NCBI RefSeq assembly: GCF_016586165.1
Contig: NZ_BCPR01000005.1
Coordinates: 1-64,000 of the forward strand
From: Dyella sp. EPa41
Lineage (GTDB): Bacteria; Pseudomonadota; Gammaproteobacteria; Xanthomonadales; Rhodanobacteraceae
Length of the DNA stretch: 64,000 bases
Direction of reading: 5' to 3'
Position 1 is the stretch's first letter. Each line of letters begins with the position of its first letter. Position numbers and translations under genes: made by a program. A model generated the notes under the pieces. The model saw only the letters and a list, made by a program, of their open reading frames with translations, ran no database searches and had not been told where the DNA came from. This document shows, piece by piece, positions 1 through 64,000 of this stretch.

Positions 1-3
1 CAG

Positions 4-26
4 CCCTCTCCCCAGAGGGGAGAGGG
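4..26. repeat. Palindromic REP-like hairpin
   Basis: Two perfect 10-bp arms (CCCTCTCCCC and GGGGAGAGGG, 4-13 and 17-26) enclose a 3-base loop and are followed by a short A-run. It resembles the C/T-rich palindromes at the far end of the window. It could be an intergenic REP-type element or the terminator of a gene lying before the window. Confidence 0.5.
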
Positions 27-59
27 AGAAAAAACGGCGGTGCGGTATGAATAGATCCC

Positions 60-600
60 CTCACGGCTCAACGACGTTGCCTTGAGTCCTCTTCGCCTCG
101 GCGCGTGGCGGTGTAGCGGCTTCTTTTGAGGTAGCAACGAGCCCATCCCGGCTGGCCTCGGTCGTCCGACGCTCCTATCCCGCATATGGCTATGAGCCTT
201 GGCTCTGAAGGCCATTTTCTTTGGGTTACTTTTCTTTTGGGCCAGCAAAAGAAAAGTGACTCGAGCGCCGGCAGGGGATCGAAACGCCCGCTGCGTAGGC
301 GGCATGCTCGCGACAGCATGGCAACCGAAGGCATAGCCCGCTTCCACAAGAGCAATAAACGTGCAGACCGGCGCGAAAGGCTGTCGCGCACTGGGTGCGC
401 TCCTACAGAGGTCGGCAGGACGTTGAAACGTCCGCCGCGTCCCACGGGCACTTCCTACGGTGCGTAGGGGGCACCTGGCGGTAGCATGGCAACCGAAGGC
501 AGCACCCCCCTCTCAAGAGAAAACCATGCAGCCCGGCGCGAAAGCGCTGTCGCGCACTGGGTGCGCCCGTACAAACAGCGGCGTGCGATCGCGCTAGGAT
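60..600. repeat. Repeat-rich intergenic leader: MITE-like dyad and duplicated ~115-bp unit
   Basis: No convincing gene is seen in the first 626 bases. At 228-257 an 11-bp perfect inverted repeat (ACTTTTCTTTT / AAAAGAAAAGT) encloses an 8-base loop, a motif I recognise as recurrent between genes in Xanthomonadales. A ~115-bp unit then occurs twice as imperfect direct copies (293-407 and 462-573), sharing the blocks GCATGGCAACCGAAGGC and CTGTCGCGCACTGGGTGCGC. A fragment of the same unit recurs near 4206-4227. Short ORFs here look like by-products of the repeats. Confidence 0.6.
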
Positions 601-626
601 CGAGGCACTTCCCGTGGAGAGCTTCC

Positions 627-1919
627 ATGCGCCAGACCGTGCTTGCCTTTGCCCTTGCCGCCGCCATCGGATCCACCCACGCCGCCGACACCACCCAGCT
701 GGTGCAGAACGAGCTGCCCCAGGTCACCGGCTGGCGTCGCGATATCCACCAGCATCCCGAGTTGAGCAATCGCGAGACGCGCACCTCCGCCCTGGTCGCC
801 GCGCAACTGAAGAAGCTTGGGCTGGAGGTGCACACGGGCATCGCGCACACCGGCGTGACCGGCATCCTCAAGGGCGGCAAGCCCGGACCGAAGCTGGCCA
901 TCCGCGCGGACATGGATGCCTTGCCGGTCACCGAGGAAGTGGACCTGCCCTTTGCCTCCAAGGCCAAGGGCGAATACCGCGGCAAACCCACCGGCGTCAT
1001 GCATGCCTGCGGCCACGATGCGCATACGGCCATGCTGCTGGGCCTCGCCACGGTGCTGGCGGGCATGAAGAAGGACTTGCCCGGCGAAGTGATGTTCGTG
1101 TTCCAGCCCGCCGAGGAAGGGGCGCCTCCCGGCGAGCAGGGCGGCGCGTCGCTCATGCTGAAGGAAGGCGTGTTCCGCGACTTCAAGCCCGACGCGATGT
1201 TCGGCATGCACGTGGTGAGCGCGCTCAATGTCGGCACCGTGGCGGTGCGGCCGGGCGCGACGATGGCAGGCTCGGACTGGTTCAAGTTGGTGATCCACGG
1301 CCGCCAGACGCATGGCGCGACGCCGTGGAACGGCATCGACCCCATCGTCACCGCCGCGCAGATCATCAATGCGGCGCAGACCATCGTGAGCCGCAAGCTC
1401 GACATCAGCGAGCTGCCGGCGGTACTCAGCTTCGGCATCATCGAAGGCGGCTCGCGCTACAACATCGTGCCGGACAAGGTCGAACTGCAGGGCACGCTGC
1501 GCACGTTCGACACCGGCATGCGCCAGCAGGCGTTCGACAACCTCAAGTCCATCGCCGAGCACGTCGCCGAAGCCAACGGCGCCACGGTGGAGACGCAGAT
1601 ACCGGTGGGCGACAGCAATCCGGTGCTGGTCAACGACCCCGCGCTCGCCGCGCGCGTGCGCGCGAGCATCGGCAGGGCCATCGGCGCCGACCACGTGATC
1701 GAGGCGCGCCCCTGGATGGCTTCGGAAGATTTCGCGTACTTCGCCAAGGAAGTGCCGAGCGTGTATTTCTTCGTCGGCGCCACGCCCGCCGGCCAGGACG
1801 CACTCAAGGCGCCCACCAACCATTCGCCGAAGTTCTTCATGGACGAAGGCGCGCTGAAGCTCGGCATGGAATCCATGCTGCAGGCCACGCTGGACTACCT
1901 CAACGCGCCGGCCGGCTGA
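627..1919 (+). CDS. Exported M20-family amidohydrolase (amidase/carboxypeptidase type)
   Basis: This 430-residue metallohydrolase is of the M20D type (hippurate / N-acyl amino acid amidohydrolases), which cleaves N-acyl or amide bonds of amino acid derivatives. The chosen ATG has a GGAG box 9 bases upstream and opens a signal peptide (MRQTVLAFALAAAIGSTHA), so the enzyme is probably periplasmic. An in-frame start at 486 would bury the signal peptide. Visible family motifs are RADMDALPV, HACGHDAHT and PAEEG, which carry the metal-binding Cys, His and Glu residues. It converges on the next gene with an 8-bp gap. The substrate cannot be told from sequence. Confidence 0.9.
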   Translation: MRQTVLAFALAAAIGSTHAADTTQLVQNELPQVTGWRRDIHQHPELSNRETRTSALVAAQLKKLGLEVHTGIAHTGVTGILKGGKPGPKLAIRADMDALPVTEEVDLPFASKAKGEYRGKPTGVMHACGHDAHTAMLLGLATVLAGMKKDLPGEVMFVFQPAEEGAPPGEQGGASLMLKEGVFRDFKPDAMFGMHVVSALNVGTVAVRPGATMAGSDWFKLVIHGRQTHGATPWNGIDPIVTAAQIINAAQTIVSRKLDISELPAVLSFGIIEGGSRYNIVPDKVELQGTLRTFDTGMRQQAFDNLKSIAEHVAEANGATVETQIPVGDSNPVLVNDPALAARVRASIGRAIGADHVIEARPWMASEDFAYFAKEVPSVYFFVGATPAGQDALKAPTNHSPKFFMDEGALKLGMESMLQATLDYLNAPAG

Positions 1920-1927
1920 CAGATCGC

Positions 1928-4069
1928 TCAGAAAGTGAAGCGTGCGCCAAACAGCCAGGTGCGCCCCGGCGCAGGCTCGTAGTAGCGGCCGTTGCCGTCG
2001 TTGACGATCACCGAGCCGATGTAGCGCCGGTCGGCGAGGTTGTCGACGCGCGCGCTCAGCTGCAGGCGTTGCTTCTCGCCAAGCACGAAGGTGTAGGCGA
2101 CATCGGCATCGAACACCGCATAGCCGGCTGCCGTGGCCGTGCCGATGTCGTTGGCCGTGGTCATGCCCGCGCCGCTGAGCGTGAGCCCTTCGCGCCAGCC
2201 GGTGTCGCCACCGTGCTGCAGGCGTAGCGAACCGTAATCCTCGGGTACGCCCGGCATGCGCGAACCCGCCGCCACCGGCACCGTGGGCGTCGTGCAAGGC
2301 GTTCCTGCACAAGTAAGGAAGCCGCTGCGGAACTGCGCCTGCAGATGCGTGTAGGCGGCGATGAGGTGCCAGCCCGGCGCGAGCTCGCCGTCGAAGGAAA
2401 GCTCGATGCCCTGCCGGCGCGTGTCATGCACGTTGCGGTAGGTGGTGCGTCCGTTGACGCTGGTGGCGATGGCCAGTTCGTCGCGCGTATCCGCGCGGAA
2501 CAGCGCCGCGTCGAACTCCATCGCCGGCGCAAGTGGCCACTTCAGGCCCGCCTCGACGTTGTGGCTGCGCGCGGGCCGCAGGTTGAAGGCGAGCCCCGGC
2601 TGCCCGTCGCTGCGATAGCCAAGCTCGTTGTAGCTGGGCGTTTCGAAGCCCTCGCCGTAGCTCGCGTACAACCGCAACGCATCGCCGGGGCGATACTGCA
2701 ACGCCACCACCGGCGTGGTGGCGGAATAGTCGACGCTGCCGCTGTCGTCCGGATTGCGCGGCGTGATGTAGTAGTCGTGCTCGCTGAAGCGCACCTCGTC
2801 GCGGCGCAGCCCCAGCATCAGCGCCCACGACGGCGCGAAGTGCCAGTACCACTGCGCGTAGGCCGCCACGTCATCGACATTGTCGTCCTCGTCACGACGC
2901 AGCCGCCCCTTGACGCCTAGCGTCGTGCCCACGAAGTTCTCGTAGCCCAGGCGGTGCTGCCGCTGGTAGTCGCCACTCGCACCCAGCACGAATTCGTAGT
3001 CGCCACCGGCCAGCTGGCCCCGATGCGACCAGCGCAGGTCGGCGCCGCCATAGTGCGTGTTGGGCTCCACCACGCCGCCGGGTTGCAGCGGGTTGAGCTG
3101 GGTGGCGACGGGGATCGATTGATACTGGGTGATCTCGCGCTCGCCGTAATACGCCATGGCGCGCCACTGGCCGTCCTCGCCGGAAGGCCGTTCGTAGATC
3201 ACGCCGGCCTGGTCCTGCCGCGTGCTCTTGCGCGTATCGAATGCCAGCGCCGCCGGCGAAGCCTGGCGCGGGTCCGCCGCGGCCTGCGCCTTGGTGAGCC
3301 CCATCGGGTCTTCCGCGCGCGGCTGGTCGAGATGATTCACCACCACCGTCAACGATTGCCCATGGCCGAGATCGAAACCCAGTCGCGCGTGCGCGGACTG
3401 CCGGTTCACGCGGCTGTGCTGCCGATAACCGCCGGAGAGGAATTGCGACGCGGCGATGTTGTAGTCCATCGGGCCCGCGGTGCCGCGCGTGTCGACGCTG
3501 TAGCGGAAGCTGTCGTCACTGCCCCCGTACACGCCAAGCGTGGTCTGCGGTGTCGGCGTACCCGGCGCGCTCCACATCTGCACCACGCCACCCGCCGCGT
3601 TGCCGTAGAGCACCGAGAACGGTCCGCGCAATACCTCCACGCGATCGGCGGTGTCGAGCACGAAATGCGAGACCTGTCCCTGGCCGTCCGGCAGCGTCGC
3701 GGGCACGCCATCGAGATAGAGCCGGATGCTGCGCACGCCGAACGTGCTGCGCGAGCCGAAACCGCGTATCGAGATCTGCTCGTCCTGCGCGTAGTTCTGG
3801 CGATCGCGCGCCAGGATGCCGGGCACCCCCACCAGGGTTTCGGAGAGATTGACGCCCGCCTCGCCCGACTCCGACGGCGCCACGCGCACCACGCTCAACG
3901 CGGCGGGCACATCGATGGGCGGCATGCCGAGGCGGCTGGCATTGACCTGCACGGTGGAAAGCGTGGCGGCCTGGCCCTGCGAGCCAGCCTGCTGCGCGAA
4001 GACCGTCGCCCAGGGCGAGCTCGCGACGATCATCACGCTGGCCATCCTGCGAAGGCTTCGCGAGGACAT
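1928..4069 (-). CDS. TonB-dependent outer-membrane receptor
   Basis: The 713-residue protein has a signal peptide (MSSRSLRRMASVMIV... to VFAQQ), a TonB-box-like stretch (STVQVNA) and a plug domain with ISIRGFGSRS, LDGVPATLPDGQG and VEVLRGPFSVLYG. A long beta-barrel follows and ends in the terminal Phe of outer-membrane proteins (ARFTF). The start at 4069 was chosen because GGAG lies 7 bases upstream and the signal peptide follows; the frame stays open to 4333. It is divergent from xoxF across a shared 410-bp control region. That suggests, but does not prove, import of a lanthanide chelate or another metal complex for the dehydrogenase. Confidence 0.9.
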   Translation of the reverse strand: MSSRSLRRMASVMIVASSPWATVFAQQAGSQGQAATLSTVQVNASRLGMPPIDVPAALSVVRVAPSESGEAGVNLSETLVGVPGILARDRQNYAQDEQISIRGFGSRSTFGVRSIRLYLDGVPATLPDGQGQVSHFVLDTADRVEVLRGPFSVLYGNAAGGVVQMWSAPGTPTPQTTLGVYGGSDDSFRYSVDTRGTAGPMDYNIAASQFLSGGYRQHSRVNRQSAHARLGFDLGHGQSLTVVVNHLDQPRAEDPMGLTKAQAAADPRQASPAALAFDTRKSTRQDQAGVIYERPSGEDGQWRAMAYYGEREITQYQSIPVATQLNPLQPGGVVEPNTHYGGADLRWSHRGQLAGGDYEFVLGASGDYQRQHRLGYENFVGTTLGVKGRLRRDEDDNVDDVAAYAQWYWHFAPSWALMLGLRRDEVRFSEHDYYITPRNPDDSGSVDYSATTPVVALQYRPGDALRLYASYGEGFETPSYNELGYRSDGQPGLAFNLRPARSHNVEAGLKWPLAPAMEFDAALFRADTRDELAIATSVNGRTTYRNVHDTRRQGIELSFDGELAPGWHLIAAYTHLQAQFRSGFLTCAGTPCTTPTVPVAAGSRMPGVPEDYGSLRLQHGGDTGWREGLTLSGAGMTTANDIGTATAAGYAVFDADVAYTFVLGEKQRLQLSARVDNLADRRYIGSVIVNDGNGRYYEPAPGRTWLFGARFTF

Positions 4070-4479
4070 CGTCGGTCTCCGTGGCGTCGTGGGGTAGCGC
4101 TGCATGATCACGAGGTCGGTGGTGGCGATGCAAGTGCGGCGTGAGTGATCGCGTGCATGCTTGGGGGCGTGCTGCGATGGCTGGTCGTTGTCGCTTCGTG
4201 GGCTTTTCGCGCGCTGGGTGCGCTCCTTCACGGAAAGCGAAAAGAAACTGCGCCAGTTCTGCAGCACGCAGTGTGGCGTTATGGGGACACTCGCCGTGCC
4301 GGCACGTGCTTGGGCATGCCATGGAAATCCCATAGATCGATGATTGTGTGGTCATTTTTCCCGATATCGGGAGCTGGCACGTGGGCTGCTACATGCACGA
4401 TGCAGTTACCTGTGCCGATGCTCGCGCAGCGTTGCGGTCACCGGTGCGTCCTCGTTCCACGTGCCCGGGGAGAACCATC
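4070..4479. promoter_or_regulatory. Divergent control region between TonB receptor and xoxF
   Basis: This 410-bp stretch contains no gene. Besides the sigma-54 site it holds a dyad AACTG-CGC-CAGTT (4246-4258) and a remnant (about 4206-4227) of the repeat unit found at 293-407. It should carry the promoters of both divergent genes. Confidence 0.5.
4375..4390 (+). promoter_or_regulatory. Sigma-54 (-24/-12) promoter of the xox operon
   Basis: TGGCACGTGGGCTGCT matches the sigma-54 consensus TGGCACG-N4-TTGCW at 11 of 12 informative positions, with invariant GG (4376-4377) and GC (4388-4389) correctly spaced. It lies 90 bp before the xoxF ATG. A perfect 12-bp palindrome CCCGATATCGGG (4360-4371) abuts it upstream and may be an operator. 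A sigma-54 activator is encoded at the end of the same gene cluster. Confidence 0.75.
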
Positions 4480-6279
4480 ATGCCCAGTCCGTCCGTTTGC
4501 CGTTGGCGACACCTCAGCGCCATCGCATGCCTCAGCCTTGCGTTGCCGTGCATCGCATCGGCCGACGATCAGTTGGACAAGCTTTCGCAGGACCACAACC
4601 AGTGGGTGATCCCCGCGGGCAACTACGCGGGCCAGCGGTACAGCGGCCTCAACCAGATCACCGCCGACAACGTGAAGAACCTCCATGTGGCCTGGACGAT
4701 GTCCACCGGCTCGCTGCGCGGCCATGAAGGCCAGCCGTTGATCGTCGGCGACACCATGTATTTCGAAAGTTCATTCCCGAACTACGTGTACGCCGTTTCG
4801 CTGAAGGAGCCGGGGCGCATCCTGTGGAAGTTCGCCCCGCAGCAGGACAAGTTCGCGCCCTCCGTGGCCTGTTGCGACGTGGTCAACCGCGGCGTCGCCT
4901 ATGCCAACGGCGTCATCTACGCCAACGCGCTGGACGGCTTCCTCTACGCGCTGGACGCCAAGAACGGCAACGTGAAGTGGAAGGTGCAGAACGCGGACCC
5001 GAAGCTGGGCCAGACCCAGACGATGGCCCCATTGGTGGTGAAGAACGTGGTGATCACCGGCGTATCCGGTGCCGAGTACGGCGTGCACGGCTACGTGACC
5101 GGCAACGACGCGGCCAGCGGCAAGCAGCTGTGGCGCGCCTACAGCACCGGCCCCGACGACCAGCTGATGTTCGACCCGGACAAGACCATCGACGGCGCGA
5201 CGCAGAAACCCGTGGGCAAGAACTCCAGCCTCGCCTCCTGGCAGGGCGACCAGTGGAAGCTCGGCGGCGGCACCACCTGGGGCTGGTACACCTACGACCC
5301 CAAGCTCGACCTGTTCTATTACGGCACCGGCAACCCCGGCACCTGGAACCCGACGCAACGTCCGGGCGACAACAAGTACTCGATGTCGATCATCGCGCGC
5401 AGCCCGGAAACCGGCAAGGCGAAATGGGTGTTCCAGATGACGCCGCACGACGGCTGGGACTATGACGGCGTCAACGAAAGCATCCTCACCGACAGCACCA
5501 TCGACGGCAAGACCGTGCCGACCCTCACCCACTTCGATCGCAACGGCTTCGCCTACGTGCTAGACCGCCGCACCGGCAAGCTGCTCTCCGCCAAGAAGTA
5601 CGACGCGGTGGTGAACTGGGCCGACCACATCGACATGGCGACCGGTCGCCCCGTGCTGAACGACGCGATGATGACCAAGGAAAACGTCAACGTGAAAGGC
5701 ATCTGCCCCTCGTCACAGGGCAGCAAGGACCAGCAGCCGGCCTCGTACGACCCCAACACCAAGCTGTTCTACGTGCCCACCAACCACGTGTGCATGGACT
5801 ACCAGGCGTTCAACGTGAAGTACAAGGCGGGCTTCCCGTATGTCGGCGCGCTGGTGAACATGTATCCGGCCGACCACGGCGAAGTGGGCGGCCGCTTCAT
5901 CGCGTTCGACCCGATCAGCGGGCAGACCAAGTGGGAGATCAAGGATCGCTTCCAGGATTGGGGCGGCGCGCTCACCACGGCCGGCGGCCTGGTGTTCTAC
6001 GGCACGCTCACCGGCGATTTCCGCGCGGTGGACATCAAGACGGGCAAGGTGCTTTGGCACTTCAAGACGCCCTCGGGAATCATCGGCAACCCGATCACGT
6101 ACACCTATGACGGCAAGCAGTACGTGGCGATCTTGAGCGGTGTCGGTGGCTGGGCGGCCATTGGCCTGGCCGAAAACCTCACCAAGGCGACCGAGGGCCT
6201 CGGCGCGGTGGGCGCCACGGCGAGCCTCGCGGACTACACGAACCTCGGCGGCACCTTGCTGGTGTTCGCCATCGATTGA
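4480..6279 (+). CDS. xoxF: XoxF-type lanthanide-dependent PQQ methanol dehydrogenase
   Basis: This periplasmic quinoprotein of 599 residues oxidises methanol (often also ethanol or formaldehyde) and passes electrons to a c-type cytochrome. The start at 4480 has GGGGAGAA upstream and opens a signal peptide (MPSPSVCRWRH... to CIASA). The vicinal disulphide CC pair over PQQ is at residues 131-132. The motif WDYDGVNE gives catalytic Asp327 plus Asp329, the extra carboxylate that marks rare-earth-binding XoxF enzymes; calcium-type MxaF has Ala there. It heads a tight operon with xoxJ, a xoxG-like cytochrome and formaldehyde-oxidising genes. No PQQ biosynthesis genes lie in the window. Confidence 0.93.
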   Translation: MPSPSVCRWRHLSAIACLSLALPCIASADDQLDKLSQDHNQWVIPAGNYAGQRYSGLNQITADNVKNLHVAWTMSTGSLRGHEGQPLIVGDTMYFESSFPNYVYAVSLKEPGRILWKFAPQQDKFAPSVACCDVVNRGVAYANGVIYANALDGFLYALDAKNGNVKWKVQNADPKLGQTQTMAPLVVKNVVITGVSGAEYGVHGYVTGNDAASGKQLWRAYSTGPDDQLMFDPDKTIDGATQKPVGKNSSLASWQGDQWKLGGGTTWGWYTYDPKLDLFYYGTGNPGTWNPTQRPGDNKYSMSIIARSPETGKAKWVFQMTPHDGWDYDGVNESILTDSTIDGKTVPTLTHFDRNGFAYVLDRRTGKLLSAKKYDAVVNWADHIDMATGRPVLNDAMMTKENVNVKGICPSSQGSKDQQPASYDPNTKLFYVPTNHVCMDYQAFNVKYKAGFPYVGALVNMYPADHGEVGGRFIAFDPISGQTKWEIKDRFQDWGGALTTAGGLVFYGTLTGDFRAVDIKTGKVLWHFKTPSGIIGNPITYTYDGKQYVAILSGVGGWAAIGLAENLTKATEGLGAVGATASLADYTNLGGTLLVFAID

Positions 6280-6286
6280 ACGGACG

Positions 6287-6310
6287 GACGGCGGCGACTT
6301 CGCCGCCGTC
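6287..6310 (+). terminator. Strong intercistronic hairpin between xoxF and xoxJ
   Basis: Perfect 11-bp arms (GACGGCGGCGA / TCGCCGCCGTC) flank a 2-base loop right after the xoxF stop. There is no long T-run, so partial attenuation or 3' protection of the abundant xoxF message fits better than full termination. Confidence 0.6.
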
Positions 6311-6338
6311 TCCGTTTCCACGCCACCGGAGAAAGTCC

Positions 6339-7181
6339 ATGCGCACGTTCCCCGTATCCGTGTCGCTCGGCCTGATGCTGGCGCTTGCCGGCATCACGGG
6401 CGCGCACGCCGCCGGCAAGACCCTGAAGGTCTGCGCCGACCCCGACTATCTGCCCTATTCCAACCGCGCCGGCGAAGGCTTCGAGAACGCCGTGGCCGAA
6501 ACCGTCGCCAAGGCGATGGGCGCCAGGCTCGAATACGTCTGGGACAACCAGCGCGCGCATGGCGGTTATGCCGAATATCTCTCGCGCAACCTCGACAGCG
6601 GCAAGTGCGACGTCGTGATGAGCATGCCTTACGGCAACGAAGAAGAGCTGACCACCGATCCGTATTACGTCTCTTCCTACGTGTTCGTGTTCAAGAAGGC
6701 CAATAACTACAACCTGGAGAACATGAACTCGCCCGACCTGCGCAAGCTGAAGATCGGCTTCGAGTCGGACACGCCGGTGGAGTCGGGCCTGCAGCTTCGC
6801 GGCATGGTCCAGGCCGCCACGGCGTTCGACGTGGCCGAGACGCCAGGCAAGTCGCCACGCAGCATGCTGCAGGCCGTGGAGGACGGCACGATCGACGTGA
6901 TGATCACCTGGCAACCGGCGATCGGCGCGTTCCTGCACGACTACCCCGACCTCGCCACCGTGGCGCTGCCCAACACCCGCGCCACCGGCTCGCCCGAGAT
7001 GTATTCGTTCCCGATGTCGATGGCGGTGCGCAAGAACGACGAAGCGCTGCGCAACGCGCTCAACCAGGTGATCAAGCAGCAGCAGGGGGCGCTGACCGGC
7101 GTGCTGCACCAGCACGGCATCCAGATCTTTGGCGACAGCGATGGCTCGGCCTCGCCATCGCACCAGATGGCCAACCTTTAG
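6339..7181 (+). CDS. xoxJ: XoxJ, periplasmic solute-binding-like partner of XoxF
   Basis: The 280-residue protein belongs to the quinoprotein-dehydrogenase-associated extracellular solute-binding (SBP family 3) group that accompanies xoxF and mxaF. Its role is thought to be activation or assembly of the dehydrogenase, not uptake. The start at 6339 has GGAGAAAG upstream and a signal peptide ending in GAHAAG. The family opening KVCADPDYLPYSN is clear, followed by GKCDVVMSMPYGNEE. No ABC permease accompanies it, consistent with a partner role. It begins 59 bp after xoxF, across the hairpin. Confidence 0.88.
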   Translation: MRTFPVSVSLGLMLALAGITGAHAAGKTLKVCADPDYLPYSNRAGEGFENAVAETVAKAMGARLEYVWDNQRAHGGYAEYLSRNLDSGKCDVVMSMPYGNEEELTTDPYYVSSYVFVFKKANNYNLENMNSPDLRKLKIGFESDTPVESGLQLRGMVQAATAFDVAETPGKSPRSMLQAVEDGTIDVMITWQPAIGAFLHDYPDLATVALPNTRATGSPEMYSFPMSMAVRKNDEALRNALNQVIKQQQGALTGVLHQHGIQIFGDSDGSASPSHQMANL

Positions 7182-7199
7182 CAGCGGAGGATCAAGCGA

Positions 7200-9094
<1,895 letters not shown>

Positions 9095-9126
9095 CGGCGC
9101 CACGGCGCCATCGAGAGGGCAAGGCC

Positions 9127-9699
9127 ATGAGCATCGCCATCCATCCTTCGGTCGACCACGGCGTCAAGCAGGGCTCGGCGGATTTCGCCGGCGGCACCCT
9201 GGTATGCAAATGCAAGGACAGACCGGTCAAGGTCAGCGTCGCAACGCAGTCGGCGCACAACCATGTATGCGGCTGCACCCGGTGCTGGAAACCCGACGGC
9301 GCCCTGTTCGCGATGATCGCGGTGGCGCCTCGCGACAAGGTGACAGTGACCGACAACGAGGACAAGCTGAAGATCGTCGACGACAAGGCGACCATCCAGC
9401 GCCACGCCTGCATCGGTTGCGGCGTGCACATGCTGGGCCGCATCGAGAACAAAGACCATCCGTTCTACGGGCTGGACTTCATCCACACGGAATTGTCGTC
9501 GGAGAGCGGATGGTCGGCGCCTGGATTCGCCGCCTTCGTGTCTTCCATCATCGAGTCCGGTGCCGATCCGAACAACATGGATGCGGTGCGCGCGCGGCTG
9601 CGCGAACTGGGCCTGCCCCCGTACGATTGCCTGTCGCCGCCCCTGATGGATTTCATCGCCACCAAATTGGCCCAGGCGTCGGGCGTGCTCAAGGCGTGA
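9127..9699 (+). CDS. gfa: Gfa, S-(hydroxymethyl)glutathione synthase-like protein
   Basis: The 190-residue Gfa-family protein contains the cysteine pattern that binds zinc and glutathione: CKCK near residue 28, CGCTRCW near 50 and CIGCGVHM near 100. Gfa was described as accelerating condensation of formaldehyde with glutathione, upstream of FrmA; later work questions whether it is a true enzyme. It lies 32 bp after frmA and 5 bp before the receptor gene, so it is part of the operon. Confidence 0.92.
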
Positions 9700-9704
9700 G
9701 CTTG

Positions 9705-12107
9705 ATGGAAACCGGCCGCGGAGAAAGCACCGTGGCCGGTTTCCTGCCGGACGCCCGGGTCATCCGGTACCGCCACGCCATCGCAGGATCGATCGCGCTG
9801 TGTTGCGCGATGGGCGCCGTGCGCGCGGAGGACGCGCCGCAAGTCACCAATCTGGCGCCGGTATACGTCTCGCCGGCGCCGCTGCCCGGCATCGGTCTCG
9901 ACGCCGCCATCCTGCCCTACCAGGCGCAGACGCTGCGCTACGACGAGCAGCGCGACAGCGCCGGCAACCTGGTCGGCGTGATGGGCAACCGCCTCACCGG
10001 GGTGAACACCAACGAGGTGCAGGGCAGTCCGTTCCAGACCGACGTGACGTTCCATGGCTTCCGCGCCTCGCCGACGCTCGGCGCGGCGCAGGGCATTTCG
10101 GTGTACCTCGACGGCGTGCGCGTGAACGAGCCGTTCGGCGACATCGTGGCCTGGGATCTCTTGCCGGAATTCGCCTTCGATTCGGTGACGCTGTTGCCGG
10201 GCGCCAACCCCGTGTTCGGTCCCAACACGCTCGGCGGCGCGCTGGTGCTCACGACCAAATCCGGGCTCACCTCGCCCGGCTTCGACGCCGATGTGTCGTA
10301 TGGCAGCTATGCGCGCAAGCGCACCGACCTGTCCTACGGCGCCGGCAATGCACAAGGCTGGCATGTCTACGTCGCCGGCACGTACTTCAACGAGAACGGC
10401 TGGCGGCGCGATTCGCCGGGACGGCTGGGCAACCTGTTCGTGAAGTTCGGCCGGCAGCGCGAACGCAACGATTGGGATGTTTCCGCCATCCAGGGCAGCA
10501 GCCGCCTGTCCGGCAATGGCCTGCTGCCGGGCACGCGCTACGACGACGGCGAGGGCGCCTTCGAACCCGGGCTGTACCAGCACGACCGGCGCGCCATCTA
10601 CACCGCGCCCGACATCACGCGCAGCCAGGTGTCGCAGCTCGCCCTGCACGACACCTACCGATTCAGCGAAGACACCGCGCTCACCGCCCTCGCGTATACG
10701 CGGCACACCCGGCGTGACACCGTCAACGGCGACGTCAACGACGACTACCAGGATTTCATCGACCGCTGCGGCGCGGGGTATGACAGCGGGGGTACGCCAC
10801 TGGATGCCTCGTGCGATGTCAGCCGCAACCAGGCAGGCGCCTTGCCCACCGGCGTGCTCAATACCACGCAGAACCGACAGCAGGGCCAGGGAGCCGGGTT
10901 CAATCTCGGCACGAAGGCGGGCGGGCACCAGATCGCGCTGGGCGCCACCTTCGACCGCAGCACCGTGCGCTACGCGCAATTCACCCAGGATGCGTGGATC
11001 GCGGAAGGCAACCGCACGGTTCAGGGCGATCACGCCGCGCCGGTCGAGTTCTTCTCCGGGGTGCAAGGCGACAGCCGCGCCATCGGTCTCTACGCCACCG
11101 ATACCTGGGCCGTCGGCGCGTCCACCCACTTTACCGGTTCGCTGCGCTGGAACGACCTGCGCCTGCGCAGCCAGCTCGCCAACGCGGATGACGGTGAACA
11201 ACCGTCGCAGCTCGACACCTTTCGCAAGCTCAACCCGTCGCTCGGCATCACGCAGGCGGTTGGCCGATGGGTGCTGTTCGTGAACGCCTCGCAGAGCAAC
11301 CGCGCGCCTTCGGTGATCGAGCTCGGCTGCGCCGATGCCGGTCAACCGTGCCGGCTGCCGACCGGCCTGCAGGCCGATCCGCCACTGCGCCAGGTGGTGT
11401 CGCGCAACGGGCAGCTCGGCGTGCGCTGGCAGGACGGCGAACGCCTGAAGGCAAGCGCGGAGCTGTACCGCACCGACAACCACGACGACATCCTGTTCCT
11501 GCGTGCGCCGAACACGCAGCAAGGCTATTTCGCCAACGTGGGCCGCACGCGCTACCAGGGCGCCGATCTCGACGCTGGTGGCCACGAGGGTGCATGGTGG
11601 TGGCATGTCGGCTACAGCCTGCTGCTGGCCACCTATGAATCCAGCGGGCCACTGCAGGCGGGCGAGCGCGTCATCGACACGCGCCCGGGCATGCGCATCG
11701 CCGGCCTGCCGCGCCACCATCTCAAGTTCACGCTGGACTGGAACGCCACCTCGCGGCTTACCCTGGGCGGCGACATCTCGACGGCTTCATCCAGCGTCAG
11801 CAACGGCAACGAGGACGGCCGCATCAGCGACGACGACCCGGAGATGCGCGCCGACTGGAGCACGCCGGGCTACCTGCTGCTGAACCTGCGGGCGAGCTAT
11901 GCATTGAACGCGACCTGGCAGTTCTACGCGCGCGTCGACAACGTGTTCGACCGCCGCTACGAAACCTATGGCGCAGTCGCCGACGACGCCCTTCCCGATG
12001 GCCGGCTGGTTCGTCCCCAGCTCGCGCCGGGCAACGCGCCGACCACGCTGTTCGTGGCACCCGGCGCGCCGCGGCTGTTCACCGTGGGGGTGCGGGTCCA
12101 CCTGTAG
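9705..12107 (+). CDS. TonB-dependent receptor at the end of the xox operon
   Basis: This outer-membrane receptor of about 800 residues has a signal sequence ending near GAVRAED, a plug domain (TDVTFHGFRASPTLG, ISVYLDGVRVNEPFGD, NPVFGPNTLGGALVL) and a long barrel ending in VGVRVHL. ATG 9705 gives a 5-bp gap to gfa but a poor ribosome site. GTG 9732, in frame and preceded by GGAGAAAG, is an attractive alternative start. Co-transcription with a lanthanide-dependent dehydrogenase makes rare-earth uptake (a LutH-like role) the leading hypothesis. It is not closely similar in plug motifs to the receptor at 1928-4069. Confidence 0.88.
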   Translation: METGRGESTVAGFLPDARVIRYRHAIAGSIALCCAMGAVRAEDAPQVTNLAPVYVSPAPLPGIGLDAAILPYQAQTLRYDEQRDSAGNLVGVMGNRLTGVNTNEVQGSPFQTDVTFHGFRASPTLGAAQGISVYLDGVRVNEPFGDIVAWDLLPEFAFDSVTLLPGANPVFGPNTLGGALVLTTKSGLTSPGFDADVSYGSYARKRTDLSYGAGNAQGWHVYVAGTYFNENGWRRDSPGRLGNLFVKFGRQRERNDWDVSAIQGSSRLSGNGLLPGTRYDDGEGAFEPGLYQHDRRAIYTAPDITRSQVSQLALHDTYRFSEDTALTALAYTRHTRRDTVNGDVNDDYQDFIDRCGAGYDSGGTPLDASCDVSRNQAGALPTGVLNTTQNRQQGQGAGFNLGTKAGGHQIALGATFDRSTVRYAQFTQDAWIAEGNRTVQGDHAAPVEFFSGVQGDSRAIGLYATDTWAVGASTHFTGSLRWNDLRLRSQLANADDGEQPSQLDTFRKLNPSLGITQAVGRWVLFVNASQSNRAPSVIELGCADAGQPCRLPTGLQADPPLRQVVSRNGQLGVRWQDGERLKASAELYRTDNHDDILFLRAPNTQQGYFANVGRTRYQGADLDAGGHEGAWWWHVGYSLLLATYESSGPLQAGERVIDTRPGMRIAGLPRHHLKFTLDWNATSRLTLGGDISTASSSVSNGNEDGRISDDDPEMRADWSTPGYLLLNLRASYALNATWQFYARVDNVFDRRYETYGAVADDALPDGRLVRPQLAPGNAPTTLFVAPGAPRLFTVGVRVHL

Positions 12108-12117
12108 GCAGGCCCGC

Positions 12118-14106
12118 TCAGTCCGGCAGCGCGATACCGTGCTTGTGCAGCTTTCGGTACAGCGTGTTGCGACTGACGCCCAGCGTCGAGGCGGTGCGGC
12201 TGATGTTCCAGTGGCTGCTCTCCAGTTCGCGCAGCAGTGCCGCCCGCTCGGCGGTGCGCAACGGCGTCTGCGTCTCGACGACCGCATCCAACCGCGGCTC
12301 GGCGCCATGGCCGCCCACGATTTCGTGGGGAAGATTGCAGGCCTTGATGATGCCGTCGCTGCACAGCGCCGCGGCGGTGCGCAGCGCGTTGCGCAGCTGG
12401 CGGATGTTGCCGGGCCACGCGTAGCCGACGATCAGGCCCAGCGCATCGTCGCTCAGCCGGGGCCGCACATGGCCCTGGCACTCGTCGTCGAGGATGGCCT
12501 CCACCAGCGCCTCCTTGTCCGTACGCTCGCGCAGCAGCGGTAGCTGCAGGGTGATGCCGTTGAGACGGTAGTACAGGTCCTCGCGGAACTCGCCGGCCTG
12601 CACCATCTTCTGCAGGTCCTGGTGCGTGGCGCTGATGATGTGCAGGTCCACCGGGATCGCCCGCTCCCCGCCCAGCGGCATCACTTCGTGCTCTTCCAGC
12701 ACGCGCAGCAGGCGCGTCTGCATGTGCAGCGGCATGTCGCCGATTTCGTCGAGGAACAGGGTACCACCGCTGGACTGGCGGATCTTGCCCAGGTGGCCGT
12801 CACGCGAGGCATCGGTGAAAGCACCGCGCGTGTAGCCGAAGAGTTCGCTTTCGATCAGCGTTTCCGGAATCGCCGCGCAGTTCACCGCCACGAACGGCTT
12901 GTCCGCCCACGCGCTCGCCTGGTGCAACGCCTTGGCGAATGCCTCCTTGCCGGTGCCGGTCGCACCCTGCAGCAACAACGGCACCCGGCGGCCGAACAGC
13001 TGGCGCGCGCAGTTCATGCAATGCTGGATGTGCGCATCGTCGCCGACGTAATGGCGCGCGCTGCCGCGCTCCGTCCGCCGCGAGGCAGCGCCACCCATGC
13101 CCGGCGGGCGGACCATCGCGAAGAAGCGCCTCCCGTAGGCCACGTCACGCACCGGCCACAGCGTCGTCGCATCGGCGTAGGCACGTTCTTCCAATGTCTG
13201 GAAGTCAAATGGGAAGACCTTGTCCAGCGCCTGCCCGACCAACTGGTCCCGCGGCACGCCGAGCTGGGCCAGCGCACTCTCGTTGACCGCGCGCACGATG
13301 CCCTTGTCGTCCACCGCCAGCAGCGCCTCATGCAGCAGGCCCACGAATTCAGGCCGGCTGTGGAAGCGCAGCACCCACTTCTCGCGACACTCCAGCAGGA
13401 AGTGGTAGCGCGAGATGAGGTTCGCCGACATCGCGACCAGCGCCATCGTGTGGCGCTGGATCAGCCGGGTGTCCGCCGCGTTGACGGTGGATGCGTCCAG
13501 CACCGCCAGCACGTTGCCCTGGGTATCGAGTACCGGGGCACCCGAACACGAGAGGTCGGCGTGGAAATGGCGGAAGTGCTCCTGCCGGTACACCGTCACC
13601 GGACTGCGTTCGGCCACGCAGGTACCCATGCCATTGGTGCCTTCGTAGCGTTCGCTCCAGATCGCGCCCGCACGCAGGCCCGCCTTGCGGAATTCCCGCT
13701 TGAGCGTGGGATCGGTGATCGCCCCGAGAATCGCCGCTTCCGCATCGCAGAGGATCACGGCATAGCCGGAACCGGCGATCTGCTCATAGAGGTTTTCCAT
13801 CTCGGCGCGCGCCACGTTGAGCAACTCGCCGAAACGTTGCTGCCGCTCGACGAGCGAGGCATTGTCGAGCACGGGCATGGGGCGCGGGCCATCCACTTCC
13901 AGCCCGTATTCCTCGACGCATCGCAGCCATGAGCGCGCCACGTGCGGCGCGACATCGATGTCGCCGAAACGCTCCCTGAGCAGGCCCTTGATGAGGGGCG
14001 AGGAGGCAGTCTGCAAGGCCTGGCCCATGCGCAACTCCATCGTAGAAGAGGTGTTGCGGAGGCGTGGGGGTGACGCGCGAATCGCACGCTCCGCGGCATC
14101 CTCCAT
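12118..14106 (-). CDS. Sigma-54-dependent transcriptional activator (AcoR/Fis family)
   Basis: The 662-residue regulator has an N-terminal GAF-like sensor (about 80-240, with the AcoR-type motif RYEGTNGMGTC), a PAS-like segment (about 260-340), an AAA+ domain and a C-terminal Fis helix-turn-helix (NISRTASTLGVSRNTLYRKL). Walker A is GATGTGKE (381-388) and Walker B is GTLFLDEIGDM. The sigma-54-contacting loop reads GAFTDA (428-433) in place of the usual GAFTGA. A Cys pair (HCMNC) lies before the AAA+ domain. It converges on the xox operon and is the obvious candidate to act on the sigma-54 sites at 4375 and 14268. The start is uncertain; ATG 14040 is an alternative. Confidence 0.88.
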   Translation of the reverse strand: MEDAAERAIRASPPRLRNTSSTMELRMGQALQTASSPLIKGLLRERFGDIDVAPHVARSWLRCVEEYGLEVDGPRPMPVLDNASLVERQQRFGELLNVARAEMENLYEQIAGSGYAVILCDAEAAILGAITDPTLKREFRKAGLRAGAIWSERYEGTNGMGTCVAERSPVTVYRQEHFRHFHADLSCSGAPVLDTQGNVLAVLDASTVNAADTRLIQRHTMALVAMSANLISRYHFLLECREKWVLRFHSRPEFVGLLHEALLAVDDKGIVRAVNESALAQLGVPRDQLVGQALDKVFPFDFQTLEERAYADATTLWPVRDVAYGRRFFAMVRPPGMGGAASRRTERGSARHYVGDDAHIQHCMNCARQLFGRRVPLLLQGATGTGKEAFAKALHQASAWADKPFVAVNCAAIPETLIESELFGYTRGAFTDASRDGHLGKIRQSSGGTLFLDEIGDMPLHMQTRLLRVLEEHEVMPLGGERAIPVDLHIISATHQDLQKMVQAGEFREDLYYRLNGITLQLPLLRERTDKEALVEAILDDECQGHVRPRLSDDALGLIVGYAWPGNIRQLRNALRTAAALCSDGIIKACNLPHEIVGGHGAEPRLDAVVETQTPLRTAERAALLRELESSHWNISRTASTLGVSRNTLYRKLHKHGIALPD

Positions 14107-14187
14107 GAGGCGGTCTCTGGAACCTACTGCCGTTGCATGGCTCGACGCAAACCGCAGTGCAACATGTGGCGCGCTGTGTCACCACCG

Positions 14188-14201
14188 CTGTCCCGGAACA
14201 G
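14188..14201. promoter_or_regulatory. Candidate activator binding site (UAS)
   Basis: CTGTCCCGGAACAG is a 14-bp dyad, symmetric except at one base pair, of the TGTCCC-N2-GGAACA type used by AcoR-like activators. It sits about 70 bp upstream of the candidate sigma-54 promoter at 14268 and 80 bp from the activator gene's own start. Confidence 0.45.
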
Positions 14202-14267
14202 CAACAGCATTCACGAAAGCGTGACGGTGAAAGCGCCGCCGCGCGTGGTTTTCGCCCCCTTCGACCT

Positions 14268-14283
14268 TGGCTTGGCTCTTGCC
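14268..14283 (+). promoter_or_regulatory. Candidate sigma-54 promoter of the MxaD-like gene
   Basis: TGGCTTGGCTCTTGCC keeps the invariant GG and GC at correct spacing and matches 9 of 12 consensus positions. It ends 49 bp before the ATG of the downstream gene, with a dyad of activator type upstream. Confidence 0.5.
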
Positions 14284-14331
14284 TGAACACTTGGGAACAC
14301 GGACACGCGCGTGCGCACGCCGGGGGTCGTC

Positions 14332-14742
14332 ATGCCAGAAATCCAGGTCGCACAGGGCTTGTCCAGCCCGGCGGACGTCGTCTGGGCGCTCATCGGCGAT
14401 TTCGGCGCCATGCATCGCTGGCATCCCGCGGTAAGCCGCCTGGACCTGTCCTGGGAAGGCCGCATTCGCACCCTGCACTACGTCGACGGCACCCGCGCCG
14501 TCGAACGCCTCGAAACCCGCAACGACCTCATGCGTCGCTACATCTACGCCTGGGTCGACGGCGCCCTGCCGATGCGCGAGTGCCGCGCGACCCTGCAGGT
14601 GGACGCCATGGAGCTGGGCTGCAAGGTCGTGTGGTCCAGCGTTTTCGAACCGGTGGAGACGCACGAGCGGGACGTCTATCTGACCCTGCAGGACCTGTAC
14701 TCCGAAGGCCTCGCCGCGCTCGCCATCGCGCTCACGGAATAA
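14332..14742 (+). CDS. MxaD-like SRPBCC family protein
   Basis: The 136-residue protein has the START/SRPBCC fold pattern of the polyketide cyclase/MxaD group (PADVVWALIGDFGAMHRWHP near the N terminus, LYSEGLAALA at the C-terminal helix). MxaD proteins are associated with methanol dehydrogenase systems, where they may aid transfer to cytochrome cL. This copy lacks a signal peptide, so it may act in the cytoplasm and its role here is inferred from location only. The start at 14332 was chosen for domain length; the frame is open from 14311. Confidence 0.75.
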   Translation: MPEIQVAQGLSSPADVVWALIGDFGAMHRWHPAVSRLDLSWEGRIRTLHYVDGTRAVERLETRNDLMRRYIYAWVDGALPMRECRATLQVDAMELGCKVVWSSVFEPVETHERDVYLTLQDLYSEGLAALAIALTE

Positions 14743-14975
14743 GCCGCATGGCGCTCCCGTCGCCTTCCCCTCGTGAAACGCAAGGCCTTGCGTTCGATGC
14801 CGTGGCCCCGCGCGAGAGTTTCGGCACATCATGCGTTTCGCAACACGGATCACGAGGATGCCGACGCTGCCCGAGATGGGTATGCTGCCTTGCGCATCCC
14901 GCGGCTCATCGGTCGTGCTGCCGGCGACGGATATGCGCGATGCCCATCCTTCCTTGTCGATTGGAGCCACCCTTG

Positions 14976-15776
14976 ATGTTCGGTCGCTTGATGATCCGTG
15001 CCCTCGGCATGATGTGCGCCGTGGGCATCACCACTACGACGGCGTTTGCCCAGGACGAGCCCACGGGCATCGTCACCGACCCGTGCATCAGCCAGAAATC
15101 GCCGGAGCAGATGCCGGGCGAGCCATGGGTGCCCTACATGTTTGCGCACGATTTCGGGCAGCTTTGTCGTTACCGCGCGAAGAATGCGTCGCTGTCGTCG
15201 GGCAAGGCATCGCCGCAGGTCGTCTTCATGGGCGATTCGATCACCGAAGGCTGGGAGAAGCTGGACCCCGGCTACTTCACCGAGGGCAAGGTGGATCGCG
15301 GCATCAGCGGGCAGACCACGTCGCAGATGCTGCTGCGGTTTCGCCAGGACGTGATCGAGCTTCATCCGCAGGTGGTGCATATCCTCGCCGGCACCAACGA
15401 CGTTGCCGGCAATACGGGGCCGGTGACGCTGTCGCAGGTGGAGGGCAATATCGCCTCGATGGCGGAGCTGGCGCGCGCACATGGCATCCGCGTGGTTCTC
15501 GGCTCGGTGCCGCCGGCGGAGAAATTCCCCTGGCGGCAGGGCCTGGTCGTCGTGCCCACCATCAAGGTGCTGAACGCCTGGATCAAGGAATACGCGGCGC
15601 GCAACGGTTTCGCCTACGTCGACTATTTCTCGGCCATGGCGAACGCGTCGGGCGGCATGAAGGATGGCCTGTCGTCCGACGGCGTGCACCCGACATTGAT
15701 GGGCTACCAGGTGATGGAGCCGCTCGCCCATGCGTCGATCAAGCAGGCCCTGGCAGCGCCAGCCGCCATGCATTGA
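14976..15776 (+). CDS. Exported SGNH/GDSL-family hydrolase
   Basis: The 266-residue protein starts after a GGAG box and has a signal peptide (MFGRLMIRALGMMCAV... to TAFAQD). SGNH blocks are present: block I VFMGDSITEGW (catalytic Ser), block II Gly in DRGISGQTT, block III GTND, and block V DGVHPT with the catalytic Asp/His. Such enzymes are esterases, lipases or carbohydrate deacetylases. The closest architecture is the platelet-activating-factor-acetylhydrolase-like group. It converges with the next gene, and no partner indicates a substrate. Confidence 0.9.
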   Translation: MFGRLMIRALGMMCAVGITTTTAFAQDEPTGIVTDPCISQKSPEQMPGEPWVPYMFAHDFGQLCRYRAKNASLSSGKASPQVVFMGDSITEGWEKLDPGYFTEGKVDRGISGQTTSQMLLRFRQDVIELHPQVVHILAGTNDVAGNTGPVTLSQVEGNIASMAELARAHGIRVVLGSVPPAEKFPWRQGLVVVPTIKVLNAWIKEYAARNGFAYVDYFSAMANASGGMKDGLSSDGVHPTLMGYQVMEPLAHASIKQALAAPAAMH

Positions 15777-15785
15777 CCCGCCGCG

Positions 15786-17351
15786 TCAGAGCAGGCTGTC
15801 GATGGGGAGCATGCGCAGCAGGGTGACTTCGGTGCGCCGCTTGGTGGTGGCATCGGGTTCGCTCTGGTAGATCACCGGCTTGCCGTCGGCCGTGGTGAGC
15901 CATACCAGGTGGTGCGAAGCGGGGTCGACCATCACCTGGTAGGCATTGGACGGCAAGGTCGCGGTGCGGAAGAAGTCGCCGATGGCCTTCGCGAGGCCTG
16001 GCGAATCCACGATGACACCCATCTCGGTATTGAGCAGCTTGGATCGCTGGTCCATGTTCAGCGAGCCGATGAAGACCTGCCGGCCATCCACCACGATGGT
16101 CTTGGCGTGAAGGCTGATGCCCGAGGATTTGCCCAGCGAGGTCGACGGCTGGCTCTGTCCCCATGAGGGCTTCAGTTCGTAGAGCTGCACGCCGCCTTCG
16201 ACCAGCGCCTTGCGGTAGTGCACGTAGCCGGCATGCGCCGCGGTCTCGTCGGTCGAGGCGAGCGAGTTCGTGAGGATCCTGATGGACAGGCCGTTCTGCG
16301 CAAGGGAAGCCAGGTGCCTGGTGCCGGCGTCACCCGGAATGAAGTAGGGCGTGGACGCCAGGATCTCGTGCTGCGCTCCGTCCAGCATGGTCTTGAGCTT
16401 GGGGCCGATGCGCAACGCCGGCACGTCGCGCGAGGCCTCGATCTTTTCAGGCTGGTCGGCCACCAGTTCGGCATCGCCCCAGAACCATGCGCCGCGCGCG
16501 TCGGCGGTCGGGCCGTCCGGGAGTTCATCGATCACGGCCTGCGCGTAATCCGATTTGGCGAAGGCGCGCACTTCCTTCTTGAGTACCTGGCGCGCGGCGG
16601 CAAGCTGCTGGCCGGAGCCGTCCGTCTTCTTGAGCTGGTTGAGCGGATAGGCGACATCGCAGTTCCAGTAGGCATCGAACGCCTCGGAGGCCTGGTGCAC
16701 GACCGGCCCAATGGCGATCACGTCGAGATCGCGGAAATGCGTGTCGCTGCCCGCATCGAAATAGGGATCGCCGATATTGCGCCCGCCGATCACCGCCACG
16801 TTGTTGTCGACGATGAAGGACTTGTTGTGCATGCGCCGGTTGAGCCGTCGCCACTCGAGCATGAACTGCGTGGCGCGGGACAGCAGCGTGGGATCGCGCG
16901 TCTGGAACGGGTTGAACAGGCGGATCTCGATGTTGGGATGCGAATCCAGCGCCTCGAACAGGTGATCCTTGTCGTCGAAGTTGTTGTCGTCGATGAGCAT
17001 GCGCACGCGCACGCCGCGGTCGGCCGCGGCCAGCAGATGCTGCAGCATCAGGTGGCCGGTCATGTCGTTGGCGAAGATGTAGTACTGCAGGTCGATCGAA
17101 TGCGCGGCCCGGTCGGCCAGCGCCACCCGGCTGAGCAGCGCGTTGGTGCTCAAGGTCAGCAAGCGGAACCCGGATTGGTTCTGGTGCTTGTCCACCTCGG
17201 CATGCGCATAGCGGGCCGCCGCGGTGTCGTCGGCGGGAGTCAGGTGATGCGTCTCCTCCTTCGCGGTGCTGGGCGGCAGCGTGGAACACGCCTGAAGGAA
17301 CAGACAAAGGATTGTGAAGGCAAACGAGACGATCCGACGATCTGTCCGCAT
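15786..17351 (-). CDS. Phospholipase D / cardiolipin synthase-like lipoprotein
   Basis: This 521-residue protein has two HKD motifs, HNKSFIVDNNVAVIGGRN and HAKTIVVDGRQVFIGSLN, that form one phosphatidyltransferase active site. It begins with a lipoprotein signal (FLFLQ-type hydrophobic run then LQAC, Cys near residue 22), so it is probably anchored in the periplasm; this matches the ClsC/YmdC-like and related PLD lipoproteins. The start at 17351 follows GAGGTG; an ATG 33 bases upstream is possible. No second synthase subunit lies nearby. Confidence 0.88.
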   Translation of the reverse strand: MRTDRRIVSFAFTILCLFLQACSTLPPSTAKEETHHLTPADDTAAARYAHAEVDKHQNQSGFRLLTLSTNALLSRVALADRAAHSIDLQYYIFANDMTGHLMLQHLLAAADRGVRVRMLIDDNNFDDKDHLFEALDSHPNIEIRLFNPFQTRDPTLLSRATQFMLEWRRLNRRMHNKSFIVDNNVAVIGGRNIGDPYFDAGSDTHFRDLDVIAIGPVVHQASEAFDAYWNCDVAYPLNQLKKTDGSGQQLAAARQVLKKEVRAFAKSDYAQAVIDELPDGPTADARGAWFWGDAELVADQPEKIEASRDVPALRIGPKLKTMLDGAQHEILASTPYFIPGDAGTRHLASLAQNGLSIRILTNSLASTDETAAHAGYVHYRKALVEGGVQLYELKPSWGQSQPSTSLGKSSGISLHAKTIVVDGRQVFIGSLNMDQRSKLLNTEMGVIVDSPGLAKAIGDFFRTATLPSNAYQVMVDPASHHLVWLTTADGKPVIYQSEPDATTKRRTEVTLLRMLPIDSLL

Positions 17352-17588
17352 GTCCGCACCTCGACGCAGGACCACGAAACGCACCGACCGGTGACATCAT
17401 CCATTTAACATAGCCAAGCCCTATCACGGCTGACTGTTGCACCCTGCATGCATGGCATGCACACATGTTCCATACAGCTTTCCGGGCGGCGCGATAGCAT
17501 CGGAATGGCCGTCCGAACGGACGTGACGATCATGTGCAGGGATGCACACCGGCTTCGCACCCGCTTCAAGCACGCAAATGGATCACCC

Positions 17589-17984
17589 ATGGCTAAAACA
17601 CGCATGCCCTCGACACGTCTTGCCGCCCGGCTGCTCGGGCTGGCCATGGGCACCGCATGCGCGGCGACGGCGCATGCCGACCTGGATGCCACGGGCCAGC
17701 GCGAAGTGCAGGCCTTGCTCGCCTTTGTCGGAAGCAGCCATTGCACGTTCATCCGCAACGGCAAGGCCTACGATGCCGAGGCGGCGCGGAACCATCTGCA
17801 ATACAAGCTCGACTACCTGGTGCAACGGCACAAGGTGAATTCCGCGGAGGAGTTCATCGAGCGCGCGGGCACCGACAGCAGCTTCAGCGGAAAGCCCTAC
17901 CGGGTGAACTGCGACGGCACCGAGCGCCTCTCGGCCGATTGGCTCAGGGAAGAGCTTCAGCGTCTACGCGCCACGCCACCATAG
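17589..17984 (+). CDS. DUF5329 family small exported protein
   Basis: The 131-residue protein has a signal peptide (MAKTRMPSTRLAARLLGLAM... to AHA) and the conserved DUF5329 core (IxxLLAFVGSSHCTFIRNGKAYDAEAARNHL..., then FIERAGTDSSFSGKPYRV). Function is unknown. The frame is open to 17448, but the signal peptide sets the likely start. Two cysteines (SSHC and VNC) could form a disulphide. It is followed 124 bp later by the borosin-type methyltransferase, without evidence of a link. Confidence 0.8.
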   Translation: MAKTRMPSTRLAARLLGLAMGTACAATAHADLDATGQREVQALLAFVGSSHCTFIRNGKAYDAEAARNHLQYKLDYLVQRHKVNSAEEFIERAGTDSSFSGKPYRVNCDGTERLSADWLREELQRLRATPP

Positions 17985-18108
17985 GTTGGCGGCCAGCCCG
18001 TCACGCCTGGACTGCCACCGGCGCCCTCTTCCCGATCCCCCGACCGCCGGCACCGGGCTCCCCGCCGTTCGTCACACGCGTGCCGGGAAAATTGCCTACC
18101 ATCACAGC

Positions 18109-18930
18109 ATGACCGCCCCTTCCTTACCCAACGATGCCCCCCGCGGCAGCCTCGCCTGTGTCGGCCTGGGCATGACGCTCGGCTCCCATCTCACGCCGCT
18201 GGCGCGCAGCCATATCGAGCAGGCCGACGTGGTCTTCGCCGCCCTGGCCCATGGCGCCGCGGAAATGTGGCTGCAACGCATGCATCCGGACGTGCGCAGC
18301 CTCCAGCCCTACTACAAGGAAGGCAAATCGCGGCAGAAGACCTACCGCGAATGGGTCGACCTGATGATGACCGAAGTGCGCGCCGGCAAGCGCGTGTGCG
18401 CCGTCTTCTACGGCCACCCGGGCATCTTCGCCTGGTCGCCGCGCACCGCCATCGAACAGGCCCGGGCGGAGGGCCACGTCGCGCACATGGAGCCCGGCAT
18501 TTCCGCGGAAGACTGTCTCTACGCGGACCTGGGCATCGACCCCGGCCGCTTCGGCTGCCAGCACTTCGAAGCCAGCCAGTTGCTGTTCTACGAGCGCAAG
18601 ATCGACCCGTGCGGCTATCTGGTGCTGTGGCAGGTGGCGCTGGTCGGCGACTGGTCGCTCACGCGCTTCGAAACCGGCCCCGCCTATCGCAAGGTGCTGG
18701 TGGACGTTTTGAGCGCCGACTATCCGCTCGACCACGACATCATCATTTATCGCGCCGCGACGCTGCCGATCGAAAAACCAAGGGTGCGTCGCATACGGCT
18801 GGGCGAGCTTCCCGATATCACGCTCACCGGCGAAGACACCGTGGTGTTGCCGCCCGCCGCGCGCCTGAAGCCGAACCTCGCCGTGCGCCAGCGGCTGCAG
18901 GCGTTGGACGAGGCGTGTGCCCTGGCATGA
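18109..18930 (+). CDS. Borosin-type peptide alpha-N-methyltransferase (SonM/OphMA-like)
   Basis: The 273-residue protein belongs to the SAM-dependent tetrapyrrole-methylase superfamily (GSLACVGLGMTLGSHLTPLA, YGHPGIFAW, MEPGISAEDCLYADLGIDP). The pattern Y69, R75, Y79 and Y101 repeats the spacing of the catalytic Tyr/Arg/Tyr/Tyr residues of borosin methyltransferases, and ASQLLFY and LLWQ-type segments match too. Such enzymes methylate backbone amides of a ribosomal peptide; in bacterial 'split' borosins the precursor is a separate small protein. A fitting precursor gene lies 113 bp downstream. The start was chosen by alignment memory; its ribosome site is weak. An ordinary tetrapyrrole methylase is unlikely, as no porphyrin or cobalamin genes are near. 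Confidence 0.82.
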   Translation: MTAPSLPNDAPRGSLACVGLGMTLGSHLTPLARSHIEQADVVFAALAHGAAEMWLQRMHPDVRSLQPYYKEGKSRQKTYREWVDLMMTEVRAGKRVCAVFYGHPGIFAWSPRTAIEQARAEGHVAHMEPGISAEDCLYADLGIDPGRFGCQHFEASQLLFYERKIDPCGYLVLWQVALVGDWSLTRFETGPAYRKVLVDVLSADYPLDHDIIIYRAATLPIEKPRVRRIRLGELPDITLTGEDTVVLPPAARLKPNLAVRQRLQALDEACALA

Positions 18931-19016
18931 ACGTTTGCGCGACCATGTCCATGCGCGACATCGCACCTTCACATGACGTCATTGGCATGGGCATTGCTTG
19001 CATCGGAGATACCTGA
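18927..19016 (+). CDS. Possible 29-residue peptide coupled to the methyltransferase
   Basis: An ATG overlaps the methyltransferase stop (ATGA) and opens a 29-codon frame rich in Met and Cys (MNVCATMSMRDIAPSHD...). It has no recognised family and no independent ribosome site. It may be chance. It is listed because overlapping small genes in peptide-modification loci can be functional. Confidence 0.2.
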   Translation: MNVCATMSMRDIAPSHDVIGMGIACIGDT

Positions 19017-19043
19017 AACATCACAGGGAACAGGGGGAAAACC

Positions 19044-19328
19044 ATGTCGGACACGATCGATCTGCTGGAAGCCATCGGCAAGAACGCAGCCTTGCGCCAT
19101 GCGCCCACGGAAGAACTGGCGGAAGTGCTGAGCGAGGCCAACGCCTCCGAGGCCCTGCTCGCCGCGGTAAGGCAAGGCGACAGCTCGTTGCTCTCGGCCG
19201 AACTCGGCCACCATCCGCTGCGGGTCAATCATGACTACCACACCGGCGGAAACGAAGACGAAGAACAGCCCGATGGCGAACCCGGCGAAGAGAGCCCGGG
19301 CGAAGCCCCCGACTCCCTGCTCGGCTGA
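19044..19328 (+). CDS. Candidate split-borosin precursor peptide (SonA-like)
   Basis: The 94-residue protein follows a good ribosome site (AGGGGGAAAA). Residues 1-54 are predicted helical and resemble the borosin-binding domain of SonA-type precursors: a helix-rich N terminus, then LLAAVRQGD.SLLSAELG, comparable with the 'AVMTGDxxxLxxLxG' segment. The putative core follows directly, about residues 55-70 (GHHPLRVNHDYHTGGN), comparable with the HGNGD-ending core of SonA. An unusually long Glu/Pro/Asp-rich tail (71-90) follows. It sits just after the methyltransferase and 15 bp before a diguanylate cyclase that is probably unrelated. Methylation sites cannot be assigned from sequence. Confidence 0.72.
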   Translation: MSDTIDLLEAIGKNAALRHAPTEELAEVLSEANASEALLAAVRQGDSSLLSAELGHHPLRVNHDYHTGGNEDEEQPDGEPGEESPGEAPDSLLG

Positions 19329-19342
19329 CCGGCAACCTCAGC

Positions 19343-21118
19343 ATGCCACGCCGGTGGCACCGCTTTTCGCCATGGCCCGCACTGGCGGCCATGGCGTTTT
19401 GCGTCACCATCCGACCCTCATTTGCCGAAATACCCGCATCGGACCTCGGCGAGCAGCTTGAGCAGGCGGAAAGCCTGCGCACGGCAAACCATCCCCGCTT
19501 CCTGGAGCGCCTGGCGCAGTTGCGCCCGCGGACGCCCGCCATGTCCATGGCCGAGCGGTGGCATTTACGCTACCTCGACGCCTGGGAGGCCTCGTTCCAA
19601 GGTGACTACGCCAAGGCAGAGCCAAGGCTGCGGGACGTCATCGAGCACTCGGGCGATCCTGCGCTGGTGGTCAAGGCCACGGCCATACTCATGGATGACT
19701 GGGGCAGCAACAAGCGCTATCAGGAAGCGTTCGAACTGGCCAACCAGCTGGTGGAGAAGCTTCCCGGCACCCAGGACAAGCTCGCTCGCTTCGTCGCGCT
19801 GTCCTATCTCTCGCAGCTGTTGCGTTCGGCCGGCCAATACGAGCTGGCCGCGAGCTACGCGCATGAAATGGGGCAGGATCTGCCCGCAGGAGAAATGGCC
19901 TGCAAGCCGATGACCGCGGAAATCACCGCGCTCTACGAAACGCGCAAGCTGACCTCGTCCAGCGCGCAACTGCAGAGCGCGCTCGACGCCTGCCAGGCGG
20001 CGCACGAATCGGTATTCACCCATACGCTGTGGCTGGTCAAGGGCAGTCTCCATCTCGACGAAAACCAGCCGTCGAAGACGATCGAGCTGCTCCAGCGCAT
20101 TGCCCCGGGCGTCCGCTCGGATCAGTACTACTCCAACATGCTGACCTTGCAGGTGGAGTTGGCGCAGGCCAACTTGCGACTTGGCAGGGACGATGCCGCC
20201 CGCAAGGCCGCGCTCGCGGCACTCGCCCTGAGCGACCCCAGTGAAATCAACGAGACGCTGAGGGACGCCTACCTTGTGCTCTACAGCCTCGACAAGAAGC
20301 AGGGCAACACGGCGGCGGCACTGGCCAACTACGAGCACTACGTCGCGCAGGATGTCGGCTATCTCAACGACGTCAGCGCGAGAGCACTGGCCTACGCCAT
20401 GGCCAAGCAGCACGTGATCGTGCAGAAGCTGGAGACGGAGAAGCTCAGCCGCCAGAACAATATCCTTCGCCTGCAGCAGGCGCTGGACGCCAAGGCGGTC
20501 GAGACGATCCGCCTCTACATCATCCTGCTGCTCATGGTGCTCGCTTCGGCCGTGCTCTGGATGCTGCGGCTCAAGCGCTCGCAGCTCCATTTCAAGAAGC
20601 TGTCCTCGACCGATGGCCTGACCGGCGTCTACAACCACCAGCACTTCATGGGCGAAGCCGGCAAGGCCCTCCATCTGCTCGAACGAAGACAGGGCACCGC
20701 ATGCCTGTTCTTCATCGACCTCGACAACTTCAAGCACATCAACGACACCTACGGCCACGCCACGGGCGATGCCGTCCTGCGCCGCACCGTGACCATCTGC
20801 CGGCAGCAACTGCGCCCGACGGACCTGTTCGGACGCCTGGGCGGCGAAGAGTTCGGCATCCTGCTGCTCGATTGCACGCGCGAACAGGGCATCGCCATCG
20901 CCGAACGCATCCGTCGCGCCATCGACGTCGCCAAGGTGGAAGGCGATGACCGCATCGTCACCTTCTCCGCCAGCGTCGGCCTCGCTTCCACCGAGTACTG
21001 CGGCCACGACTTGAAGAGGCTGTGCAGGGAGGCGGATGCGGCGCTGTATCGCGCCAAGCGCGCCGGCCGCAATCGCGTGATCGCCGATACCGAAGAGGAC
21101 GGGCTGGTCGAAGCCTGA
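19343..21118 (+). CDS. Membrane diguanylate cyclase with periplasmic TPR sensor
   Basis: The 591-residue protein has an N-terminal signal/anchor, a long helical TPR-like region (about 35-380), one membrane segment (about 391-408, LYIILLLMVLASAVLWML) and a C-terminal GGDEF domain. The active-site motif is GGEEF (500-504), with the upstream motifs DGLTGVYNHQHF and FIDLDNFKHINDTYG intact, so synthesis of cyclic di-GMP is expected. It starts 14 bp after the borosin precursor candidate and could be co-transcribed. The signal sensed by the TPR region is unknown. Confidence 0.9.
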   Translation: MPRRWHRFSPWPALAAMAFCVTIRPSFAEIPASDLGEQLEQAESLRTANHPRFLERLAQLRPRTPAMSMAERWHLRYLDAWEASFQGDYAKAEPRLRDVIEHSGDPALVVKATAILMDDWGSNKRYQEAFELANQLVEKLPGTQDKLARFVALSYLSQLLRSAGQYELAASYAHEMGQDLPAGEMACKPMTAEITALYETRKLTSSSAQLQSALDACQAAHESVFTHTLWLVKGSLHLDENQPSKTIELLQRIAPGVRSDQYYSNMLTLQVELAQANLRLGRDDAARKAALAALALSDPSEINETLRDAYLVLYSLDKKQGNTAAALANYEHYVAQDVGYLNDVSARALAYAMAKQHVIVQKLETEKLSRQNNILRLQQALDAKAVETIRLYIILLLMVLASAVLWMLRLKRSQLHFKKLSSTDGLTGVYNHQHFMGEAGKALHLLERRQGTACLFFIDLDNFKHINDTYGHATGDAVLRRTVTICRQQLRPTDLFGRLGGEEFGILLLDCTREQGIAIAERIRRAIDVAKVEGDDRIVTFSASVGLASTEYCGHDLKRLCREADAALYRAKRAGRNRVIADTEEDGLVEA

Positions 21119-21152
21119 TCCGTGGCGATGCATTCCGCCGGGTTCAGCGCCA

Positions 21153-21179
21153 CGCCATGCCCGCCGCGCGGGCATGGCG
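21153..21179. terminator. Hairpin between convergent genes
   Basis: 11-bp perfect arms (CGCCATGCCCG / CGGGCATGGCG) with a 5-base loop lie between the stop of the cyclase and that of the methyltransferase on the other strand. There is no clear T-run, but the position suits a two-way terminator. Confidence 0.5.
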
Positions 21180-21189
21180 CGAAGCATCG

Positions 21190-22248
21190 TTACTTGACCC
21201 CGATGACCATCGAATCGGGCCCCAGCAACGGCTCGATGCGCACGTCGCGGAAGCCGGCGGCCGTCATCCATTCCCGGCATTCGGCGCCGGTGTAGTCGAA
21301 GCCACCGGGCGTTTCGATCAGCATGTTGAGGCTCATCAGCAGGCCGAAGGCATTGTGCCTGCGCTCGTCGTCGATGATCGCGTCGTACACGATCAGGCAG
21401 CCGCCCACGGGCAACGCGTCGTAGCACTTGGCCAGCAGGGCCTGCTTCTGGTCGTAGTCCCAGTCGTGGAGGATGTGGCCCATGATCAGCACGTCCGCCG
21501 ACGGGCAGGGATCATGGAAGAAATCGCCGGGGTAGAAGCGCAACCGGTCCTGCAGGCCGTGCGCGGCGACATAGTCGTCGAATACCGGCGCCACCAGCGG
21601 AAGATCGAAGCCGCCGCCGCGAAGATGCGGATGTGCCAGCGCGATCTGCACTGGACACGCGCCCTGCGCCGCACCGATGTCGATGAAGCTGCGGTAGTTC
21701 TCCCAGGGGAATTTCTTCGCGATGGCCTGGGCGGCGCCCAGGCTCACGCCGGTCATGGCCTGGAGAAAACCACGCAGCGACGGCTCGTCGCGATAGAGCT
21801 CGTCAAAGGGCGACGCGCCATCCTTGGAGCGGTTCTGCGGCAGCCCCGTGCGCAACGCCATGCTGAGCGAGCCCCAGTCCGCATAGAGTCGCCTCTCCAT
21901 CATTTCCAGCAGGCCACCCACGTAGCTCGGCTTGGCCCGATCGAAGAAGAGTTCCGCATCCGGCGTGTTGCGGTACTGGTCGTTGTCGCGCTCCAGCGCC
22001 CCCAGGGCCACCAGCGTGTCGAGGAAATCGCGGGACGAACGGGGATGCAGGCCAAGCGAGCGCTCGAGTTCTTCCTTGCTTCGGCTGGCGCCCGCGAGCT
22101 GCGTGAACACGCCCAGTTCGACGGCGGACAGCATGGCCTTGGACGCCCAGAAACCCATGCCCAGTTGCAGCAGGCGATCGGGGGAAAGCGCCTGGTCGGC
22201 GGGAACGGCCACGGGGGTTTCACGAACGGCGTTTTGCGGGACTTGCAT
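21190..22248 (-). CDS. SAM-dependent O-methyltransferase (hydroxyneurosporene/acetylserotonin type)
   Basis: The 352-residue protein has an N-terminal dimerisation/winged-helix part ([23 protein letters not shown]) and a class I methyltransferase domain ([17 protein letters not shown] for [12 protein letters not shown] with the catalytic-base His). The motif [10 protein letters not shown] is typical of the family. Small-molecule phenols or other hydroxyl groups are the usual substrates. The start at 22248 has GGAG upstream; the frame is open to 22371. No pathway partner is adjacent. Confidence 0.85.
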
Positions 22249-22434
22249 GAGATGCTCCAGGGTGGTTGACGCGTCGTACAGCGCCAACCCCTGAATCTCA
22301 GGCGCGTTCCGTATCACGTGCGTTTGTTGTGGAGCGCAGAATCTATCGCCAGGTTCTTGCGCAAAAAACACAACTTTCGACGGTCAACGAACGTCATAGG
22401 TCCTAGGTCATGGGCCCAGGCCATCCGTTTCCTT

Positions 22435-22475
22435 GGGTGCCATGGCAGCCATGTCCATGGCGCGCCATGGCACCC
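22435..22475. terminator. Large dyad downstream of the peroxiredoxin gene
   Basis: 11-bp perfect arms (GGGTGCCATGG / CCATGGCACCC) enclose 19 bases that contain a further CCATG/CATGG dyad. It begins 10 bp after the peroxiredoxin stop on the minus strand. Without a T-run its role as a terminator is uncertain. Confidence 0.4.
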
Positions 22476-22484
22476 GTGCGCGGC

Positions 22485-23099
22485 TTACGGCGCCTTGCCG
22501 CCCTTCAACTGCTCAACGATGGCAAGCGACTTGGCCACGTGTTCCTGCGGGTGAAGGTGATCGGTTTCCGAATCGAACACCGCGGCGATCTTGCCATCGC
22601 TGCCGATCACGAAGGTGGTGCGCGAGATGAAGCCGTGATCGATCACCGCCCCCTGCACATCCTTCGCGCCCGGCACGGCGGCGGACATCTTCAGGTCGAA
22701 CGACGCGGCGATCTTGCCTTCCGGGTCGGACGCGATCGGGAACTTGCCCGCGCAGAAGTTCGGGTCCGCCGAGAACTTGTTGAGCCGCTGGATGCTGTCC
22801 GCCGACACGCCGATGATCGTCGCGCCCGCGGCCTGGAACTTGGCCGCCTCGGTGGCGAAGGCGTGCGCCTCGACATCGCAGCCGCCGGTATAGGCCGAGG
22901 GGAAGAAGTAGACGACGACCGGGCCGTTCTTGAGCGCACTGGCCAGCGTGATTTCCGAGGCCTTGCCGTCCTTGCTCGCCTGGGCGGTGAAGGCGGGTGC
23001 GGTCGTGCCCTGGCCCAAGGCGGCGAATGCGGGCGGCGCCACCCATGCTCCAGCCACCAGGGCCCCCATCGCCAGCGACAACACGAGACGCTTGTTCAT
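22485..23099 (-). CDS. Exported peroxiredoxin (AhpC/TSA, Bcp-like)
   Basis: The 204-residue thioredoxin-fold peroxidase has a signal peptide (MNKRLVLSLAMGALVAG... to AFA), so it works in the periplasm. The peroxidatic cysteine is C74 in PSAYTGGC, matching PxxxTxxC. The later GFISRTTFVIGSDGKI segment is typical, and a second Cys near residue 115 (PNFCAG) may be resolving. It reduces hydrogen peroxide or organic peroxides using thiol donors. It stands alone, with an untranslated 275-bp leader to the next gene. Confidence 0.88.
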   Translation of the reverse strand: MNKRLVLSLAMGALVAGAWVAPPAFAALGQGTTAPAFTAQASKDGKASEITLASALKNGPVVVYFFPSAYTGGCDVEAHAFATEAAKFQAAGATIIGVSADSIQRLNKFSADPNFCAGKFPIASDPEGKIAASFDLKMSAAVPGAKDVQGAVIDHGFISRTTFVIGSDGKIAAVFDSETDHLHPQEHVAKSLAIVEQLKGGKAP

Positions 23100-23374
23100 T
23101 GCTTAATCCTCGACATGCTTATGGAAAGGAACTGCGCGAAAGCTTCATCCGGGCGGCGGTCCATGCTTCCGGCCGGGCCATTCCATCGGCCTCGTCGGGA
23201 CTGACGCGTCCATGGCGGCGAATCGTTCATCGGCCGCTGATCCAAGGTGGGTGCCTGCGCAGCCCGCAAAGGTTGCATCTCCCGATGCCTGCGGGCGCCA
23301 CGCGAAAGCACATCGCTCGTCGAGCATGTGCCTGATCGGGCCCGGAAGCAATCCACGCCGGGAAGCGTCCTAAG

Positions 23375-24250
23375 TCAGTTCGCCGGCGAGGCCGGTTTGG
23401 TTACGCTCAAGGCCGTGCCCGCCGCCGCGATGATGATGGCCAGGATGGCCAGCCATTGAAGCGGGCTGAGTCGCTCGCCGAGCAGGGTGACGCCCGCCAG
23501 CGCCGCGACCGCGGGTTCCAGGCTCAACAAGGTGCTGAACGTGCGGGCAGGCAGGCGGGTCAGCGAAACCATTTCCAGCGAATACGGCAGGGCCGAGCTC
23601 AGCAGCGCCACGCCCAGCGCGTACGGCATCAACCCGGGCGAAAGCAGGGTCGCGCCCGCATGCGCGATGCCGAAGGGAATCGCCACCAGCGCGCCGATCG
23701 ACGTTCCCAGCGTCACCGCATCCGCGCCGTAGGTCGCGCCGGCCTTCTTGCCGAACACGATATACAGCGCCCAACCCACGCCGGCCGCCAGCGCGTACAT
23801 CACGCCCACCGGATCGAGCGCATGCGCTTCGCCCTGCAGCGGCAACAGCAGCACCAGGCCCGCCACCACCAGCGCGATCCACACGAAATCGATGAGGCGG
23901 CGCGAGCTGAACATGGCCAGTGCCAGCGGCCCGGTGAATTCCAGCGCCACCGCGATGCCGAGCGGGATGGTGCGCAGCGACAGGTAGAACACCAGGTTCA
24001 TCACGCCCATGGAGAGGCCATAGCCCCACAGCGCGAGCCGATCGCGGCGTCCGCCCCAGCGACGCCAGGGGCGCCGCCACAGCAACAGGAACAGCGCGCT
24101 GAGGCCCAGCCGATACGCGGTGGCGCCCTGTGCACCCACCTGCGGAAACAGATGCTTGGCCAGCGACGCACCACACTGGTACGACACCATGGCGATCAAC
24201 AACGCACCAAGGGCTAGCGCCACCTGGGCAAGGTTGGAACGTGACGTCAT
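23375..24250 (-). CDS. rhtA: RhtA-like EamA/DMT family exporter
   Basis: The 291-residue inner-membrane protein has about ten hydrophobic segments arranged as two EamA repeats. Its start (VALALGALLIAMVSYQCGASLAKHLFPQVGAQGATAYRLGL) closely follows that of the threonine/homoserine exporter RhtA. It probably exports amino acids or related metabolites by proton exchange. The start codon is uncertain: ATG 24250 best fits the family, ATG 24283 is possible, and neither has a clear ribosome site. It is divergent from selD, with a 198-bp spacer. Confidence 0.82.
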   Translation of the reverse strand: MTSRSNLAQVALALGALLIAMVSYQCGASLAKHLFPQVGAQGATAYRLGLSALFLLLWRRPWRRWGGRRDRLALWGYGLSMGVMNLVFYLSLRTIPLGIAVALEFTGPLALAMFSSRRLIDFVWIALVVAGLVLLLPLQGEAHALDPVGVMYALAAGVGWALYIVFGKKAGATYGADAVTLGTSIGALVAIPFGIAHAGATLLSPGLMPYALGVALLSSALPYSLEMVSLTRLPARTFSTLLSLEPAVAALAGVTLLGERLSPLQWLAILAIIIAAAGTALSVTKPASPAN

Positions 24251-24448
24251 GGACGTGACACAAGCGGGGGAGGAGCTGTCCATGATGCCAGCAAGCGAAG
24301 GCCATACCCATCCCGATCGCGGCATGGGCCGCCGACGCAAAGGTCCAGGCGGTGTCCGCGTTGACGCGAACCCGCTTTTCCCGATGGCGCTTTTCGCTAT
24401 GCTCGGGAAACCTGGCCATCGCGCCATCGGCACCTCGCAGGAGCTCGC

Positions 24449-25489
24449 ATGACCTCCGTTCGCCTGACCGACCTCGCCCACGGCGGTGGCTGTGGCTGCA
24501 AGCTCGCACCTTCCGTGCTCCAGCAGCTGCTTGCCGACAAGGCCGCCGCCATGCCTTTCGCGGGGCTGCTGGTCGGCACCGAAACCGGTGACGACGCAGC
24601 CGTCTGGCAGGTGGACGAACGCACCTGTGTCATCGCCACCACCGACTTCTTCATGCCCGTGGTGGATGATCCCTACGACTTCGGCCGCATCGCGGCGACC
24701 AATGCGCTTTCGGACGTCTACGCGATGGGCGGCAAGCCGATCATGGCGCTCGCCATCCTTGGCATGCCGCTGGACAAGCTCGACGTGGAGACCGTACGCA
24801 GGATCCTTGCCGGCGGCGACGCGATATGCGCGCAGGCCGGCATCCCCGTCGCCGGCGGCCATTCGATCGATTCGGCCGAACCGATCTACGGCCTCGCCGC
24901 CGTCGGGTTGTGCGCGCCATCCAACCTGCGCCGCAACTCCACCGCGCAGGCAGGCGACGCCATCATCCTGACCAAGGGCATCGGCGTCGGCATCTATTCG
25001 GCCGCGTTCAAGAAGCAGGCGCTGCCCGCCGATGCGTACGACGAGATGCTGGCGTCGACCACGCTGCTCAATCGCATCGGCCACGAACTGGCCCAGGACG
25101 CGGACGTGCATGCGATCACCGACGTCACCGGCTTCGGCCTGCTGGGGCACGGGCTGGAGATGGCGCGCGGCAGCGGCGTGCGGCTTCGCATCGAACAATC
25201 GCGCATTCCGTTTTTCACGCAGGCGGAAGCGTTGGCGCAGGCGGGCCATGTCACCGGCGCATCCAGGCGCAACTGGAACAGCTACGGCGATGGCGTCGAC
25301 CTGCCCGCCGGCCTGCCGGAATGGCGGCGTGCGCTGCTGACCGACCCGCAGACCTCGGGTGGCCTGCTGGTGTCATGCAAGGCGGAGAAGGCATCGGCCA
25401 TCCGCGACAGGATCGAAGCCGCGGGCTATCCCGGCACGCGCATCATCGGCACGGCGGTGGCGGGCACGCCGGGCATCGAGGTCGTTTGA
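24449..25489 (+). CDS. selD: Selenophosphate synthetase
   Basis: The 346-residue SelD makes selenophosphate, the selenium donor for Sec-tRNA, from selenide and ATP. The N-terminal glycine-rich active site reads GGGCGCK, with C15 and C17; C17 occupies the place that is Sec or Cys in homologues, so this copy does not need selenocysteine itself. Downstream motifs [32 protein letters not shown] and [12 protein letters not shown] are canonical. A good AGGAG precedes the start. It converges on selC/selB/selA. Confidence 0.97.
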
Positions 25490-25505
25490 GCAGGCCGCCG
25501 GCGAT

Positions 25506-25602
25506 TGGCGGAAGAGAGTGGGAGTCGAACCCACCCGAGACAGTCTTACCTGCCTCACCCGGATTTGAAGTCCGGACGCCCCACCGGAGACGATTCTCTT
25601 CC
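25506..25602 (-). tRNA. selC: tRNA-Sec (anticodon UCA)
   Basis: Read on the minus strand, the 97 bases start GGAAGAGA and end TCTCTTCC-G-CCA, giving an 8-bp acceptor stem, a discriminator G and an encoded CCA. The anticodon loop TTCAAAT with stem CCGGAC/GTCCGG-type pairing carries UCA, which reads UGA. A long variable arm and the GGTTCGACTCC T-loop complete the typical selenocysteine tRNA. It lies between convergent selD and selB. Its 5' 48 bases are also the end of the selB reading frame. Confidence 0.97.
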
Positions 25603-27549
25603 ATGCGGTAAAGCCACTGCGGGAACGGGTCCGAACACGTCGAGATATCGCGCCTGGACCCTGCGCAAGGTGCCCCGATTGAGCGTGACCCCCTGGCGGT
25701 CAAAGAATTCTAGTATCTGGATGGCGACCTTACGACCATTGTCGAGGCGGTCGCGGAACTGGGCCGCCGTGAAGCGCCCATCCGTCGCGTGGGCGGCGAT
25801 GTCGGCGGCGGCCAGCACCATCTCGTGCGTGGTCGTGCGCAGGAAGAAATGATCATGCGCCACCTCGTCGACCAGGCCCAGCCGCGCCGCGAATTTCAGC
25901 AGCTGCCGAACGTCCTGCTCGGGGCGCTTGAGCACGCCGGCGATGTCGCGCACGCGTGGCGGGCGAAAGCGCACGTCGCCGCCCATCAACGGCGCGATCG
26001 ATCGCCACTGCGCCTCGCGCTCCGGGCTCAGCTGCAGGCAATGGCTGGCCAGCCGCACGAAACCACCATCGCGAACGATATGCCCGGCGAGATCGGGATG
26101 TTGCAGCGCCAGCGCAAAGGCGGCGGCAGGCAGCCGCGGCAGCCACGCCAGCCGCAGCTTCTCGCGCACCACGCCCTGCACGTCCGGGTTGGCGGCGTGG
26201 AAGGCCTCCAGGTAATCGACCATCCGGGCCACCAGGCGCTGCCAGTGCGCGGGCGCGATGGCCATGAGTTGCTCGTCGGCGTCGAACAGCACGGGCGAGA
26301 GGGCGGCAACGGTGTCGTCGATCCATGCGTCGGACAGCGCGCGGTCCCGCGCAAAGGCCCGCAGGTCCCACGCATGGGGCGGCGCGTCGAGCAGCGCAGC
26401 GAAGGCCCGCTGCGGATCGTCGATCGCCATCGCCGCCCGCTGGGTCACGCGCGCTTCGGTGCGGCGCTGTCGCGACGGCGCGCGCAGGTCGATGAAGTGG
26501 CCACCACCGATGGTGCGCTGGGCCGACACGTCGCGCAACACGAACCGGTCGAGCACCGCGGCCGCGATCGGGCGCTCCAGCACCAGCTGCACATCCGCCA
26601 TGTCGCCCGGTTGCAGCAGGCCGTCTTCGAGCAACACGATGCGCACGCCCACCTCGGCTGCGCCGTGGTGCAGCCGCGCGGGAAACCACTGGCCTATCGG
26701 CCTGGGCTCGCCAGGCAGCAGGTGCAGCCGCGCATCGATGCGATCGGCAGGCGCATGCAGCGAAGGATCAACCACCATGTCGCCGCGATGGATCGCCTCC
26801 TTGCCGATGTCCTCGCCCACCAGGTTGAGTGCGCAGCGATCGCCTGCGCGACCGATCTCCATCGGCTGGTTCTGCGCATGCAACGAGCGCACGCGCGCAG
26901 CCAGCCCCGACGGACTGAGCATCACCGGGTCCTTCATGCGCACGATGCCGGACAGCACGGTGCCGGTCACCACCACGCCGATGCCCGCCAGGGTGAACAC
27001 GCGATCGACGGCAAGACGAAAGCGGCCTTCCGCCGCGCGTTCGCCCAGCGTGTGCGCTTCAACCGCGAGACGGTCGCGCAGTGCGTCGATGCCCTCCCCG
27101 GTCACCGTGGACACCGGCAGGATGTCCGCGCCTTCCAACACCGTGCCCATGGTGGCCCGGCGTATCTCCGCGGCCACCTCGGCGAGCCGCTCCGGCGTCG
27201 CCAGGTCGGCCTTGGTCAGCGCGACGATGCCGCGGCGGACATGCAGCAGATCGAGAATGGCGAGGTGTTCCCTCGTCTGCGGCATCACGCCGTCGTCGGC
27301 GGCCACCACCAGCAACGCGACATCGATGCCGCTGGCGCCGGCCACCATGGTGTGCACGAAACGCTCGTGCCCCGGCACATCCACGAAGCCGACCACGGAA
27401 CCGTCGTCCATCGGCAGGTAGGCAAAGCCGAGGTCGATGGTGATGCCGCGGGCCTTCTCTTCCTTCAGCCGATCGGTATCGACACCGGTCAGGGCCTTGA
27501 CCAGCGACGTCTTGCCGTGGTCGATATGCCCTGCGGTGCCGACGATCAT
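25555..27549 (-). CDS. selB: Selenocysteine-specific elongation factor
   Basis: The 664-residue SelB delivers Sec-tRNA to the ribosome at UGA codons marked by a SECIS hairpin. The GTPase motifs [16 protein letters not shown] and TKAD are at the N terminus, followed by EF-Tu-like domains II/III. C-terminal winged-helix repeats bind SECIS; the last ends [28 protein letters not shown]. The start overlaps the selA stop by 4 bases (ATGA), so the two are co-translated. The final ~16 codons run into selC, which makes the natural C terminus unusual ([16 protein letters not shown]). Escherichia coli SelB is about 50 residues shorter. Confidence 0.96.
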
Positions 27550-28967
27550 GGCGTGTCCACCAGGTCGCTGGCGTCGAGCTGGGCCAGCGAATCGAGAAAG
27601 GCCGCTTCATCAGTCTCCGCCAGGCAGCGCAGGTCCAGGCGCAGGGCGCCCTCGGCGATGCGGCCGACGATGGGACGCGCCAACGCGCGCAGCGATGCGG
27701 CGAGTTGCTCGAGCGAACGCTGGCTGCCGCACGAGCGAACCAGCAACGCCGCACTGGCCAACGTATCCAGCGGCAGGGCCCCCGAGCCCACCTGGCTGAA
27801 GCAGTCGCCCACCTCGACGGAGAACATGCCGCCGAGCCGTTCGGCGACGCCCGGCTGCAACCGGTGCGCCTGCGCCTCGATGTCGGCCTTGCTTCGCGCG
27901 AGAAAACGCAAGGTCGGCAGGCGCTCGGCCAGCCGGTCGGGGTCGCGGTACAGGTTGAGCGTGGCCTCGATGGCGGCCAGCCGTACCTTGTCCAGGCGCA
28001 GCGCGCGCTTGAGCGGGTTGCGGTTGATCTGCTCGATCAGCGCGCGATCGCCCACGATGAAACCCGCCTGCGGACCGCCCAGCAGTTTGTCGCCGGAGAA
28101 CGTCACCAGCCGCGCGCCCTCCGCCACCGCCTCGCGCACGGTCGGTTCCTTGACGAGGCCATGGACGGACAGATCCACCAGGCTGCCGGAACCCAGGTCG
28201 TTCAACAGCGGCACGCCCACCGCGTCGCACATCGCGGCGAGTTCGCGCGCGCCAACCTCCGCGGTGAAGCCCTGGATGCGGTAGTTGGAGGTATGCACCT
28301 TCAGCACGAGCCCGGTGTGTTCGCCGATCGCATTGCGGTAGTCGGCCGGATGCGTGCGGTTGGTCGTGCCCACTTCGACCATGCGCGCGCCGGCGCGCGC
28401 CATGATGTCCGGCATGCGGAACGCGCCGCCGATCTCGATCAGCTCGCCGCGCGATACCACCGCCTCGCGGCCGAGCGCGAACGTATTGAGGCAAAGCAGC
28501 ACCGCCGCCGCATTGTTGTTGACCACGGTGGCGTCTTCGGCGCCCGTCAGCTCGCACAGCAGGCCACGCACGTGATCGTCGCGCTCGCCACGCGCGCCGT
28601 CGGCGAGGTCGAACTCCAGGGCCACCGCATGGCGCATCGCTTCCACCGCCGCCTCGATCGCGGTCTCGGCGAACACCGCGCGGCCAAGGTTGGTGTGCAA
28701 CACCGTCCCGGTGAGATTGAACAGCGGCCGCAGGCCCGGCAGGTGCGCATCCAGCAGCTCGCCGGCACGCAGCGCGAGATCAGCCGCACTGGGCGCCGCC
28801 ACGGGGGCGACACGCAACACCTCGCGTGCTTCATCGATCACCTGGCGAATGGCGTCGGTGGTGGCGGCCCGCCCGTGGCGCTCCACCACCGATGCAGCCT
28901 CCGCGGTGGCCAGTACGGCGGCGACCGCGGGCAGCTGGCGCAGCAAGTTGACCTCCGATGCGGCCAT
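27546..28967 (-). CDS. selA: L-seryl-tRNA(Sec) selenium transferase
   Basis: This 473-residue PLP enzyme converts seryl-tRNA-Sec to selenocysteyl-tRNA-Sec with selenophosphate. The family opening ([12 protein letters not shown]), [14 protein letters not shown], the segment [17 protein letters not shown] and the PLP-lysine motif [13 protein letters not shown] are all present. The C-terminal domain with LRLDLRCL is complete. It is the first gene of a selA-selB-selC cluster on the minus strand. The upstream 262-bp spacer is shared with the divergent permease gene. Confidence 0.97.
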
Positions 28968-29229
28968 GGCGCTCCATCCAGTGCATCGCCGCTTGCCGCG
29001 GACGATGAAGGCTAGGGATACCTATGCTGCGTTGCAGACCGAGCAAGGGTCAAGGCAAGGTAGGCGGGATGACGCCGTCTTCACGCCGTCGCGTGGTTGG
29101 ATGCAGCGCCCGGCATGCCATCGCGCCGGCGAAACCCTGCCCCTTCTGCAGTGCGTCCGGCCTGCAGCCTGTGGGCGATACCGTGCCCTGTAGGGCCGTG
29201 ATATTCCGCACCACCCGCAGGGGAAAGCC

Positions 29230-30282
29230 ATGCCCGCCGCCGTCCTATCGCCCGCGCGTACCGTTCGCTGGTCCGTGTTCGTGTTGCTGGCCATCGCCGG
29301 CCTGTTCTACGTGAAGTGGTACCCGTACTACGGGCGCGCCTTCGTCGCCGCGAGCCAGCATTCGATCGGCCATTCCATCCTGATGGGCGACGCGCCCAGC
29401 GCCCCGGCGCCGTCGTGGAGCGCGGCGCTCGGCTACGCCCTCGCGTACGGCAAGGCGATCTGGCAGGCGATGGTGCTGGGCCTGTTGCTGGGCTCGGGCA
29501 TACAGGCCCTGCTGCCGGTGAACTGGGTGCAACGGGCGTTGGGCGGCCGCGGCTTCGGCAGCGTGCTGGCCGGCGGCCTGCTGGCGATTCCCGGCATGAT
29601 GTGCACGTGCTGCGCGGCGCCGGTGGTGGTGGGCCTGCGCAGGCACCAGGCGGCGCCCGGGGCGGCCGTGGCGTTCTGGCTGGGCAACACCACGCTCAAT
29701 CCCGCGACGCTGGTCTTCACCGGCTTCGTGCTCGGCTGGCACTGGACGTTGCTGCGCCTCGCGCTCGGCGTGCCGATGGTGTTCGGCCTGGGCTACCTGG
29801 TGAACCGCATGGCCACGGCGACGACGCCGATGGTGGAACTGCCGCCGCAGGAAGCCGAGCCCCGTTCGTTCGCCGAAGTGGCGCGGCGCTGGCTGCGCAT
29901 CTTCGTGCAGATGGCCGTCCGCTTGATTCCCGAGTACCTGGTGATCGTGCTGCTGCTGGGGGCGGTGCGCGCATGGATGTTTCCGCACGTCGGCCCCGAT
30001 ATCGGCAACGAGTGGTTCTGGATCGTGGCGCTCGCGCTGGCCGGCATGCTGTTCGTCATCCCCACCGCCGGCGAGGTGCCGATCGTGCAGGCCATGCTGG
30101 CCCTCGGCCTGGGAGGCGGCCCGGCGGCCGCCCTGCTGCTGACCTTGCCGCCGGTCAGCCTGCCGTCACTGGCGATGCTGGGACGCTCGTTCCGCGTGCG
30201 CACCCTGGTGGCGATCGCCAGCGCGGTGGTCGGCGTTGGCATCCTCGGCGGCGCGCTGGCGGCCTGGCTGGGCATGCACTGA
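29230..30282 (+). CDS. ArsP/YraQ-like (PF03773) permease in the selenium island
   Basis: The 350-residue membrane protein has about eight to ten hydrophobic segments. It carries two signature loops of the DUF318/ArsP_1 permeases: GMMCTCCAAPVVVGLRR, with three clustered cysteines, and LTLPPVSLPSLAML. ArsP members export trivalent organoarsenicals; other members have unknown cargo. It sits between selA and fdhE, inside a block otherwise devoted to selenoprotein production. A selenium-compound transporter is therefore possible, but that is inference from location. The start at 29230 follows GGGGAAAG. Confidence 0.75.
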   Translation: MPAAVLSPARTVRWSVFVLLAIAGLFYVKWYPYYGRAFVAASQHSIGHSILMGDAPSAPAPSWSAALGYALAYGKAIWQAMVLGLLLGSGIQALLPVNWVQRALGGRGFGSVLAGGLLAIPGMMCTCCAAPVVVGLRRHQAAPGAAVAFWLGNTTLNPATLVFTGFVLGWHWTLLRLALGVPMVFGLGYLVNRMATATTPMVELPPQEAEPRSFAEVARRWLRIFVQMAVRLIPEYLVIVLLLGAVRAWMFPHVGPDIGNEWFWIVALALAGMLFVIPTAGEVPIVQAMLALGLGGGPAAALLLTLPPVSLPSLAMLGRSFRVRTLVAIASAVVGVGILGGALAAWLGMH

Positions 30283-30292
30283 ACCGTGCGGG

Positions 30293-31243
30293 CTAGCCCG
30301 TTACCGCTTCACCGTCGCCCACGAGCAGGAACGGGTTGGGCGCATGCCGCGCGTAACCGGCTTCCGCCACCAGGATGTCCAGGCCCAGCGAGGCGAGATC
30401 ATCCGCGTACGGATCCACCTTGGTGTCCTTCACCTGGTAGAGCAGCTTGGCGTAGGTGTGGCAGTCGCCGCAGGCCTCGGCCTTGATCAGGCCGGGGTCG
30501 CCATCGATGCCCTGCAGCGACAGGCGGCGCGTGCCGCCGCAGGTGATGCACACCGCGCGCACGTGGTTCCACGCGGTGGAGCACAGCGAGCAGTAGAGAA
30601 AACGCGTGCCCGGCGTGGTGCCGGTGGCGGTGACCAGGCCGTCGACCGACGGCGAACCGCAGCAGGGGCAAAGGCCGCGCTCTTCCAGCAGGCGCAGGTC
30701 GGCGGCGTCCAGGCGCGCGGCGGAACCCGTGAAGTACACCTGCAGGGCGGCCGCGACATAGACGGCCGCCGCCGCGTCGGAGGCGGACAAGCCGCCGCGC
30801 AGGAACTGATCGGCGAGTCTTTCGAGCGCCGCCTCATCGCTGCCCCGCAGCTGGTCGATGGCGCCGCGCGCCTCCGGCGGCAGCTCGCAGCGACCGATGT
30901 GATCGAGCAGCCCGGCGAGCCCTTCGCGCCATGAGGGATCGCGCTCGTGGCCATCGGCCGCCAGCGGCGGCAGGCGCGCGTCGACCGCCTGGGCCACGAA
31001 GGCCTGGTCGAGCGATGCCGTCGGCGCCAGCGTCGTCGCCACCGCATGCTGCGCCCGCGACAGCTCCGCCATGAAGCGCAGCCACGCTTCCATCGGGTGC
31101 CCGTCGGCGAGCTGAGCCAACCGCTGCGCCGTGGCGGCAAAACGCCGGGCGGGATCGGGCAGCAGGATAGGCTCGACGGCCTTGACGCCCGCATGGTTGG
31201 GTCCGGTCCACTTGCCGGTCGGTGGTGCTTCCGCTTGCCTCAC
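30293..31243 (-). CDS. fdhE: Formate dehydrogenase accessory protein FdhE
   Basis: The 316-residue cytoplasmic protein is needed for maturation of respiratory formate dehydrogenases. Its rubredoxin-like C-terminal half has four CxxC motifs (CPCCGSP, CSLC, CITCGG, CGDC), as in the family. The start is a GTG overlapping the fdnI stop (GTGA), so it is translationally coupled as the last gene of the fdnGHI-fdhE operon. Length is close to the 309 residues of Escherichia coli FdhE. Confidence 0.94.
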   Translation of the reverse strand: MRQAEAPPTGKWTGPNHAGVKAVEPILLPDPARRFAATAQRLAQLADGHPMEAWLRFMAELSRAQHAVATTLAPTASLDQAFVAQAVDARLPPLAADGHERDPSWREGLAGLLDHIGRCELPPEARGAIDQLRGSDEAALERLADQFLRGGLSASDAAAAVYVAAALQVYFTGSAARLDAADLRLLEERGLCPCCGSPSVDGLVTATGTTPGTRFLYCSLCSTAWNHVRAVCITCGGTRRLSLQGIDGDPGLIKAEACGDCHTYAKLLYQVKDTKVDPYADDLASLGLDILVAEAGYARHAPNPFLLVGDGEAVTG

Positions 31244-31890
31244 GGGCGCTTCCTGATCAGGTCCTTGTCATGCCGGTCGGATGCCAGCTCCTTGAGCCAC
31301 TTGCGATGATGGCGCCACGCCCAACCCGGCGTCACGTAACCCTGGGTCATGGCGCGTACCGAATCGCGTACCCAGATGCCGGCGTACACGTGCACGACCC
31401 ACACGATGATCGCCGCCACCGCCGCCAGGCTGTGGATCAGCGCGGCCGCGCGCTGCACCGGAATCGACGTCGCCTCGCCGAAATACACCTCCCAGATCAC
31501 CAGCCCGGTCAGGAACAGCACGGGAATCAGGAACGTCATCGACCAGAACACCAGCTTCTGGCCGGCGTTGTTGCGGCCGACGGGCGGCGCGTGTTCCTCG
31601 TCGTTCTCGACCACCTCGCGAATGGATTTCACCCACTGCGTATCCTCGCGGTGCCACAGGTTCTCGCGCCAGAACTGCACGATCAGCCCGACGTAGCTCA
31701 CCAGCAGCACGCAACCGATCCACGGGTGCACCGCGCGCGTCCACTGCCCTCCGCCGAACAGGCCGGAGAGCCAGTACAGCATGGGGTGGAACATCGACAG
31801 GCCCGACAACACCATCAGCACGAAGCAGATGGCGGTGAGCCAGTGGTTGACCCGGTTGACCGTGGTGTAGCGCGTGATGACGGTCTTCAT
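31240..31890 (-). CDS. fdnI: Formate dehydrogenase-N/O gamma subunit (cytochrome b556)
   Basis: This 216-residue inner-membrane dihaem cytochrome b passes electrons from FdnH to the quinone pool. Four membrane helices can be seen (starting near residues 15, 55, 110 and 150), with family histidines in VNHWLTA, HPWIG and VHVYAGIW. Its ATG overlaps the fdnH stop by 4 bases and its stop overlaps the fdhE GTG. Confidence 0.94.
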
Positions 31891-32798
31891 GGCGTCTTCT
31901 CCGTTTCATCGAGCACGCGCTCGCCTTCGGCCTCGTCCGCCTCGGTGACTTCGTTCGGCCCCTTGATCATGTAGTGGAAGAAGCCCACCACGGTCGCCAG
32001 CGCGATGCCGGCCAGCGCCAGCGGCTTCATCACGCCCTTCCATGCCTCGACCATCGGGCTGATGCCCGGCTTGTCGGGCAGGCCCGAATACAGCGAAGGC
32101 TTGTCGGCGTGGTGCAGCACGTACATCACGTGCGTGCCGCCCACTTCCGCGGGGTCGTACAGGCCGGCCTTGTCGAAGCCGCGCGATTTCAGGTCGACGA
32201 TGCGCTCTTCCGCCTGGTGCTTCATGTCGGCCTTGGTGCCGAACATGATCGCGCCGGTGGGGCACGCCTTCACGCAGGCCGGTTCCAGCCCGACCGTCAC
32301 GCGGTCGGAGCACAGCGTGCACTTGTACGACTTGTGGTCGGTCTTGCTGATGCGCGGGATGTCGAACGGGCAGCCCTTCACGCAGTAGCCGCAGCCGATG
32401 CACTTGTCGCTGATGAAGTCGACGATGCCGTTGGCGTACTGCACGATCGCGCCGGGCGCCGGGCAGGCCTTGAGGCAACCCGGATCCTCGCAGTGCATGC
32501 AGCCGTCCTTGCGGATCAGCCATTCCAGGTTGCCCTGCTCGTTCTCGTACTCGGCGAACTTCATCAGCGTCCACACGCTGGGGCTGAGGTCGTTGGGGTT
32601 CTGGTACGAGCCCTCGAAGTGGCCGACTTCCTGGCGCAGGTCGTTCCATTCCATGCACGCGGACTGGCACGCCTTGCAGCCGATGCACCGGCTCACGTCG
32701 ATCAGCTTGGCCACCTCGTCCTCGTGGCTGCGCGCCGACGGCGGCGTCATCGTCGAGGCGGAACGGCGGATGTAGTCTTGCGATTGCAGGTCTGACAT
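31887..32798 (-). CDS. fdnH: Formate dehydrogenase-N/O iron-sulfur beta subunit
   Basis: The 303-residue subunit carries four 4Fe-4S clusters in ferredoxin-like motifs ([43 protein letters not shown]...CVKAC) and one C-terminal membrane helix (about 258-278, [18 protein letters not shown]) that anchors it in the inner membrane. The start at 32798 has GAGGGGAACGG upstream; the frame is open to 33032. It is 11 bp downstream of fdnG and overlaps fdnI. Confidence 0.95.
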
Positions 32799-32809
32799 GT
32801 CCGTTCCCC

Positions 32810-35800
32810 TCAGGCCGTGACCGGTGCGGTGGTCTTTTCCACGTTGACCAAAAACGCCTTGAACTCGGGCGTCTGCGTGTTCGCATCGCCCACCGGCGGC
32901 GTCAACGTATTGGCGCCATAGCCCTTTCTTGCCTGACCCGTGAAACCCCAGTGCAGCGGCACGCCGATCACATGCGTGGGTTTGCCGTCGACGGTGAGCG
33001 GCTTGATGCGCTTGGTCACGTACGCCTTGCACACGATTTCGCCGCGCTTGGACGACACCTTCACCCAGCCGCCCTGCGCAATGCCCTTTTCCTTCGCCAG
33101 CACCTCGCCGATCTCCACGAACTCCTCCGGCTGCAGGATCGCGTTGATCAGCGCGTGCTTGGTCCAGAAATGGAAATGCTCGGTGAGGCGATAGGTGGTG
33201 GCCACGTACGGGAAGCTCTTCGCGTCACCGAACTTCTGGCGATCGTCGGCGAACACGCGCGCCACCGGGTTCGACTTCACCTTCGGGTGCAGCACGTTGT
33301 CCACCGGCGATTCCAGCGGCTCGTAGTGCTCGGGGAACGGCCCGTCCGCCATCTGGTCGCGCGCGAACAGGCGACCCATGCCTTCGGCGTTCATGATGAA
33401 GGGACCGACGCCGTCGGACGGCTTCACCGTGGGGCCGTAGTCGGGCGTATCGATGCCCACCCAGCGCGTGCCGTTCCACGAGATCACCGGCTTGGCCGGG
33501 TTCCACGGCTTGCCTTCCGGATCGGCACTGGCGCGGTTGTAGAGGATGCGCCGGTTGGCCGGCCACGCCCACGCCCAGTTCGGCGCGATGCCCTGCTCGC
33601 GCGGATCGGTGGCGTCGCGCCGCGCCATCTGGTTGCCCTTCTCGGTGAAGCAGCCCGAGAAGATCCAGCAGCCCGACATGGTGGTGCCGTCATCGCGCAG
33701 CTGCGCGAAGCCATCCAGCAAGGTGCCGGCCTTGGTCACCACGCCCGTGGTCGCGTCCGTGAGGTCGGCGAGCGCGCGGCCATTCATTTCCTTGGCCAGC
33801 TCTTCCGGATCGGGATCGACCGGGTTGGTGTACTTCCACGTGAGGTTGAGCAGCGGATCGGGGAACGCGCCGCCCTCCTTGCGATACAGCTCGCGCAGGC
33901 GGTGGTAGATGCCGGTCATGATCCAGATGTCCGACTTGGCCTCGCCCGGGCCATCCGCCGCCTTCCAGTGCCATTGCAGCCAGCGCGCGGAATTCACCAG
34001 TGAGCCATTCTCTTCCGCGAAACAGGTGGTCGGCAGCTGGAACACCTCGGTCTGGATCTCGGCCGACTTCGCCGGATTCTGCGGACCGAAGTCCTGCCAG
34101 AAGCGCGACGTTTCCGTGTCGAGTGGATCCATCGTCACGAGGAACTTGAGCTTGCTGAGGCCACTGCGCGTGCGGCCACGATCGGGGAAGGCCTGCAGCG
34201 GGTTGAAGCCCTGGCAGATGTAGCCCGTCATCTGCCCGTTGTTCATCATCTCGAACGCCTTGATGATGTCGTACAGCGGGATATCGAGCTTCGGCAGCCA
34301 GTCGTACGCCCAGCTGTTGTCCTGCGTGGCGGCGTCGCCGAACATCGCCTTCTGGAAGCTCACGAAGAACTTGCGGTAGTTCTGCCAGTAGCTGGTCTGC
34401 CCCGCACGCAGCGGCTGGAACAGCCTCGTTTTCATGTAATCGTCGAAGCTGGCGTTCTTGTCGCTGGGCAGGGTCATGTAACCCGGCATCTGGTTGGACA
34501 GCAGGCCCACGTCGGTAAGGCCCTGGATGTTCGAGTGGCCACGCAACGCATTCATGCCGCCGCCCGCCACGCCGATATTGCCCAGCAGCAGCTGCACCAT
34601 CGCCATGTTGCGGATGTTCTGCGAACCCACCGAATGCTGCGTCCAGCCAAGCGCGAACAGGCTGGTCATCGCCTTGTCCGGCGCGGCCGTGCTGGCGATC
34701 AGCTCGCACACGTGCAGGAACTTGTCCTGCGGCGTGCCGCAGATGCGCGAGACCATCTCCGGCGTGTAGCGTGACACGTGCTGCTTGAGCAGGTTGATCA
34801 CGCAGCGCGGGTCCTGCCAGGTGTCGTCGGACTTGGCGAAACCCTTGTCGTCCAGCTCGTAGTCCCAGCTCGACTTGTCGTAGGCGTGGGTTTCCTCGTT
34901 GTAGCCGCTGAACAGGCCTTCCTGGAAACCGAAACCATCTTTCACGATCAGGCTGGCATTGGTGTACGCGCGCACGTACTCATGCTGGATGGCGTCCTTC
35001 TCCAGCAGGTAGTGGATCACGCCATTCAAGAACGCGATGTCGGTGCCCGGGCGGATCGGCGCGTAGTAGTCGGCCACCGAGGCCGTGCGCGTAAAGCGCG
35101 GGTCGACCACGACGAGCTTGGCGCCGTTCTCGATCTTCGCCTCGATCACCCACTTGAAGCCGCACGGATGCGCCTCGGCGGCATTGCCACCCATCACGAC
35201 GACGACATTGGCGTTCTTGATGTCCTGCCAGGTGTTGGTCATCGCACCGCGACCGAATGATGGGGCCAGACTGGCCACCGTCGGTCCGTGTCAGACGCGC
35301 GCCTGGTTGTCGAACACCACCATGCCGAGGGAACGCACCACCTTCCAGGTGAGGTAGGCGGTTTCACTGGAAGACGCCGACGCGGCCAGCATGCCCACGC
35401 TGGTCCAGCGGTTCACCGTGGTGCCGGCGACGTTCTTGGCGATGAAGTTCTTGTCGCGATCATCCTTCATCAATCGCGCGATGCGATCGAGCGCGAAATC
35501 CCAGGAGACTTCCTTGAAGTCGGTCCCTCCCGGGGGCCGGTAACGCGGCGCCTTCAGGCGCGTGGGCGCGTGCACCACGTCGAGCAGCGCCGCGCCCTTG
35601 GGACACAACGTGCCGCGATTCACCGGATGGTCCGGATCGCCCTCGATATGGATGATGTTGGAGCGCGCGTTCTTGGCGCGATCGCCCATGCTGTAGATCA
35701 GCAGGCCGCAGGCGACGGAACAGTACGTGCAGGTGTTGCGCGTTTCCGTCGCATGGGTGAGCTTGAACGGTCGCACGGCGGCGGCTTGCGCCTCCCCCGC

Positions 35801-35884
35801 GGCCCCGAAACCAAGCATGCCAAGGCTTGATGCCGCCAAGCCCAGGCCCGTGAACTTGATGAACTCGCGGCGAGTGAGTGCCAT
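32810..35884 (-). CDS. fdnG: Selenocysteine-containing formate dehydrogenase-N/O alpha subunit (UGA read-through)
   Basis: The catalytic molybdenum (bis-MGD) subunit oxidises formate to CO2 in the periplasm. One 1024-residue protein is encoded by two frames joined by an in-phase TGA at 35293-35291 (residue 198), in the context QARV[13 protein letters not shown], exactly as in known Sec-FdnG. The N terminus has a twin-arginine signal ([12 protein letters not shown]). The 4Fe-4S cysteines [11 protein letters not shown] follow, and the molybdopterin domains run to the end. GGGAG precedes the start. A naive gene finder will split it into 35884-35291 and 35278-32810. It leads the fdnGHI-fdhE operon. 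Confidence 0.96.
35251..35293 (-). promoter_or_regulatory. UGA codon and bacterial SECIS hairpin in fdnG
   Basis: Directly after the UGA codon the minus strand can fold. Lower arms GACCGA (35286-35281) and TCGGTC (35256-35251) pair, and an inner GGCCA/TGGCC stem closes a small loop containing GUC. Position and shape match the SelB-binding SECIS of enterobacterial formate dehydrogenases. Confidence 0.85.
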
Positions 35885-36191
35885 CGCTTGCGCTCCCGGA
35901 ACATCTGGCTAGACATACCGCCCGCTGGGGCGGAGGACATTGCTCGACCATCTCCGTGACAACACCGGGCTTGGCCCGTTGCTTGCTCAAAAATGTAACA
36001 CAGCGGCCCCGGGGCATCGGTGACAGTTTTGTGATGGGAGCCGCCCCCCGGCCGGCTTTATGACAGGGGGCGGTGCAACGTCGGCAGGCCACCATGTCAA
36101 TCCGCAATCGCTGAAATATGCCGGCGCCCCCTGTTTCGACCGCGCGGCCGGGCCTAGCCTGCCGGTGTGCGCTTACCCCCGAGGACTCCCC
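35885..36191. promoter_or_regulatory. Divergent spacer upstream of fdnG
   Basis: This 307-bp stretch separates fdnG from the divergent lipocalin-like gene and should hold both promoters. I see no clear FNR (TTGAT-N4-ATCAA), NarL or sigma-54 site in it. Confidence 0.4.
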
Positions 36192-36749
36192 ATGTCGCTA
36201 CGCCTTCGTTGTTTTGCATCCGGGTTATTCGCCCTGGCCCTGGTCGTGTCGACCGCCCATGCGGGCGCGGCGAAGGAAACGCATGCGCCGACCGGCCCGG
36301 CGACCATGACCGATGTCGCCGTGCCCACCTGGCTGGTCGGCACCTGGACGCTCGTGCGTTGCGACAACGTCTATCCGGATGGCCATCGGGTCGAGCTGTA
36401 TGGGCCGCATCCGCAGGGTTTGTGGATGATCGATGCCAAGGGGCACTACCTGATGCATATCGCGCGCGTGCGGCGCACGCCGTTCGCCGCCGGCGACAAG
36501 TCGAAGGGCACGCCCGAGGAATACCGCGCGGCCTCACTCGACAGCAACTCCCATTTCGGCAGCATCCATGTCGAGGACAACCGCATCGTGACGCACATCG
36601 ACCAGGCGTCGTTTCCCAACTGGAACGGTCGCGACGGCAAGAGCAGCTTCACGCGTGACGGCAACCAGCTCACCTACGTCGTGGCCAAGCCGAGCAGCGG
36701 CTCGGGTGACGGCGCCCATGGCGAAGTGGTGTGGCAGCGCGTCGACTGA
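36192..36749 (+). CDS. Exported lipocalin-like domain protein
   Basis: The 185-residue protein has a signal peptide (MSLRLRCFASGLFALALVVS... to AHA) and one domain resembling the lipocalin-like PF13924 group: LVGTWTLVRCDNVYPDGHRVELYGPHPQGLWMIDAKGHYLMHI, typical of small barrel proteins that bind a ligand or turn up beside oxidoreductases. The function is unknown. The start at 36192 follows GAGG; the frame is open from 36060. Confidence 0.75.
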   Translation: MSLRLRCFASGLFALALVVSTAHAGAAKETHAPTGPATMTDVAVPTWLVGTWTLVRCDNVYPDGHRVELYGPHPQGLWMIDAKGHYLMHIARVRRTPFAAGDKSKGTPEEYRAASLDSNSHFGSIHVEDNRIVTHIDQASFPNWNGRDGKSSFTRDGNQLTYVVAKPSSGSGDGAHGEVVWQRVD

Positions 36750-36791
36750 ACGACACCCGCGAGGCATGGCCGTGGAACGGCGCGGCACGCC

Positions 36792-37646
36792 TCAGGCGCT
36801 GGACAGGCTCTTGAACGCCGTCGCCAGTGTCTGCAGCGCCTGGCGTGAACGCGCGTCGTTCAAGGCCGAATACAGCACCACGTCCTGGGTCGGCAGGCCG
36901 GGCAGGGACAGCGCCGGGCCCACGTCCACCGTGCCGGCCGGCGCCGTGCGGCTGGCCATCAAGGCGATGGCGAGCCCGGCGGCGGCGGCGGCGCCGACCA
37001 CGGCCGCGCCCTTGCCCACGAACACTTCGGTCCAGGCGAGGCCCGCCTGATCCAGCGCCTGCACGGCGGCGGCGCGGATGCTGCACGACTCGCCCTGCGT
37101 CGCCAGCGGCAAGGGCTGCCCCGGCACGGGCTCCCAGCCGGCGACGGCGATCCATGCGAAGCGTTCGGTGAACAGCGTTTCGCCATCGTGCCGCCGATGC
37201 GGCGGCTGCACCACCATGGCGGCGTCCAGCGTGCCTTCCTCATAGGCCTGCATGACCTCGCGCGAACCGGCCACGCGCATCTCGATCACCAGGTTCGGGT
37301 CGTGCTCGCTCATGCGGCGAAGCAGGGACGGCAACTCGCTGCCGACGATCAGGTGGCTGACACCAATGACCAGGCGGCGCTGTTCGACGAAGAAGGAGGA
37401 CACGGCGCGTTCGTGGGCGCCGATAAGCGTGCGCGCGGCATCGAGGAAGACAGCGCCATCGGCGGACAGGCGTACCTGTCGCGGCGTGCGTTCCAGCAGG
37501 CGTCGGCCAAGATGTTCCTCCAGGCGGCGCAGCTTCAGGCTGATGGCGGACTGGGTGGTACCCATCGCCTGCGCTGCGCGCGTGAAACTCTGCAGATCGG
37601 CAACAAACACAAATGCGTTGACGGCGTCGAGATCCAGGGCCTTCAT
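36792..37646 (-). CDS. LysR-family transcriptional regulator
   Basis: The 284-residue regulator has an N-terminal winged HTH (LDAVNAFVFVADLQSFTRAAQAMGTTQSAISLKLRRLEEHLG) and a substrate-binding-like effector domain. The start at 37646 follows AGGATT. It is convergent with the lipocalin-like gene and no target gene is divergently placed, so the ligand and regulon cannot be inferred. Confidence 0.9.
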   Translation of the reverse strand: MKALDLDAVNAFVFVADLQSFTRAAQAMGTTQSAISLKLRRLEEHLGRRLLERTPRQVRLSADGAVFLDAARTLIGAHERAVSSFFVEQRRLVIGVSHLIVGSELPSLLRRMSEHDPNLVIEMRVAGSREVMQAYEEGTLDAAMVVQPPHRRHDGETLFTERFAWIAVAGWEPVPGQPLPLATQGESCSIRAAAVQALDQAGLAWTEVFVGKGAAVVGAAAAAGLAIALMASRTAPAGTVDVGPALSLPGLPTQDVVLYSALNDARSRQALQTLATAFKSLSSA

Positions 37647-37730
37647 CCGTAAATCCTGCCTTGCGGCGGTCGTTGCAGCGTCGAAACGGTATGGTCCGAA
37701 CACGCAGCGTACACGCAGGGCCCCGGGAGA

Positions 37731-37756
37731 GGACAGGGAATGTCCCTGTCCCTTTT
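37731..37756 (+). terminator. Rho-independent terminator-like hairpin
   Basis: GGACAGGGA / TCCCTGTCC arms around a 3-base loop, followed by CTTTT, give a terminator-shaped element on the + strand. It overlaps the stop of the small minus-strand gene at 37755, so it may instead stabilise that transcript's end. Confidence 0.55.
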
Positions 37757-37910
37757 ATCCGTTGTAGTCGGCCGAAGCGGCAGCGTGCTGGGTGGCGGCG
37801 GCGCTTGCCACGGAGGCCGGCGTGGTGGTGATCATGGCGCCGACGGTGAGCACGCACAGTGCGAAGCAGGCGACGTACAGGCTATTCAGAATCAGGTTCT
37901 CGAATTTCAT
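37755..37910 (-). CDS. 51-residue single-pass membrane peptide
   Basis: An ATG at 37910 with an excellent ribosome site (GGAGAGCAGTC) encodes a short protein with one hydrophobic helix at about residues 7-30 (LNSLYVACFALCVLTVGAMI) and a Thr/Ala-rich tail. I recognise no family. An upstream in-frame start exists to 38129 but lacks support. Small membrane peptides of this kind are common and often of unknown role. Confidence 0.6.
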   Translation of the reverse strand: MKFENLILNSLYVACFALCVLTVGAMITTTPASVASAAATQHAAASADYNG

Positions 37911-38136
37911 GACTGCTCTCCAGGTGGTTGGTTTTCTTGCTCTCGATGTACATGGAGCAATCGCCGTGCCAACCTCGCAGACGCCTGGAAAACCGCGCCA
38001 CCAAGCCATTTCCACGAAAGCATGCTCGCCACGCGCACTGTCCGCGGACGATGTCCGGACAGTCGCGCAGGTGTCCACGGACGCTCGCGCGGAAAGGCCC
38101 CGCTCTCGCGAGGCCTCCCGACGTGACACGCGTGTT

Positions 38137-39060
38137 TCAGTGACTGGGCGTGGCGACGAAGCCGTGCTGGTGGTGGTTCGCGTCCGTGTAATAGCCGGCC
38201 ACCACGCCGAAATTGTTGATGGCGGTGACCAGCGTGCTCACCGCGCCGGGCATGTCCAGCGTCTGGAAGTGGCCGTTGGTTTCCACGAAGGAGTGGTCGG
38301 GGCCGTGGGCGCTCCAGTAGTAGCCGGCCTTCTGGCCCACGTCGTTGATCGCGAACACCACGGTGTTGTCGGCGCCGGGCACGTCGATGGTGGTGATCTT
38401 GCCGTTCGCGTCGCGATAGAAGCCATGCGGCGCGGGCGCCTTCGGGTTGGTGTCCCAGTAGCCCACCGATTCGTTGAGGTCGTTGATGCCCAGCGGATAG
38501 GTTTCGGCCGCGCCTGCCACGTCAAACGGCGTATCCCAGTTCCTGCCGCGGCGAATGATGCCGTGGAAGGCGCCGTCGGCGTCCCAGTACACGCCGAGGA
38601 TGGTGCCGAATTCGTTGAAGCCGTCCACGTTCGAACCGACGTGGCCGGGGAAATCCACGTTCTGGAAATGATGGCCGCGCATCACGAAGCCATGCTGCGT
38701 GCCGGATGCATCGGCGTACGCGCCGTAGGTCCAGCCCACGTCGTTGGGGCCGCCGGCCGCGCTGAAGTACGTGCCCAGCACCGCGGGGTCGAGCGGCTCG
38801 AACTGCCCACGGCGATACACCATGGCATGCGGCGCACCGCCGTTCACCGCGAACTGGCCACCCAGTTCGCCGAAATCGTTGATGCCCCAGAAGATCGTCG
38901 ACGACGCACCGGGCACGTCGAGCGTCTGGTAGGTGTAAGTGGTGACGGATTCCGCCGTGCCGGCCTCAGCCATGGCAACACCGGTCAGGCCTGCGAAAGC
39001 CAGCGCGAAGAAACCCGCGGCCCTTGTGAGCCGGCCATGCGTAGCGCGATGATTCGACAT
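38137..39060 (-). CDS. Exported HAF/beta-propeller-like repeat protein
   Basis: The 307-residue protein has a signal peptide and five to six repeats of about 45 residues. Each follows the pattern '(T/V)xDxPGAxxTxxxGINDxGxxxGxYxDxxGxxHGFxxxxGxF', as in HAF-repeat and YCF48-like exported proteins. It probably forms a propeller. The start at 39060 is set by the signal peptide (AAGFFALAFAGLTGVAMAEA). Function is unknown. It is divergent from the ECF sigma gene, which might control it. Confidence 0.8.
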   Translation of the reverse strand: MSNHRATHGRLTRAAGFFALAFAGLTGVAMAEAGTAESVTTYTYQTLDVPGASSTIFWGINDFGELGGQFAVNGGAPHAMVYRRGQFEPLDPAVLGTYFSAAGGPNDVGWTYGAYADASGTQHGFVMRGHHFQNVDFPGHVGSNVDGFNEFGTILGVYWDADGAFHGIIRRGRNWDTPFDVAGAAETYPLGINDLNESVGYWDTNPKAPAPHGFYRDANGKITTIDVPGADNTVVFAINDVGQKAGYYWSAHGPDHSFVETNGHFQTLDMPGAVSTLVTAINNFGVVAGYYTDANHHQHGFVATPSH

Positions 39061-39192
39061 GATCTCTAGTCCTCTATGGATGCGAAGGGCGATGGCATTC
39101 CCCGGGTCTGCGGCCGTTTCCAACTGCGCCATCTCCCCTTACAGCGCAAAAGGGATGCGGCTACCGACACGCGCCGCGCGAAGCCGCCGCGC

Positions 39193-39738
39193 ATGACCGC
39201 GGAGCCCGAGATCACCGAGGTGCTTTCACGCGCCGCCAACGGTGACGTCGCCGCCTTCGACGTGCTGATACCCAAGGTCTACGCCACGCTGCGCCGCCTC
39301 GCGCGCCACCAGCGCGCCCACGAGGCCGCGCACACGCTGGAGACCACGGCGCTGGTGCACGAGGCCTACCTCAAGCTGGTGAGCAACGACGGGCTCGCCT
39401 TTACCGACCGCGCGCACCTGTATGCGTACATGAGCCAGGTGATGCGCCACCTGCTGATCGACCATGCGCGGCGAAAAAAGGCGCAGAAGCGCCAGGCGCC
39501 AGACATCACGGCGCCCGAGGATGTCTCGGACATCCTCGACGTGCTCGCCATCGACGAAGCGCTGAAGCGACTGGCCGACACCGACGCACGCCTCGCGCGC
39601 GTGGCCGAGCTGCGCTTGTTCGCCGACCTGTCCAGCCCGGAAATCGGCGAGGCGCTGGGCATCAATGCGCGCACCGTCGAGCGGGACTGGCTGAAGGCCC
39701 GCACCTTTCTCTCCGCCTGCCTGATGCCGGGCGCCTGA
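39193..39738 (+). CDS. ECF-subfamily RNA polymerase sigma factor (TIGR02999-like)
   Basis: The 181-residue sigma factor has region 2 (YATLRRLARHQR..., ALVHEAYLKLV, LYAYMSQVMRHLLIDHARRKKAQKR) and region 4 (VAELRLFADLSSPEIGEALGINARTVERDWLKARTFL). This ECF class is typically paired with a Ser/Thr kinase in place of a classical anti-sigma factor, and such a kinase follows 65 bp downstream. The start at 39193 is an estimate; the frame opens at 39076. Confidence 0.88.
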   Translation: MTAEPEITEVLSRAANGDVAAFDVLIPKVYATLRRLARHQRAHEAAHTLETTALVHEAYLKLVSNDGLAFTDRAHLYAYMSQVMRHLLIDHARRKKAQKRQAPDITAPEDVSDILDVLAIDEALKRLADTDARLARVAELRLFADLSSPEIGEALGINARTVERDWLKARTFLSACLMPGA

Positions 39739-39803
39739 GCCGTGTCGGTCGCGGCCACGTCCCTGCGCTTTACAGGTAGGCCAGCCACGAACACGCGCCC
39801 GTC

Positions 39804-42734
39804 ATGATTTTTGCCTTCTCCCAGCGATGGCACGAGATCGAACCGCTGATCGACCAGCTGTTCGACGTGCCCGCGCACGAGCGGGCCGACTGGCTGCGCG
39901 CGCACTGCACCGATCCCACGCTGCGCGTGCTGGTGGAACAGGCGCTGGACCATGCGCCCGGCGTGGCGGCGCTGGAACGCGGCATCGGCCAATGGCTGCC
40001 CACGCTGGACGACAGCCTTCCGGCCATCCCGGGTTATCGCGTGCTGCGCTTTGTCGGCGCGGGCGGCATGGCCAGCGTGTTCGAGGCCGAGCGCGAACTG
40101 CCGGGCGGCCCACAGAAGGTCGCACTCAAGCTGTTGCGCATCGACGTGCACGACGCCGACGAGCGCCGACGCTTCCTGCGCGAGCAACACATCCTGGCGC
40201 GGCTGCAGCACCCGCATGTCGCGCAACTGCTCGACGCGGGCTTCTCGCCGACCGGCACGCCTTTTCTTGCGCTGGAATTCGTCGCCGGCGATGACCTCGT
40301 ATCGCATGCCACGTCGCGTGGCCTTGCGACGCGCGAACGCCTCGCGCTGTTCATCGACGTCTGCTCGGCGGTGGAACACGCGCACCGCAGCCTCATCGTC
40401 CATCGCGACATCAAGCCCAGCAACGTGCTGGTCGGCGCCGACGGCGGCGTGAAGCTGGTGGATTTCGGCATCGCCAAACTGCTCACCGGCGACGGCGACC
40501 GCACGCGCACCGAGGCGCGCCGGCTCACCCGCTCCTATGCGGCGCCCGAACAGCTGACCGGCGACGTGGCGACCACCGCCATCGACGTCTACGCGCTCGG
40601 CGTGCTGCTGGCCGAACTGCTGGGCGGGCAACACCCCCACCGCGCCGACGCCCGCGCGAAGGATTTCGTCTTTGACGACGACGCGCTGCGTCACGCGCTC
40701 GGCATCGATCTCCATGCCATCGTACACCAGGCAACGCAGCCCGACCCTTCGCGCCGCTACGCGAGCGTCGAAGCGCTCAGCGCGGATATCCAGCGCTATC
40801 TCGACGGCATGCCGTTGCAGGCCCGCGCGGATACGCTCGCCTATCGCGCGCTCACCTTCACCCGTCGCCATGCGATCGGCGTTTCCGCCGGCGCCGTGAT
40901 CGCCGTGCTGCTCGCCACCACCACCATCGTCGGCCTGCACGAGGCGCGTCGCGCCGGGCATGCGGCACGGGAGGTGCGCGCGCACGCCGTGGCCGCCGAG
41001 AGCGAAGCGCAGCGCGCCGACGCATTGAAGACCTTCATGGAAGGCCTGTTCGACAGCTCCGCGCACGGCACCGAAGCCAACGAAACCGCCGAGGAACTGC
41101 TGGCCCGCGGCCGCGAACGCGCCGAACGCGATTTCGCCACGCAGCCCGCGCTGCGCGCCGAGATCCTCGCGCTGGTGGGCGACCTGGATCGCCGCAGCGG
41201 CCACCCGGAGCGCGCCTGGCAACCGCTGGAAGAAGCCGCCACGCTGGCTAGGTCGCAGTTCGGCGCCACCGACCGCCGTACGCTGCACATCGAATACCTG
41301 CTCGCCAAGGAAGCCGACGAACTCGGCCGCGTGCGCGAAGCCACCGCGCGACTGCAAGGCGCCATCGACGCCTTCGAACAAGGGCCCAACCGCGACTCCC
41401 CCGAAGAGGTGCAGGCACTCGCCTGGCTGGCCGGCCTGGACGAACGCGCCGGCGAATCGCGTAAAGCCATCGACCTCGGCGAGAAAGACCTGGCCCTCGC
41501 GCGTCGCATCCTGCCGCAGGACAGCGAAGCGCTCACCGAGGCCGTGTTGAACCTGGGCTGGATCTACCAGGACGCCGGCCGCTCCGACCGCGCCGAACCG
41601 CTGCTGCGCGAAGCGCTGCGCCGCAAGCGCACGCATCTGGGCGCGCGCCACGCCGAGGTGGCGGACAGCATCACCATCCTCGTCTCGGCGCTCACCAAGC
41701 TCGGCCAATACGGCGAGAGCGAACAGCTCATGCGCGATGCGCTGGACATCGACGCCCACGCCTACACCCACCCCAATGCCCACACCGCCTGGCACCTCAA
41801 CGACCTGGGCGGCGTGTACACGCTGGAGGGCAAGTTCCTCCAGGCCGAAGCGTTCTACACGAAATCGATGGCGGTGGATGAAGCGCTCAAGCCCGCGTCG
41901 CGACTCAACGAGGCGATCAGCATCGGCAACATCGCCAAGCTCCGCTTCCGCCAGGGCGCCTATGCCGACGCCGAGGCCGGCATGCGCGATGCGATCGACC
42001 GCAAGCAGCGCCTGCTCGGCGCCGACTACGCCGACAACGGCCGCAGCTACGACCGCGCCGTGCTGGCCGAAGTGCTGGTCGCCCGCGGCAACCTCGGCGA
42101 GGCGCGATCGCTGGTGGAAAGCGCACTGGCCGAAGCACGGCGCCGGCATCGCGACGCGCATCCCGACACCGCCTTCGCACTCACCGTCAACGCCGAACTC
42201 GCCGCCGCCAGCGGCGACGCGCAGCACGCCGCCGTGTTCGCCGCGCAAGCCGTCGCCATGTATGCCGCCCTCGCGGATGAGAGCTCGGAAAAATCCATTC
42301 GCGCGCGCCTGCTCTATGGCGACCTCTTGCAAGGACTAGGACGCAACGACGAAGCCGCGCGGCATCTCGACACCGCCCTGGCCGCCGCCAGCACCACCGT
42401 GCCAACCTCCACCGCGTTGCTTGCACGCCTTCAGGCCGATGTCGCGCGCGTGGATGCCACGCTCGGTGACCATGCCACCAGCGAGCGACTGCGCGCCGAA
42501 GCAAGCACCTTGCTGGCCGACATCCCTGACGGGCCTAACATCGATCGCGACATGGCCAAGCACCTGCTCGCCGCGGCTTCGGCCCAGGGCCACGACGCGC
42601 CACCCACCGGGCCCACGCCTGGGCGGCGTTGCCAGGCCCATCATCAAGGAAACGGGGAAGACGGTGGTTTCCGTCGCTGCACGATGTGCCGCGGAATACC
42701 GTCACGCGGTCAACGCGCCACCGAGCAACGATGA
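39804..42734 (+). CDS. Ser/Thr protein kinase with membrane helix and TPR repeats
   Basis: The 976-residue protein has a short N-terminal helical segment, a Hanks-type kinase domain (about 75-340; HRDIKPSN at 200-207, DFG at 220), one membrane helix (about 357-378) and a periplasmic array of TPR repeats to about 920. This is the standard partner of the preceding ECF sigma class, which the kinase is thought to phosphorylate. The last ~40 residues (basic, Cys/Gly/Arg-rich) do not look like TPR and may reflect read-out of the frame after the true end. Confidence 0.88.
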   Translation: MIFAFSQRWHEIEPLIDQLFDVPAHERADWLRAHCTDPTLRVLVEQALDHAPGVAALERGIGQWLPTLDDSLPAIPGYRVLRFVGAGGMASVFEAERELPGGPQKVALKLLRIDVHDADERRRFLREQHILARLQHPHVAQLLDAGFSPTGTPFLALEFVAGDDLVSHATSRGLATRERLALFIDVCSAVEHAHRSLIVHRDIKPSNVLVGADGGVKLVDFGIAKLLTGDGDRTRTEARRLTRSYAAPEQLTGDVATTAIDVYALGVLLAELLGGQHPHRADARAKDFVFDDDALRHALGIDLHAIVHQATQPDPSRRYASVEALSADIQRYLDGMPLQARADTLAYRALTFTRRHAIGVSAGAVIAVLLATTTIVGLHEARRAGHAAREVRAHAVAAESEAQRADALKTFMEGLFDSSAHGTEANETAEELLARGRERAERDFATQPALRAEILALVGDLDRRSGHPERAWQPLEEAATLARSQFGATDRRTLHIEYLLAKEADELGRVREATARLQGAIDAFEQGPNRDSPEEVQALAWLAGLDERAGESRKAIDLGEKDLALARRILPQDSEALTEAVLNLGWIYQDAGRSDRAEPLLREALRRKRTHLGARHAEVADSITILVSALTKLGQYGESEQLMRDALDIDAHAYTHPNAHTAWHLNDLGGVYTLEGKFLQAEAFYTKSMAVDEALKPASRLNEAISIGNIAKLRFRQGAYADAEAGMRDAIDRKQRLLGADYADNGRSYDRAVLAEVLVARGNLGEARSLVESALAEARRRHRDAHPDTAFALTVNAELAAASGDAQHAAVFAAQAVAMYAALADESSEKSIRARLLYGDLLQGLGRNDEAARHLDTALAAASTTVPTSTALLARLQADVARVDATLGDHATSERLRAEASTLLADIPDGPNIDRDMAKHLLAAASAQGHDAPPTGPTPGRRCQAHHQGNGEDGGFRRCTMCRGIPSRGQRATEQR

Positions 42735-42954
42735 CGTCGCAGTACAGGCGCCCCGCTCTTCACGCGCCCATGAACCCGGTGAGGCGATGTTGCATGGGTT
42801 GCATGCGCTACGGCTCATCTCAACCGTCTGAACAAGAATCGTTCTTCAAACAACGCTCGGATATCCTTGGCCTGCGTTGACACCGTGCTTCGGCAGCAAG
42901 GCAACAGCCCGACGCCGCGTGCTCTGATCCATCGTCACGAAAAGGAAGGGCCCC

Positions 42955-43650
42955 ATGCAGCATCGCCATCGCGAACGCCATGTCACCGAGCGCATGGGGT
43001 GGCTACGCGCCGCCGTGCTCGGCGCCAATGACGGCATCGTGTCCACCGCCAGCCTGGTCATGGGCGTGGCCGCGGCGCATGCCACGCCATCGGCCATCCT
43101 GGTCGCCGGCACCGCGGGCCTGGTGGCCGGCGCCATGTCGATGGCCGCGGGCGAGTACGTGTCAGTGCACTCGCAGGCGGACAGCGAGAACGCCGACCTG
43201 CACCGCGAAGAGAAAGAGCTGAAGACCGATGTGGAAGGCGAGCACAAGGAGCTGGCCGCGATCTACGTCGGGCGCGGCCTCGACCCGCAGCTGGCGCGCC
43301 AGGTCGCCGAGCAGTTGATGGCGCATGACGCGCTCGATGCCCACATGCGCGACGAGCTGGGCATTACGGAAACGCTCAAGGCGCGTCCGCTTCAGGCGGC
43401 CGCAGCCTCGGCGATGAGCTTCGCCGTGGGCGCCGCACTGCCCCTGCTAGTGGTGGTGCTTGCCCCCGCCAAGGGGCTGCTGCTGTCGGTGTTCGCGACG
43501 TCGCTGGTTTTCCTGGCGGTACTTGGCGGCGTTGCCGCGCGCACGGGTGGCGCCAACGTTCGCGTCGGCTCCCTGCGCATCACCTTCTGGGGCGCGCTGG
43601 CCATGGCCATCACCACCGCCGTGGGCATGCTGTTCGGCGGTGCCGCGTGA
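42955..43650 (+). CDS. VIT1/CCC1 family transporter
   Basis: The 231-residue membrane protein has the family opening RMGWLRAAVLGANDGIVSTASLVMGVAAA and the motif GAMSMAAGEYVSVHSQAD. A cytoplasmic helical metal-binding stretch rich in Glu/Asp/His follows (about 75-140), then three further helices. Homologues move Fe2+ or Mn2+ out of the cytoplasm. A good AAGGAAGG precedes the start. No regulator is adjacent. Confidence 0.9.
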   Translation: MQHRHRERHVTERMGWLRAAVLGANDGIVSTASLVMGVAAAHATPSAILVAGTAGLVAGAMSMAAGEYVSVHSQADSENADLHREEKELKTDVEGEHKELAAIYVGRGLDPQLARQVAEQLMAHDALDAHMRDELGITETLKARPLQAAAASAMSFAVGAALPLLVVVLAPAKGLLLSVFATSLVFLAVLGGVAARTGGANVRVGSLRITFWGALAMAITTAVGMLFGGAA

Positions 43651-44613
43651 GCCGGCTTCCACCAGGTTCCGGTGCGCCGATGGCGACGATTCCATAAGGC
43701 AACGCATGTTCTGCCCTAGGGTCGACGCCAGGGCGGAAGCCCACGTCGAGGTCGACGCGGCCCATCCATCAGGAACACGGCAAGGCCGCGACATCTATCG
43801 CGGCCGGCTCATACGGTACTGGGAGGGAGGGAGGAGGACGCCATCCGATGTTACGAGCTGGATGACGTCCTCCCCTTCAACGCCATGGCCCATGGATCCT
43901 GCGCATCGAGGGGAACGGACAGGGTGAGAACGCGATGGGCGCGAAGGCAACGACAAGCCTAATGACCCGCCAAACGGACAATCAATAAGACAATTCTGAA
44001 AAATCGTCCCTTTGGAAAATTGGATCAGCCTCAAGAGCCCTGCCACTTCTCCAGGCAACCCCGCACACAGCGACGTTCGCTTCGCTCATGTCGGCATCAG
44101 CGTGCGCTTACATCATCGAACAACGACACAGCCGGCCGTCAGGCGCGGACCACACACGTCCCGCCACGCCCAACGCGTCGCGCGTTGCGGCATCGCCATG
44201 GATGGCGCTGTGCAGTGATGGCCACCTACGCGCTGTCCATCCGCGGAAGAACCCGCCCGGGCCCACGGAACATGGCGTTCATCGCGCCAGCGGCGACAAG
44301 TGCGAATTAGGGTGATGACCGGGCGGTGTTCCGATACAGCCTGAACGACGCGCTGGTATTGGTCGCCTTGCTGCTTTTGCCCCATTGGGCGATCTCGAAA
44401 GAGCCGAAATCGGGGGCGATCTCCATCGGTCAAGGCCATACTCCCGCTGCTTGCGCAGCTACCGGTGTGTTGCATGACCGATGGAGGCCGCCGTCGAAGC
44501 GGACCATGGGGTTGAGTGAGGCGAGGTGATCTCGCCGGGAGGCGCCGCGTAAAACCTGTAGTCAAAAACTCGCCATCCGAAGGACGAAACAAGCGCTCCA
44601 ATAACCAATGAAG
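43651..44613. other. 963-bp stretch without a convincing gene
   Basis: Only short frames without ribosome sites are seen. A 39-codon minus-strand frame (44426-44307, beginning MEIAPDFGSFEIAQWGK) reads like protein but lacks a start signal, so decayed coding sequence is possible. The stretch around 43975-44010 is locally AT-rich. Confidence 0.4.
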
Positions 44614-45114
44614 TCAGTCGACCGCAGCGGTCGCAAGCTTGTCGAGCACGCTGTCGATCGCCCCCGCGACCTGGTTGAGTGCAGCAACACCGAAAGGCGC
44701 CATTATCGGCAAGAACTTGTCATAAGAGACATGCACCGCCCCCTCCGCGTCCTCGAACACCAGCAATTTGGTTGGAAGATAAAGACCTACCTGCGGGCCA
44801 CCGGCCCCTAGCAGCTTCTGGGCGGTCAGCGGATTGCCAACGATGAAGCATGCCGCTTTCATGGGTGTTCCCGACAGGGAGAGCACCCTCCCCCAGTTGA
44901 GATAGCCCACCTCGATGAGGTTGCTTCTTCCGGCAAAATCCGCGCACTCGCCGGCATACGCCTCCCAACTCTGGCTAGAGGCAAGCCGGTCCATCAGCTT
45001 TTCCGTACTGGCTTTCCCAAGCTCGGCGGTGAGGTCCTTGACCGTTTCACTGAAGTCTTTGCCGGAAAGTAGATCGACGTGCTCGGTAGTGATGGTGGTG
45101 ATGGTTGGCCGCAT
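44614..45114 (-). CDS. DUF302-family protein
   Basis: The 166-residue protein looks like the DUF302 group (KVLEFGNPLTAQKLL-type segment FIVGNPLTAQKLLGAGGPQVGLYLPTKLLVFEDAEGAVHVSYD is diagnostic). These proteins are small, often redox- or stress-linked and of unknown function. The ribosome site AAAGGAGTATCG before ATG 45114 is strong. It lies 43 bp downstream of the catalase-like gene in the same direction, so they may be transcribed together. Confidence 0.85.
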   Translation of the reverse strand: MRPTITTITTEHVDLLSGKDFSETVKDLTAELGKASTEKLMDRLASSQSWEAYAGECADFAGRSNLIEVGYLNWGRVLSLSGTPMKAACFIVGNPLTAQKLLGAGGPQVGLYLPTKLLVFEDAEGAVHVSYDKFLPIMAPFGVAALNQVAGAIDSVLDKLATAAVD

Positions 45115-45157
45115 ATCGATACTCCTTTGCCTACCAATCTTGCCGACGCAGCAGGCC

Positions 45158-46165
45158 CTATTGCCGTTGGCCGAATGAAATCGGATAGGCCGTGTTTCGC
45201 ATGATCAGCATGGGGTCCGCCGCCTCCACGCCCGGATGCGGTTGCCCCGGCAAGAACAACAACTGGCGCTGGGCCGTCTCCGGGTCGGCAGGGGGACGAG
45301 ATAGCGTGAACGTGCCGAGCTTCACGAGCTTTCGGCTGTCCGGCCAGGGAATGGACGGGTCCTCGACCTTGTCACCCTTGCCGGCGATCTGCACGTACCA
45401 ATCGAATACAACAGGCTCTTTGGCAACGCGCTGGGCGAGCTCGTCCTGCAGGTAGCTTCCACTCTGCGCCTTGCGCTCGGCGGGCGTGAGGTAGTGCTCC
45501 TTCGCGCGGGGCACCATCCTGTAGCGCACGTAGACCGACTCGCCGCGCGCGTTGGTGAACTTCAGCGCGTTGATACCAAAGTAGGTTGCCTGGGCGTATG
45601 AGGCGGGATACGTGCGGCTGTCGAGGAAGGCCTTCACCCCCGGACGCGAACCCACGAATGTTTCGACGGGCGTCGGATGTGGCACGCCAGGCCCGCTCGC
45701 ACCGACCGCGCGGAGAAACGCCGCGAATTCGTCAAATGTGGCCGTGATGAACCCGTTGTGCTGATTGCACTCGATGTCGAAATCATCGCCGTCGGGTGCC
45801 TTGATCTTTACCGCAAAGCCTGCCGGCGAGGCGCCGTCTGCATTGTCGGGTAGATCCGGCACACCGGCAAAGAGCGAGAAGCGTGCGATCACAGGCAGGG
45901 AATCGCCAGCAAAAATGGGTTCCTTGGTGACGGTTCGCGCTTCGGGTGCCGGGTTGAATGTTCCCTCCAGCATGACGCCTTTGGTGTGCACGGCACGGGC
46001 GTGATGATCGCCAAATGCCGTATGCAGGGCATTCACCATGCTTAAAGGCGTCTCCTTGGCGGGCGGGCCTGGGGGAGTCGTATCTTGCGCGCTGGCCATT
46101 CCCGCGAAAGCCGCAACGAGGGCCAGTGCTAACAGTGTCGAAGGCCATGAGGGACTACGTGACAT
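45158..46165 (-). CDS. Exported catalase-related haem peroxidase (SrpA-like)
   Basis: The 335-residue protein has a signal peptide (SPSWPSTLLALALVAAFAGMASA) and a minimal catalase fold: HTKGVMLEGTFNP near the distal His, ARFSLFAGVPDLPDNADGASPAGFAVKI, then FFGINALKF-like sequence. Such 'catalase family peroxidases' use H2O2 to oxidise organic donors more than they disproportionate it. The start at 46165 follows GGAGATC; the frame is open to 46237. An AraC regulator lies just upstream on the same strand and may control it. Confidence 0.88.
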   Translation of the reverse strand: MSRSPSWPSTLLALALVAAFAGMASAQDTTPPGPPAKETPLSMVNALHTAFGDHHARAVHTKGVMLEGTFNPAPEARTVTKEPIFAGDSLPVIARFSLFAGVPDLPDNADGASPAGFAVKIKAPDGDDFDIECNQHNGFITATFDEFAAFLRAVGASGPGVPHPTPVETFVGSRPGVKAFLDSRTYPASYAQATYFGINALKFTNARGESVYVRYRMVPRAKEHYLTPAERKAQSGSYLQDELAQRVAKEPVVFDWYVQIAGKGDKVEDPSIPWPDSRKLVKLGTFTLSRPPADPETAQRQLLFLPGQPHPGVEAADPMLIMRNTAYPISFGQRQ

Positions 46166-46273
46166 GACTGCTGATCTCCATGCTGGCGTGTACGCGGCAT
46201 GGTCAGCCCCTCCAGGGATGGGGTCTTGGATAATCAAAGCAGCCGTAGAAAAAAAGTGCGCCCGGGATGTTCG

Positions 46274-47188
46274 TTACCCCGGCTTCCGCGAAAAGCTGGC
46301 TCGATAGGCACCTGGCCGTACCCCCATGCGCGTGGTAAAGGCGCGCGTGAAGTGGCTTTGGTCCGCAAACCCACAGGCTAGCGCTATATCCGCCAGCGAT
46401 CGGGCAGGGTCACGCATCAATGCGATGGCGTGATCGACGCGTTGCGCCAAGAGCCACTGATGCGGCGACATGCCGGTGCTGCGCTTGAATGCGCGCACAA
46501 ACGTGCTTGGCGAAAGGTCACATGCCCGTGCCAGCTCCACCAGCGGCACACCATCGGCCAAGCGGCTACGCATCAACTCCTTGGCGCGGCGCTCTTGCCA
46601 TGGCGCCAGGCCACCGCACGGCCGGAGGGTCTTGACCACCTGGATTCCGCCATACGTGGCGACCAGATGGCTGCGCAATGCCAGCAACATATGGTCGACG
46701 AACGTCTGGTTGGTGTGCTGCTGCGCGTCCAATGCGGGCAATAACGCGTAACCAATGTGGCGTATGACCTCATCGCCCAGGAACGCGCCACGGGGCCAAT
46801 GCAGGTCGCGCACGGAGGGAGTGCCGTCATCCCCAAGCTCCGCAAGGGCTTCACGCGGAACATAGAAGAAAAGGTCGTGAAACGGCTGATCGGTGTAGCA
46901 AACCGGATTGCATTCCAGGTCATACAGGTGCGTGGTGCCCGGCGCTATGGGTTTCACCGGAATCGAATGCCCGTCTTCCCATAACTCGTGACGAGCGATG
47001 CCGCGCATCTGCAAGCCGATGAGATAAGCACTTTCCGCCGCGATCGGCTCGGTGAATCCGAAATCGGGCTCATCGCACAGCAGCTCGGTCACGATAAGGC
47101 TCCCGCGCTCTGTTTGGCTGCTTAGCGTGGGAGGTGTTTCAAGATTGAAACTGCGGCCAAGCCTTTCACCGTAAGCTCCTCGAGCCAT
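46274..47188 (-). CDS. AraC-family transcriptional regulator
   Basis: The 304-residue protein has an N-terminal cupin-like sensing domain and two C-terminal helix-turn-helix units (VPLVELARACDLSPSTFVRAFKRSTGMSPHQWLLAQRVDHA and LADIALACGFADQSHFTRAFTTRMGVRPGAYR). GGAGG precedes ATG 47188. It is the first of three minus-strand genes (AraC, catalase-like peroxidase, DUF302), which suggests local control of a peroxide or small-molecule response. Confidence 0.92.
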   Translation of the reverse strand: MARGAYGERLGRSFNLETPPTLSSQTERGSLIVTELLCDEPDFGFTEPIAAESAYLIGLQMRGIARHELWEDGHSIPVKPIAPGTTHLYDLECNPVCYTDQPFHDLFFYVPREALAELGDDGTPSVRDLHWPRGAFLGDEVIRHIGYALLPALDAQQHTNQTFVDHMLLALRSHLVATYGGIQVVKTLRPCGGLAPWQERRAKELMRSRLADGVPLVELARACDLSPSTFVRAFKRSTGMSPHQWLLAQRVDHAIALMRDPARSLADIALACGFADQSHFTRAFTTRMGVRPGAYRASFSRKPG

Positions 47189-47615
47189 GCAGTGCGCCTC
47201 CGGACTGATATCGTGTCACGCGAACCGAGCCAGAATCAGCGAACTTTAAACGAAGAAACGAGCCGGCGCCCCCAACCATAAGACTTACTTGCACCCGTGG
47301 GCGCCTACGTATTTGCCGTGGGGTCCAGGTCCGGTCGCCAGATTTGCAGAGGCCAGGACCGTCCCTATGCCAGGTCCGCCGAGAGTCGGGAACGATCCCT
47401 TTCAGAATACGATCGGTAGCGTCCAACAGGAGCCCCCGGCCCCTGTCAGTACCGGTAGCGTGTTCAGCGCCCGCCGGAATCGATGTTCAGCCCGACCGGA
47501 ATCCACGCGACGCGCACGCTCAATGCCTCGACCGCCCGCCGCTCACTTCGTGCCAACCCCGGAAACGCTCGCCGCATAAGGAAGCGAAAACGCACCACCC
47601 TTCATGCCAGGGCAA
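47189..47615. other. 427-bp intergenic stretch, nothing identified
   Basis: This lies between the AraC gene and the end of the EAL gene. Short frames on both strands are compositionally unconvincing, and I see no repeat or hairpin of note. The AraC promoter should lie at its left end. Confidence 0.4.
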
Positions 47616-50282
47616 TCACATCGCCTGGCCATGGCCGCGGCCGAAATAGGACTGGGCCTCCCACGTCGACATGGCGGGCGCGAGATAGTGGCCCTGCAGG
47701 AGGTCGCAGCCGAGCCGGGTGAGCAGCGCGGCCTGCTCCTCCGTTTCCACGCCTTCGGCCGCCACATCCATGCCCAGTTGGTGCGCCAGCGCGATGATGG
47801 TGCTGGCAATGGCGGTGTCCTTGGCGTCCCCCGGCAGCCCGCGCACAAAGCTCTGGTCGATCTTCAGCTTGTCCACCGGGAACTGCCGCAAGTACGAAAG
47901 GCTGGAGTAGCCCGTGCCGAAATCGTCGATGGACAGCCGCACGCCGAGGCCGCGCAGCGCGGCCAGCGTTTCCTGCGTACGCGTGATGTCTTCCATGAGG
48001 GAGCTCTCGGTCATCTCGATTTCCAGCGTCGACGCGGGCAGGCCATGCCGGCGCAGCATGCCGGCCACGCTGTCGGCCAGGCCGGGGCGCTGCAACTGCT
48101 GCGCCGACACGTTCACGGCGATCACGAAGCGGCCATGCCCGAGGTCCAGCCAGGCACGCGCCTGGCGACACGCGGTGTCGAGCACCCACACGCCGATCTC
48201 GGGCATCAGGCCAAGCGCCTCGGCGATGGGAATGAAGCGCGCGGGCGACAGCGGCCCGAACTCGCGGGAGTGCCAGCGCAGCAACGCCTCGAAGCCGACC
48301 AGGGCAAGCCCATCCGCCCGGTGTTGCGGCTGGTAGTAAAGCTCCAGTTCGTGGTTGAGGAGCGCGTCGCGCAGGTGCGAGCCGAGCGCCACGCGATCCT
48401 CCAGCTCCACCATCTGCGCGGCACTGAGTTCGGTGACCTGGTCGCGGCCATCCCGCTTGGCCTGGATCATCGCCGCCTCGGCGCGTCGCAGCAGGTCGTC
48501 GGCGGTTCGTCCATGTTGGGGGTAATGGCTGACGCCCACGCTGGCGGTCAGCAGCAGGCGATAGTCGAGCCCTTCCAGGGGCAGGGCCACGATGGTCCTG
48601 AGGCGCTCGGCAAGCGCACGCGCCTGCCGCGGATCGCGCCCCTCCACCGCCATCACGAACTGGTCGCCGGCCATGCGCGCGAGCGGCGAGTGCACCGGCA
48701 AGGCGGCCTGGAAACGCATGGCCAGGCGCTTGAGCACCTCGTCCGCGGATAGATGGCCAATCGATTCGTTGACCATCTGGAAGCGGTCCAGCCCGATGAC
48801 CATGGTGGAGAGATGCTCGGGCATGGCGGCCAGCATGGCGGCCAGGTCGCGCTCGAACAGGGGGTGATGCGGCAGGCCCGTGACCGCGTCGTGCGACGAG
48901 GCATGCGCCAGCTTCTCTTCCACCAGGCGTCGCGCGGTGGCATCGCGCGCCACCGCGTAAAGCTGGCCATCGGGCGCCGCGAAGGACACCCATTCCAGGG
49001 TGTGGCGGTCACCATCCCTGCACACGCAGCCGGTGACGAACTCGTGGGCCGTCTGCCCCTGATCGTTGAAAACGGCCCCCTGCTGTTCGAAGCCGGCGCC
49101 CTGCTCCACGGGGAAAAGCTCACGGTAGCTGCGACGCTTCAGCTCGTCGCTGCCGTAGCCGGTCAGCCGCTGCAACGACGGGTTGAACTGGATGAGCCGG
49201 CCCGTTGCCGGATCGATGATGCAGAACAGCTCCATCGACATCTCGAAGAAGCTGTCGCGCACGCGCAGGCGATGGATGAGCCTGGCGCTTTCGATCGCCA
49301 CGCTGGCGACCGGCACCATCTGGTCGATGCTGTCCAGCTCATCCTGGCGCGGATAGCGCGGCTCGCGGAAATACACGGCAAAGGTGCCGAGCACGCCGCC
49401 GTCGCTGCCGAAGATGGGCGTGGACCAGCACGCCTTCAGCCCGTGCGCGAGGGCGAGCGATTTGTAGCCGGCCCAGTAGGGGTGCGTCTCGATGTCGGCC
49501 ACCACCACACGCTCGCGGCGCCACGCCGCAGTGCCGCAGGAGCCGCGCTCATCGCCGATTTCCAGCCCGCTCAACAAGGCGCTGTAGGCCGGCGGAAGGC
49601 TCGGCGCGGCACCGTTCATCACGTGCGCGCCCGCGTCGTCCAGCAACAGGATGGAACACAACGCGCCCGGGTTGAGCGCCTCGTGCAGCAGGGCAATGCG
49701 CGCCAGGCTTTCCGCCAGCGGATGTTGTGCCGCGATGCCCACGAGGATGTCGTGCTGCCCCTCCGTCAGCTGCTGCGCGCGCCTGTGCAGCGTGATCTCC
49801 TGGCAGGTCACCAGCACGCGCACGGCCTGGCCGCGCTCGTCGAGCTGCACGAGGCCACGATTCATCAGCGCCCGTAGCGACCCATCGGGATGGATGAAGC
49901 TTCCCTCGAACTCAAAGGGCTCGCCGCTTTCGCGCGCCTGCTCCAAAACCCGGGCGATGCGGGCCTGGTCCGCGGCGTGCTGCAACGACAGATAGTCCGC
50001 GAAGGACAGCTTGCGCCCGCTCCCGGGCAAGCCGTAGATATGACAAAGCTCCTCGGACAGCACGACCTGGCCGCTATCCATGTGCCACTGCAGGCTTCCG
50101 ACGTGGGCCAGCTTCAGCGCCCAGCCCGGCTCGCCAGGCAATGCCTCCGGCGATCGCCCGGCAAGCGCCTCCGCCCCCGGGCTCGCCTGCGCGGGGCAAC
50201 CACTCCCGCCCCCGGAGACAACGGCCTCCGTCAGGCGTCCAGACGCCTGTTGGAGTTCATCCTCGCCCGGTGTACTCCCCAT
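47616..50282 (-). CDS. Cyclic di-GMP phosphodiesterase with PAS-GAF-PAS-GGDEF-EAL domains
   Basis: The 888-residue cytoplasmic signalling protein has PAS (about 65-165), GAF (about 170-330), PAS (about 340-455), GGDEF (about 465-620) and EAL (about 630-885). The GGDEF signature is degenerate (AGDQF, 538-542), so cyclase activity is unlikely. The EAL signature is intact (EALLR from 665, later DDFGTGYSSLSYL, and EGVET), so c-di-GMP breakdown is expected. There is no membrane helix. The start is uncertain because its ribosome site is weak. Confidence 0.9.
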   Translation of the reverse strand: MGSTPGEDELQQASGRLTEAVVSGGGSGCPAQASPGAEALAGRSPEALPGEPGWALKLAHVGSLQWHMDSGQVVLSEELCHIYGLPGSGRKLSFADYLSLQHAADQARIARVLEQARESGEPFEFEGSFIHPDGSLRALMNRGLVQLDERGQAVRVLVTCQEITLHRRAQQLTEGQHDILVGIAAQHPLAESLARIALLHEALNPGALCSILLLDDAGAHVMNGAAPSLPPAYSALLSGLEIGDERGSCGTAAWRRERVVVADIETHPYWAGYKSLALAHGLKACWSTPIFGSDGGVLGTFAVYFREPRYPRQDELDSIDQMVPVASVAIESARLIHRLRVRDSFFEMSMELFCIIDPATGRLIQFNPSLQRLTGYGSDELKRRSYRELFPVEQGAGFEQQGAVFNDQGQTAHEFVTGCVCRDGDRHTLEWVSFAAPDGQLYAVARDATARRLVEEKLAHASSHDAVTGLPHHPLFERDLAAMLAAMPEHLSTMVIGLDRFQMVNESIGHLSADEVLKRLAMRFQAALPVHSPLARMAGDQFVMAVEGRDPRQARALAERLRTIVALPLEGLDYRLLLTASVGVSHYPQHGRTADDLLRRAEAAMIQAKRDGRDQVTELSAAQMVELEDRVALGSHLRDALLNHELELYYQPQHRADGLALVGFEALLRWHSREFGPLSPARFIPIAEALGLMPEIGVWVLDTACRQARAWLDLGHGRFVIAVNVSAQQLQRPGLADSVAGMLRRHGLPASTLEIEMTESSLMEDITRTQETLAALRGLGVRLSIDDFGTGYSSLSYLRQFPVDKLKIDQSFVRGLPGDAKDTAIASTIIALAHQLGMDVAAEGVETEEQAALLTRLGCDLLQGHYLAPAMSTWEAQSYFGRGHGQAM

Positions 50283-50503
50283 AACGGCCCGGCCCCCGAA
50301 ACAAGACGGCTGGCTGACCGGCTCAGGTTACGCCCGTCCGATACGCCGGTCCAATGCTGCGCTTGCCGGCCCCGATGGCGTGGCCATGACCGGGGTGCCC
50401 TTCGATGCTCGGGACCCAGGACAGGAACATTCCGCAACCAGCGGACGCAATACCCACCCGCTCACCGGGAAGATCGCCTTGCCTTCCGCCCCGCCTCGAC
50501 ACG

Positions 50504-50953
50504 CTAGGAAGAGAACGTGTAACTCCGTATATGCATGAACTCGGCGATGGAACCGCCATCCTGCTTTTTGCGTATCAGCACATCCACATCGAGGTCGACT
50601 TTTGTGGGACACACGACCTGCTGCTTCTTCTTGCAGCGGTCGCTTACTTCGTGGAAGAACGCCACAACGCTCTGGTCGCCGTGCGTTCTCAAGGGGTGCT
50701 CGACATCCAGCGTCTTCTGCTTGTCGCAGGTTTCATCGAAGAGCGCCGAGTAATACATCTCGTCCGATTTGTAGACCGCCTTCAGACGAACCACCTTGCC
50801 CACGTACGCGTTGGGATGCCCCCTCACGGCACAGATGGTCTCCACTGGCGCATCCGTGGCGGATTCCGGTGCACCAGGGGCCGACGATGCGCGGCATGCC
50901 TGCGCCGGAAGCAGGCAGAAAGCCATCAAACACACGAAGATCCTGGTGATCAT
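50504..50953 (-). CDS. Exported protein of unknown function
   Basis: The 149-residue protein has a signal peptide (MITRIFVCLMAFCLLPAQA, cut near CRASS). A mature part follows with several Cys (TICAV, ETC, RC, VVC) that could form disulphides. The segment VRGHPNAYVGKVVRLKAVYKSDEMYYSALFDETC resembles the core of small OB-fold-like exported proteins. I recognise no named family. The start at 50953 is set by the signal peptide; the frame is open to 51013. Confidence 0.65.
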   Translation of the reverse strand: MITRIFVCLMAFCLLPAQACRASSAPGAPESATDAPVETICAVRGHPNAYVGKVVRLKAVYKSDEMYYSALFDETCDKQKTLDVEHPLRTHGDQSVVAFFHEVSDRCKKKQQVVCPTKVDLDVDVLIRKKQDGGSIAEFMHIRSYTFSS

Positions 50954-51247
50954 GACGCTGCCCCTGTGTCTGGCGGTCGTTCCAAAGATGGACCGATGCT
51001 TCGGCAACATCATCGAATGGTTGCTGCGTCCACTTCAAGCCAAAGCCAAGGTCAAAGGCGCGGGAAGTTGGCGGCCCGCTCCAGCATGACCCACGGAATG
51101 CCGTCTCAAGGCACGGCCAGCATCGCGATGAATTGAAGTGGTCAGCACCTCGAACGACCGAGCGAATCGCCCTTCCCTTTTCCCATGGAACATTTGTCGG
51201 GCGCCACGTTCATAGCTTGAGCGGATGAGCGAGAGGTTGCATGGGAG

Positions 51248-51883
51248 ATGAAGAGTGTTTGGATCATCGGATGGATGGCACTCGTGGCGTGCGCTGACAC
51301 GCTCGCGGCCGCGACGATGGAGGCGTCATCTCCAAAGCCGGACCAAGAGGTTCTGAGGACGATATTGGCGCTTCAATGCGAGGAAGCGGATGCCATGGAA
51401 GTCATCCTTTCGTCCCGGCCGTTTTTCCCCAAGGTTGCCCGAACGGATTTGCTCAATCCATTTGGAGACTTGACCAGCACCCTGGTTCCACCATTGATCC
51501 AGCGGACACGCGACACGCGTTCACTGCCGGAGGGCATCACGTGCGGCGCAATCCACCGGGTGGATGACCAGCGCATCGCCAAGGCATTGACGACGCGCGC
51601 ACCGGCTCCCCCCTATCCAGTGGCGACGGGCGCTCGGTTGCCCATTGCACCAGGATCGGCCTTTGGTGAGACCTTCCCCACGGCCTCATCGCTGCTTCGA
51701 ATCAGCATGCCGGCCTATTCCGCCAGCGGTGACGTGGCCATGGTCTATACGTACGAGCAGTGCGGCGGCGATTGCATCTATGAGAACTACTTCGTCGCCC
51801 GATACATAGAGGGCCATTGGCGCGTGATCCTCAACAGAAGGTCGCACACCTGGAACTACGATCCACCCGTCCAGAGCAAGTGA
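51248..51883 (+). CDS. Exported protein of unknown function
   Basis: The 211-residue protein starts after GGGAGATGA and has a signal peptide (MKSVWIIGWMALVACADTLAAA). Four or five Cys, including EQCGGDC, suggest disulphides. The C-terminal GDVAMVYTYEQCGGDCIYENYFVARYIEGHWRV resembles Xanthomonadales exported proteins with a Trp-Arg-Val end-strand. No function is inferred. A perfect terminator hairpin overlaps its stop. Confidence 0.65.
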   Translation: MKSVWIIGWMALVACADTLAAATMEASSPKPDQEVLRTILALQCEEADAMEVILSSRPFFPKVARTDLLNPFGDLTSTLVPPLIQRTRDTRSLPEGITCGAIHRVDDQRIAKALTTRAPAPPYPVATGARLPIAPGSAFGETFPTASSLLRISMPAYSASGDVAMVYTYEQCGGDCIYENYFVARYIEGHWRVILNRRSHTWNYDPPVQSK

Positions 51884-51909
51884 GGCGCGCAGAGCGCGCC
51901 TCACTTTGG
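51878..51909. terminator. Bidirectional terminator hairpin
   Basis: Perfect 13-bp arms (AAGTGAGGCGCGC / GCGCGCCTCACTT) with a 3-base loop lie between convergent genes; the stem includes the stop of the left gene. A-rich and T-rich ends on each side suit termination from both strands. Confidence 0.75.
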
Positions 51910-51921
51910 GAAGGCCGGAAG

Positions 51922-52101
51922 TCAGGCCGTGCAAACAAAGAAGTGGCTTCCGTAGGGCGTTTGGAAGCAGAACCCGCGGCCAAAGGGCACAGTGAATCCG
52001 TAGTACGGGTTTTCACTGTTGCTGGCGTTGTCCACCGACAGGCCGTAGTAGAACTCGCCGCCTGAAACCAATTCGCACTGACTCATATCGATTTCTTTCA
52101 T
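51922..52101 (-). CDS. Double-glycine leader peptide (candidate bacteriocin or secreted signal peptide)
   Basis: ATG 52101, with GGAGACG upstream, encodes 59 residues. Residues 1-15 (MKEIDMSQCELVSGG) match the leader of peptides cut after Gly-Gly by C39-peptidase ABC exporters. The 44-residue core is rich in aromatics and Gly and contains an internal near-repeat (YYGLSV at 18-23, YYGFTV at 33-38) and two Cys (C45, C57) that could form a disulphide. No exporter, immunity or modifying gene is adjacent, so export would rely on machinery elsewhere. A longer frame from 52137 is possible. Identity as a bacteriocin is inference. Confidence 0.65.
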   Translation of the reverse strand: MKEIDMSQCELVSGGEFYYGLSVDNASNSENPYYGFTVPFGRGFCFQTPYGSHFFVCTA

Positions 52102-52137
52102 GGATACGTCTCCATTGCTATGCGTGTGAGCGGACAA

Positions 52138-52540
52138 CCCCGCCCAGGTCTAGACGCCCGCTAGCTTTACGGCGTTTGATAATCAACGCTGGTACGCGCG
52201 GCTATGGCCAACCTATTCGCCAACTGAAAACTGACGTACGGTCGCGGGCCGTCTGACCTTCGTTTTATCGGATCCACGAAAGAATGAGCATAAGAACATT
52301 CTTAAAAGTACGACCATTGAGCGATCACTGACAGCAGACCAACAGCATGCCGATCAGGCTGGGTCTACGCCCACGGATAAACAAGGTGAAGGTCTACGCA
52401 AATCGCGTGCTGCCGACGGCCATCTCGGCTTGGCCCGATGCCGACGACCATTACGTACATATCTGAAGATCCGGCATCGCCACCATGGCCTTTTCCTCAA
52501 ATGGTGGTTGGCGAATCGCGTGAGCGGCTACAAAGATCCG
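52138..52540. promoter_or_regulatory. 403-bp spacer with AT-rich dyad
   Basis: No gene is seen. It includes the likely promoter of the double-glycine peptide and an AT-rich patch with an inverted repeat AAGAATG / CATTCTT (52280-52286 and 52297-52303, 10-base gap), unlike the GC-rich surroundings. Confidence 0.4.
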
Positions 52541-52882
52541 CTAGTCAACGCCAGGAGGCGGACGGTCTTTCGGGGACGGGTACAGGCATGTGGGGATGCA
52601 TTTGCCCTCGCGCGCCAGGTCGTACCGCGCCTGCAATGCCAGCCAATAGAGCGCGGAGGTGGGCAGCACCGCGGCAAGCCGCATGGCGTACCGTGGCGTT
52701 ATGCGCCGGGTGCCGGTGATGACCTCCTTGATATGCACCGCCTGGATGCCCGTACGGCGCGCGAGCTGTGCGGGATTCATCGCCTCGGGGCGCATGTAGT
52801 CGTTCAACAGCACCTCGCCGGGCGAACGCAGGCGGAATGCCGGATCCACGCCCAGGCATGGCGTGAGCTTGATGAGTTCCAT
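52541..52882 (-). CDS. higA: HigA-like antitoxin / XRE regulator without adjacent toxin
   Basis: The 113-residue protein matches the HigA addiction-module antidote family: PGEVLLNDYMRPEAMNPAQLARRTGIQAVHIKEVITGTRRITPRYAMRLAAVLPTSALYWLALQARYDL, an HTH with the characteristic tail. GGAAGG precedes ATG 52882. HigB toxin genes normally lie immediately upstream, but the 140 bp upstream encode no toxin, so this is an orphan or a remnant. It marks the edge of a defence-type region. Confidence 0.85.
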   Translation of the reverse strand: MELIKLTPCLGVDPAFRLRSPGEVLLNDYMRPEAMNPAQLARRTGIQAVHIKEVITGTRRITPRYAMRLAAVLPTSALYWLALQARYDLAREGKCIPTCLYPSPKDRPPPGVD

Positions 52883-53025
52883 GGACTTACCTTCCCTGTC
52901 GGACACGCCCGTAGAACGGGCGGGTGCTTACGACCATTCGCGTCAGTGAATGCCTAACGGCCATGTCAGCGATTGCCATAGTTGCGGCGCATCGCCATGG
53001 CGGCCGATGCGCTGCGGGGTGGCAA

Positions 53026-53370
53026 TCATTGGACGGCGGGAGGATTCACCGGAGCCTCGTGAACGAGCAGCCTGGCGTACTGCTGCAGGCATTGGATGGC
53101 CGTGCCGAAACTGGCGATTTCAGCCACGGAAAGCGGCCACGCCAGCGGTCTGCCGGCGTAACCCCGTACCTGCGCCAGGCGGCATCGCTCGCTGTCGATG
53201 CGCAACCGCGTCAGTGCCAACACCGCCAGGGCGATGTCGGCACGGGTGCCTCGACGGAAGGTTTCAGGCCACGCCACGCCCGTAGGAGAAAGGTCATCGG
53301 GCGGGCCAGTGAGGGTGTCGTCAGCGGGAACTGACGAGCGAACGCGTACCGTATGATCGCGGTTAGCCAT
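53026..53370 (-). CDS. Hypothetical protein
   Basis: A 114-residue frame with a moderate ribosome site (AAGGTTG) has a globular-looking middle (RADIALAVLALTRLRIDSERCRLAQVRGYAGRPLAWPLSVAEIASFG). I recognise no family and no signal or membrane segment. It could be an accessory gene of the island or a chance frame. Confidence 0.4.
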   Translation of the reverse strand: MANRDHTVRVRSSVPADDTLTGPPDDLSPTGVAWPETFRRGTRADIALAVLALTRLRIDSERCRLAQVRGYAGRPLAWPLSVAEIASFGTAIQCLQQYARLLVHEAPVNPPAVQ

Positions 53371-53723
53371 GATCAACCTTGGTCGTTGGTAATGGTCAGC
53401 GGGTCGTGGGTGTTAACGGCACTCACGGCCCGCGCTTCATGACTTTGATGTCATGGTCACTCGCGAAGCCTTCCAAATTGACCGCGCGAATGACCTCTCG
53501 AAACTAGCGATCGGCACGCATATCGTCTGTCAGGCTAGAGCCAGATGGACGTACGCCTAGCAGAATGTGGCGGGTGCGCGAATGCTGGTCGGACTGCGTG
53601 TCAGTGATGGACCACAGGTGGAATGCGAAGACGGCGTGGATACGGAGCTTTCCAACCTCGCAAGTATCCAGCCGTTGAACGAAAAGAACAGCCAAGGTCT
53701 GCAAACGCCAACGCAGGGCTCAA
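53371..53723. other. 353-bp spacer at the edge of the defence island
   Basis: No gene is supported here. Base composition is less GC-rich than the core genome on the left, in line with acquired DNA. No attachment-site duplication could be identified by eye. Confidence 0.35.
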
Positions 53724-54857
53724 TTAACCAACTAGTCCGAACGCATCCATGAGACGTTCGATCGTATGTGGCCACGAGGCCACAGTTGGTTTCGCTACAG
53801 AATTTTGGTTGCCGAACAGGCCCGGCTCGCGGATAGCCTTAGTCTCTGGAACGGTGGCAAGCCACTTGATCGGCACGAACACCTCCATCGTTTCGGAGCT
53901 ATCGGCATGACCGCGTATCACCTCGTTCACGGTGTCCAAGTCGATATATCGGCATCGACCTTGCTTCGTATCGACGGTGAAATCCAGTGCGGATGTTGGC
54001 TCACCCGTTACTACTCCGACGCCAAGATACCCGACGCCTGGTCGGTTAACCCATACTCGAGCGCCCGGTGTCAGTAGGTTCAAAGTACGCGTAAACCAGT
54101 GTCCTCCACCGGCGCTGATAAAACCGTACCTGCAAGCGTCATCCCATGAGCGAGCGGCATCATTGCCATAATTGGCGTAGAACTCACCGTTCCAAGGTAC
54201 CCGTTCGCGACGCGCATCGTTCTCAACCAATTGCTTGTCCCGCACCTTGACCTGGAATTCTTCGGCCTCCCTCAAAGGGATGATCTGATTGAAATCCAAC
54301 AGCAATCGATCGCGCACTTGGTATGCGTTGACCCTGAAGCAGGTGATATCCACGCGTTTGTCGCGCAGCCACAGTACGGAACTGGTGAGCTCGCGCGAGA
54401 AGTCCTCAGAAAAGAGGATGATGCGCACATCTTGGGCGAAATCATCTTCATTGGGTTCGCTCCATCGGAGGAACTCCAGCAGCATGTCCTGCGCGCTGGC
54501 TCCAGCGCTAGGACCAAGAAAAATGCGATATGCATCCACGGCCTGCGCAAACGTCATAGTAGACACCATCGCCGCGTAGCGGATGGACTGTAGATCCATG
54601 TGGTGGCCAGTGTCGCCACGTTTGAGTTCGATCACGACCAAATTGCCCATGCGGTCGACAGCAAGCAGGTCCACCCTGCGTTTCGAGTCGTCCCAGTCTC
54701 CAAACTCTTCCGAGATAACCAGAAGATCTGGTAGGAGCTGAACCAGGTGCGCGCGCAGCAGTCGTTGCAGATCGCGTCGTTCGCGAATTTGCGCATCAGC
54801 CAGGCTAGTGGGGACGAGCCTGGAAAGACGGTCATCGACGACTTCAAAGAATGCCAT
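53724..54857 (-). CDS. PD-(D/E)XK nuclease-domain protein (DUF91/NucS-like)
   Basis: The 377-residue protein has a nuclease core RRVDLLAVDRMGNLVVIELKRG with D63, E77 and K79 in the PD-(D/E)XK arrangement. This resembles the endonuclease NucS/DUF91 group. A C-terminal domain of unknown type (about 210-340) follows. It lies 24 bp downstream of hsdM in the same direction, so it is probably the last gene of the restriction operon. A role in defence or DNA repair is inferred from the fold and the location. Confidence 0.75.
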   Translation of the reverse strand: MAFFEVVDDRLSRLVPTSLADAQIRERRDLQRLLRAHLVQLLPDLLVISEEFGDWDDSKRRVDLLAVDRMGNLVVIELKRGDTGHHMDLQSIRYAAMVSTMTFAQAVDAYRIFLGPSAGASAQDMLLEFLRWSEPNEDDFAQDVRIILFSEDFSRELTSSVLWLRDKRVDITCFRVNAYQVRDRLLLDFNQIIPLREAEEFQVKVRDKQLVENDARRERVPWNGEFYANYGNDAARSWDDACRYGFISAGGGHWFTRTLNLLTPGARVWVNRPGVGYLGVGVVTGEPTSALDFTVDTKQGRCRYIDLDTVNEVIRGHADSSETMEVFVPIKWLATVPETKAIREPGLFGNQNSVAKPTVASWPHTIERLMDAFGLVG

Positions 54858-54881
54858 GGACAGTTCTCCTTGGAGGGCCGG

Positions 54882-56351
54882 CTACTGATCGCTAGTCCGC
54901 GGAAGTCCTGCTGCAACCTCGCGGAATGAAGCCAGCGCCGATTCCAGATGCTCCATGATTTCCTGTGCCAGCACGTCCGGCGGCGGCAGGTTGTCGAGGT
55001 TGTCGAGGCTCTCGTCCTTGAGCCAGAAGATGTCGAGGCTGGCCTTGTCTCGGGCGATCAGGGTTTTGTAGTCGAAGTATTTGAAGCGCTCGGTTTCCTT
55101 GCGCTTGTGGCGATTGGCTGGGTGATAGCAGGCGATGAAGTCCTGCAAGTCATCGCGCTTGAGCGTTTTGGTTTTCAGGGTGAAGTGTTTGTTGGTGCGC
55201 AGGTCGTAGATCCACACGCCCTTGGTGTGCACTTTACCGTCCTTGGGCTTGTTATCGAAGAACAGCACGTTCGCCTTCACACCCTGCGCATAGAAGATGC
55301 CAGTGGGCAGACGCAGCAGGGTGTGGACGTCGCAGGTTTCCAGCAGCTTTCGGCGGATCTTTTCACCAGCACCACCTTCGAACAACACGTTGTCCGGTAG
55401 CACCACGGCGGCCTGGCCGGTGGTCTTGAGCATCGAGACGATGTGCTGCAGGAAGTTGAGTTGTTTGTTCGAGGTGGTCTGCCAGAAGTCCTGGCGCTCG
55501 TAAGTCAGCGCGTCGCGGTCTTCCTCGCCGTCCTCGTTGGTGATGGTCATGCTGCTCTTCTTACCGAAGGGCGGATTGGCCAACACGTAGTCAAAGGTCT
55601 TGTACGGCTCTGAGATCAGCGCGTCGGAGCGTTCCACCGCAGGGGCTCCGTCCAGCTCGCCGATGTTGTGCAGGAACAGGTTCATCAGACACATGCGGCG
55701 CGTGCTGGGCACGATCTCGTTGCCATGGAAGGTCTCGTTTCGGAGAAAGCGCGCCTGCTTCCGGTCCAGGTGCATGCCCGGCCGGGTTAGCCAGGCATGC
55801 ACGCCTAAGAAGAAGCCGCCCGTGCCGCAGGCCGGGTCCGCCACGGTCTTCAGCGGCTCGGGGTTCACGCACTCCACCATCGCCTCGATCAGCGCGCGTG
55901 GGGTGAAGTACTGGCCTGCGCCGCTCTTGGTGTCCTCGGCGTTCTTCTGCAATAGGCCCTCGTAGAGGTCGCCCTTCACGTCGGCATCCAGGCTCAGCCA
56001 GTTTTCGGCGTCGATCATCTGCACCAGCCGGCTCAGTTTGGCTGGGTCCTGGATCTTGTTCTGTGCCTTGAAGAAGATCGCGCCCAGCATGCCCGGCTCT
56101 TCGCCCAGCTTGTGCAGTACGGTGAGGTAGTGCGCTTCTAGCGGCTCGCCGGTCTTGTTACGCAGCGTGGTCCAGTTACAGCTGCGCGGAATGTGCGTGT
56201 CGCGGTTATGCGGCGGCTGGGCGTACTCGTGCGCCAGCTTGAGAAACAGCAGGTAAGTGAGCTGTTCCAGGTAGTCGCCGTAGCCCACGCCGTCGTCGCG
56301 CAGGGTGTGGCAGAAGTTCCAGATCTTTTGGACAAGGGTGTTGGAATTCAC
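54882..56351 (-). CDS. hsdM: Type I restriction-modification DNA methyltransferase subunit
   Basis: The 489-residue N6-adenine methylase has an N-terminal HsdM helical domain (QKIWNFCHTLRDDGVGYGDYLEQLTYLLFLKLAHE), the SAM motif DPACGTGGFFLG and the catalytic NPPFGKKS. It methylates the host target and joins HsdS and HsdR. The start is GTG 56351, with GGAGTATG upstream. It is separated from hsdS by the abi gene, an uncommon order. Confidence 0.95.
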   Translation of the reverse strand: MNSNTLVQKIWNFCHTLRDDGVGYGDYLEQLTYLLFLKLAHEYAQPPHNRDTHIPRSCNWTTLRNKTGEPLEAHYLTVLHKLGEEPGMLGAIFFKAQNKIQDPAKLSRLVQMIDAENWLSLDADVKGDLYEGLLQKNAEDTKSGAGQYFTPRALIEAMVECVNPEPLKTVADPACGTGGFFLGVHAWLTRPGMHLDRKQARFLRNETFHGNEIVPSTRRMCLMNLFLHNIGELDGAPAVERSDALISEPYKTFDYVLANPPFGKKSSMTITNEDGEEDRDALTYERQDFWQTTSNKQLNFLQHIVSMLKTTGQAAVVLPDNVLFEGGAGEKIRRKLLETCDVHTLLRLPTGIFYAQGVKANVLFFDNKPKDGKVHTKGVWIYDLRTNKHFTLKTKTLKRDDLQDFIACYHPANRHKRKETERFKYFDYKTLIARDKASLDIFWLKDESLDNLDNLPPPDVLAQEIMEHLESALASFREVAAGLPRTSDQ

Positions 56352-56454
56352 AACATACTCCGTAAAGGCCTTTCGGCGAACTCTCGTTCATCTGCCGATT
56401 GGCCTCTGATATTGAAATTTTCTTTATGCGCCCTTACCCTAGCGCGTAACACGG

Positions 56455-56498
56455 CCCCCGCCTCTACGTCGAAAGATGCACGCGGGGGTTCTTTTTTG
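56455..56498 (+). terminator. Orphan terminator-like element
   Basis: CCCCCGC (56455-56461) pairs with GCGGGGG (56482-56488), then TTCTTTTTT follows, forming a + strand intrinsic terminator. No + strand gene ends here, so it may be a scar of gene insertion into the operon. Confidence 0.45.
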
Positions 56499-56505
56499 TC
56501 CGGAA

Positions 56506-57474
56506 TCACCACCAGGACTCCCACTTCGGCGGTGTGCCCATGTCGATCACAGATCGTGGCTGCGCCACGCGCTGTTCAGGGAACGACCGGAGGTGCTCGG
56601 CAAGTCGCACATGCCATGCCGTGCCGGGGCAGATCCGGCGAACCATGTGCCGGCAGATGGCGAGCAGCAGGAACGGCTTGGCAAGCAGATCGTTGTTGCC
56701 CGCGAATGCATCGCACCAGGCGATCTCTCCGTGCGCAGGCAGCTTGGGTTGCTCCACCACATTGCGGTTCCATAACCGGCTGTGATGCGCCACCAAGTTG
56801 CGCAGGTAGCTGAGTGACCGCAGCCACGACTGGAACACCTTCCAATCGACGACGCCATACTTGGCGGCAATTTTCATCTGGTCGGGCACCTTCATCATGG
56901 CGAACAGCTGCGACATGGTGCCGAAGTCCCACACCTCGATGGCGACCCAGATTGGCAGATCCGGGCCGTGCTTCCGGTGGTAGTGTTTGACGAAATCCTC
57001 TTTAGAGCGCGCGACGAGCTGCTGGTAACGGTCGCGCCACGCCGCATGGGCCGTGCGGCCATCGCGTTGCAGTTTACCGGCAAAGCCGGGGTGCAGTTCA
57101 GCCGGGTCGAGGTGGGCGAACGTGTTGCGTTCACCCAGCAAGTAGGCCATATCCACGCGCAAAGCCACCTCGATGCGTTCCAGCGCATCCAGGGTGATCA
57201 GCCGCAGCTTCTTGTCGAACAAATACAGGTTTACCGCTTCGACAAAACGGGTTCCATCCTGAAATGCGTCGGTGCGCTGGTGGGTGATCCGGCCGGTGTC
57301 TGCCTCCTGCTGCATCGACCAGATGCGGAAGGGGTACCAGTAGGCGCTGAGCCGGTAGTAGCCGATTCGCGACAGGTAGCTGGCCGCTGCCGCATCGTCG
57401 TCGACAGCCATACCGCGTGCCTTCAGCAGTTGCAGTTGATCCGCGAAGCTCTTCCATGGTCGTGCGTAGTTCAT
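56506..57474 (-). CDS. Abi_2 family (AbiD/AbiF-like, HEPN) abortive-infection protein
   Basis: The 322-residue protein has the Abi_2 opening (WKSFADQLQLLKARGMAVDDDAAAASYLSRIGYYRLSAYWYPFR), the middle LRLITLDALERIEVALRVDMAY and the HEPN RNase-type motif RNLVAHHSRLWNR (R-x4-6-H). Family members stop phage growth by damaging the host, probably through RNA cleavage. It lies inside the hsd operon, and its ATG overlaps the stop of the restored hsdS frame by 4 bases, implying translational coupling to hsdS. Confidence 0.88.
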   Translation of the reverse strand: MNYARPWKSFADQLQLLKARGMAVDDDAAAASYLSRIGYYRLSAYWYPFRIWSMQQEADTGRITHQRTDAFQDGTRFVEAVNLYLFDKKLRLITLDALERIEVALRVDMAYLLGERNTFAHLDPAELHPGFAGKLQRDGRTAHAAWRDRYQQLVARSKEDFVKHYHRKHGPDLPIWVAIEVWDFGTMSQLFAMMKVPDQMKIAAKYGVVDWKVFQSWLRSLSYLRNLVAHHSRLWNRNVVEQPKLPAHGEIAWCDAFAGNNDLLAKPFLLLAICRHMVRRICPGTAWHVRLAEHLRSFPEQRVAQPRSVIDMGTPPKWESWW

Positions 57475-57520
57475 TCGTGTGCCTTGGCTTCGCGGCCGCG
57501 CTTCCGAGTGCTGGCCTGAC

Positions 57521-59011
57521 CTATCGCTGCGCGCTCGGTGCGGATGCGCTCCAGTAGCGCGCTGGCGGGCTCGTCGTTAGGGTCCTGTGGTACCAGCTGG
57601 CCGGCGAAGGCGGCTTTGAGGATGTTTTCCGTTGAGCTGCCGCTTGCTCCAAGCCTCGCTCGATCATCGCTTGCTCATGAAATGAAGCTCGCAACTGGTC
57701 ATCTAGGCGAGAAATGATTTCTTGCTGCTCGTCGTGAGGAGGCAGTGGCACTGTAAGCGCGGCAAGCTTTGAACCATTTACGTTTGCCTGACCCACCTGC
57801 TGAGTCACGACCTCCTTGATCCATGCACGCCCGTAAGCTGAGTTGATGAATGCGGAGAGAAATTCCGGAGAGCACGAAGGGGTGAGCTTCACTCCGATCA
57901 GGTAGGAGGCGTAAGAGCAGGGTGTGATCTCAGAGCGATACACCGCCGTCTTGCCAACCAGTTCGGGACTGTTAGTGCGATTGAAAAGCAGGTCGCCGTC
58001 TTCTAATAGGAGGTCCGGGAACTCTTGGTGATCCTTCGGAAGATATTTCAGATTGTTCAGGTCAAGCCTGCCGTATTGAATGTTTCCCATCCGAAGGACA
58101 GGAACGCCGGCATCTTCGCTCGTCTTAGAAGACGAGCCGTATTTTTGGGCGATCGAAATTTGATCTACTGTTGCCCATGCCCAGCTTGGAGGCAGTGCGA
58201 GGTCATTTTCGTGGGAGGGTTCAGTCGGTTCGGGGTATTTGGCCTGCCAGCCCTCGGGTGGGGTCTTGCCTTGCTCGGCGTACTTAGCGAGTTGCTTGGC
58301 TTCCCAGCGGGCGCGGCGTTCGGTGAGGATGCGTTGGAGCAGGTCGGCGCCGGTTTCCTGGGGTTCGCCGGCGCTAGCGGCACGCCAATCGGCGGTAAGG
58401 ACTCCTTCCACTGCGGCCTTTAGCAGCGACTGGCGGTACTGCGCCAACTTGCGCTGAGCTGCCTTCAGTTCGGCCACGCCGGCGTCGAGGTCGGAGAGCA
58501 GTTCTTCGAGCTTCTCGGTGATGCGGTTTTGTTCTTTACTCGGTGCGACCATGAGTGGATAGGCTGCAAGAGCGGGACCCTCGATACTTGCGACCGTCGT
58601 TCCATCTTTTGAGCAACGATCGAGAATCTCACGTTCCTTGGCGATGAGCTGCCATGCAAGGAAGCGAGAATTGACGCCGCTTGCAGGCACAAAAGCGCGC
58701 ATGTCTTGATTGATTGTTACCGGCGTTTTGTTGATTGCCACTGGCAATGTGCGTGCCAGAATTCCCGAGCGCACCACTACTAGCACGCTGCCTTTGGGAA
58801 TCTCCGTCAAACGATCAAGCGCCTTCGTTGTCACGGTATCTTCGGTGGCGTCGATCACGAATACCTTCATATCTTTAGGTGATACCCACGGAATGCTTCC
58901 GTCGGTCCAATACGAAGGGTCACTCTTTGGTGGCGTCCCACCACCCGATGCCGTGGCAATGTTCATCACCGTCGCCACTGACCAACCTCTCGGGACAACA
59001 ACTTCTTTCAA
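57521..59011 (-). CDS. hsdS: Type I restriction specificity subunit, frameshifted near its 3' end
   Basis: The 496-residue subunit has two target-recognition domains (VPRGWSVATVMNIATASGGGTPPKSDPSYW...; LPPSWAWATVDQISIAQKYGSSSKTSEDAGVPVLRMGNIQ...) and a central conserved helix region (KLEELLSDLDAGVAELKAAQRKLAQYRQSLLKAAVEG). It starts with TTG overlapping the hsdR stop (TTGA) after GAGGAG. The expected C-terminal repeat (NILKAAFAGQLVPQDPNDEPASALLERI) is present but in another frame after a 4-base A-tract at 57630-57627. One extra A would restore it and end the gene at 57471, overlapping the abi ATG. The frame as read ends at 57521 with an abnormal tail. Confidence 0.88.
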   Translation of the reverse strand: MKEVVVPRGWSVATVMNIATASGGGTPPKSDPSYWTDGSIPWVSPKDMKVFVIDATEDTVTTKALDRLTEIPKGSVLVVVRSGILARTLPVAINKTPVTINQDMRAFVPASGVNSRFLAWQLIAKEREILDRCSKDGTTVASIEGPALAAYPLMVAPSKEQNRITEKLEELLSDLDAGVAELKAAQRKLAQYRQSLLKAAVEGVLTADWRAASAGEPQETGADLLQRILTERRARWEAKQLAKYAEQGKTPPEGWQAKYPEPTEPSHENDLALPPSWAWATVDQISIAQKYGSSSKTSEDAGVPVLRMGNIQYGRLDLNNLKYLPKDHQEFPDLLLEDGDLLFNRTNSPELVGKTAVYRSEITPCSYASYLIGVKLTPSCSPEFLSAFINSAYGRAWIKEVVTQQVGQANVNGSKLAALTVPLPPHDEQQEIISRLDDQLRASFHEQAMIERGLEQAAAQRKTSSKPPSPASWYHRTLTTSPPARYWSASAPSAQR

Positions 59012-61788
59012 GCCACCAACTCCTCATTCATTTCCGCCAGCAGCCCGTCGAGCTGCTCGCCAAATACTTGCCACGCCTTCTGTAGTCCGCCTTTGGCGGC
59101 GAGCTGGGCGTAGTCGAAATCCTCACGGCTGATGGCACAGCTGGATGCGATGTGGTCTTTGATCAGCCGCAGCCACTCGGTCTGCTCGGGGGTGAACGAG
59201 GTGGCGCGCTGCGCATTGTGCCGGAAGATCCAAGCCTGGAAGCGCTTATCGACGCTGTCGGCGAAGGGCTTGAGCTCTTCGTCCATCCCTAGTGCGAAGC
59301 GCACCAGTGCCACCAGATCGGTAAGCTGGCGGCGGGTGTCGACACCTTTCACCTTGCTGGCCTGCACGCGGGCGTAGGCAGACCATAGGCGCTCGGTGGT
59401 GAGTATCAGCGGCGGGCGACCCAGCGCCTCGTGCAGGTCTTCGATCATGGTGAAGGTGAGCGGGCGGCGCTGGTAGGGCTGGGCGTAGAAGAAACCCAGT
59501 GCTGCGATCTCGTCCTTGTGCTGGGTGAGGTAGTCAGCAAAGGCCTGCACGGCAGCCTGCGCCTTCGCCTCGGCCTGCGCGCCGTAGCCAGAGAAGGTGA
59601 CCTGATCGAGGTTGATGTGGTCGATTAGCTGCTCGTGTTCGCGGCGGGCGGTTTCGAGCGCGATGCGCAGCGCCGGGTCGTCGAACGGCTGGCAGGCGGC
59701 GGTGATGCGGCGCTCGCGGGCGGCATCGAGTTCGCCCGGGGCGAGCGTCTCCTCGCTGCGGGTGATGCCGGCAGCCTGGGCGGCGTCCAGCGCATCGGCG
59801 ACCACGCGGTCCGGGTCCACCGCTTCGATCAGGCCGCGGGCCAGGTCGCGCAGGCTGAGGCCGTTTGCCTTTTGCGTGATGCGCGCCTGAGCCTTGTCAT
59901 CCAGTTGCTTAGCCATGCGCACCAAGCGGTTGCCGAGGCTGAGCACGGTGTCCTCGTCGCGCCCGCCGACGGCGATGCTCTTGAGCAATTGCTCCAGGCT
60001 GGCGCCGGGTTTTTTCTCCAGCGGGCGGCTTTCGGTCTTGAGGGACTTTTCCACGCCCACGGCGTCGATCAGCACGAAGCGGGTCTTGGCGCTGTCGGCG
60101 CTGCCGCTGACCTTTTTCAGCGACTCGTAATCCAGGCTGCGCACGCCGCGGCCTTTCATCTGCTCGTAGTAACCCTTGGAGCGTACGTCGCGCATGAACA
60201 ACAGCACTTCCAGCGGCTTCACGTCGGTGCCGGTGGCGATCATGTCAACGGTGACGGCGATGCGTGGGTGGTAGTCGTTGCGAAAGTTGGAGAGCACCGT
60301 GTCCGGGTCGTCCTCGGCCCGGTAGGTGACCTTTTTGCAGAACGCGTTGCCCTCGCCGTAGACCTCGCGCACGATCTGGATGATGTCGTCGGCGTGGCTG
60401 TCGGTCTTGGCGAAGATCAGCGTTTTGGGCACCTCCTGCCGGCTGGGGAACAGTGCGTTTTCTACCGCGCTCTTCATGGCCTGGATCACGGTGCGGATTT
60501 GGCTGGGGTTGACCACGGAGCGGTCCAGCTCCTTGCCGGTATAGTCGGTATCTTCTTCTGTTTCGGCCCAGCGCTTCTTGCGAGTTTCGCGATGGCGGTG
60601 GTCGACCCATTCCTTCGCTTTGACCTCTGCGCCAGCTTTGGTGATCTGTGTTTCGATCTCATAGACGTCGTAGCCCACGTTGACGCCGTCGATCACCGAC
60701 TGCTCGTAGCTGTATTCAGCCACCACGTTCTCGTTGAAGAAGCCGTAGGTGCGCTTGTCCGGCGTGGCGGTGAGGCCGATGAGGAAGGCGTCGAAGTAGT
60801 CCAGCACCTGCTTCCACAGGTTGTAGATGCTGCGGTGGCACTCGTCGATGACGATGAAGTCGAAGGTCTCGATCGGCACCGCAGGGTTGTAGCGCACTTC
60901 GCGCGCCAGCTTGGCGTCGGGTGGCAGCTCGGCCAGCGAGATGTCCTCAGCGGAGTCGTCAATGGCCTCGCCGGAGAGGATGGAATACATACGCTGGATG
61001 GTGCTGATGCACACCTGGGCATGAGGATCGATGCGACTGGAGGCTAGACGCTGCACGTTGTACAGCTCGGTGAACTTGCGACCGTCGTCCGGTGGCGTGT
61101 AGGCCATGAACTCCTGGTGCGCCTGCTTGCCGAGGTTACGGGTGTCGACCAGGAACAGGATGCGCTTGGCCCCACCGAACTTGAGCAGCCGGTAGACCGA
61201 AGTGATGGCGGTGAAGGTTTTACCGGCGCCAGTGGCCATATGCACCAGCGCGCGTGGCTTGGCCATCGCCAGCGACTTTTCCAGCCCGGTGACGGCGCCG
61301 ATCTGGCAATCGCGCAGGTTTTCGGCGGGCAGTGGCGGTATCTGCGTCGCCAGACGCTGGCGCAGCGTGGTGGGCTGTGCGGCCCATTCGGCCAGCGTGC
61401 GCGGCTGGAAGAAGTGGAACACCTCGCGCGCACGCGGGCGCGGATCGCCAGCATCGGTGAAGTGGATGATCTGGCCGGTGCTTTCGTACAGGAAGCGCAA
61501 TGGCGCGTTGTTCTTGCGCCACTTGAGCTGGGAGCCGGCGTAGCGCTCGGTCTGCTCCTCGTGCACGGTGAGGTTTTCGCCGGACTCGTCGCGTTTGGCC
61601 TCAATGACACCGACCGGCTGGCGGTCCACGAACAGCAGGTAATCGGCCGGGCCAGTATCGGTGGGGTATTCGCGTACCGCGATACCGCTGGCGGCGCCAA
61701 GGTTGATCGACTGCATTTCCTGGATGTCCCAGCCTGCGTCCTGCAATTTTCGGTCGATCTTTTCCCGCGCGCGTCCTTCCGGCGTCAT
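59008..61788 (-). CDS. hsdR: Type I restriction endonuclease/translocase subunit
   Basis: The 926-residue protein has an N-terminal nuclease domain (GPADYLLFVDRQPVGVIEAKRDESGE, PD-(D/E)XK), superfamily 2 helicase motifs (MATGAGKTFTAITSVYRLLKF, FIVIDECHRSIYNLW, GLTATPDKRTYGFF, then TVDMIATGTDVKPLEVLLFMR) and the C-terminal HsdR region. It cleaves unmethylated foreign DNA after translocation. A good GGGAGGG precedes ATG 61788. It is the first gene of the operon hsdR-hsdS-abi-hsdM-nuclease. Confidence 0.95.
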   Translation of the reverse strand: MTPEGRAREKIDRKLQDAGWDIQEMQSINLGAASGIAVREYPTDTGPADYLLFVDRQPVGVIEAKRDESGENLTVHEEQTERYAGSQLKWRKNNAPLRFLYESTGQIIHFTDAGDPRPRAREVFHFFQPRTLAEWAAQPTTLRQRLATQIPPLPAENLRDCQIGAVTGLEKSLAMAKPRALVHMATGAGKTFTAITSVYRLLKFGGAKRILFLVDTRNLGKQAHQEFMAYTPPDDGRKFTELYNVQRLASSRIDPHAQVCISTIQRMYSILSGEAIDDSAEDISLAELPPDAKLAREVRYNPAVPIETFDFIVIDECHRSIYNLWKQVLDYFDAFLIGLTATPDKRTYGFFNENVVAEYSYEQSVIDGVNVGYDVYEIETQITKAGAEVKAKEWVDHRHRETRKKRWAETEEDTDYTGKELDRSVVNPSQIRTVIQAMKSAVENALFPSRQEVPKTLIFAKTDSHADDIIQIVREVYGEGNAFCKKVTYRAEDDPDTVLSNFRNDYHPRIAVTVDMIATGTDVKPLEVLLFMRDVRSKGYYEQMKGRGVRSLDYESLKKVSGSADSAKTRFVLIDAVGVEKSLKTESRPLEKKPGASLEQLLKSIAVGGRDEDTVLSLGNRLVRMAKQLDDKAQARITQKANGLSLRDLARGLIEAVDPDRVVADALDAAQAAGITRSEETLAPGELDAARERRITAACQPFDDPALRIALETARREHEQLIDHINLDQVTFSGYGAQAEAKAQAAVQAFADYLTQHKDEIAALGFFYAQPYQRRPLTFTMIEDLHEALGRPPLILTTERLWSAYARVQASKVKGVDTRRQLTDLVALVRFALGMDEELKPFADSVDKRFQAWIFRHNAQRATSFTPEQTEWLRLIKDHIASSCAISREDFDYAQLAAKGGLQKAWQVFGEQLDGLLAEMNEELVA

Positions 61789-61984
61789 TGGCGGCCCTCC
61801 CCCATCACCGTGCTTGGTTTCGACTCCCGTCGAGTTTAGCGCGGAGCAAGACCATAGGACGTCGCGCTGGCTTCGGGTATTGCGCCGATTTCAAACCGGA
61901 CTTGAACTTCCCACCATTGGGGGCAGAGTGGATCTTCCGCTGATTTCTCGATTTGCGCCTGCTTAAAATGCGTGCTCTGGCCTA

Positions 61985-62029
61985 TATTCGGCTCATGCGG
62001 TGAGCCGAATAGCCCGCCTATTCGGCTCA
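61985..62029. promoter_or_regulatory. Triple inverted 11-mer upstream of hsdR
   Basis: TATTCGGCTCA occurs at 61985-61995 and 62019-62029, with its exact reverse complement TGAGCCGAATA between them at 62001-62011. It is 197 bp upstream of the hsdR start within a 377-bp gene-free stretch (61789-62165). Alternating perfect dyads suggest a repressor or control-protein operator. Confidence 0.55.
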
Positions 62030-62165
62030 CCCTCCCCGTTGCTCAGCCGACCTACCCCACAGATAGTCATTCAATGCCCAGCTCACCTCGTCCAGGTAAC
62101 CGTCTGGCGGCTCACCAAAGCGCGGCCCACCGAAACCACGCTATTGTCCATGCCCCGATGAACCC

Positions 62166-63236
62166 CTAGCGGATAGCCCGCTTGGCCATACTCTCCACCA
62201 GCGCATCGGAATCGATCACGCTGGTATTGCCCAGCATGATGATGGTGATGTCCTGGTCCATCACGTGGAGGAACTGCGCCTGCGTGCCCATGATGAGGCC
62301 GGGGCGTTTGATCACAGGGTGTTTGGTGCCCTTGGCGGTGAGCTGGTAGGACCACAGGCCGTCGCCGTACTCGTCCAGCCCGGGTTTGATCATCTGTTGC
62401 AGGGTGTCGGGTGCGATCAGCCGGCCGTTGAACAGGGCGTGGGCGAACTTCAGCAGGTCACCCGTGGTGGCGTACATGGCGCCGGCGGCGTACCAGTTTT
62501 CCGGGTATACCGGCAGGTCGCGGGAGAGGATCTTTCTGTCGCCGGGATACCAATAGGTGTCGGCGAGGCGGTCCACGATATCGCCGTGATGCAGCACGCC
62601 GCTGTCGATCATGTGCAGCGGATCGAGGATGCGCTCCTTGAGCACCTGCTCGTAGGGCTGGCCGTACAGGCGCTCGATGATCTTGCCGAGCACCACGTAG
62701 TCGGCGTTGTTGTAGTTGAACTTTTGGCCGGGGGTGCTGATGAGCTTGCCGCGGCTGAACTGCGCCAGCAGTTGGTCGCTGGTGTGCGGCAGCTGGTAGA
62801 TGGGCATGCCCTGCTTCAGCGCGGTGGCCTGGTCGGTGACGCCGTCGTAACTCGGCAGGCCGGAGGTGTGGTTGAGCAGCTGCTGGATGGTCACCTTGGT
62901 GCCCGCCTCGCCCGGATAGTCCGGCAGGTAGGTCTTGATGGGCTTGGCCAGGTCGAGCCTGCCCTGTTCCACCAATTGCAGGATCAGCACCGAGGTGAAC
63001 AGCTTGGTGACCGAGGCGATCTTGAACTTTGTCTGCGGCGTGTTGGCAACGCGCAAGGGGATGTTGGCCAGCCCGTAGCTTCTGGCCAGGGTGGTGCCGT
63101 CGTGCCACTGCACCAGGATGGAGCCGCTGTAGTGGTGGGCATTGGCGTACTCGTCGACAAAGCCGGCCACGTCGTCGACCTGGGCGAACAGATGGGCGGA
63201 CCACAACAGGCAAACCATCGCGACGATGCATCGCAT
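62166..63236 (-). CDS. Exported beta-lactamase-family serine hydrolase
   Basis: The 356-residue protein has a signal peptide (MRCIVAMVCLLWSAHLFA) and the class C/PF00144 fold. Catalytic Ser-x-x-Lys is SVTK (75-78) in FKIASVTKLF, the Tyr motif is YNNADY, and LLNHTSGLPSY is typical. The third motif (HxG) is altered to KRPGLIMG. Such proteins are esterases, peptidases or carboxypeptidase-like enzymes and are rarely true antibiotic beta-lactamases. GGGGAG precedes the start. No partner gene is adjacent. Confidence 0.9.
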   Translation of the reverse strand: MRCIVAMVCLLWSAHLFAQVDDVAGFVDEYANAHHYSGSILVQWHDGTTLARSYGLANIPLRVANTPQTKFKIASVTKLFTSVLILQLVEQGRLDLAKPIKTYLPDYPGEAGTKVTIQQLLNHTSGLPSYDGVTDQATALKQGMPIYQLPHTSDQLLAQFSRGKLISTPGQKFNYNNADYVVLGKIIERLYGQPYEQVLKERILDPLHMIDSGVLHHGDIVDRLADTYWYPGDRKILSRDLPVYPENWYAAGAMYATTGDLLKFAHALFNGRLIAPDTLQQMIKPGLDEYGDGLWSYQLTAKGTKHPVIKRPGLIMGTQAQFLHVMDQDITIIMLGNTSVIDSDALVESMAKRAIR

Positions 63237-63588
63237 AACCCACTCCCCGGGCTGGACACGGCGGGCGAATCGGCGGTGGCATGCCCGGCGTCGGGCCGCG
63301 CGATTCGGTCGATCCGTCGAGCTTAGCCAGCCGGGGCACGGGCTCCAGGGCTCGTGCGATGAAAGCGGCCATGGGGCGACGAAGGGGGCGGTGGCGGGGA
63401 TGAAATGGCCGGGGCCTGCTCGCTCATTACGGCTATCAATGAGGGGCTATGGCTTTCGGGTTTCGGCGCTCGGGGGGCTTCTGGTGGCCGTCGGAGACGA
63501 CGTTGGCGACGTCGTGGGGATTGGCGCCAGCAACGACTTGCTTTGCTCAACGCTTCAACCGCGTAGCCGTCGATGTCCGGCATGGCAC

Positions 63589-63993
63589 TTAGAGCCTGGT
63601 CAAAATCTTGGTGTGGCCGGAGAGCACCCCTCCCCAACCCTCCCCTGCATGCAGGGGAGGGGGCAGGAGCGCGCGTGTTTTGATTCCTCTCCCTGCGTGC
63701 AGGGTGAGGGCCAGAGCGCGCGTGTTTTGACTCCTCTCCCTGTGTGCAGGGGAGAGGGCCAGAGCCCCCTCCCCAACCCTCCCCCTGCATGCAGGGGAGG
63801 GGGCAGGAGCGCGCGTGTTTTGACTCCTCCCCCTGCATGCAAGGGTGAGGGCCGGAGCACGCATGTTTTCACTCCTCCCCCTGCCTGCAAGGGTGAGGGC
63901 CAGAGCACGCATGTCTTGACTCCTCCCCCTGCGTGCAGGGGGAGGTTGGGAGGGGGTGGCTGGGGTGACACCGGGATGTTGAACAGGCTCTTA
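63589..63993. repeat. Array of seven ~47-bp palindromic tandem repeats within terminal inverted repeats
   Basis: Seven cores of the form CCCTGCNTGCAGGG recur at about 63645, 63691, 63738, 63784, 63831, 63880 and 63926, separated by GAGGGCCAGAGCGCGCGTGT-like spacers. The block is bounded by imperfect 26-bp inverted ends: TTAGAGCCTGGTCAAAATCT at 63589 and, on the other strand, TAAGAGCCTGTTCAACATCC at 63993. 21 of 26 positions agree. Open frames here are repeat artefacts. The rest of 63237-63588 holds no gene. Confidence 0.75.
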
Positions 63994-64000
63994 GCCCCAG

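Follow-up and report, generated by a model that had tools for sequence, protein, structure and literature searches.

We know of no established role for the split borosins of bacteria. In SonM/SonA, the type IV (split) borosin of Shewanella oneidensis, the methyltransferase is separate from a short precursor that carries a borosin-binding domain (BBD); SonA, of 71 amino acids in 7ltc, has a linker at residues 54-61 and a core at residues 62-71, within which Leu63 and Ile65 are methylated, and the paper that describes this pair does not use the term GGDEF in its main text (PMC8429565). A link between borosins and GGDEF domains has already been drawn, because the Figure 1 legend of Xu et al. 2024 names a borosin architecture with a 'GGDEF-sequence-containing domain' (PMC11395268). 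This architecture resembles the one described below in that a borosin is linked with a GGDEF domain; both occurrences of GGDEF in that paper are in the legend, which leaves unstated the borosin type and whether the domain is fused or adjacent, and the main text assigns no role to it (PMC11395268). Regulation of a diguanylate cyclase through tetratricopeptide repeats (TPR) is known from the RcbA/RcbB system of Vibrio vulnificus, where the TPR part of a TPR-GGDEF cyclase controls the c-di-GMP output via a protein from its own operon; this partner differs from the one considered here in being another TPR protein, and the main text mentions no methyltransferase (PMC12282931). The literature searched, to which the primary borosin mining papers do not belong, contains no joint mention of borosin and tetratricopeptide and no described function for the GGDEF borosin architecture, and no item that joins borosin with diguanylate cyclase or c-di-GMP is among the matches listed.

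A different precedent is provided by the RRNPP systems, in which an encoded peptide is read by a TPR receptor encoded next door. RRNPP receptors are cytoplasmic and occur in Gram-positive bacteria, their peptides are unmodified, and their output is DNA binding or a phosphatase activity. The receptor described here, with its predicted secretion signal and GGDEF output, falls outside the RRNPP definition, and its family at large combines a predicted periplasmic sensor with a GGDEF or kinase output, so that the likeness is one of working principle.

The locus in question is located in a 64,000-nucleotide stretch of the Dyella sp. EPa41 genome (hereafter, the window), to which all unprefixed coordinates refer. 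The first gene (18109..18930, plus strand) encodes a borosin-type peptide backbone alpha-N-methyltransferase of 273 amino acids, in which the Pfam domain TP_methylase is found and which matches SonM with an E-value of 5.8e-75 and OphMA with an E-value of about 1e-46 in phmmer searches. A preliminary description of this DNA had identified a borosin methyltransferase by the residues Y69, R75, Y79 and Y101, and this assignment is borne out: the four residues align with Y58, R67, Y71 and Y93, which have been investigated in SonM, and the Tyr/Arg/Tyr/Tyr set is complete. Among the 165 homologous ORFs whose alignments cover all four positions, 164 retain these residues, the sole exception being L164:5021-5947 (45% identity), which has lost all four.

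The second gene (19044..19328, plus strand) encodes a 94-residue precursor that consists of a BBD leader with five predicted helices (residues 1-55; 19044..19208), a linker with the core candidate (residues 56-71; 19209..19256) and an acidic, Pro-containing tail (residues 72-94; 19257..19325). Single-sequence searches with this protein yielded no match. The preliminary description, which placed a BBD in the first 54 residues, had named an empty profile search against this domain as the refuting outcome; the family profile, built from 41 homologues, matches SonA 1-60 with an E-value of 4.4e-4. The structure model of the precursor, which is of low confidence, has five helices resembling those of SonA, and Foldseek searches with this model returned only rows at E above 1, so that the BBD assignment rests mainly on the profile match. 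The proposal of a split borosin, with a separate methyltransferase and BBD precursor, is thus backed by the sequence and profile tests and, weakly, by the structure model. With the same active-site residues and a BBD of similar length as in SonM/SonA (PMC8429565), the products of 18109-18930 and 19044-19328 almost certainly form a split borosin pair, for which methylation is predicted, and the locus is, judging from sequence, a further type IV (split) borosin.

The window precursor differs from SonA in its length of 94 residues, its acidic tail and its polar core candidate. When the profile alignment with SonA 1-60 is extended by eye, H63 and Y65 would correspond to residues 63 and 65 of SonA, both of which are methylated. 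The earlier placement of the core near residues 55-70 therefore stands as far as the SonA register is concerned and fits less well in composition, given that the tested borosin cores are primarily hydrophobic, although this is a trend and not a strict rule (PMC11285071). At the core position, the relatives of this precursor carry CCMLxP-like or PQITQ-like stretches.

The preliminary description had suggested that the tail could be a protease-processed follower. The long tail is a trait of the receptor-linked subfamily, because the six distinct precursors that have no GGDEF neighbour are short-tailed (total length 72-83 amino acids, with 1 to 5 acidic residues past residue 56), whereas the median tail in the 96 other precursor rows used is 41.5 residues. 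Tails with a GGDEF neighbour are longer (Mann-Whitney, 6e-5) and richer in D, E and P (9e-5), both values ignoring shared ancestry; in a few cyclase-linked precursors, poly-proline is found in place of acid. Charge matching between the tail and the sensor was considered and rejected, as no correlation was detected (rho 0.09).

The preliminary description ended the locus with the precursor, at position 19328; the pair that it described holds up, and the reading was incomplete in that it left out a third gene (19343..21118, plus strand), which begins 14 nucleotides past the precursor on the same strand. The 591-residue product comprises a secretion signal, a TPR-like helical superhelix (residues 35-319; 19445..20299), a membrane helix and a GGDEF catalytic domain with a GGEEF motif and an RPTD site (residues 422-578; 20606..21076). 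Pfam identifies GGDEF (E 7.9e-42) and TPR_14 in this frame, the AF2 model (pLDDT 87.8) consists of a helical superhelix and a long helix across the membrane, and the best Foldseek row for the GGDEF domain is 3ign (E 2e-13). In the 41 aligned cyclases, the GGEEF motif is invariably intact and the membrane helix is always present, the RxxD site is retained in 40, and the hydrophobic start is above the set threshold in 39. The product of 19343-21118 is thus a predicted receptor diguanylate cyclase, with c-di-GMP synthesis as the predicted activity, and the secretion signal together with the membrane helix leads to the prediction that its TPR domain is periplasmic. Two sensor cysteines, C187 and C217, are invariant across the 41 sequences, as would suit an oxidising compartment. 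Conservation is lower in the sensor (mean identity of 41%) than in the catalytic domain (60%). In comparisons with two Dyella species, dN/dS is 0.05-0.21 for the enzyme, BBD, tail, sensor and GGDEF domain (0.05-0.20 for the two halves of the precursor), that is, by this measure all five are under purifying selection.

The three genes are strongly associated among relatives. At 80 related loci, BLAST detected the methyltransferase at 79, the precursor at 65 (76 by phmmer) and the cyclase at 70 (69 without L132, where the match is partial, distant and on the other strand); five other genes from the neighbourhood in the window were each detected at 1 to 9 of these loci. The gene that immediately precedes the methyltransferase (17448-17984), which encodes a DUF5329 protein, is present at only 2 of the 80 loci and hence is not part of the unit. 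A profile search of the 80 loci, seven further loci and the window produced 107 precursor rows, a count in which L149 is a duplicate of L134, one row represents a fragment of L133, and only a GGDEF remnant accompanies the second L075 pair. A cyclase frame is located directly behind the precursor in 87 rows and within 1.5 kb ahead in 11, one row is at a contig end, and eight have none. Starting from the other partner, 68 homologues of the sensor domain were found in 61 related genomes, and for 64 of these a precursor is encoded on the same strand no more than 900 bases ahead of the sensor (51 by coordinates and 13 read by hand from fetched loci); the four unpaired places are two in G022, one at a contig edge in G017 and one in G019. 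Thirty-eight of the 61 genomes encode both methyltransferase and sensor, two the methyltransferase only, none the sensor only, and 21 neither (the Fisher value for this co-occurrence disregards shared ancestry). In both genomes with the methyltransferase only, a diverged GGDEF gene adjoins it (L182, L189).

The association also persists through rearrangements. In L146, three precursor-cyclase units come after a single methyltransferase, and two further cyclase frames are located upstream. At nine loci (L203, L204 and L206-L212), a precursor and a cyclase are found in a stretch that lacks the methyltransferase, which is encoded elsewhere in the same genomes. The receptor is absent at the borosin loci L112, L134, L136 and L147. 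The last of these belongs to the source genome of the window, which has three methyltransferase-precursor pairs, two of them with a cyclase (on C5, the window, and C10) and one without (on C30, L147); the C30 precursor has 77 residues, a hydrophobic end and no tail, and an RHS-repeat protein is encoded downstream.

In the window's own family, order and class, a TPR-type transducer adjoins the pair, in varying gene orders, at 26 of 33 methyltransferase loci. The other seven are L164, with its lost active site, the distant L166-L169, L188 at a contig edge, and L191; three weak matches (L192-L194), beside which no borosin or GGDEF frame was found, were set aside. The methyltransferase is found in 9 of 369 drawn genomes of the class, 15 of 398 of the phylum and 36 of 148 genomes of the order of G445, which is another than that of the window. 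From 57 places, 40 stretches were hand-picked, 39 from the order of G445 and one of another class. A transducer is encoded within 500 bp of the methyltransferase in 38 of the 40 (37 counted by the sensor profile and L239 by its kinase only; in L223, the sensor is on the opposite strand), 33 of which also have a precursor match and five do not; the two stretches without a transducer are L232, from outside the order of G445, and L251. The output part of these transducers is variable: GGDEF in 28, a kinase in six, a GGDEF part in the next frame in one, and the TPR protein alone at three loci. In Pfam searches, TPR was identified together with GGDEF (L216), together with a hybrid kinase (L163, L165 and L238) and alone (L246 and L247), and five of six TPR-only proteins start, as judged by eye, with a stretch resembling a secretion signal. 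In 12 genomes chosen for having the methyltransferase, 18 of the 21 sensor homologues, counted by hand, are within 4 kb of it; the other three are away from any methyltransferase found, and two of the three are clear cases without a precursor. A close relative of SonM/SonA is among the loci with a transducer, namely, L216, from a genus that we take to be Shewanella, in which the pair matches SonM with an E-value of 1.5e-138 and SonA with an E-value of 1.5e-25, and a TPR-GGDEF gene is located directly behind. Thus, although the SonM/SonA paper is silent on GGDEF in its main text (PMC8429565), a close relative of that pair has a TPR-GGDEF neighbour.

A chance neighbourhood was rejected on the strength of this conservation across loci, genomes and another order, and of a control in which the sensor of L213, used as a query, matched 0 of 14 methyltransferase-negative and 8 of 12 methyltransferase-positive genomes, the families of the two sets being unmatched. 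It is, in our judgment, very probable that the TPR receptor functions together with the methyltransferase-precursor pair. We propose that the three genes at 18109-21118 would constitute one signalling operon. By homology, the methyltransferase is expected to bind the N-terminal BBD of the precursor and to N-methylate a small number of backbone positions immediately after this domain; the modified C-terminal peptide would then be cleaved off and pass into the periplasm, where it would be bound by the TPR domain of the membrane-anchored diguanylate cyclase from the adjacent gene, and this binding would alter the c-di-GMP output. In agreement with the preliminary description, which had noted no adjacent protease or transporter, inspection of the operon revealed neither a peptidase nor an exporter. 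N-methylated peptides are said to cross membranes more readily (PMC8429565), so a transporter might be unnecessary; the acidic tail would probably need to be cut off before passage through the membrane. The proposal is weakened by the borosin loci that have no receptor, by the sensor homologues located away from any methyltransferase found, by the polar core candidate, by the absence of a charge correlation between tail and sensor, and by the missing secretion signal of the precursor.

The methyltransferase, the BBD precursor and the TPR sensor stay together when units are duplicated, when the gene order changes and when the output domain is swapped, which is most simply explained if the modified peptide meets the TPR domain. 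The methylated peptide appears to be made for the TPR sensor and is probably read by it, a step that we infer. We assign a probability of roughly 50% to the signalling-operon explanation as a whole, and consider the chances about even that the modified peptide is indeed what the TPR domain reads. A conserved cyclase partner suggests that the peptide is a signal, and the almost one-to-one association with a membrane receptor, in two orders and with swapped outputs, gives this peptide family a testable role. Should the peptide prove to be the ligand, it would represent a new type of peptide signal in Gram-negative bacteria and, to our knowledge, the first one with an N-methylated backbone. Somewhat more tentatively, with odds a little short of even, many gammaproteobacterial split borosins, those of the SonM/SonA lineage included, might represent peptide signalling in which a ribosomal, backbone-N-methylated peptide is made for its own periplasmic TPR receptor, the output of which can be exchanged (diguanylate cyclase, hybrid histidine kinase or soluble TPR binder).

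The alternative that survives best, although we consider it unlikely, is that the cyclase regulates borosin production, sensing some other periplasmic cue and, via c-di-GMP, switching on the making or release of an extracellular borosin. Such a function would be compatible with the same-strand position of the cyclase 14 nucleotides from the precursor and with the many binding partners of TPR domains. RcbB, a TPR-GGDEF protein, is involved in biofilm control, and the word 'methyltransferase' is absent from the main text of the respective paper (PMC12282931). A single regulator would, however, be expected to serve many precursors, yet the precursors tend to have their own cyclases, even when arranged in rows; moreover, L246-L248 retain the TPR part although they have no output domain, and no known c-di-GMP riboswitch is apparent in 17300-21300, because an Rfam search of this region produced no match up to E 1. 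Promoter-like sites were not found (0, with 0.4 expected); of the five terminator-like sites (2.4 expected), four are located on the minus strand, and the fifth is within the cyclase gene.

More doubtful is the possibility that no peptide is released and that the whole methylated precursor acts in the cytoplasm, either on the stalk or GGDEF part of the cyclase or by recruiting the methyltransferase. The window precursor has no secretion signal and, as indicated above, its operon no visible protease or exporter. In addition, a single 863-residue frame, L187:3276-5867, combines a signal, TPR, membrane helix, GGDEF and methyltransferase, which places the methyltransferase on the predicted cytoplasmic side; this is a counter-point to periplasmic reading and fits action on the GGDEF side as well. 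Against a cytoplasmic target, the element that is common to the GGDEF-containing, kinase-containing and output-less partners is the sensor rather than the output domain.

It appears quite improbable that the enzyme is a divergent homologue for which the 94-residue protein is not a methylation substrate. The polar core candidate and the loss of all four active-site residues in L164 would be in line with such divergence, but the window enzyme retains these residues, purifying selection acts on the enzyme, BBD and tail, and next to the L164 homologue, where a precursor or GGDEF frame was looked for, none was found. The least probable reading, in which an ordinary borosin natural product is secreted to act on competitors and the cyclase gene beside it is unrelated, could draw on the MFS transporter that adjoins two distant borosin-like loci (L166 and L168) but is at odds with a neighbourhood that is kept across many genomes and another order while the other neighbours tested vary between loci.

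At these two loci, the distant borosin-like methyltransferase (35-40% identity) has a short frame in front and the MFS transporter behind, possibly an exporter version in place of the receptor version. The stretch L251 encodes, at 3362-4858 on the minus strand, a protein with a LigA-like binding domain (just below the Pfam cut-off) and about ten or more repeats of the DAAIIKGYA type, which is a predicted multi-core borosin precursor; no TPR receptor was found near it. The precursor at L134:4323-4859 has a BBD, and the start of its frame resembles a secretion signal; a cyclase was not found nearby. In front of the sensor cyclase of G019 (L205), there is a broken precursor-like frame at about 5810-5890 on the minus strand (position estimated). 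The L080 record, labelled Candidatus Eremiobacteraeota, contains a Dyella-like locus with 80% identity, perhaps on a wrongly binned contig. Among the precursors of unusual composition, that at L143:6355-6777 contains repeated DKDEEEIR...GG units, and those of L114, L117 and L127 have doubled hydrophobic cores, most of which contain Cys.
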